Origin: a virus
Length of the DNA: 29,211 nt
Reading direction: 5' to 3' (one strand)
Virus record (IMG/VR): IMGVR_UViG_3300042509_000710
Location: 1-29,211 of that record
How positions within the stretch are numbered: position 1 is the stretch's first letter; each line of letters opens with the position of its first letter. The translations under genes were made by a program, and so were the position numbers. The notes beneath the pieces are model-generated. The model had not been told where the DNA came from. It made no database searches and was given only the letters and a program-made list of their open reading frames with translations. Of this stretch, positions 1 through 29,211 are shown piece after piece.

Positions 1-826
1 CCTCGCCATATTCCGCAATGATCTGCTCATAGATTTGCTTGTCCGTGTCCTCGACCGTTCGAGAGTCAATGTTCTCCGTGTGCCAGAAGTTGCGCTTGGC
101 GTGGAAACATTCGTAGAAGTAGCCTTGATTGCGCCGGGGGTTACTAAACGCGAACCAGTACCGGTCTAAGATCGGTTCCGTAAAGAAGCCCGCACCGACC
201 GACCAGATGGCGTCCGGGATACCGCTGGCTTCGTCGAAGATCAGCATCATGCCGTCGTGGTTGTGAACACCCGCATAGCTGTCGGGGTTCTCTTCCGACC
301 ACAGCTTACCCTCGGCTGCCCAGTAGCGCGTACCTTTCTTCAAGTCGCGCTCGACCAGCTCGGTCAGCCACTTCGCTGGGATTAGCTTTGTTGCGCTGAT
401 CTCCCACCAGTGGCTGTTGATGATCATCGCTTGCCACTTAGTCAACTCACCCCATGTAACCGACCGGAGCTGGGCTTCTGAGTTGGCGGAGACGATCACA
501 CTCGACCCGATGCGGGTCGACAGCATCCACAAGACGAGCCAGCTAACGAGGGCGGACTTACCGATGCCTCGACCGGACGCGACTGCGGTGCGCAGGGCGT
601 CCATGTCGACCTGCCCTTTGTTCGTCTTGATGTGCGTGGCGATCCTGCGCAGTATCTTGCGCTGCCAGGTGCGCGGGCCTTTGAACTTAGCGAGCGGTGT
701 GTTGGGTTGCCCCCACGGAAAGGCGAACAGCACGAACGCCTCGGGGTCATCTGCGAGCTGTGGCGCCCACAGTCGTGTCATTAAGAGCTGCTCGCCCTCG
801 GCGTCATAAATGGGTTGCTGGGCCAT
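1..826 (-). CDS. Terminase large subunit, partial (C-terminal part lies outside the window)
   Basis: Phage DNA-packaging motor: the ATPase that drives DNA into the prohead and, through a C-terminal nuclease, cuts the concatemer. Reading the reverse strand gives 275 codons from an ATG at 826. A Walker A motif GRGIGKS lies at about residues 85-91 and a Walker B segment LIFDEAS at about 193-199, and the spacing and the WGELTKW and FSNPRRNQG segments fit terminase ATPase domains. The nuclease domain is beyond position 1. The start codon overlaps the stop of the upstream gene (TAATG), so the two are probably translationally coupled. The family call is firm; the exact terminase subfamily is not determined. 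Confidence 0.93.
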   Translation of the reverse strand, partial: MAQQPIYDAEGEQLLMTRLWAPQLADDPEAFVLFAFPWGQPNTPLAKFKGPRTWQRKILRRIATHIKTNKGQVDMDALRTAVASGRGIGKSALVSWLVLWMLSTRIGSSVIVSANSEAQLRSVTWGELTKWQAMIINSHWWEISATKLIPAKWLTELVERDLKKGTRYWAAEGKLWSEENPDSYAGVHNHDGMMLIFDEASGIPDAIWSVGAGFFTEPILDRYWFAFSNPRRNQGYFYECFHAKRNFWHTENIDSRTVEDTDKQIYEQIIAEYGE

Positions 827-1512
827 TATTTACCTTGCAGTCGCTTCAAGTCTTGCAGGTGGTCGGAGCCTATAAAGTACACGCCTTTAGGCTGCGACAG
901 CAGCCAGCGTTGGCGGTGTTCGTTAGCTTTGTTGGCCATCTGACGTGCGGGCGTGTCGTCAGCATCCCACATCTCTCGCTCACCCCGGTCTAAGAACGCC
1001 GCTACGTTTTCTTTTGACGCCGGGCGTTGGGCTTCTTGCAAAAACTCCGGCCCCATGTTTTGCAGAAAAGTCGCCAAGGTTTTGCTGTCAAACTTGCGGT
1101 CTTTGAAATACCCAAACTTGTCTTGGTTTTCCAAGATGCTGTCAAATATCGTCTTGTCGCTAGGCAGCACGTCTTTTTGCTTGTTTACGTCCGTGTTGGT
1201 AAACAGCGTAAACAGAAATTCTGACGGGTACCCTTTGACTGCTTTAGCGGCTGCGTCGTCCCACGACCCTTTGTACGCTACGCCCGGCAGCTTGTCGCCG
1301 CCCGTGCCTTCGTAGTACGCGCCGTGTTGCGCAGCTTCTGCTTTGATGCGAGCAGGCAGTGTCATGGGCTCACCATGCACTTGTCCGACAAAGGTTACGC
1401 CAGGGCGCGGCGAAAAGGTTTGTAGCGGCGTGGTGGGTGCGGTGTACGCGTCAGCGCCGACTGCTTGTCGCAGTACGTTAACCGGCGTGGGCGCGAGAGC
1501 GTTCTGTGGCAT
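826..1512 (-). CDS. Putative TIKI/TraB/ChaN-superfamily protein encoded between the two terminase genes
   Basis: 228 residues. What is seen: a GQVH tetrad at 43-46 after a hydrophobic strand (VTFV), a glutamate in YYEGTG at residue 68, and a second tetrad GSDH at 215-218 in the strand-like VYFIGSDHL close to the C terminus. Known pattern: TIKI-superfamily enzymes (TraB/PrgY, EreA, ChaN, the toxin PMT domain) carry a GxxH near the N terminus, a following Glu, and a C-terminal GxxH. ARQMANKANEHRQRWL just before the last strand resembles the helix that precedes it in TraB proteins. Inferred role: a metal-dependent hydrolase or haem-type binder; substrate unknown. It overlaps the small terminase gene by 35 bp and the large by 1 bp, so it is co-expressed with packaging. 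It has no signal peptide. It could instead be an unrelated packaging accessory protein. Confidence 0.6.
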   Translation of the reverse strand: MPQNALAPTPVNVLRQAVGADAYTAPTTPLQTFSPRPGVTFVGQVHGEPMTLPARIKAEAAQHGAYYEGTGGDKLPGVAYKGSWDDAAAKAVKGYPSEFLFTLFTNTDVNKQKDVLPSDKTIFDSILENQDKFGYFKDRKFDSKTLATFLQNMGPEFLQEAQRPASKENVAAFLDRGEREMWDADDTPARQMANKANEHRQRWLLSQPKGVYFIGSDHLQDLKRLQGK

Positions 1513-1930
1513 GTTCCAGATACTCCGGTTTCTGTTCCGTGATCAGCCCGTCGATGACGCGGGACTGCGCCTGTTGCAGCGCCTGGGTGATACTGATCTT
1601 GTTCGTGACGTCGACGCTGATCTCCTGACGCGCCGTCCAACCGTGGGCGTGCTGCAGGATCGCTAACGCCGCCTTGGCGTCACCATTACGGGCGGCGTCG
1701 TGCAGCAGCGCAGACGCCTCCAACTCGCCGTCAGCGCGCCCCTTCTGCTCAGCCATCGTCGCCACCGGATCCATCTCGCAGAGGTGCCGGTACTCCTGCG
1801 GCAACATGCCTGCAGCTAACGCCAGTGTGTCGCCCTTCAGTCCGAGCTTAGCTGCGTCGTAGATGGCCTGTAGGCGCGACTCCGTGGCCTCAAGTTTGCG
1901 AACCGTCAGCGGTAACGAATGTATGCCCAT
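1478..1930 (-). CDS. Terminase small subunit-like protein
   Basis: 150 residues. Small terminases recognise the packaging site and recruit the large subunit. The N-terminal part (about 15-55) is predicted helical with an HTH-like LGLKGDTLALAAGMLPQEY segment, as in small terminases of the phage helix-turn-helix type. The middle (about 68-95) contains ALLHDAARNGDAKAALAILQ followed by HGW, which I associate with small-terminase proteins. Position immediately upstream of the large terminase, with one gene between, supports the call. The ATG at 1930 has no clear Shine-Dalgarno sequence. It is the first gene of the leftward operon leaving the repeat-rich region 1931-2625, so its DNA target may be in that region. 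Confidence 0.75.
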   Translation of the reverse strand: MGIHSLPLTVRKLEATESRLQAIYDAAKLGLKGDTLALAAGMLPQEYRHLCEMDPVATMAEQKGRADGELEASALLHDAARNGDAKAALAILQHAHGWTARQEISVDVTNKISITQALQQAQSRVIDGLITEQKPEYLEHATERSRAHAG

Positions 1931-2025
1931 GGCGGCATGGTAATGGATTTTTTAAAAAAATAAAAAATTTTGTGCAAGACCTCCGTGGACGTGACCGTCC
2001 GGCCGCGGGCCCCCCACCCCCCCAG

Positions 2026-2141
2026 GTTAGTAAGCACTCACTCTTTTTGTTGTCAGCCTGATAAGTTAGTAAGCACTCACTAACTTTTGCCAGGTTAGTA
2101 AGCACTAACTAACTTGCCCAGGTTAGTAAGCACTAACTAAC
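2026..2141. repeat. Four copies of a palindromic 20-mer (operator, partition-type or packaging-site repeats)
   Basis: Copies start at 2026, 2065, 2094 and 2122. The last two are identical, GTTAGTAAGCACTAACTAAC. The second differs by one base (A to C at position 14), and the first has a degraded right half. Each copy has inverted 6-bp arms, GTTAGT and ACTAAC, around an 8-bp centre, as expected for a dimeric DNA-binding protein. Start-to-start spacings are 39, 29 and 28 bp. Three copies are preceded by CAG or CCAG. Candidates for the ligand are the small terminase (packaging site), a repressor or a replication initiator; the sequence does not decide. Confidence 0.85.
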
Positions 2142-2154
2142 CGATGTTTGCACA

Positions 2155-2504
2155 TGTGGACCATGCAAATTGTCCACACAAACCGGTGGCCGCGCGGACG
2201 TAAAAGTGTTAACAAAAAAGAATCGAATCTGTGGATAACTTTTTGCCGGACAAAATGTTGCCAAAAAGCTATGTGGACAATGTGGACAATCTACAGAGGC
2301 AAAAAAAATTGGTGGCGTGCGCGTGTGCGCACACGTGACCGTACAATCCATTAGCAGTATGATAACTATTTTAACTTCCTAAGGTTTGATAGATTTTATT
2401 GTCCACATTGTCCACAAATAGCCAAAAGCCGCACTGTCCCTCGAATGTGGCGTGGACAATCGCGCCGATTTTCATAGTCCACACTTTGACCCACGTAGTC
2501 CACA
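2155..2504. other. DnaA-box array, putative replication origin
   Basis: One perfect E. coli-type DnaA box, TTATCCACA, reads on the minus strand at 2230-2238. TTGTCCACA, a DnaA box form common in high-GC bacteria, occurs at 2170-2178, 2399-2407 and 2408-2416 on the plus strand and at 2272-2280 and 2281-2289 on the minus strand. Weaker relatives lie at 2155-2163, 2451-2459, 2475-2483 and 2496-2504. Two boxes abut head-to-tail at 2272-2289 and two more at 2399-2416 in the opposite orientation, enclosing an AT-rich segment (about 2341-2400) that could be the unwinding element. The phage encodes its own primase-helicase and polymerase but no recognised initiator here, so host DnaA or a protein mimicking it could start replication. 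The array could alternatively serve as iterons for a phage initiator or titrate DnaA. Confidence 0.7.
2322..2335. repeat. 14-bp perfect palindrome CGTGTGCGCACACG
   Basis: Perfect dyad of alternating pyrimidine and purine in the middle of the DnaA-box array, between the tandem minus-strand boxes and the AT-rich core. It is suited to binding a dimeric protein. No T-tract follows, so it is not a terminator. Confidence 0.7.
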
Positions 2505-2534
2505 AATAGCAGCGAAAATTAGTGCAAAACATTC

Positions 2535-2563
2535 TTGTACATTTTCTGAATTCGTGATATTTT
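2535..2563 (+). promoter_or_regulatory. Weak candidate promoter for the left early operon
   Basis: TTGTAC at 2535-2540 and TATTTT at 2558-2563 with a 17-bp spacer, about 60 bp upstream of the first early gene. Both hexamers are poor matches to the sigma70 consensus and the region is AT-rich, so chance matches are likely. Confidence 0.25.
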
Positions 2564-2625
2564 GTAGGCGTTGTAAATGATTGTGCTGCAAAATAATTGA
2601 CTAATTTTTGAGCAAAGGGGCGCAA

Positions 2626-2820
2626 ATGACACACTTAGCCGACCGAATTTATGCAGCAAGCAAGGTAAGTAAAGCCGGCGCAGATTTATGGGAACTATTC
2701 AATGTCCTCGCCGATGACGTCGACGGCGCCGAGCTACTTGGCCGCTTCGATGCATACGTCGACAATTTAGACTCAGAAGCGCAAGCGTTATATCGCGAAT
2801 TGAAAGGGGCACGCAAATGA
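2626..2820 (+). CDS. Small acidic hypothetical early protein (64 aa)
   Basis: Unrecognised. The start is taken as ATG 2626 because AAAGGGG lies 5-6 bases upstream; an in-frame TTG at 2608 would add six residues and is less likely. The product begins MTHLADRIYAASK, is predicted helical throughout, and is acidic in the centre (ADDVDGAELL). It is the first gene of the rightward early operon. Its last bases overlap the next start (ATGA). Confidence 0.7.
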   Translation: MTHLADRIYAASKVSKAGADLWELFNVLADDVDGAELLGRFDAYVDNLDSEAQALYRELKGARK

Positions 2821-2903
2821 AACAAACAATTTTCGAAATGTTATTAGGTCTTATCGCTTTTCTGTACCTGTGGGCTTTTCTTTTCGTTCTAATGTCATTT
2901 TAA
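2817..2903 (+). CDS. Tiny single-pass membrane peptide (28 aa)
   Basis: Reads MKQTIFEMLLGLIAFLYLWA and continues FLFVLMSF, so nearly all of it is one transmembrane helix. The start overlaps the preceding stop as ATGA, and GAAAGGGGCACGCAA upstream provides a ribosome site. Overlap, ribosome site and hydrophobic pattern together suggest a real gene. Peptides of this kind in early phage operons can act on host membrane proteins, but no function can be assigned. Confidence 0.6.
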   Translation: MKQTIFEMLLGLIAFLYLWAFLFVLMSF

Positions 2904-2928
2904 AAACTTTTTTGAAAGTGATCCGACC

Positions 2929-3612
2929 ATGAAAACCGTACACTTGACGCTGAAATCAAATAACGTAAAAACCGGCCCGATACCTGTTTCGACAACGTCG
3001 GCCCTATCGTGCCCGAGCGCGTGCCCGCTCAAAAGCGGCGGGTGTTATGCCGACGGCGGCCCGCTCGCGCTCCACTGGCGCGCGGTGACGGCCGGCGAGC
3101 GCGGCTTAGATTGGCAAAGCTTCTGCGACGCTATAGCTGCGCTACCGGCCGGCCAATTGTGGCGCCACAATCAGGCCGGCGATTTACCAGGCCTTGACAA
3201 TTCGATTAATCCGGCCGCGCTCGAAATGCTAGTGGCGGCCAATGCCGGCCGCCGTGGCTTTACTTACACTCACAAGCCGGCGACGGCCGACAATCTCGCG
3301 CAGATTAAAGCGGCCAATGCGGCCGGCTTTACGATCAATCTATCGGCCAATGATTTAACGCACGCCGACGCGCTCGCCGATACCGGCGCCGGTCCCGTCG
3401 TCACAATTCTGCCGATTGACGCCGGCGCTAAAAACCGCACGCCGGCCGGCCGCTTGGTCGTCACTTGCCCCGCGCAATTGCGTGACGATGTTTCGTGCGC
3501 GGATTGTCAATTGTGCGCGCGCTCGGATCGGCCGACGATCGTCGGATTCTTGGCCCACGGATCCGGCGCCAAAAAGGCGGAAAAAGTATTTTTCATGCAA
3601 AAGGCGGCCTAA
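2929..3612 (+). CDS. Cysteine-rich phage protein (DUF7227-like), possible metal or Fe-S protein
   Basis: 227 residues. The N terminus MKTVHLTLKSNNVKTGPIPVS leads to a cysteine cluster C28, C32, C39 in CPSACPLKSGGCYA. A second cluster C180, C190, C193, C196 lies near the end, with H210 beyond. The arrangement resembles phage proteins I recall under the name DUF7227, and the CxxxCxxxxxxCY element resembles the cysteine motif of radical-SAM-like phage Gp37/Gp68 proteins (DUF5131); both are from memory. Seven invariant-looking cysteines suggest zinc or an Fe-S cluster. The gene is unusually dense in GGCC (about 20 by hand count). Function unknown. Confidence 0.7.
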   Translation: MKTVHLTLKSNNVKTGPIPVSTTSALSCPSACPLKSGGCYADGGPLALHWRAVTAGERGLDWQSFCDAIAALPAGQLWRHNQAGDLPGLDNSINPAALEMLVAANAGRRGFTYTHKPATADNLAQIKAANAAGFTINLSANDLTHADALADTGAGPVVTILPIDAGAKNRTPAGRLVVTCPAQLRDDVSCADCQLCARSDRPTIVGFLAHGSGAKKAEKVFFMQKAA

Positions 3613-3613
3613 T

Positions 3614-3841
3614 ATGAAAACGATCACAGCAAAATACGACGGATTCTGCGCGGCCACCGGCGCGCGGATCCTACCAGGCGACATCATTCAATGGCAACGC
3701 GGCCGCTCGGTGCTATTGGAGCGCCGCGCGGCCCGAATCGATACGGTCACGCTGATCGGCGAACATGGGCCGCGTGACTATTACCGCAACGCGCGCGGCC
3801 GCTGCATTGATGCGCCTTGTTGCGGGTGTTGCACAATCTAA
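3614..3841 (+). CDS. Small cysteine-rich hypothetical protein (75 aa)
   Basis: Start ATG 3614 directly follows the stop of the previous gene, with AAGGCGG upstream. It begins MKTITAKYDGFCAATGARIL, reminiscent of small treble-clef-like phage proteins with a C..TGxxI..GD element, and ends with a tight cluster C64, C69, C70, C72, C73. Zinc binding is likely by composition, but no family can be named. The open frame extends further upstream inside the preceding gene; that longer version has no supporting ribosome site. Confidence 0.7.
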   Translation: MKTITAKYDGFCAATGARILPGDIIQWQRGRSVLLERRAARIDTVTLIGEHGPRDYYRNARGRCIDAPCCGCCTI

Positions 3842-3859
3842 ACTAATGGAGGGTAAACA

Positions 3860-4012
3860 ATGGCATACACACTAAAGCGCTCAATCAACGGGCTCACACA
3901 CGAAGATATCCGGCGGATATATGAGCAAAATCTCAATATGACACTCAAAGAACTGTCGAATTTGACCGGCTATGCAATCCCGTATCTCAAAAAAATACTA
4001 ATGGAGGGTTAA
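3860..4012 (+). CDS. Small helix-turn-helix protein (50 aa)
   Basis: ATG 3860 lies seven bases after GGAGGG. The product has a helical N-terminal half and then MTLKELSNLTGYAIPYLKKI at residues 27-46, which fits the helix-turn-recognition-helix pattern of minimal XRE or MerR-type domains (KELSNLTG turn, YAIPYLKKI recognition helix). It is the only recognisable DNA-binding regulator in the left early block, so it is a candidate ligand for the repeats at 2026-2141. That link is speculative. Confidence 0.6.
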   Translation: MAYTLKRSINGLTHEDIRRIYEQNLNMTLKELSNLTGYAIPYLKKILMEG

Positions 4013-4016
4013 CACT

Positions 4017-4286
4017 ATGCAAACTATAGTCATTGACAAAACAACCTATAAAGTGAAATTTGACCGCGACCCGATCGAATTAGCCAAGCTTGCGCGCAAA
4101 CCCTATCGGCCGAAAAAACCGAAAGATATCCGCAAGTTTCCATTCTGGACTGAGTCGGTATCGACGGCCGAATACATTCGCCGGTTCGACTCGCTCAATT
4201 TTCTGCAGCCGGTTCAGTACGCTGGCGCCAGCGCTGAAACGGCCGCGCAGTATGACCCGACAATCCCACTATGCGAGGTTTTTTAA
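4017..4286 (+). CDS. Hypothetical basic early protein (89 aa)
   Basis: ATG 4017 follows the sequence GGAGGGTTAACACT. The N-terminal half is basic (RKPYRPKKPKDIRKF), and the C-terminal half has no recognisable domain. It ends with overlap of the next start (TAATG). The function is not recognised. Confidence 0.65.
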   Translation: MQTIVIDKTTYKVKFDRDPIELAKLARKPYRPKKPKDIRKFPFWTESVSTAEYIRRFDSLNFLQPVQYAGASAETAAQYDPTIPLCEVF

Positions 4287-4693
4287 TGAATACGTTTATT
4301 GCCAATATGAAACATGCAGTGCGTAATCGCGAAACGGTAGTTATAGGCGGCGGCGAATTTCAGGCCGGCGAATTGGCGACGGTAATTGATCATATTGAAC
4401 AATTACAAGGCGCGGCCGAGAATTCAGCGCGCGAAGATGCGGCCGCCGTGGCCGCTAAAAACCGCGATTATCCGCACTACCTGGAGCGCGTCGAGATATT
4501 GCTTGATGATGTTATGTTTCGCGTATGGGTCGATTATGAGGCCGCTGACGCCTCTATAGGCGTCAATGCCACCGCTTGGCTAGTATACGCCCACGTAGGC
4601 GACAGTCCGGCCGATATCGCGTGCTATTTGAAGGAATCGACAATCAAGCGCCTAGAAGGTGAAGCGGCCGATTATCTATCGGGGGGCGGCTAA
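4286..4693 (+). CDS. Hypothetical early protein (135 aa)
   Basis: An ATG at 4271 is also in frame, but GAGG at about 4274-4277 is correctly spaced for ATG 4286, which also overlaps the upstream stop. The product has a helical start (MNTFIANMKHAVRNRE), a GGGEFQAGEL turn, a likely helix LATVIDHIEQLQ and a C-terminal beta-rich part. No family recognised. Like its neighbours it is rich in GCGGCC and GGCCG tetramers. Confidence 0.7.
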   Translation: MNTFIANMKHAVRNRETVVIGGGEFQAGELATVIDHIEQLQGAAENSAREDAAAVAAKNRDYPHYLERVEILLDDVMFRVWVDYEAADASIGVNATAWLVYAHVGDSPADIACYLKESTIKRLEGEAADYLSGGG

Positions 4694-4752
4694 TGTTCGC
4701 GCTCTTAGGATTATTGCTTGCGGCCGCACTTGCAATCGTGCTAGGTTTATAG
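4693..4752 (+). CDS. Tiny hydrophobic peptide (19 aa)
   Basis: Reads MFALLGLLLAAALAIVLGL, one complete transmembrane helix. Its ATG overlaps the preceding stop (TAATG), and the terminator follows 32 bp later, so it is positioned as the last gene of the operon. It is too short for statistical support; the overlap and the pure hydrophobic content are the evidence. Confidence 0.4.
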   Translation: MFALLGLLLAAALAIVLGL

Positions 4753-4784
4753 CGCGCCACTCTCCAAGCGCGTTTCACCCTTTG

Positions 4785-4810
4785 ACCCGCCTTTCGGCGG
4801 GTTTTTCTTT
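4785..4810 (+). terminator. Intrinsic terminator of the left early operon
   Basis: Stem ACCCGCC (4785-4791), loop TTTC, stem GGCGGGT (4796-4802), then TTTTCTTT. It is oriented for plus-strand transcription and lies exactly between the end of the early operon and the convergent end of the primase gene. Confidence 0.9.
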
Positions 4811-7127
4811 ACTTGACAAGCCGAACGGCGGCCGGAACCGGTACCTGTTCGACCATGCGTCTGAGCTCTGACTTCGGCGTGTCGGCGAGCTCAGGCGCGC
4901 AGAATACGTGCTTTTTCGCGTCATACTCGCGCGACTTTAAGCGCCCCATGTCGACCCAGCCCGCCTCTTTAAGCGCATGTAAGAGCGCCGCTTGCGGTAT
5001 CTTCACGCCAGACGGCGCGCCATGCACAATACGCTCACAAAGCGCGTAGAACGGGCTCGCCACCACCCCTGTCGAGAACTCACCCAAGCGCGCGCGCATC
5101 ATATCGACTAGGTACGATTCAGCGGTAGAGCGCCCTTGCTCGACCATAATCATTTTCGCTTCGGTCAACGGCGGCGCAGCGCCTGGGTTGAATCGTGACA
5201 CGTCACGCTGATAGAGCCATCCTGCGGCCGTGGCAAGCCCGCCCGCCTGATACCAGTCCCATATCGCCTGCGCGTCACGCTCGGCCATTCTCGGCGCGTC
5301 TGAGTAGGTCACAAACCATCGCCGATCATCCGATGGCAGGCTAAGCGGCACGCGCTCATTCGAGAACGCTAAAACGAAAATGCGGTTCAGCGCTTGGTAC
5401 GGGTGCAGACCCTTGCGGTTCACCTGCAGGAACTCGGGCGGCGCTGCAATAATGGGCTTTAGATGGTTCTCGAGCGCGCGTCTATCTTTTGCTTCCGCTT
5501 GGCGCAGCTCTTCGAAGACCATCACCTCGGACTCGAGCGCATAACCCCACTGCGACATAATCTCTTCGTTGCGCACAATCGACACGTTCGCGAGCGACTC
5601 GCCACCAATGCCCCATAGCAGCGGTTGCCAGAGGGTATCCTTACCCGAGCCTGGGTTACCGATATGCAGCACCGCGTGATTAATCTTTTTGTTCGGGTTC
5701 TGCAGCTTGTAGGCCATCACGTTTAGCACATGCTCGCGCTCGGACACGTCCGGAATCATCCGCTCGACATGCTCGAGCCAGACGCGCGGGTTACCGGTGG
5801 TTGCCACCGGCCGGTGATCAATCCAGCGATTACCGTACACCTGCCCCTCACGCGCCACTTGGACGCTCTCGCCTGCCGCGTAGGTGATACCGGCCAACGT
5901 CAAGGCGCCCAGCTTCTGGCGGTTCTCATCGAAACAGACGGACGCCTCAATGCGGCGCTTGGTCTTACTCGGATGAATCGAGAAACAGGTCACATGCCGA
6001 TAGAGCGCATTGAAGGTACCGCGCGCGATCTCGCGGCGGTCGTGCAGGTCGAAATAAGCGTCTTCGGACTCGATATAGGCGTAGCGGGTATACCAGTCGG
6101 CCTTCTCGACTCGGTCGCGCTGTTTTTTCTCAACATCGGCGATTATCTCAGCCGCGGTATCGGGAAATGCTTCGGTCGGGGTCAACTGCGACAGGGTATG
6201 GCTCATCGTCTGCGCCAGCAGCTCGTCACGCAGTCCAGGCGCGTGCTTGGGGCCGCCATTGGCCGCCACCCAATCGAGGAACACGTTCGAGTCTAAGTCG
6301 ATGCAGTGCGAGTGCAGGCAGCAGTACGAGCGCGTAGCAGGGCTGTAGCGCCCTTCCGGGTTGCCATCGGTATGCTCGGCACTGTTCGGGCAGATGACGC
6401 CTGCCCACCCTGCAGGATTCGGTAGCGACAGCAACACCCCCTGCCCCGAGAGCCACGCCATCACGTCATCGGCCCCATCATCCGACAAGCGGATCGGGCG
6501 CACGCCGAGCGACTCGGCAGGCGCAGGTGTCACGCCAAGCGCGTCGCAAATAGCCTCGAGGGTGTACTCGCGCTCGGGATGAAACTCGACCAGCTGTGCA
6601 GCGAACCGGTCGCGCCCGGGCTTTAGATTGATCGACCCCGGCAGACGGAAGTTGCGCACGGCATTGCAGGCGCCGGGGTCGGTGTAGCCTGCGTCAGCGA
6701 TCGCTTTGATGGCTGCAGCGTACTCGGCCTTCGTTGGCTGATCGTCTAGGCTAAACGCATAGCCCCACTGGAACGATCCAGCGGACGTCTCGATGATCCA
6801 TGTCGGCGGCAGCTGCGGCGTCTTCGGCGCCTTGATCGGGTCGCCTACGTCGTCTAACACCATGACTAGGACGTACTCGCAATTCGCGGCAGACGCGCCC
6901 GGCTTACCATCGACGAACCGCTCGACGATAAACGACGCCGTGTTGCCGTACCATGCCTGATCGGGCTTGATCTTGCGCGCGTCGGGTAGCGCAGCAGGCC
7001 ATGTGCATTTGATCGCACCATCGGCATGGAACTGCAGCTCACCGTCTTTCAGTTGTGGCTTTTGGCGCACAATCAGCGCCGTCTCGCCTTCAGGCGCGAG
7101 TTTTGTGTAATAATCAAGAAATTCCAA
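4809..7127 (-). CDS. Bifunctional primase-helicase (RepB/AEP-type primase domain plus D5/DUF5906-type helicase)
   Basis: 772 residues; acts at the replication fork to synthesise primers and unwind DNA. The N-terminal third resembles archaeo-eukaryotic primases: LVMVLDDVGDP at about 90-97 carries acidic residues, and PPTWIIETSAGSFQWGYAF and AVRNFRLPGSINLK follow as in RepB-type primases. A probable zinc site lies at about 247-275 (ICPNSAEHT, YCCLHSHC). The C-terminal half has Walker A GNPGSGKDT at about 490, an acidic VMVFEEL segment and the helicase segment SDDRRWFVTYSD, typical of D5/SF3-related phage helicases. The start is TTG at 7127, supported by GGAGG six bases upstream; no ATG is nearby. 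It is the last gene of the replication operon. Confidence 0.88.
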   Translation of the reverse strand: MEFLDYYTKLAPEGETALIVRQKPQLKDGELQFHADGAIKCTWPAALPDARKIKPDQAWYGNTASFIVERFVDGKPGASAANCEYVLVMVLDDVGDPIKAPKTPQLPPTWIIETSAGSFQWGYAFSLDDQPTKAEYAAAIKAIADAGYTDPGACNAVRNFRLPGSINLKPGRDRFAAQLVEFHPEREYTLEAICDALGVTPAPAESLGVRPIRLSDDGADDVMAWLSGQGVLLSLPNPAGWAGVICPNSAEHTDGNPEGRYSPATRSYCCLHSHCIDLDSNVFLDWVAANGGPKHAPGLRDELLAQTMSHTLSQLTPTEAFPDTAAEIIADVEKKQRDRVEKADWYTRYAYIESEDAYFDLHDRREIARGTFNALYRHVTCFSIHPSKTKRRIEASVCFDENRQKLGALTLAGITYAAGESVQVAREGQVYGNRWIDHRPVATTGNPRVWLEHVERMIPDVSEREHVLNVMAYKLQNPNKKINHAVLHIGNPGSGKDTLWQPLLWGIGGESLANVSIVRNEEIMSQWGYALESEVMVFEELRQAEAKDRRALENHLKPIIAAPPEFLQVNRKGLHPYQALNRIFVLAFSNERVPLSLPSDDRRWFVTYSDAPRMAERDAQAIWDWYQAGGLATAAGWLYQRDVSRFNPGAAPPLTEAKMIMVEQGRSTAESYLVDMMRARLGEFSTGVVASPFYALCERIVHGAPSGVKIPQAALLHALKEAGWVDMGRLKSREYDAKKHVFCAPELADTPKSELRRMVEQVPVPAAVRLVK

Positions 7128-7147
7128 GTGACCCCTCCATTTGGTTG

Positions 7148-7176
7148 AGCCGCCCTGCCAGGCGGCTTTTTTATTT
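7148..7176 (+). terminator. Plus-oriented hairpin and T-tract inside the minus-strand replication operon
   Basis: AGCCGCC (7148-7154), CTGCCA loop, GGCGGCT (7161-7167), then TTTTTATTTT on the plus strand. It looks like a standard intrinsic terminator but faces against the flanking genes. It could stop antisense transcription running in from the left. On the minus strand no U-tract follows the hairpin, so it should not end the operon. Confidence 0.6.
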
Positions 7177-9159
7177 TCCGTACCGCTCCATTACTTTAAC
7201 GCCTGCCTTCAGGGGCAACCCTTGCGCCCATGCAGGCGCCGTACACATGACCTCGACTAACCGCTGCTTGGATGCTTCAGGGTCAGCGGCCTCGAGAACG
7301 ATCTCATCATGAACGTGTAGGACTGTTTCGGGAAGTTGGCGTAAAGAATGCCGCAGCAAGTCGTGCGCGATTGCCTGCGTTATGTTCTCACAGGCGAGTC
7401 CCCTCCACAAGCGCGCTCTCGGCCATTCCTTCGCATCCGCTGCAGGCTTCCATGCCGCCTTGACGTAGGTGATCTCGTCACCCTCGAACTTAGCAAATGG
7501 ATAGCATAGGATGCGCCCTGACGGCAACGCGTACCACAGGTGCTGACCGTCATACATGTAGGTGATGCGACCGACCGGGAACTCGCGCCCTGGGTTGCGT
7601 AGCGCACGCGTGTACGCCTCTTCGAGCTTGCTCCAGTAGCGCACCGCCCACGGATTAGCGCGACGCCATGCGTCAACGATCCGGCGGGAGTCGGACTCGG
7701 GCAGCACGATGCCGTAATTGCGGCCCATCGCCGAGAACGCGCCGACCGAGCCACCGAAGCCGAGCGAGAGAATCGCGACCTTGCCGATCTGGCGCTCCTC
7801 GGACTCGTCGCCGATGTCCTCCTCGGGCATACGGTAGATGCCTGCGGCTTCGCGCTTATAAATGTCGCGCCCCTGTCGGAAGACGTCCAGCACCGACTCG
7901 GCCTGCGGGTCAGCGGACGCCCACGGCGTGACGCGTGCCTCGATGGCTGACCAGTCGGCGACAACGAAGGAGTGTCCGGGCGCAGGGATCAATGCGGGCC
8001 GGAGCATTCCCCGGAGAACATCTGTAATGCGTTTTCCAAATCTTGGGGTGACGCTGTGGCCTCGCACCATAGCGTGGCGTACTGCGTCGGGTTCTTTGGC
8101 GCACTTACGAGTGAAGTTGTGAACCTGGGCGCCGTAGGAGCTGGCGCGGCCAGTGGCTGATCCACCAGCGAAAACGAATGCGCCCCGTACGCGATGGTCT
8201 TCAACATCCGCGAGAGCTGCAAGGCGGCTGAACTTTGCGACCGAAGACGCCCAGAGGTCGTCCGCACATTGAATGACGTCCGCAACATTGGCCGGAATCT
8301 CATCGGGGTTTTCCTCTGCAAAGTTAAGCAAGTTAGCGCGAACGGCCTTATCGATACTGTACTTCTTTTCGCCGTCTTTGTAGACCACCATCATCTCTTT
8401 CGCCTGCGGCCCGACGCGCTCCAGCACCCACTCACGCATGCGCGGACTGCGCACGGACTTGATCTCACCCTCAGTCACTTCGGCGACAATCCGCTCGATG
8501 TCGTCGGTTTCCTGCGACGCGTAGCTGATCGCGGCTTGCGAAAGCGGCAGGTCAAGCAACACGCCACGATCGTTAATGCGCTCATTGACGTGGTAATCGA
8601 GCAGCTCGTCGTCTGATAGGTCGCGCATGGCCTTACTGATGGCGCGCATGGCACGGACGTCCTGCTCGCAGTACGCGATCATCTCCGCCATCAAGGCCGG
8701 GTCATTATTGAAGGTGCCGTCAGCGCGAGGTACTGATAGAAGTCTAATAAGTTGCGATCCTCGATGATCTTTTCGCATAACACTGCTAATGGCGCGTCCG
8801 ACGTCTTCAAGGCTGCCCGGTAGGCAGTTAGCACGCGCTTGAGTAGCGGTGCAGTAGAACTGCTCAAGCGCAGGCCGGGGTACGCCAAAATCTTGGCATA
8901 AGATGTTCCAAAAGATCTGACGATCAAAACCGGCGTTATGAAACCGCAGTTGTTTACCAGCGCGAATGTGTTCTGATACTGACTCAGGGAATGGTTGATC
9001 TGGCGTCCATGTCTGTACATCGTCGTCTCCAATAGCATAGGAAAAGCACAGAATGGTTGTGCTTGCGTCTAAGCTGTAGTTGTACCCGCCGCGCGACGGA
9101 AGGTCGCACCGGCTTCTCGTTTCGAAATCACCCCAAAGTATTGTCACGCCAGCCACCAT
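7171..9159 (-). CDS. Family A DNA polymerase with 3'-5' exonuclease domain
   Basis: About 662 residues; the phage replicative polymerase. The exonuclease domain shows the DFET motif at residues 11-14, HNAGFDRQIF as ExoII and YCEQDVRAM as ExoIII. The polymerase domain shows motif A DWSAIEARV at about 402, motif B RQIGKVAILSLGFGG at about 457-471 and motif C HVHDEI at about 617. Length and order fit phage family A enzymes without a 5' nuclease. The start is uncertain: ATG 9159 is used here. GTG 9147 would overlap the endonuclease stop as GTGA, and TTG 9165 is also open; none has a clear ribosome site. The upstream homing endonuclease may have displaced the original leader. Confidence 0.95.
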   Translation of the reverse strand: MVAGVTILWGDFETRSRCDLPSRGGYNYSLDASTTILCFSYAIGDDDVQTWTPDQPFPESVSEHIRAGKQLRFHNAGFDRQIFWNILCQDFGVPRPALEQFYCTATQARANCLPGSLEDVGRAISSVMRKDHRGSQLIRLLSVPRADGTFNNDPALMAEMIAYCEQDVRAMRAISKAMRDLSDDELLDYHVNERINDRGVLLDLPLSQAAISYASQETDDIERIVAEVTEGEIKSVRSPRMREWVLERVGPQAKEMMVVYKDGEKKYSIDKAVRANLLNFAEENPDEIPANVADVIQCADDLWASSVAKFSRLAALADVEDHRVRGAFVFAGGSATGRASSYGAQVHNFTRKCAKEPDAVRHAMVRGHSVTPRFGKRITDVLRGMLRPALIPAPGHSFVVADWSAIEARVTPWASADPQAESVLDVFRQGRDIYKREAAGIYRMPEEDIGDESEERQIGKVAILSLGFGGSVGAFSAMGRNYGIVLPESDSRRIVDAWRRANPWAVRYWSKLEEAYTRALRNPGREFPVGRITYMYDGQHLWYALPSGRILCYPFAKFEGDEITYVKAAWKPAADAKEWPRARLWRGLACENITQAIAHDLLRHSLRQLPETVLHVHDEIVLEAADPEASKQRLVEVMCTAPAWAQGLPLKAGVKVMERYGK

Positions 9160-9653
9160 ACGCAACCGTAGGCGGGGCGATTTTTGGCTAATGCGTGGCT
9201 TATGCCGCCTGTTTGTTTGCCGCGCATGGCTATCTCAGCTTCTATCAAACTATTGAATGAATAGACTAAGCCTGTGGCTATTGATATGCCTTTTACTTTT
9301 TTCTCTGGCTTTACTCTTCGCCCCGCAGCTAACGCGTGCTGTACGTTTTCTTTGCGGCTAACCCACTCTAAGTTTTCAACGCGGTTGTCTGTTCGGATAA
9401 AATTTTTATGGTTGACTTCGGTATAACCTTTTGGGTTACGCAAAAATGCCTTGGCCACCAATTGATGAATTGTGCAAACTTTGCGCGTGCGTTTACCGCC
9501 TTTATACAAATGCACGCACAAATACCCGTGCGTCATTCTGTTTGGCTTAAGGTAATCGTGCGTCGTCCTAGACCAAACATGGCCTTCGGTTGATACCTCA
9601 TACCGGCCTTCATACCCGGCTATGGGCTTCCACTGTACGTTTAGATTTTTCAT
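9144..9653 (-). CDS. HNH homing endonuclease with NUMOD4 and NUMOD1-type modules
   Basis: 169 residues. Residues about 7-30 (WKPIAGYEGRYEVSTEGHVWS) form a NUMOD4 module. Residues about 62-105 form the HNH fold, with IHQLVAKAF, the catalytic-type NHKNFIRTDNR and NLEWVSRKENVQHA. The C-terminal part (GISIATGLVYSFNSLIEA to GGISHAL) resembles the DNA-binding NUMOD1 repeat. Free-standing endonucleases of this class spread by cutting alleles that lack them and often sit beside polymerase genes, as here. No ribosome site is visible at ATG 9653. It overlaps the polymerase start region by up to 22 bp. Confidence 0.9.
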   Translation of the reverse strand: MKNLNVQWKPIAGYEGRYEVSTEGHVWSRTTHDYLKPNRMTHGYLCVHLYKGGKRTRKVCTIHQLVAKAFLRNPKGYTEVNHKNFIRTDNRVENLEWVSRKENVQHALAAGRRVKPEKKVKGISIATGLVYSFNSLIEAEIAMRGKQTGGISHALAKNRPAYGCVWWLA

Positions 9654-9663
9654 AGTGTAGGGG

Positions 9664-9815
9664 TGGCTCCGGTCATTCGACCGCTGTCAGGCAGATCCGA
9701 CCAAGGGTACCTGACATCAAAATGACCAGAGCCATAGAAAGGGTGGGCCTACTCGCTGCGTCCGGCTTTCTCATGCTGGTGGTGCGTTCCAGCTTCCGGC
9801 ATCCGCTTTGGGCCC
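9664..9815 (-). ncRNA. Strongly structured intergenic RNA segment upstream of the homing endonuclease
   Basis: Two folded units fill the gap 9654-9822. Unit one pairs TGGCTC (9664-9669) with GAGCCA (9729-9734), GGTCATT (9671-9677) with AATGACC (9721-9727) and TGTCAGG (9685-9691) with CCTGACA (9710-9716): 20 bp of nested stem around one mismatch and one internal loop. Unit two pairs GGGCC (9745-9749) with GGCCC (9811-9815), CCGG (9762-9765) with CCGG (9796-9799) and GCTGG (9775-9779) with CCAGC (9789-9793). No T-tract follows on the minus strand, so it is not a simple terminator. It could be a leader, an RNA-processing site or the relic of an intron that travelled with the endonuclease. Confidence 0.5.
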
Positions 9816-9822
9816 GTGTTAC

Positions 9823-10467
9823 TTAACCGCGACGACGACGTGCTGGTGCAGCCTCGGCAGCAGGCGCTGCTTCTTCTGCAGGCGCTTCGTCGCGCTCGCC
9901 GTCCATGCCGACCCACTCGACAATCTCAAAGACTGGCGTGAAGATGCGACCGTACGACTTGTGCTGATAGTGGTCTTTCTTCAGACGCACGATCGGCACC
10001 GGCTTGCTTTGGTCTTTCTCAACTTGCTGCGCAATAGCCACGGCAAGCGTATTGACCGCACTCTTGCCGCCGACTGACGTGACGGTGTAGCGTGCTTCCA
10101 CCCCTTGGTCTTCGCCAGAGACGCACTTCAGCGACATGCCGACCTGCTTTTGCCATCCATTCTTAGCGCCGCCGGGAGCGACGTCAATTTCAGGTAGCGG
10201 ATCGGTGACCGGCGCCATCTTCTCACCCAAGACCTCACCGTCACCCCATGCGATGTAACCATGCACGAAAGAAAACGGATTGATCGCCCAAGTCGACTCA
10301 GCTTCGACTTCGGTTTGGTCTGCACCAAACACCCAATGGCCGGTCTTGTCCATTTTCAGGATGACCGACCCTGCTGGGCCGACTTCAGTCTCAAGCGCAC
10401 GCAGCGCGGTAGAGAGGGTAGATACTGCAGGCAGGTTAGCGCCTTTGAAGGTTACGATATTGGACAT
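9823..10467 (-). CDS. Putative ssDNA-binding-type replication protein (214 aa)
   Basis: No domain is directly recognised. The protein begins MSNIVTFKGANLPAV, is beta-rich through the centre, and ends in an Ala/Glu/Pro-rich tail closing with RRRRG. The gene order nuclease (DUF2800-like), this gene, polymerase is the same as the DUF2800-DUF2815-polymerase order I know from other phages, where the middle protein is thought to bind ssDNA; that is the basis for the suggested role. ATG 10467 has a strong AAGGAG eight bases upstream, within a 12-nt leader that is repeated before gene 11603-11782. Confidence 0.55.
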   Translation of the reverse strand: MSNIVTFKGANLPAVSTLSTALRALETEVGPAGSVILKMDKTGHWVFGADQTEVEAESTWAINPFSFVHGYIAWGDGEVLGEKMAPVTDPLPEIDVAPGGAKNGWQKQVGMSLKCVSGEDQGVEARYTVTSVGGKSAVNTLAVAIAQQVEKDQSKPVPIVRLKKDHYQHKSYGRIFTPVFEIVEWVGMDGERDEAPAEEAAPAAEAAPARRRRG

Positions 10468-10478
10468 GACTGTACTCC
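10467..10478 (-). promoter_or_regulatory. Repeated 12-nt ribosome-site leader, copy 1
   Basis: Minus strand GGAGTACAGTCA, with GGAG as the ribosome site and the last A being the first base of the start codon. The identical 12-mer precedes the first gene of the same operon at 11784-11795. It may be chance, a duplicated leader, or a site for shared translational control. Confidence 0.4.
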
Positions 10479-11603
10479 TTATTGAAGTTTAGAGAGGGCT
10501 GCAGTTAACTGCTTCCCGATTTGCAACACCGCTGGCCTCGGATCAGAGTCCGGTGCCAACGTATCGCCCGATGAGATAGCAACCACCATCTCAGCGGGAA
10601 ATTCGATTTTAGCCTTTTTCAGCGTCTTCTCGAGCTGTGCAGGCGACTTTATTTTTACTGGCTCGTACGCGTCCTTGATATTGTTCGCGTCAACCCATGC
10701 TTCGATCTTTGCGTCACTCACCCACTGACGCGTCGCACGTTTGGCGACCAGTTTGTAACCTGGCACCGGGTGTCCGTTTTCAAGCATCTGAAACGCTAAC
10801 GCACGCAGGTCACGCAGATAGTCCTCGATCGCGTCCGCCTGCTGTAGCTGCTGACTGATCTGCTCAGCAGGCAGGTTCACCAGTTGCAACTTCAACGCAC
10901 GTTCAACAGCGCCAGTCATCTGCGGACAGATCGGCTTGGCCGTACACCAGCGGCAGTGATCACCCGTCTGCATCGGTGGCTCTGGCCAGGAGGACAGGTT
11001 AACCGCGTAGCGCAGCTCTTGCTCGAACTCACGCACACGCTCGAACGTCGTCACCCAACGACGGATCATCGGCGGCTGCACGATGATGCACTCGATCTCG
11101 TCAGCGCCTTCGAACACCCACTTGGCGGCTTCGGTGCGCATGGCAGCGGCTGCGTAGAACAGCAACTGCGGATTCTCAACGGCGTCAACGACTACCCCGT
11201 CACCGAACTTCCAATCGATAACGAATGCACGGTTATCACGGCGGCCAAGCAAATCAGTGCTGCCGAAAACATCAGGTAGAAAATCACCAAAGCCAACGCG
11301 AGTCTCAACCATGTACTCCATTCGCTTGTCCGGATCAATTTCATCGAGGGCCGCGAGAGCGGGAATAATTTTCTCATCGATTAGCTCCTGTGTGAGTACC
11401 TGATCCTTGTATGCGGCACCGATGCACTGCTCGGGCTTCTTGTCGAACTCCAGCAACTCGGCGATCACATTGTGCAGCAGCGTGCCGCGGTCGGCGTGTT
11501 CGTTAGAGGGTTTGGGCGGCATCTTGGCGCACAAGGCGACCGACGCCGGGCAGTTGATGACGCGCTTGGCGGTGGAACCGCCGACGATATTAGAGTGACT
11601 CAT
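10479..11603 (-). CDS. PD-(D/E)XK nuclease, DUF2800/Cas4-AddB-like, with probable Fe-S cluster
   Basis: 374 residues; probably an exonuclease for recombination or DNA processing during replication. The nuclease core shows the helix GTLLHNVIAELLEF, the acidic DVFGSTDLL and the D-x-K motif IDWKFG at about 129-134. A lone N-terminal cysteine (C18 in INCPASVALC) and a late cluster HCRWCTAKPICPQM at about 218-228 reproduce the one-plus-three cysteine layout that holds a 4Fe-4S cluster in Cas4 and AddB. The start overlaps the upstream stop as TAATG. It is followed by the ssDNA-binding-type gene. Confidence 0.8.
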   Translation of the reverse strand: MSHSNIVGGSTAKRVINCPASVALCAKMPPKPSNEHADRGTLLHNVIAELLEFDKKPEQCIGAAYKDQVLTQELIDEKIIPALAALDEIDPDKRMEYMVETRVGFGDFLPDVFGSTDLLGRRDNRAFVIDWKFGDGVVVDAVENPQLLFYAAAAMRTEAAKWVFEGADEIECIIVQPPMIRRWVTTFERVREFEQELRYAVNLSSWPEPPMQTGDHCRWCTAKPICPQMTGAVERALKLQLVNLPAEQISQQLQQADAIEDYLRDLRALAFQMLENGHPVPGYKLVAKRATRQWVSDAKIEAWVDANNIKDAYEPVKIKSPAQLEKTLKKAKIEFPAEMVVAISSGDTLAPDSDPRPAVLQIGKQLTAALSKLQ

Positions 11604-11782
11604 TATTTCACCCCCACTGGCTCGTTACGCCATGAACTAGACAGGCGTTGACGCAACAACAGCAGTACCGGCGCAGCCGTTTCGTCGTAAACGCCGGGAT
11701 CGGTTTTGATGATGACCTCGATTAGGTCTAATGCTGCTTGCAGGGCTGTGCCGTCTGCATCAAAAATGTCTTCTACATTCAT
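11603..11782 (-). CDS. Small acidic hypothetical protein, first gene of the replication operon (59 aa)
   Basis: Begins MNVEDIFDADGTALQAALDL, predicted largely helical with an acidic N-terminal half and a basic end (RQRLSSSWRNEPVGVK). Start ATG 11782 is preceded by GGGAG nine bases upstream. It is translationally coupled to the nuclease gene (TAATG). No family recognised. Confidence 0.7.
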   Translation of the reverse strand: MNVEDIFDADGTALQAALDLIEVIIKTDPGVYDETAAPVLLLLRQRLSSSWRNEPVGVK

Positions 11783-11783
11783 T

Positions 11784-11795
11784 TGACTGTACTCC
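11784..11795 (-). promoter_or_regulatory. Repeated 12-nt ribosome-site leader, copy 2
   Basis: Minus strand GGAGTACAGTCA immediately before the start codon of the 59-aa protein, identical to the leader at 10467-10478. Confidence 0.4.
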
Positions 11796-11815
11796 CGTGT
11801 AGTGATTGAGCCTCG

Positions 11816-11844
11816 ACTGTAGCCCCTAAAATAATCCTTGTCAA
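11816..11844 (-). promoter_or_regulatory. Sigma70-type promoter of the replication operon
   Basis: Minus strand: perfect -35 TTGACA at 11844-11839, 17-bp spacer, -10 TACAGT at 11821-11816. The predicted start near 11809 leaves a leader of about 27 nt containing GGGAG. Its -35 occupies the same base pairs as the -35 of the opposite promoter. Confidence 0.75.
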
Positions 11845-11866
11845 ATACTTTTTTAGCCTTTATATT
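11838..11866 (+). promoter_or_regulatory. Sigma70-type promoter of the right accessory operon, giving a leaderless mRNA
   Basis: Plus strand: -35 TTGTCA at 11838-11843, 17-bp spacer, -10 TATATT at 11861-11866. The start codon at 11873 lies seven bases after the -10, where transcription should begin, and no ribosome site precedes it. The first gene would therefore be read from a transcript without a leader. Confidence 0.7.
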
Positions 11867-11872
11867 TGCGCC

Positions 11873-12145
11873 ATGTTAGAAAAAGAAATCGAGAAATACT
11901 TTGTCTGGACGGTCGAGCGTGCTGGCGGCAGAACGTACAAGTTCAAGTCGCCAACGCAACGCGGCGTGAGTGACCGCATTGCTTGTCTGCCTGATGGCAG
12001 CACATGGTTTGTCGAATTGAAAACCAAAGCCGGACGGTTGTCAGAGCTACAAAAAATATTTCGCAACGACGTACTGTTGCTAAAACAAAACTACGCCTGT
12101 TTATGGTCGAGGGAGATGGTTGATGAATGGATTAAACAGAGATGA
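11873..12145 (+). CDS. VRR-NUC domain nuclease (90 aa)
   Basis: A stand-alone VRR-NUC protein, a branch of the PD-(D/E)XK nucleases found widely in phages and thought to cut DNA junctions or structured DNA. Residues E3 and E15 lie in the first helix, then GVSDRIACL with D34 and FVELKTKAG with E48 and K50 supply the catalytic D, E-x-K set, followed by the LSELQ helix. Full length for the phage single-domain type. It starts the rightward operon directly behind its promoter and overlaps the next gene. Confidence 0.88.
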   Translation: MLEKEIEKYFVWTVERAGGRTYKFKSPTQRGVSDRIACLPDGSTWFVELKTKAGRLSELQKIFRNDVLLLKQNYACLWSREMVDEWIKQR

Positions 12146-12407
12146 CATTCTGCGCATGGCGCGGGAAGTTGCTGGCGTTACTTACCCGGCTGGGGTGGCC
12201 GGGGTAAAGATAGGAATGTCGGAAGAACATCTTGAACACTTTGCCGCTTTAGTCGCAGCAGCCGAACGCGAGGCGTGTGCAGAAGCGTGTAATGACGCAG
12301 TCGGGTCTGCGTCTATGTATGACAGTCCTGATTCTGCAAAATTTGCCTACGGCATTAAAAATCATTGCCAAGAACTTATCCGCGCCAGAGGCAACGATGC
12401 AGCTTAG
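12123..12407 (+). CDS. Hypothetical protein (94 aa)
   Basis: ATG 12123 is chosen over TTG 12120 because GAGGGAG is seven bases upstream. The protein begins MNGLNRDDILRMAREVAG, has a cluster EREACAEACNDAVGS and ends with a helical RARGNDAA tail. Phage proteins of this style (short, with an AAEREACA helix) are common and have no known function. It overlaps the preceding nuclease and the following helicase. Confidence 0.75.
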   Translation: MNGLNRDDILRMAREVAGVTYPAGVAGVKIGMSEEHLEHFAALVAAAEREACAEACNDAVGSASMYDSPDSAKFAYGIKNHCQELIRARGNDAA

Positions 12408-13734
12408 ACCTTACCAGGACGAAGCGGCTGACTTCCTGTACGAGCGCGATCGGGCGATGATCTTAGCGCCCGTGGGCGCAGGCAAGACCGCGATCACGCT
12501 GACCGCCATGCAGGCGATGGTCAACGACGGGCACGCCAGTCGCTTCCTTGTGCTGGCGCCCAAGCGCGTGTGTACGGACGTCTGGCCGATTGAGGTGCCG
12601 AAGTGGTCGCCGGGATTGACTTACCGCGTGGCGGTCGGCAGCCCAAAGGATCGCGCAGCAGCACTGCGCTCGACCAGCGAGATCGTCATCATCAACTACG
12701 ACAACATTCAGTGGTTGGCTGAACAGAACCTGTCCGACTTCGACGCCATCGTGTTCGACGAGCTGACCAAACTTAAGAACCCCTCCGGCACGCGCTTCAA
12801 GGCGCTGCACAAGGTCATCGACCAGTTCAAGATTCGCTGGGGTCTGACCGGATCGTTCACCAGCAACGGCCTTGAAGACGTGTTCGGTCAGTGCAAGATC
12901 GTCGACGAGAAACTTTTAGGCCGTGCCAAGGGCGCCTTCTTGCAGCAATACTTCGTCTGCATGAACCGAGACTTCGGCGAGTGGACGCCGCGCCCAGGCG
13001 CGCTGCAGCAGGTCATGGAGCGCATCAAGCCTGCGACGTACCTGCTGGAGCCAGGTGTCTACAAGGACAAGCTGCCGCCGTGTCACGTCGTCGAGCTGCG
13101 GTGTGAACTAGACGACCGCGCGCCGTACGAGAAGATGAAGAAAGACTTCGTGGTGCAGTTTCCGAGCGCCGAGATACTGGCGGCGAACGCCGCGGCTGTT
13201 ACATCAAAGTTGCAACAGATGGCGTCTGGCTTTGCGTACGACAGCCAGCGCACCGCGTCTGCCGTGCCGGGTCAGTTTACCTCGAGCAAGACGGCGGTGT
13301 GGTTTAGCAGTCACAAGTTTGATCGGTTGGATGAACTACTACAGGAGAACCAGCGTGCGAATACCTTATTGGTCTACCAGTTTCAGGAGGAGCTTGCAGA
13401 GATTAAGCGTCGCTATCCGCAGGTTCAGACGCTGGATGATGTGGACGCGGTGGCGCGTTGGAATAATGGGCTGGTCGAGCTTATGGCCATTCACCCGAAA
13501 AGCGCGGGACACGGACTCAACCTGCAGCACGGAGGCAGCTGCATTGCTTTTATATCCCTACCGTGGAGCCTTGAGCTGTACGAGCAGACCGTCGGACGTC
13601 TGCATCGTTCCGGGCAACTGCGAGAGGTATGGGTGTATATCCTTATGGCACAGAGAACGGTCGACGAGAAAATCTGGGCCGCCCTGCACGACAAACGAGC
13701 CATCTCAGACATCGCATTGGAGGCACTGAAATGA
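12397..13734 (+). CDS. SNF2-type superfamily 2 helicase (445 aa)
   Basis: ATP-driven DNA translocase or helicase. It begins MQLRPYQDEAADFLYERD, the Q-type RPYQ start of SNF2 proteins. Motif I is APVGAGKT at 24-31, motif II VFDELTKLKN at about 119-128, motif III GLTGSFTSNG, and motifs V-VI HGLNLQHGG and QTVGRLHRSGQ at about 370-406. Start ATG 12397 has AGAGG upstream and overlaps the previous stop by 11 bp; an earlier in-frame start at 12277 would run through the previous gene and is rejected. Pairing with a VRR-NUC nuclease in one operon suggests joint action on branched replication or recombination intermediates. Confidence 0.9.
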   Translation: MQLRPYQDEAADFLYERDRAMILAPVGAGKTAITLTAMQAMVNDGHASRFLVLAPKRVCTDVWPIEVPKWSPGLTYRVAVGSPKDRAAALRSTSEIVIINYDNIQWLAEQNLSDFDAIVFDELTKLKNPSGTRFKALHKVIDQFKIRWGLTGSFTSNGLEDVFGQCKIVDEKLLGRAKGAFLQQYFVCMNRDFGEWTPRPGALQQVMERIKPATYLLEPGVYKDKLPPCHVVELRCELDDRAPYEKMKKDFVVQFPSAEILAANAAAVTSKLQQMASGFAYDSQRTASAVPGQFTSSKTAVWFSSHKFDRLDELLQENQRANTLLVYQFQEELAEIKRRYPQVQTLDDVDAVARWNNGLVELMAIHPKSAGHGLNLQHGGSCIAFISLPWSLELYEQTVGRLHRSGQLREVWVYILMAQRTVDEKIWAALHDKRAISDIALEALK

Positions 13735-13871
13735 TCACACTAACACGCGAGGAAGGTTATTACTGCGTTGTTTGCGGCAGGTTTCTGCCTGAAGAAAATG
13801 GCGTGATCGTGCATGACGATGTGCCGCATTCTGCTGATATGGATTTTGGAGATGAGGAGAAACCACAATGA
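13731..13871 (+). CDS. Small putative zinc protein (46 aa)
   Basis: Begins MITLTREEGYYCVVCGRFLP. A CxxC pair at residues 12-15 and two histidines (H28, H33) in VHDDVPH could hold zinc, and the tail is acidic. GGAGG lies at the right distance and the start overlaps the helicase stop (ATGA). The opening MITLTREE is almost repeated by the gene at 14076 (MTITLTREE), suggesting related N-terminal segments. Confidence 0.7.
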   Translation: MITLTREEGYYCVVCGRFLPEENGVIVHDDVPHSADMDFGDEEKPQ

Positions 13872-14068
13872 CACCAAAAGAAATTAACGAGTTAAAGAAA
13901 TTGCACAACCAATACCAAGAAGAAGGCCAAAAAGTCTACGCCTTAGTGATGGATTTGCATGAGAAATGCACCAACTTGCAAAAAGAAATTCAAGAGGCCG
14001 AAGGCGAAGACTATGACCCCATCCCGCTGATCTTTGGCGCTGGGTTTTGGATTGACCCTGATCTGTGA
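13868..14068 (+). CDS. Small coiled-coil protein (66 aa)
   Basis: Residues 1-47 form a heptad-rich helix (INELKKLHNQYQEEGQKVYAL and LHEKCTNLQKEIQEAE). The end, DPIPLIFGAGFWIDPDL, is short and hydrophobic. Coupled to the previous gene by ATGA. Function not recognised. Confidence 0.7.
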   Translation: MTPKEINELKKLHNQYQEEGQKVYALVMDLHEKCTNLQKEIQEAEGEDYDPIPLIFGAGFWIDPDL

Positions 14069-14075
14069 GGCAACA

Positions 14076-14483
14076 ATGACCATCACACTAACCCGCGAGG
14101 AAGCGCAGCAGGTGCTGGATGCGATGCAACACGCAAGAGTGTTTGTGACTAGCAGAGAAAAGATCAAGCAGCCAGAAGGAAGCGACTTGTATGACGCTGC
14201 AATCAAAACCCTCCGCGCCCGACTCGCGCAGCCTGAACCGGAGCCGGTGGCGCAGCCTGAACCGGAGCCGGTGGCGTGGCATGAACCCGGAGCATACGGT
14301 AGCGTGACCGTGTATAAAAAGTGGGCGAAAGAAAACAGATGGCACCCACTCTACACCGCCCCACCACAGCGCGAATGGCAGGGGCTGACGGCTTACGAAA
14401 TACAAGAGCTACATTTGGCAAACCCAAATTGGGGGGACTTTGCCTGCGCCATCGAAGCCAAGCTGAAGGAGAAGAACACATGA
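14076..14483 (+). CDS. Phage hypothetical protein with Pro-Glu repeat linker (135 aa)
   Basis: The N-terminal helix (TLTREEAQQVLDAMQHARVF) is followed by a linker with two copies of AQPEPEPV, encoded by a perfect 24-bp tandem duplication. The C-terminal part carries HPLYTAPPQREWQGLTAYEI, a segment that recurs in many phage proteins of unknown role and ends with a short helical domain. ATG 14076 is preceded by GAGG. The linker likely varies in length between relatives. Confidence 0.75.
   Translation: MTITLTREEAQQVLDAMQHARVFVTSREKIKQPEGSDLYDAAIKTLRARLAQPEPEPVAQPEPEPVAWHEPGAYGSVTVYKKWAKENRWHPLYTAPPQREWQGLTAYEIQELHLANPNWGDFACAIEAKLKEKNT
14226..14273 (+). repeat. 24-bp perfect tandem duplication
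   Basis: Two identical 24-bp units (14226-14249 and 14250-14273) each encoding AQPEPEPV within the gene at 14076-14483. In frame, so copy number can change without breaking the protein. Confidence 0.9.
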
Positions 14484-14782
14484 GACACCTACTCTTACTA
14501 CTGTTGGCCGCACCCGTTGCCGCCGAGCCTGGGTACCTGACCTACACCAACGACATCAGCGTGCAGACCGTGCTAACGCAAGACCGCGTTGACGCCTGCC
14601 GGGGCCGCTTCTTGATGTTCGACATCGACGGTCGCCAGCGTGCCTACTATGGCTGCTGGTCGTCCGCGCAAGGGTTTGCGCACATCGAAATGGCCGACGG
14701 CAGCCAGCGCATCATGCCGCTAACGCAGTTTAGACGTTCAATTTCAATCGCAGTACAACCTACAATGGAGCCAATACGATGA
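14480..14782 (+). CDS. Small exported protein with signal peptide (100 aa)
   Basis: The N terminus MRHLLLLLLAAPVAAEPGYL is a classic short signal peptide with a likely cleavage after PVAA. The mature 85 residues contain two cysteines (in VDACRGRF and YYGCWSS) that could form a disulfide in the periplasm, and look beta-rich. Coupled to the previous gene by ATGA. An exported product within a phage accessory operon could change the host envelope, for example against superinfection; this is inference only. Confidence 0.75.
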   Translation: MRHLLLLLLAAPVAAEPGYLTYTNDISVQTVLTQDRVDACRGRFLMFDIDGRQRAYYGCWSSAQGFAHIEMADGSQRIMPLTQFRRSISIAVQPTMEPIR

Positions 14783-14925
14783 CTGACTTTACCAAATACG
14801 AAACACAGCGCGAGATTCTGATCGACTATCTGCACGTCATGATCGCTAGATCCGACTGGCATGGCGTGTCGGATGTCGCCAACGACCTGCGCGAACTGGA
14901 GGCCGAACAACGTGAAAAGAATTGA
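14779..14925 (+). CDS. Small helical protein (48 aa)
   Basis: Reads MTDFTKYETQREILIDYLHV and ends DLRELEAEQREKN, two amphipathic helices. It is joined to the previous gene by ATGA and is shorter than usual gene-finder limits; dense overlap with both neighbours supports it. No function recognised. Confidence 0.6.
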   Translation: MTDFTKYETQREILIDYLHVMIARSDWHGVSDVANDLRELEAEQREKN

Positions 14926-15085
14926 TTACTGGAAAGCCAAACTGAAAGCCGCGCAGACAGAAGAACGTCAGCGCATGAAGGAATACAACCAGATCGCCAA
15001 CGCCTTCCAGCGTGCGATGACCAAAGTAGCTGAAATTGAATCAAAGGTAGAACATGAAAAAGCTAAGCTGGCGCAGTCTAAATGA
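14912..15085 (+). CDS. Small coiled-coil protein with GTG start (57 aa)
   Basis: From GTG 14912, with GGAGG nine bases upstream, the product MKRIDYWKAKLKAAQTEERQ and onward is one long charged helix. A longer in-frame start at 14861 would run through most of the previous gene and lacks a ribosome site. It overlaps its upstream neighbour by 14 bp and the downstream gene by 32 bp. Function unknown. Confidence 0.6.
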   Translation: MKRIDYWKAKLKAAQTEERQRMKEYNQIANAFQRAMTKVAEIESKVEHEKAKLAQSK

Positions 15086-15248
15086 CCAACTGCCCACTAT
15101 GACCGAGGAGGAGGTGTTCGCGATGCTGACACACGAATCCATGAACGAGCGCCGCAGCTCTATCCTGCAGCGCCTGCACCAGCGGTACTGCGCCCTGCGT
15201 GACGCACGGGAGCGGATCGAGATCATGGCCAAGGCGGTACGACCATGA
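15054..15248 (+). CDS. Small hypothetical helical protein (64 aa)
   Basis: Begins MKKLSWRSLNDQLPTMTEEE, then a helical region VFAMLTHESMNERRSSILQR and LHQRYCALRDARERIEIM. Phage proteins with this 'MTEEEVxxxLxxExxxxRR' style are common and unassigned. The AAAGG upstream and the tight overlaps support it. Confidence 0.7.
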   Translation: MKKLSWRSLNDQLPTMTEEEVFAMLTHESMNERRSSILQRLHQRYCALRDARERIEIMAKAVRP

Positions 15249-15490
15249 AATGTATGCAGTGCAGTGAACGTACCTACGTCGTCAACGTCATCAAGATGGC
15301 CGGTGGCCTGCGACGCCAGCGTAAGTGCAAGGCGTGCGGGGCAGGCGCCTACACCGCCGAGGTGTGGCTGAAAGCAACGGCCAACGGCGCAGAACCTGTT
15401 TATACTAAGGAAGAGGCAGCGTTAATAAAAAAGAAAGCAGTTAACGCACGCCGTGCAAATGAAGATAGGAGGAAGAAAGATGCTTCGTGA
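15245..15490 (+). CDS. Zinc-ribbon protein, NrdR-like N-terminal fold (81 aa)
   Basis: CxxC pairs at residues 3-6 (MKCMQCS) and 28-31 (KCKACGAGAY), about 22 residues apart, make a zinc ribbon of the NrdR/transcription-factor type. RTYVVN and RRQRKC match the NrdR ribbon spacing. The NrdR ATP-cone is missing, so this is only the ribbon followed by a basic helical tail (KKKAVNARRANEDRRKK). DNA or RNA binding is probable. Confidence 0.75.
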   Translation: MKCMQCSERTYVVNVIKMAGGLRRQRKCKACGAGAYTAEVWLKATANGAEPVYTKEEAALIKKKAVNARRANEDRRKKDAS

Positions 15491-15662
15491 TGGTTACTTT
15501 ATCAAAGAAGAACCCCCTAAGATCGGTTCGCATTACACGCCGCAGTTCTATCAGAAGCCTGCGACGCCCGAGGAGCGGTTCGTGCAGGACGTGATGCTAG
15601 GCATTGAGCCGTATGAGGCGTCGCCGATCACCAAACTGCTTGGGAGGCTGCTACGGATATGA
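15480..15662 (+). CDS. Small hypothetical protein (60 aa)
   Basis: ATG 15480 follows AGGAGG at ideal spacing. The sequence MLRDGYFIKEEPPKIGSHYT suggests a short extended N terminus, then a helical FVQDVMLGIEPYEA and a basic end. It overlaps the previous gene by 11 bp. Not recognised. Confidence 0.65.
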   Translation: MLRDGYFIKEEPPKIGSHYTPQFYQKPATPEERFVQDVMLGIEPYEASPITKLLGRLLRI

Positions 15663-15847
15663 AAGACCTTGTGGTGGTGTACTACGCGGCCATCGCGGTG
15701 GCCACGTTTACTTTTCTTGCCATCGGTTTGCCCGAGCCCAAGGGGCCGACCCCGACTGAATGCACAGCGAAGGACATGACCGTGTGGCAGACCACACGCG
15801 ACCGCGTCATCTGCCAGCAGTTACGCGAGCATCGTTACCGCATGTGA
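15659..15847 (+). CDS. Small membrane-anchored protein (62 aa)
   Basis: One N-terminal hydrophobic segment (VVVYYAAIAVATFTFLAIGL, residues 5-24) followed by a short charged domain with two cysteines (in PTECTAKD and RVICQQ). A signal anchor with a periplasmic domain is likely. It closes the right accessory operon and its 3' end overlaps the convergent lysozyme gene by 27 bp. It could act in lysis as a small anchored protein, but no spanin lipobox was seen. Confidence 0.6.
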   Translation: MKDLVVVYYAAIAVATFTFLAIGLPEPKGPTPTECTAKDMTVWQTTRDRVICQQLREHRYRM

Positions 15848-16333
15848 CTTAGCCTCGTCTACTCGACGTAGCCACCCCTTGCCGAAGGTGGCGAACGTCG
15901 GGAGCGCCTTGTAGAACAGTTCTTTTTCTACGCTAAACTTGGCGATCAAATCCGTTGGGTCTGCGTCCTTTAACGCCTGCATTGTCTTCGGGCCGATGAC
16001 GCCGTCAGGATTTGTTCCGATCGCCTTCTGCATGGTGCGGATCGCCCGTCCCGGCCCCGCGTTGATCGCAAAGTCGAACATCAGGTAATCCAGCCCCGAC
16101 GGCAGCTCGTCGCCCTTGACTGCGTCCCAGTACTTTCTCCGGTACATCGGCGCCACCGTTTCTGGCGTCAACGCCCGCATCTCGCTTTCGCCAACAGGAT
16201 GACCGACCCATTCTTCCCATACCTTTTTGGTGACGCCCAAGTTGGTCATGCCGCCTGGGTCTTTTGGATGGTTAACGAACCCGCCTTCGTGCAACAAAAC
16301 GGCCTGCAAAGCCTCGCGGAAATTGTCGATCAT
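15821..16333 (-). CDS. Endolysin, GH108-type lysozyme with peptidoglycan-binding end (170 aa)
   Basis: Muramidase that degrades the host wall at lysis. The N-terminal LLHEGGFVNHPKDPGGMTNLGV (key residue E16 in the HEGG motif) is the GH108 signature. The second half, GTNPDGVIGPKTMQAL, is the peptidoglycan-binding type-3 domain that follows in this family. Length fits the family. No signal peptide, so export relies on the holin encoded directly upstream, with which it is coupled by ATGA. Confidence 0.93.
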   Translation of the reverse strand: MIDNFREALQAVLLHEGGFVNHPKDPGGMTNLGVTKKVWEEWVGHPVGESEMRALTPETVAPMYRRKYWDAVKGDELPSGLDYLMFDFAINAGPGRAIRTMQKAIGTNPDGVIGPKTMQALKDADPTDLIAKFSVEKELFYKALPTFATFGKGWLRRVDEAKSHAVTMLA

Positions 16334-16734
16334 TTCTTTGCTCGCATATCAATAATTTTCTCAAGCGTTCTGCCGCCGAAGTAGAAGGACATAACCAACA
16401 TACCCCACTGCCCTAGCAGCTCTACGAACGAGTCCGCGATATCCAACGCTGCGGCGTCAAGGATTGCCAGCGCCATGTACGCCACCAGAATGTACACCAG
16501 CGTTAGCGGGCGGATGTTCTTCGACAGCCAGCTATCGCTGCCCATGTCGGCCTTTAGGCGCTCGGTCAGATTGTTCTGCTCAGTCTTGTACAAGTCGGTT
16601 TCGTTGGCCATCTTGGCCAGCTCGCCGTCTTGCGCCATCTTGGCGAGTTCCAGCTGCGCCTTGGCCTTCTGTTCCGGGTCGGGGATTAGTTTGTCGATCA
16701 GCTTACCGCCGATATTTAATAGAGCATCTAGCAT
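16330..16734 (-). CDS. Holin of the 3TM family (134 aa)
   Basis: Makes the membrane lesions that release the endolysin. ATG 16734 has a near-perfect AAGGAGG five to six bases upstream; a longer frame to 16797 is rejected. The N-terminal half is a charged helix rich in Lys-Ala-Gln (EQKAKAQLELAKMAQDGEL), then two hydrophobic segments, LTLVYILVAYMALAILDAA and WGMLVMSFYFGGRTLE. This charged-helix plus terminal membrane-pair form fits the phage Holin_3TM family. Confidence 0.85.
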   Translation of the reverse strand: MLDALLNIGGKLIDKLIPDPEQKAKAQLELAKMAQDGELAKMANETDLYKTEQNNLTERLKADMGSDSWLSKNIRPLTLVYILVAYMALAILDAAALDIADSFVELLGQWGMLVMSFYFGGRTLEKIIDMRAKK

Positions 16735-16735
16735 G

Positions 16736-17353
16736 TCAACCTCCTTGTTGAAACATCCACCACATACCCCAGCAGAAGCCCGCCACGATAACGGCAAGAA
16801 TAACCGCCGTGACTAACAGCTCTATGTGGGCTATGACCGCTTGTCTAGCGCGCCGTTGCTTCATCTCGGCGACTTTGGCCTGCAGGCGCTTTTCTGTCTC
16901 TGCCTTGCGCAGCGCCTCGGCTTTGGCTTCTCGTTCGCCTCTGAGCTTACCCATACGCGCCCAGAACTCATCCCACATGCCTGCTTCTTGGAAGTGGTAG
17001 ATGAAAATATGTTTGATGTCGTCGTAGTACTGTTTGATCTGGCGATCAATGATCATCATCTCGATGACGTACTCGGCGTCTGAAATGTATTCCGGCACCG
17101 TGTGGCCTTTAGCGACCGCGGCCTCTTGAGCTGCGCGGGCTTCTTCTAGCTGTGTGCGCTGGGTTTCGTATTTGCCTGCGGCAGAGAAGAACTTAGTAAC
17201 GCCCGACATGGAGTCGGCCAACGTCTTGCCGGACTCTACCGCGCCATTGATTTCGTCAAAGGCTTCGCGAGCAAGTGCAGCGGCTTCTTTAACGCCAGTA
17301 ACAACCGCCTTGACGCCCGCAACCGCCAGACCGATTGTTACCGGATCGATCAT
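16736..17353 (-). CDS. Lysis-cassette membrane protein, hypothetical (205 aa)
   Basis: Begins MIDPVTIGLAVAGVKAVVTG with a hydrophobic start, has a long charged coiled-coil centre (KAEALRKAETEKRLQAKVAE) and a C-terminal transmembrane helix (LLVTAVILAVIVAGFCWGMW). Proteins of this build with a MIDP start are common beside lysozyme/holin genes of aquatic phages. Role not known; a second holin, a pinholin-like regulator or a spanin-like part is possible. Coupled to the upstream gene by ATGA, and its stop lies 2 bp before the holin start. Confidence 0.7.
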   Translation of the reverse strand: MIDPVTIGLAVAGVKAVVTGVKEAAALAREAFDEINGAVESGKTLADSMSGVTKFFSAAGKYETQRTQLEEARAAQEAAVAKGHTVPEYISDAEYVIEMMIIDRQIKQYYDDIKHIFIYHFQEAGMWDEFWARMGKLRGEREAKAEALRKAETEKRLQAKVAEMKQRRARQAVIAHIELLVTAVILAVIVAGFCWGMWWMFQQGG

Positions 17354-17571
17354 TTGTCTTGCTTATGCTCCAGCCGATCGAAAATCTTACCCAGCATGTC
17401 CTTCACTTCGCGCATGTCGTCTTTGTAGTCCTCGCGGGTAACGTAGGTGTGCGGCAGGGCACGCACGTCGGTGTCCAGCCGGTCGATCGAGCGGTGGATG
17501 TTGTTCAGCACCCACCCGCCGAAGAACCCGGCGATCGCTACTGCGATATTGAAAAGAATCTGCGAATCCAT
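17350..17571 (-). CDS. Small membrane protein with coiled coil, lysis cassette (73 aa)
   Basis: An N-terminal transmembrane helix (ILFNIAVAIAGFFGGWVLNN) followed by a cytoplasmic helix (IHRSIDRLD and EDYKDDMREVKDMLGKIFDR). The layout resembles XhlA-type haemolysin or holin accessory proteins, though the helix order is inverted. It overlaps its downstream neighbour by ATGA. Confidence 0.65.
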   Translation of the reverse strand: MDSQILFNIAVAIAGFFGGWVLNNIHRSIDRLDTDVRALPHTYVTREDYKDDMREVKDMLGKIFDRLEHKQDK

Positions 17572-17574
17572 CGC

Positions 17575-18108
17575 TTATTCAAAAATAATGTTGATTGTGC
17601 CAGCGTCGAAGGTGTTTGTGCCTGTACGGGTTACGCTAACGCGGTCTAACTGCGCCGAAAGTGTTTTATTACCGCCGCCGCCACTAAATGCGGCTGCGTT
17701 TGAAAACCCACCTGAAAATGAAGACACCCAAGTGTTGCCTGTTAAGTTAACTATCTGCATAGTTCCAAAAAACACGCCAGATGCGCTGCCTACGGCAATG
17801 CCCCACCCTGTCGTAAAATTACCTGCTACGGTTGCAGCACCGGATATAGCGTAACCGTTAGCGCCTAAATAGCCAGTTGTTTCTAGGCCTCCAGAATCAC
17901 CAATCTGAACAAGAACATTATCCGATCCACTTAAACTAATATCGGAAAATATAAGCGTAATTCGACGTACCCACGTAGGAATGTTGGTAAAGTCCGCCGA
18001 AGTCGTAAAGTTTGTGACTGCTGTTAAGGCTGTACCACGTTGCAGGCTGTCATACACAGCACCGCTGTTCGTAGTAACACCTGCGCTACCGTTAATGATT
18101 ACTGACAT
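17575..18108 (-). CDS. Tail-fibre or receptor-binding protein, paralogue A (177 aa)
   Basis: Shares a colinear pattern with the gene at 18992-19579: FTNIPTWVRRITLIFSDIS, VQIG, TTGY, GWGI, GTMQIVNLTGNTWVS and a final LDRVSVTRTGTNTFDAGTIN. The glycine/serine/threonine-rich beta style and position downstream of the tail genes fit a virion fibre tip. GAGGGGG precedes ATG 18108. Its base composition is richer in AT than the surrounding replication and lysis genes, hinting at a recent exchange. Confidence 0.7.
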   Translation of the reverse strand: MSVIINGSAGVTTNSGAVYDSLQRGTALTAVTNFTTSADFTNIPTWVRRITLIFSDISLSGSDNVLVQIGDSGGLETTGYLGANGYAISGAATVAGNFTTGWGIAVGSASGVFFGTMQIVNLTGNTWVSSFSGGFSNAAAFSGGGGNKTLSAQLDRVSVTRTGTNTFDAGTINIIFE

Positions 18109-18323
18109 GATAGCCCCCTCAGTTCATCCAAAGTCGTGCAAGTATCCACTTGAGACGTAATGTCACGCAGACGCTGCTTCTCAGCCACAATCGCTGCTGT
18201 ATCGCCATTAGCCTCTAGCGCACGTTGAAATGCGACATCTTGAGCAGCCAGGAGTGGTGTGCGTTCAGCACGAAGCCGATCTTTAGTAATCAACTTGGCC
18301 TTGTCAAAGTCTATCGAGATCAT
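18099..18323 (-). CDS. Putative tail-fibre assembly or chaperone-like protein (74 aa)
   Basis: Begins MISIDFDKAKLITKDRLRAE, followed by RTPLLAAQDVAFQRALE and KQRLRDITSQVDTCTTLDEL. This 'KDRLRxxRxPLLxxLD...A..R..LRD' helix-rich pattern is one I know from short phage proteins annotated as tail assembly chaperones. It sits among the fibre genes and overlaps its neighbours by 4 and 10 bp. Confidence 0.55.
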   Translation of the reverse strand: MISIDFDKAKLITKDRLRAERTPLLAAQDVAFQRALEANGDTAAIVAEKQRLRDITSQVDTCTTLDELRGLSCQ

Positions 18324-18523
18324 TCAGTCACCTCAGTAAAGTCAGCCGTCCAAGCATCACGGAATTCGCGTGTAGCCGGAATATCAGCAGCGTCTACGAT
18401 CTTCCAAGGCTTGCCAGCAGGTACGTCTTTAGCAGCAATCTCTTGCAGACTCAAGCCGCACTCAGGAGCAGGTGTCAGAATGCAGATACCGCCGGTGTCG
18501 TTAGGGTAGATGATGAGTTTCAT
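18320..18523 (-). CDS. Small phage protein near the fibre genes (67 aa)
   Basis: Begins MKLIIYPNDTGGICILTPAP and contains IAAKDVPAGKPWKIVDAADI. A short beta-rich protein of a type often found immediately before the chaperone-like gene in fibre regions, probably acting with it in fibre assembly. AAGGAC precedes ATG 18523. Exact role unknown. Confidence 0.6.
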   Translation of the reverse strand: MKLIIYPNDTGGICILTPAPECGLSLQEIAAKDVPAGKPWKIVDAADIPATREFRDAWTADFTEVTE

Positions 18524-18532
18524 GGTTAGTCC

Positions 18533-18982
18533 TTAGCGGAAGATGGCGACAGAAATGACGCCTCGGTCAAGCAGCGTTCCTGTTGATGTGTTTCCGGAAT
18601 TAACCCGAACAGAAGTTGTAAGCATAGTCGCGGGCGTTCCTGTGCCATAGATCAATGTTCCACCAACAGCGTTCCCTGCCGTTGTTTGGTTTCCTGTAAG
18701 CACTACTGAATAATTAGCATCCGGCAACGCATTGGTGAAGTTCACCGTATAGTCACCTGTTCCGTTATCCGCAACGGTAGTCACATTAAACGACCCACGA
18801 ATTGTACAAAAGCCGCCGACGTTGGTTGTTCCATCAAAGTTCACCCAAGCACGACAGAACGTACCAATTTGCGTACCTGCGTTATCTTGAATTGTCGGTG
18901 GCGTGTTCGCTACACCGTTTCTTAGCACCAGCGTACTTGTACTGTCTGCTCGAATGGTATCTGCTACGATAGTTCCAGCCAT
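18533..18982 (-). CDS. Tail-fibre protein with conserved beta domain (149 aa)
   Basis: Begins MAGTIVADTIRADSTSTLVL. The middle FCRAWVNFDGTTNVGGFCTI and SFNVTTVADNGTGDYTVNF belongs to a beta-rich C-terminal domain I recognise from many phage tail-fibre proteins, which ends in a repeated 'ALPDANYSVVLTG' strand. AAGGAA precedes ATG 18982. Probably a virion tip or fibre component acting beside the paralogue pair. Confidence 0.72.
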   Translation of the reverse strand: MAGTIVADTIRADSTSTLVLRNGVANTPPTIQDNAGTQIGTFCRAWVNFDGTTNVGGFCTIRGSFNVTTVADNGTGDYTVNFTNALPDANYSVVLTGNQTTAGNAVGGTLIYGTGTPATMLTTSVRVNSGNTSTGTLLDRGVISVAIFR

Positions 18983-18991
18983 GATCGTTCC

Positions 18992-19579
18992 TTACTCGTA
19001 TAGGATGTTGATGACGCTGCCGGTATCAAAGGTGTCTGTACCGTTGACGGTAAGAACACGAATACGGTCTAGTGTTCCAGAAATAGCGGTTCCAGATGAG
19101 CCAGAAGAACTCCAGCCTACAGAATTTACGTTTGTAAAAGCACAATTTCCATTAGAAACCCAAGTATTACCGCTAATATTTGTCAAAATAATAGACCCGG
19201 CAAACGTATTTGTAGAAGTAGTTATCGAAAAAATACCAAACCCCGTAGTTATTACGTTGCTAGTGCCTGTTCCTCCCCAAAACTGGCTGGTATAGCCTGA
19301 AGTGGCAAATGAACCTGATCCAATCTGTATTTGGTGAAAAGATGTTCCGTTAGTACTTATGTTGCTTAACATCACCGTAATCCGGCGAACCCACGGAGGA
19401 ATACCAGTAAATTCTGCGCGAGTGTTGTCTGTAAAAGGTGCAGTTTGAGCAGTACCCAACACCACCGGAGCTAACGTACCTGTGACGTTCACCAACGTCT
19501 GTGTCGTACTACCCGCTACAGCAGGAGCAGATACCGTAATCGAACCGGACGTATCGCCTGCGAGAACTAAAGAAGCCAT
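18992..19579 (-). CDS. Tail-fibre or receptor-binding protein, paralogue B (195 aa)
   Basis: Colinear with the gene at 17575-18108: FTGIPPWVRRITVMLSNIS, IQIG, TSGY, GFGI, ILTNISGNTWVSN and LDRIRVLTVNGTDTFDTGSV. It has a longer N-terminal part (GDTSGSITVSAPAVAGSTTQ) typical of fibre attachment segments. AAAGGAT precedes ATG 19579. Two diverged copies suggest either alternative receptor tips or a hetero-oligomer. Confidence 0.72.
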   Translation of the reverse strand: MASLVLAGDTSGSITVSAPAVAGSTTQTLVNVTGTLAPVVLGTAQTAPFTDNTRAEFTGIPPWVRRITVMLSNISTNGTSFHQIQIGSGSFATSGYTSQFWGGTGTSNVITTGFGIFSITTSTNTFAGSIILTNISGNTWVSNGNCAFTNVNSVGWSSSGSSGTAISGTLDRIRVLTVNGTDTFDTGSVINILYE

Positions 19580-19589
19580 GATTTATCCT

Positions 19590-20480
19590 TTACAAAACAA
19601 CCCAGCGGCTGCCGGATGAGACGGTAACGACGACTGGCGCTGTGATGGCGTCCAACGACACCGACTGCGAAATGTCCACTTCGTAGGTACCTTCGCCGCC
19701 GGTACCATCGCCCAACGCCACAATCTTAGTGCCTACCGTAATGTTGGTGCCTACAATCACCGAGCCGACGCCTAACGCGCCGGATGTGACGCTGTCGATC
19801 GTTAGCGTGGTGGCTGCGATACTGCCGGTGCCGACAAACCCGCCGCCTAGCGTGATCGGGCCAGTGGTCATGGCATTCTTGGTCGAAGGGATGGTGTAGC
19901 TGATCGTGACCGTCTGGTCGTTCTCGATGAACACCTCGTCGTTACCGCCGCCGGTGGCACCCGCATCGCCGCCGACCTGACCCCAGGCGCCATTAACAAA
20001 CCCTTCGAACAGGTTCAGCGTGGTGTTGTAGCGGAACATGCCGTCAGCAGGCGCATCAGGCCGGTCAGTCGTTGCCCCCGTGGGCATCTGCACGTAGCCA
20101 AAGCCGGAGAAGGTGACGTTGCCGGTAGCCGACAAGGTGGAGAACGCGCCAGTGTTAGGCGACACGTTACCGATCGGTGGCGGCGAGCTGAACGACAGGT
20201 TGTCGACAGGCACCAAGATGTTGTCGGTGGTGTACTGCGTGACGTCGTTCGCGTCGGTGATCAAGAACTTGTACGCAACAGTCGGCTGCAGCCAGATGTT
20301 GGCCATGCCGCGCGAGTCGAGAATAATCGGGTTGGTGTTGGTGCTGCTGCCCGCCTGATTCGTGTACGTCGCAATCGGTGTCGTCGTGCCGCCGGCGTAG
20401 GTGTAAACCTTACCAGCGGCTAACGGATTCCCGTTGGCGTCGAAGAACTGCTGCTTGGGTGTTGGGGTTAGGGATGCCAT
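19590..20480 (-). CDS. Tail-fibre protein (296 aa)
   Basis: The N-terminal part ([40 protein letters not shown]) is the 'output of a form G-x-P-L-A-G-G-x-V-x-x-Y' attachment domain seen in many phage fibres. The C-terminal domain begins [18 protein letters not shown] and ends [12 protein letters not shown], the same ending as the stalk protein at 26044-27513. In this gene the domain is interrupted by an about 65-residue module ([20 protein letters not shown] and onward to [10 protein letters not shown]) that I know as a free-standing fibre module. Confidence 0.8.
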
Positions 20481-20483
20481 TTA

Positions 20484-22970
20484 TCACCTACGATTAAGAT
20501 TGTTTCGGTCTGCAGGCGCTTGAGCTGCCCCTCGTGCCACAAAAGGTGCGGCGCGTTGTAGCATCTCATCCGTTACTTCTTGCCCAAAACGGCGGTTGAT
20601 CGCCTTTTCTATAGACTGCGCCGCCAACGCCGGGCTAGTTAACTCGCGAGCAATTTCTAGCGCAAGTTTATCGTCCATTTTTAATGTTAAGCGTTTAACC
20701 GCATTATTAAATATGGTGAGCGGCACGCTAAGCAAACTAGGCGCCGGCAGCCCCCCTTCGGCGGCGGCTTTAGTGGCAACAGCGGTTCCTTGATCGCCCG
20801 CGCCGCCCAACTGAGCCAATCTAACGTATTCTGCCTCGCGAGCCAAATCATTCCGCACAGCGTTAACTGCGCGCAGTTGTTCTGGAGATAAATTTTTGGT
20901 TATCTCAGCAATGCGCTTTTCCACCAGCATAGCGTTAGAGCCTGGTGGGAGCGGTGGCCGCAGCTTATTGCCTGTCTTATCAATCAACTCTTGAATACGC
21001 GCCAACCGCGCGGCGTCTGCGCCGATGGCGTCAAAACCTTTACGCAGCCCCATGCCGGCGTCATCCATAAGCGCTATTGGCCGCGCGTAGTCTTTCATAA
21101 ACGCGGCATGCTTAGTCATGTTTACGCGGCCTGTTGCAGCATCTACCACTCTTTGACGGTAAAGGTCTTCTATGCCGGCCTTGGCTACTTTGAGCGCGTT
21201 AGGATCTTTGCCAAACATCGTAATAAACTGTTCGGCTTCGCGCTCGCCTTTAGGCTGAAAATACTTGCCTACTACGTCGTCGGCCATAATCTTTGGCTCG
21301 TTTAACGAAGTCTGCTTAAATAGATTGGCGTTCATGCCGGTCTTAAAACGTGGCACGTATTCGGTACGGTAGGTCTGCACCGCTTTGGCGTACAGCGTTT
21401 TTGCCTCGTCCGACAGATTACCGCTCTTGCCGATCGCGTCGTCAATAGCCTCATGCAACTTGTACAAGTTGCGCAGAGTCATGTCGGAAGATGGCGTTTG
21501 CGAAGTTTTAGCGGCTTGTATGTCAGCGTTAATGGCTTTTCTGATGTCGTCGAGCTGCTGCAACGTAGCTTCGGCAGGCGCCGTGGCTTCTGACGCCGGC
21601 TTAGTTATTTTGGATGAAATTTTACCTTTGCCTAACGCTGCTTCAGGCTCACCTTTGGGCTTAAGCGCCAACAACTTACGCACCGTGTTTGGCGCTGTTT
21701 CTGGCGCAAAGTCCGACAGCTTTCGTTCTAAAATGTTTTCGGCAGTTTTTACTACGCCAGACACGTCTATCTTAGAGTCGCCCGCAGCTTTATACGCGGC
21801 GTTATACGCCGGCTCGATAACGCTCGTTTTAACCAGTTTTTGTTCGGCTTTTGCTGCCTTTAGTAATGCTTCACCGGTTTCGCGTTGGCTCACATTAGTC
21901 AACGCGCTATCAATTTTATCCAGTACTTTTTTGAACGCGCCTTTTCGCAAAGATTTAACTCGCTCTTCTTGTGCTAGGCGAGCGGCGTTAGTTTGCGCGG
22001 CATTTTCGGCGTATACAGTCGCTACCTCAGGCCGTTTGATTAGGTTAGCTTGCATAGCAGAAAACCCAGTGCTGCCTGCTGGCGCAGCTACTTCACCTGC
22101 GGTGGGCGCGCTACCAGGAACTATCCGCGCGGCGTCCGATCGCAGTAAGTTAATAATCTCGCGGCCTTTACCTTCTACTGCTTCAAGGTAGTTAGCGCCT
22201 TTTAGGTCGGCTAGTTTGCGACCGTAATCAAAAACTTTTCCCGCGACAGGCATGACAACGGAAGGCAGCAGCGCACCAATGGTTCCGCCTGCGGTCGCGT
22301 CATCAGGATTTATAGCCGCAGCAGATGCTGCGCCTGTAGCGCCGCCACCAACAGCCTTAACAGCGGAAGATTTAAGCCCCGCGTCTAAACCGGTTTTAAA
22401 CCCACCCGTTTCCAAAGACGTGACTAAAGGCGTTAGATATCGAGCCAATGAAGGCGCCATCTCTACCCCTTTTTTAATTGGTGCGGCTATTACGCTGCCT
22501 ACAGGAGCCGTGCCAGTTACGCTGCCGGCAAAACGACCTACATCGGCGCTGCCAAACTCGCCGTATTGCCGTTCATACTCGGCTTTCTGACGATCAATTT
22601 CGGCTTGCACGGCTTTAGATGCGTTGTCAGTACCGGTTACCTTATCTACGCCTTTTGAGAGCAATAGCGCAGCGGTATCCGTAATGTCCTGAAACCCTCG
22701 CTTAAACCCAGCATAAGGCGCCGCCATTGCGCGGCCATAGTACGACGCCGCGCTTTCTTGGCGAGGGCCGGGCACTTCGCTCGACGCTGCTGCAGGAGCG
22801 GGCGCTGGCGCAGGCGCAGGCGCGGGGGCTCCAGACAAACCAATCTTGACGTTAAATTCCTCGCGCGGTATGTCGGAGTAAAATTTTTTGTGCAGCGCAT
22901 CCGCCAACGCTGCGTCTGACATGTCAGCATATTGCGGGTATTGCGTGCGGATTTCAGCAAGCGTGGCCAT
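20484..22970 (-). CDS. Large internal virion / DNA-ejection protein (828 aa)
   Basis: The largest gene in the window and at the position of P22 ejection proteins. It starts with MATLAEIRTQYPQYADMSDA, a short helical domain found at the start of many phage virion proteins, then an Ala-Pro linker at about 48-62 (APAPAPAPAPAPA). The rest is mostly helical and Ala/Lys rich, with hydrophobic Gly/Ala stretches at about 155-230 (including AVGGGATGAASAAA) that could insert in a membrane. No enzymatic motif was seen. It overlaps the upstream gene by one base (TAATG). Confidence 0.65.
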   Translation of the reverse strand: MATLAEIRTQYPQYADMSDAALADALHKKFYSDIPREEFNVKIGLSGAPAPAPAPAPAPAAASSEVPGPRQESAASYYGRAMAAPYAGFKRGFQDITDTAALLLSKGVDKVTGTDNASKAVQAEIDRQKAEYERQYGEFGSADVGRFAGSVTGTAPVGSVIAAPIKKGVEMAPSLARYLTPLVTSLETGGFKTGLDAGLKSSAVKAVGGGATGAASAAAINPDDATAGGTIGALLPSVVMPVAGKVFDYGRKLADLKGANYLEAVEGKGREIINLLRSDAARIVPGSAPTAGEVAAPAGSTGFSAMQANLIKRPEVATVYAENAAQTNAARLAQEERVKSLRKGAFKKVLDKIDSALTNVSQRETGEALLKAAKAEQKLVKTSVIEPAYNAAYKAAGDSKIDVSGVVKTAENILERKLSDFAPETAPNTVRKLLALKPKGEPEAALGKGKISSKITKPASEATAPAEATLQQLDDIRKAINADIQAAKTSQTPSSDMTLRNLYKLHEAIDDAIGKSGNLSDEAKTLYAKAVQTYRTEYVPRFKTGMNANLFKQTSLNEPKIMADDVVGKYFQPKGEREAEQFITMFGKDPNALKVAKAGIEDLYRQRVVDAATGRVNMTKHAAFMKDYARPIALMDDAGMGLRKGFDAIGADAARLARIQELIDKTGNKLRPPLPPGSNAMLVEKRIAEITKNLSPEQLRAVNAVRNDLAREAEYVRLAQLGGAGDQGTAVATKAAAEGGLPAPSLLSVPLTIFNNAVKRLTLKMDDKLALEIARELTSPALAAQSIEKAINRRFGQEVTDEMLQRAAPFVARGAAQAPADRNNLNRR

Positions 22971-24508
22971 TATCGAATTCCTAGCGGGTCTGAAGCGCCA
23001 GCGCCGCGTGGGGGCTTACCACCTTGCACGGGCTTAAAATATTGCGTGTCGCCCCATTCAGTTTGATATGCTTCCTTGGCGTTATCTTTTAACCGCTCCA
23101 TGTACGCAGCCACTTTCTTAAACTCTGCGCGGGCAGCTTCAGGCGTCATTTCGGGACTAATACCGGCAATCATATTTTCTAAGATAGGCCATTCGCGCTC
23201 CGTAATCTGGCCAATCGATTGACCACCAGCGCGAATCAATTCTAACCCTGCGGCCTTCATGTCAGACTTTAGGCTTTCAATACGGCGACGGCTGTCAGGC
23301 GCAAAGCGACCGGTAATATAAGCGCCGTAAGGTACCGCGCCACTAAAGTTAGCGTCAAAGCCAGCTTTGTTTTTAGGGTCTAAAATTTCGTTTATCTTAT
23401 CAACGGCGGATTTAGTTTTCGTTTCAACCGCAACTAATGCCGCCCTATCTTTACCGTGAGCGCCTGATTGCGCGACGAACAGCTTGCTGCCTGGCACCGT
23501 CTCGATACGCTGCTCTTCCGCGTTCCAACGCTCGCCTTTTTCCAGCTTAGTGCCCGGCCCCCCGCCAGAGCCTTCACCTCTATACGCTTTGTAACGCTCT
23601 AAGTTAAGGCGTTCACGCTCTATTCGACGACGTTCGTTTCGATCCTGCTCTTGGCTCCTCTGTTCGGCAGTCATAGTCTTGCCGGTTTCTTTGCCGATAG
23701 CGTCGTCCAACTGCGCGATGCGGGGGTCTGTAGGGTTAGCGGCAACAAGTTCTGCGCGCTCGCGTTGCAGACGCGCTAACGGGCTTTCCGTACGTGCGGC
23801 AGGCGCAGCGGTTTTTACGTCTTCACGTATTACTTGCTTATACGTGGGGCTGTTCGGGTTCATGTCGACCAGTACAATCTTACCGCTCAGGTCTAGTTTT
23901 TCTGGTTTTGGTTGCGTATGCTCAAGTTGTTTTTCTGCGGGCATAAGCGTCGCAATTAACTCTTGCTTAAACGCCGGAAAATCTTCTTCGTTTTCAGGCA
24001 TCCTGCGGCGAATTTCTGCGGCGGCGGTGGCGGGGATAGCTCCGTTAGCTTCAGACTCATACAGCATGTCAAGGGCTTCTTGACTGTTACGAAAACCGGC
24101 TATTGTTTTTATTGCGTTTGTCCGTTGAGTTTCGCCCAGCTCGTAGCGGCGTTTTGCTGTTTGTGATTCAAGGTCGCTTGTTTGTGCCCCCCGATATAAA
24201 GCCTCGCCTTGCGCTTTTCTGCGATCGTCAATTTGCTTAGCTAACGCCAAACCTTGCGCCCCAAACTGGGTGGCAAGCTGGTTCAAGTTTTCTTCACTAT
24301 TTAGGTCTTGAGGCGTTTTTGTGGCCAGCCATTTTGTCATCGCATTTTTATTGCGCGTTTCATCAACATACTCTTTCATTTTGAGCATGTTCATGAACTG
24401 ATTTTGCTGCGCGCCCTGCAACTCGGCTGCCCGCGCGGCGTGCACTAACGGCGACTCAATTTGAGCCGGTCTGATGCTAAGCGCTATGCTGGGGTCAATT
24501 TGAGCCAT
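22970..24508 (-). CDS. Probable internal virion / DNA-ejection protein (512 aa)
   Basis: A mostly helical protein, Gln/Glu/Arg-rich (for example RSQEQDRNERRRIERERLNL at about 284-303), with no transmembrane segment. It begins MAQIDPSIALSIRPAQIESP. Size, helical content and place between the two other ejection-type genes suggest a partner in the ejected complex, as with P22 gp20 and gp16. AAGGGG precedes ATG 24508. Assignment rests on context. Confidence 0.6.
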   Translation of the reverse strand: MAQIDPSIALSIRPAQIESPLVHAARAAELQGAQQNQFMNMLKMKEYVDETRNKNAMTKWLATKTPQDLNSEENLNQLATQFGAQGLALAKQIDDRRKAQGEALYRGAQTSDLESQTAKRRYELGETQRTNAIKTIAGFRNSQEALDMLYESEANGAIPATAAAEIRRRMPENEEDFPAFKQELIATLMPAEKQLEHTQPKPEKLDLSGKIVLVDMNPNSPTYKQVIREDVKTAAPAARTESPLARLQRERAELVAANPTDPRIAQLDDAIGKETGKTMTAEQRSQEQDRNERRRIERERLNLERYKAYRGEGSGGGPGTKLEKGERWNAEEQRIETVPGSKLFVAQSGAHGKDRAALVAVETKTKSAVDKINEILDPKNKAGFDANFSGAVPYGAYITGRFAPDSRRRIESLKSDMKAAGLELIRAGGQSIGQITEREWPILENMIAGISPEMTPEAARAEFKKVAAYMERLKDNAKEAYQTEWGDTQYFKPVQGGKPPRGAGASDPLGIR

Positions 24509-24509
24509 A

Positions 24510-25187
24510 TTAAGCTACCCCTTTAAGGTAGTTCATGTAGGTATTAAAGTTTTGCTGCTGTTGTTTTGCCGCCAGATTGCCTTGGTAGTAATTCAACCCT
24601 TGACCTATGCCGCTTGCCAACGCATTTGCGGTACCAGCATACGCGGACGCTCTGGCGTTTCCGGCGCCAACAGCTAAGTTACTTAGACTTGAGCCTAGCT
24701 GCCCTGCCGCGCCACTTAAAGTATTTGCAGAGGTTTGCCCCACGCCCGCTAAAGCTTGCAACGGGTTCATTTCATTAGCGCGGTTAGCTTGAAAGCGGTT
24801 ATAGGCGTTCATAAATTCTTCCGACCCTATCCCCTGGCCATACCGAGTAACCCCGCGAAGCATAGACCCTGATAGCCCCATACCCCGAGCTAACATACTG
24901 TTTTCGACTGCGCGGCGCCCTTCTTGCATTCGAAATTGGTACCCTGGGTCAAGCTCAAAATCTTTTAGGCTAAAAGGCTTGTAGTTCATTGCCATAGGTA
25001 AAAGTTTGTTAAGCGCCTGTTCCCCCGCCTCTCTAAATGGGCGCTGTAACTCAACTTGACGCTCAAACATTTCCCGTTCGGCAGCCGCACCTTCCCTAGC
25101 GCCTTGCAACTGTGCTTTAGACGCTTTATTTGCGCCGTATGCGCCTACCAATGTGCTGCCTACAATTGCTGTTGCTACGGCTGACAT
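24510..25187 (-). CDS. Probable DNA-ejection protein, gp7-like (225 aa)
   Basis: Begins MSAVATAIVGSTLVGAYGAN, a glycine-zipper hydrophobic segment, then a charged helix (AREGAAAEREMFERQVELQR), a conserved LDPGYQFRMQEGRRAVENSM region and a Gly/Ala-rich C-terminal half. This pattern (short membrane start, FxxRxxxGxxALENS) is widespread in small phage injection proteins. A strong AGGAGG precedes ATG 25187. It overlaps the SET-domain gene by 13 bp. Confidence 0.7.
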   Translation of the reverse strand: MSAVATAIVGSTLVGAYGANKASKAQLQGAREGAAAEREMFERQVELQRPFREAGEQALNKLLPMAMNYKPFSLKDFELDPGYQFRMQEGRRAVENSMLARGMGLSGSMLRGVTRYGQGIGSEEFMNAYNRFQANRANEMNPLQALAGVGQTSANTLSGAAGQLGSSLSNLAVGAGNARASAYAGTANALASGIGQGLNYYQGNLAAKQQQQNFNTYMNYLKGVA

Positions 25188-26047
25188 AAAACCTCCTGCT
25201 CGCTAAACTCCACGCCAGCCAATCGCAAGGCTGCCCTGTAATCAATAGTTATTTCTTCGCCCATATCACCACCTACGCAGCCCGCTATATTACGTAGAGC
25301 CACTAAATTTATATCGCCAGCGTCAGTTGCCACCATAACGGCATTTGGGTTGGCAGCGTGATTTGTATATCGCCCCGCTTGTGTACGCATACCGTTTACT
25401 CTAGCAGGGCAAATTACTTCGCCAGCTGATATCGGCGACGTAGCAAATAAACCCTTACCTTCTATTGGCGAATCTGTCACGCGAACATTACCAATATCCA
25501 ACCAAATTTGATCGTCTTCATTTTCGGATTGTTGCCGAGCGAGCTCATGCGAAATACCAAAGGTATGCAGTATTTCGTCATAGTCAACGCGGTCAACCAT
25601 ATGCTCTATTTGAGCCACCTTAAATTTAGCCGCGCGGTCGTCTTGCCAATGTTCGCTTTTCTCTATGAACATGTTTTCTACAGCGTCAATATCTTTTAAA
25701 TCAGTAGAGTAAATGTTTTGCCAAACCATATCTTCTAAAACATACCCAATTTTTCGCCCTGGCTTCCCAACAAAAATTAGCGGAGCGGTTAATATTTGAG
25801 TGACACCATCGTCGTCAACTACCATAACTTTTCCGCGGAGCATGATGTTCATATGCTCAAATTTTTGTCTATGGCCTATAGCCAGCGTGCCCGCAGGCAT
25901 GAACACTTCCCGGATACAAATGTTCGGCCCAAAATGATGAACGACAGGGCAGTCAACTTGGGGCAACTGTAGCAAAGTTTCCTCGGCATTTTCCACGCTG
26001 AGTAAAGTTTGCAGAGCTTGCGATCCAACAGTTGTAATATCGTTCAT
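25175..26047 (-). CDS. Cupin-SET fusion protein, probable protein-lysine methyltransferase (290 aa)
   Basis: Two domains are visible. Residues about 37-140 look like a cupin: AGTLAIGHRQKFEHMNIMLRG supplies H59, E64 and H65 and the closing glycine. Residues about 185-275 form a SET domain: GKGLFATSPISAGEVI (197-212), the SAM-site motif RYTNHAANPNA (226-236) and GEEITIDY (263-270). Known SET domains transfer methyl groups from SAM to lysine. The start ATG 26047 overlaps the stalk gene stop (ATGA); a GTG at 26059 is less likely. Located in the virion gene cluster, it may modify a virion protein or be carried into the host. The cysteine-rich post-SET part is absent. Confidence 0.8.
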   Translation of the reverse strand: MNDITTVGSQALQTLLSVENAEETLLQLPQVDCPVVHHFGPNICIREVFMPAGTLAIGHRQKFEHMNIMLRGKVMVVDDDGVTQILTAPLIFVGKPGRKIGYVLEDMVWQNIYSTDLKDIDAVENMFIEKSEHWQDDRAAKFKVAQIEHMVDRVDYDEILHTFGISHELARQQSENEDDQIWLDIGNVRVTDSPIEGKGLFATSPISAGEVICPARVNGMRTQAGRYTNHAANPNAVMVATDAGDINLVALRNIAGCVGGDMGEEITIDYRAALRLAGVEFSEQEVLCQP

Positions 26048-27513
26048 AACACCACCCACCGTGAGCCGCTTGCCACCGTCACCGTTATGCCGCTGGCGAC
26101 CGTTACCGGGCCTGCCGACATACCTGACGTACCCGAAGCAATTGTATAGCTGACATCTATAGTCAAACTGTTAACGTAGATGCCGTTGCCTGCTATGAAA
26201 TGCTCTGATGTTAATTCACCTGTGCTAGGTTTGTACAGATATTTGGCGTTGCTGGTATAGATGGTCGACAGCGAGCCAGACGTAGCTGCAGCAAAGGTCG
26301 GATAGACGTTCGTTGACGTGCTGGTGTCGTTCGTAATCGTTGCGCCCGAGCCGGTCGCTACCGCCCAAACCGCCGTCGTGCCATTCGAGGTCAGCACGTA
26401 ATTGTTGGCGCCAATGGGCAAGCGGGTAGAGCTATTTGCCCCGTTGCCGATAATCAGATCGCCCGTGCTGGTGACCGGCGACAAGGCGTTAAAGGCTGCA
26501 CTCGCGCTCGTCTGGCCGGTACCGCCGTTTGCAATCGGCAGCGTGCCGGTCACTTGGCTAGTCAGATCCACCCCAGTCAGGGTGCCACCGAGTGTCAGAC
26601 TACCGCTGGACGTCACCGTACCCGACAAGCTAATACCGTTGACCGTACCGGTGCCGGACACGCTTGTGACCGTACCGACGTACTGATCGTTCGACGTGAT
26701 GGTGAAGTTAGGGTACGTGCCCGAGATGCTGGTCGTGCCAGCGCCGGTTAACGACACCACCTGGTCAGGCGCAGTATTGGTGATGGTAAAGCTCGGATAC
26801 GTACCGGACGTACTGATGCCTGTGCCGCCGGTCAGCGACACTACCTGATCAGGTGCGGAGTTGTTGATTGTAACGGCGACCGAGCCGTTGTAGGTTGTGC
26901 CAACGCTGTACGAAATGCCGGTGCCCGCAGTCAGGGCGTTGGCCACGCTGCCTGCTTGGCCTGTCGTGTTTTGGTTAAGTGTCGGTACGTCTGCAGCCTG
27001 AATAGCACTCAAAGCCGCGTTAGTGCCGTCTGAGCGCAGGTAATAACCTGACGTCTGCGTGCCTGTCAAAGCCGTAATGGCCGCCGCTGCCGAAGTCTGG
27101 CCGGTGCCGCCGTTGGCAATTGCTACCGTACCTGTGACGTTAGCCGCATTGCCGGTGATGTCGATGCCCCACGTACCAGACGCGCCTGATCCTGTCGTAC
27201 TCGGCACGCTCAAGTTCGTGCGGGCGTTGGCTGCTGTGGTAGCTCCCGTGCCGCCGTTATCGACATCTAAGGTGCCCGCGAGCGTGATGGTGCCGGAGGT
27301 GGTCACCGGCCCGCCAGAGGTCGTTAACCCCGTGGTGCCGCCCGACACATTAACCGACGTGACTGTGCCGGTACCGCCACCACCGCCTTGATTGGCTTTG
27401 TTAAGTAGGTTTAAGAAAAACCGATACCAATCCCGCGACACCATCCCTGTCCGATCATCGGTGATCGGCGACTGGTTCTTGGGTATCTGCGGCTCGTTAT
27501 CTGCGTTAGGCAT
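26044..27513 (-). CDS. Tail stalk / fibre protein with repeated beta motif (489 aa)
   Basis: The N-terminal MVSRDWYRFFLNLLNKANQG is a conserved virion-attachment segment. The remainder is Gly/Thr/Ser-rich with repeats of IANGGTGQTSA and DQVVSLTGGTGISTSGTYPS, as in trimeric phage stalks. It ends [12 protein letters not shown], shared with the fibre protein at 19590-20480. Start ATG 27513 overlaps the gp10-like gene by 8 bp. An in-frame GTG at 27540 is possible. It probably links the tail hub to fibres or forms the tail needle; gene order next to gp10 allows either. Confidence 0.78.
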   Translation of the reverse strand: MPNADNEPQIPKNQSPITDDRTGMVSRDWYRFFLNLLNKANQGGGGGTGTVTSVNVSGGTTGLTTSGGPVTTSGTITLAGTLDVDNGGTGATTAANARTNLSVPSTTGSGASGTWGIDITGNAANVTGTVAIANGGTGQTSAAAAITALTGTQTSGYYLRSDGTNAALSAIQAADVPTLNQNTTGQAGSVANALTAGTGISYSVGTTYNGSVAVTINNSAPDQVVSLTGGTGISTSGTYPSFTITNTAPDQVVSLTGAGTTSISGTYPNFTITSNDQYVGTVTSVSGTGTVNGISLSGTVTSSGSLTLGGTLTGVDLTSQVTGTLPIANGGTGQTSASAAFNALSPVTSTGDLIIGNGANSSTRLPIGANNYVLTSNGTTAVWAVATGSGATITNDTSTSTNVYPTFAAATSGSLSTIYTSNAKYLYKPSTGELTSEHFIAGNGIYVNSLTIDVSYTIASGTSGMSAGPVTVASGITVTVASGSRWVVL

Positions 27514-28939
27514 TGGTGCCGGACAAAGCGAGTTCGGCACCCATAATGGCGATCTTGACGGGGTCGGTGCCAGACACCTCGTAGACGCGGTCGCGCAGCT
27601 TGTTAGTCATGCCCAGCCGCCGCCAGAAGGCACGGAAGCCATACTCACCCATCTTGCCGATACCAGCCCAATGTTCGTTTGACCAGGTGTGACCGCCATC
27701 GTCCGACCAGCGCAGCATGACCTGCGGGTCAGACCCTTGGCCAGTGACCAGCCCAACGCCCGACTCGCAGTCGAGCTGCAGCGCGTGCTGGGCGGTACGC
27801 TTTAGGTTGTTCTGCCCTTGCGGCAGCGCCCGCCATGACCGCAGCCACTTCTGGGGCAGCGTGTCGTCAGCAAACACGTCAAGGTCGTACGCGTAAATTT
27901 TGCCCGTCTGGAAGTCGCCGACCACTACCTCGTTATTGAAGAACGTCTGGCAGTTGGCACGGTGGCGAATAAACTCGCCGTTGGCAAAGCCAGCGCGCTC
28001 ATGCCATGCGGCGGTAGCTACATCAAACACCCATGTTTTTTGGGCGGTCGGAAAGCTCAGCACGTAAAAAGCATGGCCATCTTGCTGGTAGGTAAACGCG
28101 ATCGCGTCAGAGATGGTGCCGTAACTTTGGATAGCGTACTCAACCGCATGGGTCGAGATGCGCTGGCCGGTGTAGCCGTTGGCACGAAACACCACGCCTT
28201 GGCCACGGGCGTCAGACCCTAACCAGAACAGCGAGTTGTCCATCTTAGCCACTGAGAAGGTCGCCGCGCAGCCAATCTCATTGACCGCACCCTGGATACG
28301 AGCCAGCGGAAACGGCGTGTCGCCTGCGTTGTACCAGACCTCAACCGACTGAGTGCCGAACAGCCATACCTCGCGGTGGTCGACAAACAGCGACACCAAG
28401 TTGTCGGGCATACCTTCAGCACTAGCGAACGACAGCGGGTCAATCTGGGTGCCGTCAAGCAGCTCAGACGTCCAGAACTTCTGCGAGTTAGGCTCTTGGA
28501 AGATAAAGTAGCCGTCTAGATAGCCGACAGTCACCGCGCCGGGGAAGTCCACGTCGGTAATCTCGGCGTATTCCTCAGTAGCTGCGTCGTAGATGTAGCC
28601 GTCGGGGTTAGCCGCAATGAAGAGCTGCGTGCCGTTGTCGACCATCGACACTGGCCCCGTGCCGCTGACATTGCCTAGCGGAACGGCTGCCCAGTTGCTG
28701 TCAATACGGTAAAACTTAGTGCCGGAGACGGCGTACATGTAATTGCCGTACGACCACAAGCCACGGATAGGGCCAGTGCCCACCACCCCCAGCCTACGCA
28801 AGCCTGGGGCACGGTTTAAGAACGCAGGCTCTTTGCCGTCAGGCGCAGGCACCGTCTCGGGAAACAAGTTGATCATCCGCGCGTCCGCAGCGTTAAGGCT
28901 GCGAGCCACGTAGGCTTGACCGAGGATAGGCGTCTTCAC
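27506..28939 (-). CDS. P22 gp10-like packaged-DNA stabilization / tail hub protein (477 aa)
   Basis: Forms the tail hub that closes the portal below gp4 in P22-like phages. It begins MKTPILGQAYVARSLNAADA and NLFPETVPAPDGKEPAFLNRAPGL, typical of the gp10 family. The body has WD/kelch-like beta-propeller repeats (VSMVDNGTQLFIAANPDGYI, LFWLGSDARGQGVVFRANGY) and ends with MLRWSDDGGHTWSNEHWAGI and RVYEVSGTDPVKIAIMGAEL, also family hallmarks. Length (477) agrees with P22 gp10 (about 470). The start is GTG 28939, four bases after the preceding stop. Confidence 0.9.
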   Translation of the reverse strand: MKTPILGQAYVARSLNAADARMINLFPETVPAPDGKEPAFLNRAPGLRRLGVVGTGPIRGLWSYGNYMYAVSGTKFYRIDSNWAAVPLGNVSGTGPVSMVDNGTQLFIAANPDGYIYDAATEEYAEITDVDFPGAVTVGYLDGYFIFQEPNSQKFWTSELLDGTQIDPLSFASAEGMPDNLVSLFVDHREVWLFGTQSVEVWYNAGDTPFPLARIQGAVNEIGCAATFSVAKMDNSLFWLGSDARGQGVVFRANGYTGQRISTHAVEYAIQSYGTISDAIAFTYQQDGHAFYVLSFPTAQKTWVFDVATAAWHERAGFANGEFIRHRANCQTFFNNEVVVGDFQTGKIYAYDLDVFADDTLPQKWLRSWRALPQGQNNLKRTAQHALQLDCESGVGLVTGQGSDPQVMLRWSDDGGHTWSNEHWAGIGKMGEYGFRAFWRRLGMTNKLRDRVYEVSGTDPVKIAIMGAELALSGTNA

Positions 28940-28942
28940 GGC

Positions 28943-29211
28943 TTAGTAGTTACCCGCGTAGATGTTGAACCGCTGGCGAGTAGCGACCAGCGAGTAAGGC
29001 ATCGACATCACGTCGTCTGGGTTGTTGATGCGCTTCAGATTACGCTTAGACGTCATCGCAATCCGAGTAACCTGCGGCATGGGTTCGACGCCAAACTCGT
29101 TGGCAATTTCCATCGCTAGGTTGTACTTGAACGCGCGCAGATAGCCCGGCGGGAACGACAGCGCGGTGTTAAGCGTTGCCGGTTTGGTTAGCTGCTGCAC
29201 CGACACGAAAT
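28943..29211 (-). CDS. P22 gp4-like tail accessory / head completion protein, C-terminal part
   Basis: The reading frame is open to the window edge, so the protein is truncated at its N terminus; about 89 codons are visible. FPPGYLRAFKYNLAMEIANE and VTRIAMTSKRNLKRINNPDD resemble the C-terminal half of gp4 (about 166 residues in P22), which attaches to the portal and receives gp10. Gene order gp4-gp10 agrees. A GTG at 29206 could be a start but would give an unusually short protein. Confidence 0.7.
   Translation of the reverse strand, partial: FVSVQQLTKPATLNTALSFPPGYLRAFKYNLAMEIANEFGVEPMPQVTRIAMTSKRNLKRINNPDDVMSMPYSLVATRQRFNIYAGNY

Follow-up and report, generated by a model that had tools for sequence, protein, structure and literature searches.

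The window analysed here, which is the whole 29,211-base span of a virus record (positions 1 to 29,211) and comes from a freshwater phage, carries two terminase genes on its minus strand and, between the putative small terminase gene (TerS) and the rightward early genes, four 20-bp imperfect palindromes. The copies are scored below against a degenerate consensus for the binding site of SlmA, a host nucleoid-occlusion factor of the TetR family.

2..826, minus strand: N-terminal part of the terminase large subunit (TerL), extending past the window edge (phrog_2 and phrog_5902)
1478..1930, minus strand: putative small terminase, 150 aa, named from its position and general look, with no family match
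2026..2045, no strand: SlmA-type site copy 1, with a decayed right arm, 16/20 against the degenerate SlmA-site consensus
2065..2084, no strand: SlmA-type site copy 2, 19/20 against the degenerate SlmA-site consensus
2094..2113, no strand: SlmA-type site copy 3, 18/20 against the degenerate SlmA-site consensus
2122..2141, no strand: SlmA-type site copy 4, 18/20 against the degenerate SlmA-site consensus

A 228-aa gene without a family match occupies window positions 826-1512 (minus strand), between TerS and TerL. Its relative sits upstream of TerS in one related locus (L184), and the gene seems to be mobile.

The four palindromic 20-mers, first picked out in a sequence-only reading of this DNA, stand up to a background model. 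They start at 2026, 2065, 2094 and 2122, with spacings of 39, 29 and 28, and share a 13-mer, GTTAGTAAGCACT, that is absent elsewhere in the window. The 14-mer core AGTNAGYRCTNACT occurs four times in the window, always within the array, compared to 0.015 on average and at most 1 across 200 first-order Markov windows. In the copy at 2026 the right arm is degraded and reads ACTCTT in place of ACTAAC. The array does lie before the small terminase gene, as that reading had it, with 96 bp between the TerS start at 1930 and the closest copy. Its claim of regular spacing is true only roughly, as spacings among relatives peak at 23, 28-29 and 37-39.

A scan with TerS returned 180 related viral-contig stretches, 80 of which were retained, and loci added by a 17-mer scan brought the total with a TerS relative to 113. 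Across these 113 loci, every copy with at least 15 of 20 matches lay in the 1.5 kb preceding TerS. For the copy count, upstream regions that were identical or short were dropped, which left 83 of the 113 loci. These non-redundant regions hold 257 copies, with at least one in 75/83 and none in 8/83. Where an array is present it comprises 1 to 7 copies, and both copy number and spacing vary freely across the 83 upstream regions. In four loci (L048, L053, L057 and L184) an extra gene lies between the array and TerS, and the array is still upstream.

The pattern of variation within the unit bears on what recognizes it. The symmetric positions G5, T6, A15, C16 and T17 are invariant or nearly so, and positions 7 and 14 are variable. 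Of 87 distinct copies, 23 have a Watson-Crick pair between these two positions, fewer than the mean of 33 obtained by shuffling, and the pairs 7-14, 3-18 and 10-11 all pair more rarely than in shuffled copies. An RNA or DNA hairpin was rejected as the arms do not covary to keep pairing. With the symmetric positions fixed and positions 7 and 14 varying without pairing, the unit is a protein site rather than a hairpin, and the pairing counts support the earlier suggestion that these palindromes are dyad-symmetric, protein-binding sites.

The E. coli nucleoid-occlusion factor SlmA is reported to have a 12-bp site consensus, GTGAGTACTCAC (PMC3116907), and 20-bp SlmA-binding oligonucleotides have been described as SBScons and the natural sites SBS17 and SBS12 (PMC4423959). 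The family consensus of the window's relatives contains GTGAGTACTCAC. Scored with the degenerate consensus GTWAGTGAGYRCTCACTWAC, the window copies reach 16, 19, 18 and 18 of 20, and the natural E. coli sites reach 17/20 (SBS17) and 15/20 (SBS12). With SBScons alone as the reference, the window copies match at 14-16 of 20 positions, and with the strict core at 9-10 of 12. The array copies are 20-bp palindromes around GTGAGTACTCAC, which is how an SBS is recognized, and they share with the chromosomal SBS of E. coli and V. cholerae a 20-bp dyad-symmetric form with this core. The arrangement is different: the E. coli sites, about 50 in number, are described as dispersed outside the Ter macrodomain (PMC3116907), whereas in the phage several near-consensus copies crowd into a few hundred bp of its genome.

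The same sites recur in many unrelated uncultured phages. Two SlmA-type cores 3-30 bases apart were found in at least 120 viral-contig stretches, compared to 1 and 0 stretches for control rearranged palindromes in the same pair search, and the exact SBScons 20-mer was found in 2 viral-contig stretches, compared to 0 for its scrambled form. Sixty-two of 104 new loci, falling into 15 groups, had no match to TerS, TerL, polymerase or primase of the window. In these loci the flanks that the search pattern left free read GTW once more (G in 122, T in 103 and A/T in 163 of 194 half-sites), and the best copies in other phages match SBScons at 19/20. All cores lie in one short cluster in 17 of 19 array-bearing contigs, the exceptions being G153, with 8 cores over 5.5 kb, and G162, with one core set apart.

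A TerS profile built from 84 window-family sequences found no match in the 62 unrelated array loci at E values up to 10, and a search of 1074 ORFs from 13 phage contigs turned up nothing resembling E. coli SlmA. A shared host factor would be the simplest binder of the arrays. Judged by the match to its site, SlmA is probably that factor.

TerL was detected in 44 of the 62 loci, and in every one of these the array is positioned upstream of that gene. The figure is biased because the terminase queries came from ORFs near arrays (10 large ORFs, 6 of them TerL) and 18 of the 62 loci had no TerL match. The array is within 2.7 kb of TerL in 42 of those 44 loci, compared to 13 expected at a random position, and the array-upstream direction is held in six TerL groups plus the window family. 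This position may reflect a role in packaging or expression, or merely the location of the main noncoding stretch. An array was absent from all 21 named phages checked, among them T4, T5, T7, lambda, N4, P1 and three phages of Rhodoferax and Curvibacter. A lone site occurs in one of the 21, and the other 20 carry none. Named terminase relatives of other array phages likewise had no array among those searched. A literature search, with most subscription journals outside its coverage, did not turn up any account of SlmA sites carried by phages. A BLAST match to Pantoea phage TacPo2 was dismissed as chance, with no site in the 6 kb examined. One 128-kb contig (L254, 1097-6607) has 8 SlmA-type cores over 5.5 kb; in its group, the terminase of L280 shares about 49% identity with the terminases of large Vibrio phages (Demerecviridae), and T5 has no such core.

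The sequence-only reading had offered two roles for the repeats, and neither is favored by these comparisons. One was a packaging-initiation site, pac or cosB-like, bound by the phage small terminase. The constant position of the array upstream of TerS and TerL is what such a site would show, and pac and cosB sites of tailed phages are likewise repeats adjoining the small terminase gene, those of lambda cosB having similar spacing. However, seven contigs (L014, L015, L016, L018, L021, L022 and L023) have no 20-mer despite TerS proteins 96-99% identical to that of the window, so that the repeats are absent in close relatives with a conserved terminase, an outcome the same reading had named as refuting its proposal. 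The array also occurs in the phages described above that have no match to the TerS profile; the sites are neither present wherever the same TerS is nor specific to its family, as they are found in loci without a detectable TerS relative. Unlike pac or cosB, the array has a sequence common to several TerL groups and is dispensable beside a near-identical TerS. A further element next to the array is the better packaging-site candidate, judging from its conservation.

1950..2023, minus strand: G-run, then CGGTCACG..ACGGAGG, then T-tract, lying between the array and TerS, from an alignment of 81 upstream regions

The alignment excludes the four loci in which another gene lies between the array and TerS (L048, L053, L057 and L184). 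The element is kept in relatives with TerS down to about 52% identity, and it is also present in array-less relatives. It could possibly be a cos or pac site, and its retention both with and without the array counts further against the repeats in that role, which we consider quite unlikely for them. In one unrelated array group, 11 of 16 loci have a window-like G-run on the terminase side of the array. Many contigs end just upstream of TerS; because those positions are scattered, contig ends were not used as packaging ends.

The other suggested role was that of operators for a repressor, the 50-aa HTH protein being the example given; an activator encoded by the phage was considered here as well. 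Dyad-symmetric sites within a divergent intergenic region are compatible with operators, and other palindromes hold the same place in relatives. The HTH gene, however, fails to co-occur with the array. Among 20 loci (13 array-bearing and 7 array-less, some of them uncovered), it was found only in the window, L002, L019 and the array-less L014, and it is missing from most array-bearing relatives examined, including ones with the early region covered (e.g., L004, L006, L011, L013 and L025). In addition, the unannotated gene families common to at least three phage groups, among the 1074 ORFs of the 13 contigs, look like tail fibre, polymerase and other common genes. An operator for a phage-encoded regulator is therefore a reading to which we give very little credence.

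Beyond the array, toward the early genes, lie elements that raise the question of a replication origin.

2230..2238, minus strand: DnaA box TTATCCACA, found near TerS in relatives
2170..2178, plus strand: DnaA-box-like 9-mer TTGTCCACA, single, from the window repeat search
2272..2289, minus strand: two tandem TTGTCCACA 9-mers, from the window repeat search
2399..2416, plus strand: two tandem TTGTCCACA 9-mers, from the window repeat search

If the array were part of an origin, it would act with the adjacent DnaA box and 9-mer repeats. One conserved DnaA box lies upstream of TerS in most loci: after those with a TerS start below 600 were dropped, 66 of 91 loci had TTATCCACA, and 69 copies lay in the 1.1 kb preceding TerS, compared to 2 elsewhere. 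The TTGTCCACA 9-mers beside the array point the same way. In unrelated phages this association is not kept, as TTATCCACA lies within 500 bp of the array in merely 3 of 62 loci, and the GC skew of the window has no sharp switch at the array. We view an origin function for the array as very unlikely. Window positions 2170-2416 hold five TTGTCCACA 9-mers in total plus one TTATCCACA DnaA box. By eye, the tandem 9-mers of relatives seem to covary (GCCAACAT, GCCCACAT, GCCCTCAT) with the DnaA box constant.

If SlmA binds the array, hosts of array-bearing phages should encode it. In a bacterial genome collection the exact 20-mer was found in 10 stretches, of which only L209 has several sites; the remaining nine have one site each and come from unrelated bacteria. 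L209 belongs to the window family; this phage contig has four cores and was binned with the MAG of an uncultured betaproteobacterium. The MAG encodes SlmA (273.7 bits, curated cut-off 120), as do 27 of 30 genomes of its family. A window-family contig without sites (L403; TerS 56% and TerL 64% identical to those of the window) is binned in another MAG, G253, which has no SlmA match at an E value of 1e-30 or better. It is no more than suggestive that array presence accompanies SlmA in these two bins, the binning of phage contigs being weak. All 26 SlmA loci examined have the same recognition helix, SEAALYRHF, so the site preference of SlmA should be conserved.

Chromosomes of SlmA-bearing relatives gave no enrichment of sites. 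In the family of the L209 MAG, GTGAGYRCTCAC was found at 5 sites in 29 genomes, compared to 29 sites in 30 genomes for a control palindrome, the L209 MAG being omitted from the 29 as its 3 sites are all on the phage contig. Among 60 of the 114 genomes of the class (22 of 23 SlmA-positive genomes and 38 of the 91 others), 8 sites were found in the 22 SlmA-positive and 11 in the 38 SlmA-negative genomes, and 1.2 Mb of one SlmA-positive genome was likewise not enriched. Since an E. coli positive control of 206 kb also gave no clear enrichment, with one site at 17/20, this test is insensitive and not decisive.

The array is conserved at one place in the genome, agrees in sequence with the SlmA site of E. 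coli and recurs across phage groups with no detectable terminase, polymerase or primase in common with that of the window. With roughly even confidence, we propose that the repeats form a multicopy SlmA-site array that moves host SlmA onto phage DNA and blocks division. According to this model, host SlmA would bind the array, and the multiplying phage DNA would, by extension from published E. coli work, draw SlmA off the nucleoid. On the phage DNA SlmA would become activated and would antagonize FtsZ assembly, as the same E. coli work suggests. The infected cell would then cease division without any phage protein, presumably to the benefit of the phage. Antagonism of FtsZ by site-bound SlmA is, in the accounts drawn on here, published for E. 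coli sites only. A precedent may be found in two plasmids built for laboratory use, p2SBSK and pUC-2xSBS, which carry SlmA sites in tandem at high copy number and are reported to inhibit Z-ring formation (PMC4117426, PMC3573117). A four-site phage replicating to many copies could act like these multicopy SBS plasmids, although the array is natural and carried on phage DNA, and its effect is a proposed one. The array would block host division during infection as FtsZ inhibitors of the lambda Kil type do, but those inhibitors are proteins, whereas the array consists of DNA sites acting via a host factor. Lambda Kil itself has reportedly been studied as a phage protein inhibitor of FtsZ.

That a host division block is the function for which the array was selected is a tentative proposal that we hold at somewhat less than even confidence. 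We are equally guarded about the broader idea that many unrelated phages independently gathered SlmA-site arrays, so that replicating phage DNA itself inhibits host division through relocation and activation of SlmA. A pure division-block role does not predict the location of the array upstream of TerL in every locus with TerL detected. That location would fit better if SlmA, or a host regulator of the same site, were a transcription factor timing the late (terminase) operon or the divergent early genes. SlmA is reported to activate the chb promoter in V. cholerae (PMC5519180), and an SBS within a promoter is reported to repress in E. coli (PMC3573117). However, in the window family >90 bp and a second conserved element separate the array from the start of TerS, its copy number and spacing are unconstrained, and close relatives manage without it, and we regard a transcriptional role as rather unlikely. 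SlmA together with FtsZ is also described as bringing SBS DNA to membranes (PMC7468209). Transcription activation and membrane recruitment of SBS DNA are rivals or additions to the division block.

If the division-block model is true, phages steer host cell division via binding sites with no protein made, in a DNA-only counterpart of phage FtsZ-inhibitor proteins. Such a trait would be common in uncultured phages and absent from the 21 named phages checked, and the presence of an array would predict slmA-bearing hosts.

Several smaller features of the same region were also observed. A TANNNT-like -10 element (window 1931-1945) nearly abuts the TerS start codon by eye in many relatives, and because it is so near, the TerS mRNA could be leaderless. 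A 16-bp variant, GTTAGTGACCACTAAC, stands alongside the 20-mers upstream of TerS in L054, L059, L068, L074 and others, and by eye it is similar to a portion of E. coli SBS17. Another palindrome family, the second seen here, reads GTGRAACAY..RTGTTYCAC and has 8 occurrences near TerS and 0 elsewhere. It replaces the array at about -183 from TerS in the seven contigs named above as having no 20-mer, and in L058 it is found at -243 from TerS together with the array. In MW202483 (L198, 4804-4957) the terminase operon is preceded by an array of a third, TGTTTACGTAAACA-like palindrome, and an annotated homing endonuclease gene separates the two.

Follow-up and report, generated by a model that had tools for sequence, protein, structure and literature searches.

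A DnaA box-like array in a phage intergenic region

Which protein reads a cluster of DnaA box-like nonamers in the intergenic DNA of a phage, host DnaA or an initiator of the phage itself? The question is raised by positions 2155–2504 of a 29.2-kb fragment of a freshwater phage, which we analyzed over its full 29,211 nucleotides (the window) and whose longest relatives reach ~37 kb. The initial annotation had described one TTATCCACA, five TTGTCCACA and four one-mismatch sites here, and every one of them is present. They represent six exact and four one-mismatch matches to TTRTCCACA, all in one intergenic region; a count across the record placed 6/6 exact sites inside the array and none outside. 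Within the 677-bp intergenic region (1931–2607), six exact nonamers compare with 0.023 expected (maximum of 2 in 2000 dinucleotide shuffles), and ten nonamers with at most one mismatch compare with 0.48 expected (maximum of 4 in 2000 dinucleotide shuffles).

The TTGTCCACA copies lie at 2170 (+), 2272 (−), 2281 (−), 2399 (+) and 2408 (+), and the one-mismatch nonamers start at 2155, 2451, 2475 and 2496. Extended to ten bases (see below), the single copies read ATGGTCCACA (variant; 2155–2164, minus strand), ATTGTCCACA (2169–2178, plus strand), ATTGTCCACG (variant; 2451–2460, minus strand), ATAGTCCACA (variant; 2474–2483, plus strand) and GTAGTCCACA (variant; 2495–2504, plus strand). The remaining copies form two tandem pairs of ATTGTCCACA, on the minus strand at 2272–2290 with a 9-bp period and on the plus strand at 2398–2416. 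These opposed pairs, correctly noted before as flanking an AT-rich segment, constitute the arms of a perfect 19-bp inverted repeat. Between the arms, an alternating purine-pyrimidine tract can be read from the sequence (2315–2337), followed by an A+T-rich segment (2343–2400; 76% A+T in 2351–2400) that is a candidate unwinding element. The single TTATCCACA is on the minus strand at 2230–2238. A cumulative GC-skew minimum, proposed earlier as a further sign of an origin, does not fall at the array; the curve mostly tracks gene direction. The test is a weak one in a 29-kb phage fragment, and we set GC skew aside as uninformative.

To the left of the array, a small-terminase-like gene and a terminase gene are encoded on the minus strand; in a relative, MW202483, a terminase large subunit is annotated beside the homologue of the small-terminase-like gene. 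An accessory gene (826–1512, minus strand) overlaps the end of the small-terminase-like gene and gave no match in Pfam or PHROGs; some relatives have it at 91–99% identity and others lack it. To the right, short plus-strand genes precede a minus-strand block of primase-helicase (4809–7127), family-A DNA polymerase and HNH genes, continuing with a putative DUF2815-like gene and a DUF2800 nuclease gene; plus-strand nuclease and SNF2 helicase genes follow. The HNH endonuclease gene (9144–9653, minus strand), between the polymerase and DUF2815-like genes, is patchy among relatives. Relatives of the helicase were found on contigs assigned to freshwater MAGs of Rhodoferax, other betaproteobacteria, an actinobacterium and Mucilaginibacter, bins too varied to single out one host.

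The repeat words change in concert among relatives

Five TTGTCCACA and one TTATCCACA, in opposed pairs around an A+T-rich segment, are what one would expect of a true DnaA-dependent, oriC-like origin, at which every nonamer is a host DnaA box and host DnaA is the initiator. We compared the array among relatives from IMG/VR, 80 loci of which were retrieved via the small-terminase-like protein and more via three divergent helicases. About 100 relatives share this array layout with differing words. The repeats belong to a family of 10-mers, AT-N6-CA, in which the ends are fixed, the inner six bases vary and tandem copies follow at a 9-bp period. Recurrent words, as labeled by an automatic rule inside the AT-N6-CA frame, are ATTGTCCACA, ATTGCCCACA, ATAGCCAACA, ATGACTAACA, ATGACCCACA, ATGACGTGCA, ATTGCCTACA and ATTACCCGCA. 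Most copies within one phage have the same core, while the core differs between phages, indicative of concerted change. In complete relatives, exact copies of the main iteron word are restricted to the origin region.

The DnaA box consensus is TTWTNCACA. Phages with near-identical small-terminase and helicase proteins nevertheless carry other words at corresponding array positions; in relatives whose helicases are 95–98% identical, these places hold ATGACGTGCA, ATTGCCGACA and other non-DnaA words, so that the repeats are not conserved as DnaA boxes. Some of these phages, termed B-type below, have mixed words, with ATGACGTGCA occurring together with ATTGCCGACA and ATTGCCTACA. As the core differs between phages even at bases that DnaA boxes require, the relatives do not preserve the array overall as a set of DnaA boxes. 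Judged by their evolution across these sequences, most of the repeats are not DnaA boxes. An oriC-like origin is thus very improbable: one TTATCCACA stays while the other words change, and the words follow a phage protein (see below).

The same comparison bears on the proposal that the phage carries a decoy array, which would titrate host DnaA and upset the timing of host replication. While box-like sites are clustered as such a decoy would require, there are only ~10 of them, and the equivalent arrays of sister phages carry words that would not titrate DnaA. We found no support for this idea and regard it as hardly credible.

A single consensus DnaA box is conserved

One element of the array behaves differently from the iterons. 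TTATCCACA at 2230–2238 is kept in 35/43 relatives of this clade, whatever their iteron word, in a constant context and a single orientation (AGTTATCCACAGATTTG); in the 314 kb of flanking DNA searched, the same nonamer occurs once. In this clade, a conserved consensus DnaA box therefore lies inside the array; in the second clade it is found in 4/48 relatives and is not conserved. On the strength of this conservation, TTATCCACA is likely a real host DnaA box. The earlier suggestion of a DnaA-dependent origin thus holds for this one site, constant while the iterons change, and fails for the remaining repeats.

A phage-encoded DnaA domain IV was considered and rejected, since neither the window nor any of the related IMG/VR phages searched contains PF08299, which was found only in the distant relative MW202483. 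This phage encodes a DnaA domain IV-like protein (5424–5720), bears intergenic repeats ACTACCAA (2700–3010) and has a different helicase wing. In a Rhodoferax MAG, a 3.2-kb stretch at the dnaA gene contains one TTATCCACA and no TTGTCCACA, with the reservation on the host of this phage given above.

The repeat core covaries with the predicted wing of a primase-helicase

The phage protein followed by the repeat words is the primase-helicase. It belongs to the DUF5906 family of SF3/D5 type (PF19263, 43.3 bits at a cut-off of 27.6; NrS-1 structures 6k9c and 6k9e, the latter with an E-value of 7.6e-12), and its helicase core is of the NrS-1/D5/SaPI kind. AlphaFold2 predicts a C-terminal winged helix at residues 668–743 (4899–5126, minus strand; pLDDT of the block ~90), with a strand at 725–730, the wing at 731–738 (KSREYDAK; 4914–4937, minus strand) and another strand at 739–743. 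The helix preceding the wing (712–721) is nearly invariant among the helicases. The constant helix may read what does not vary in the repeats (their AT and CA ends) or the backbone, leaving the variable core to the wing. Foldseek with the isolated domain returned generic winged-helix proteins only, with weak E-values; a Pfam search of the C-terminal domain gave nothing convincing, a sequence search of this domain alone against solved structures gave chance matches only, and no solved origin-binding domain was matched in sequence.

We compared A-type (n = 7) and B-type (n = 5) genomes, which are otherwise 95–98% identical. Only helicase columns 730–732 and 735–737 separate the two types; these 6/772 fully separating columns all fall in the predicted wing, where A-type helicases read RLKSREYDAKK and B-type helicases RINTREHATKK. 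No fully separating column was found in TerS (12 variable columns), TerL (34), the portal-like protein (38), PolA (69), DUF2815 (31) or the neighboring small gene orf22671 (48); genes sampled in only 2–4 genomes per side showed a few single separating columns. Presence or divergence of a whole gene was rejected as the basis of type switching, as no gene of a complete relative followed the repeat type.

Of the 577 columns compared in 91 full-length helicases, 731 is the best for base 7 as well as for the word in full, and 732 is the best for base 8. K or R at 731 is accompanied by C at base 7 in 56/56 cases, S732 by A at base 8 in 80/80, and T732 by G or T at base 8 in 8/11. Independent switches were counted on a tree of helicase residues 1–655, i.e. 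with the winged-helix domain left out. Base 7 changes 21 times on this tree, and among 16 phylogenetically independent pairs with different bases at position 7, 15 agree with the association, none opposes it and one is a tie (p ~6e-5); base 8 alone switches independently just five times, too few for significance. The base-7 rule was first seen in an initial set of 47 loci and then checked on 64 loci fetched later, where it held in 41/41 cases with K/R and in 20/23 with other residues; L145, L157 and L207 break the simple rule. Two contigs from bacterial MAGs also fit. Thus, by covariation, the iteron core tracks wing residues 731, 732 and 736 and their neighbors.

Could wing and iterons merely travel together as a linked recombining block, without contacting each other? 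They lie only ~2.3 kb apart and these phages are mosaic. However, the intervening genes do not co-segregate with the type (0/48 variable columns separating in orf22671), separating columns are limited to the predicted wing, and each main clade shows identical pairings of residue and word. We therefore consider simple linkage most improbable.

A further possibility is that in TTGTCCACA-type phages the helicase and host DnaA both bind the iterons, with DnaA aiding or controlling initiation. TTGTCCACA is one base off the consensus box and is the commonest word (35/102 labeled loci), with occurrences in each main clade. On the other hand, the word is kept or lost along with the wing residues, and the layout is unchanged in phages with non-DnaA words, which renders such dual use unlikely.

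A proposed replication origin with self-loading helicase

Based on these results, we suggest that the phage most likely has its replication origin, or the core of it, at 2155–2504, with iterons for the primase-helicase and one DnaA site; both binding and origin activity are inferred. Iterons of a phage initiator had been the third reading offered initially, and it fits best, given the concerted change to non-DnaA words and their tracking of the primase-helicase wing. Features of an origin served by a self-loading initiator are found here: the helicase has a C-terminal winged helix (an AlphaFold2 prediction), and short, cognate-specific repeats lie beside an A+T-rich segment, their specificity being judged by covariation alone. 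In this lineage, the resemblance between iterons and DnaA boxes would be mostly incidental, resulting from the residue set K731, S732 and D736.

In the proposed mechanism, the C-terminal winged helices would anchor helicase copies at the two iteron clusters of opposite orientation, the A+T-rich segment between the clusters would melt, and helicase rings would load onto the separated strands. Priming and the phage family-A polymerase would then begin synthesis. Host DnaA, bound to the single TTATCCACA (2230–2238), would probably assist opening.

More speculatively, the wing might constitute a readable, fast-switching recognition code, in which a few residues repeatedly reset the six-base core of all repeats alongside a fixed DnaA box. 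Rivals that target the origin, or incompatibility during co-infection, may drive the switching, and one recurrent state might mimic a DnaA box and bind host DnaA as well. We advance this idea tentatively, as possible but on balance doubtful.

A DnaA box-like array can be misread from one genome and was resolved here through comparison. The relatives form a naturally occurring set of paired initiator and origin variants, with origin bases predictable from single wing residues. How initiator specificity evolves, and what lies behind its frequent switching in phages, could be tested directly with short oligonucleotides and a domain of ~80 residues.

Comparison with known initiators

Structural matches of the full-length helicase model include SaPI entries 7pds and 7ola. 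SaPI Rep reads its iterons with its C-terminal domain, and SaPI Rep and SCCmec Cch2 share with the system proposed here an SF3-like self-loading helicase, short origin iterons, a C-terminal reading domain and an origin downstream of the helicase gene (PMC7581432). Unlike SaPI Rep, the present case concerns a tailed-phage replicon with the origin ~2.3 kb from the helicase and small genes between them; moreover, the array includes a consensus DnaA box, and the correspondence of residues and bases could be followed across many types. P4 α is likewise a primase-helicase with a C-terminal winged helix (a predicted one in the present helicase), which in P4 α binds origin repeats according to PMC4234260, where Ziegelin and Lanka 1995 and Yeo et al. 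2002 are cited; the P4 α primase, in contrast, is of the Toprim type (PMC4234260). Among solved structures, the helicase core is closest to the NrS-1 primase-helicase (6k9c, 6k9e, 6lrb), the sequence match spanning profile positions 463–664 only; NrS-1, however, has two copies of an 8-nt recognition site and no iteron array (PMC7102993).

The DNA-binding domain of PLE RepA covaries with its iterons and has been swapped more than once, as described together with the ICP1 nuclease Odn (PMC8263062). RepA differs in its N-terminal RepA_N domain, in its ~30-bp semi-palindromic iterons and in having two types only, and no second, free-standing, Odn-like copy of the wing domain was found in the fetched loci of the present family. 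In the iteron-related domain of geminivirus Rep, a few initiator residues vary with short iterons and potential residue-base pairs were derived by comparison, in work cited in PMC12548392; these rolling-circle initiators belong to plant viruses and are unrelated. Initiator helicases that act at iteron origins are thus known, as is initiator-origin covariation in PLE RepA (PMC8263062) and, from work cited in PMC12548392, in geminivirus Rep. As far as the searched literature shows, which leaves out most subscription papers and is no proof of novelty, three aspects are new: the phage family concerned, a residue-to-base pattern that resides in the wing and has switched independently many times, and the mimicry of DnaA boxes.

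Other elements of the intergenic region

In L035, L051 and L065, the intergenic region contains a palindrome, GTGAAACATGTTTCAC, that resembles parS half-sites in reversed order. To the left of the array in the window (2026–2141), four palindromic repeats GTTAGTNAGTGCTNACTAAC (0.01 expected) are kept in most relatives regardless of iteron type; an unrelated block replaces this region in L019, L020, L021, L023, L026 and L027. A regulator might use the GTTAGTNAGTGCTNACTAAC repeats as operators at the late (terminase) operon. Immediately upstream of the small-terminase-like gene (1938–2022) is a strongly conserved C-run/G-run; on the minus strand, TCACGTCCACGGAGGT and an A/T tract come after it. 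This stretch is a possible promoter or packaging element.
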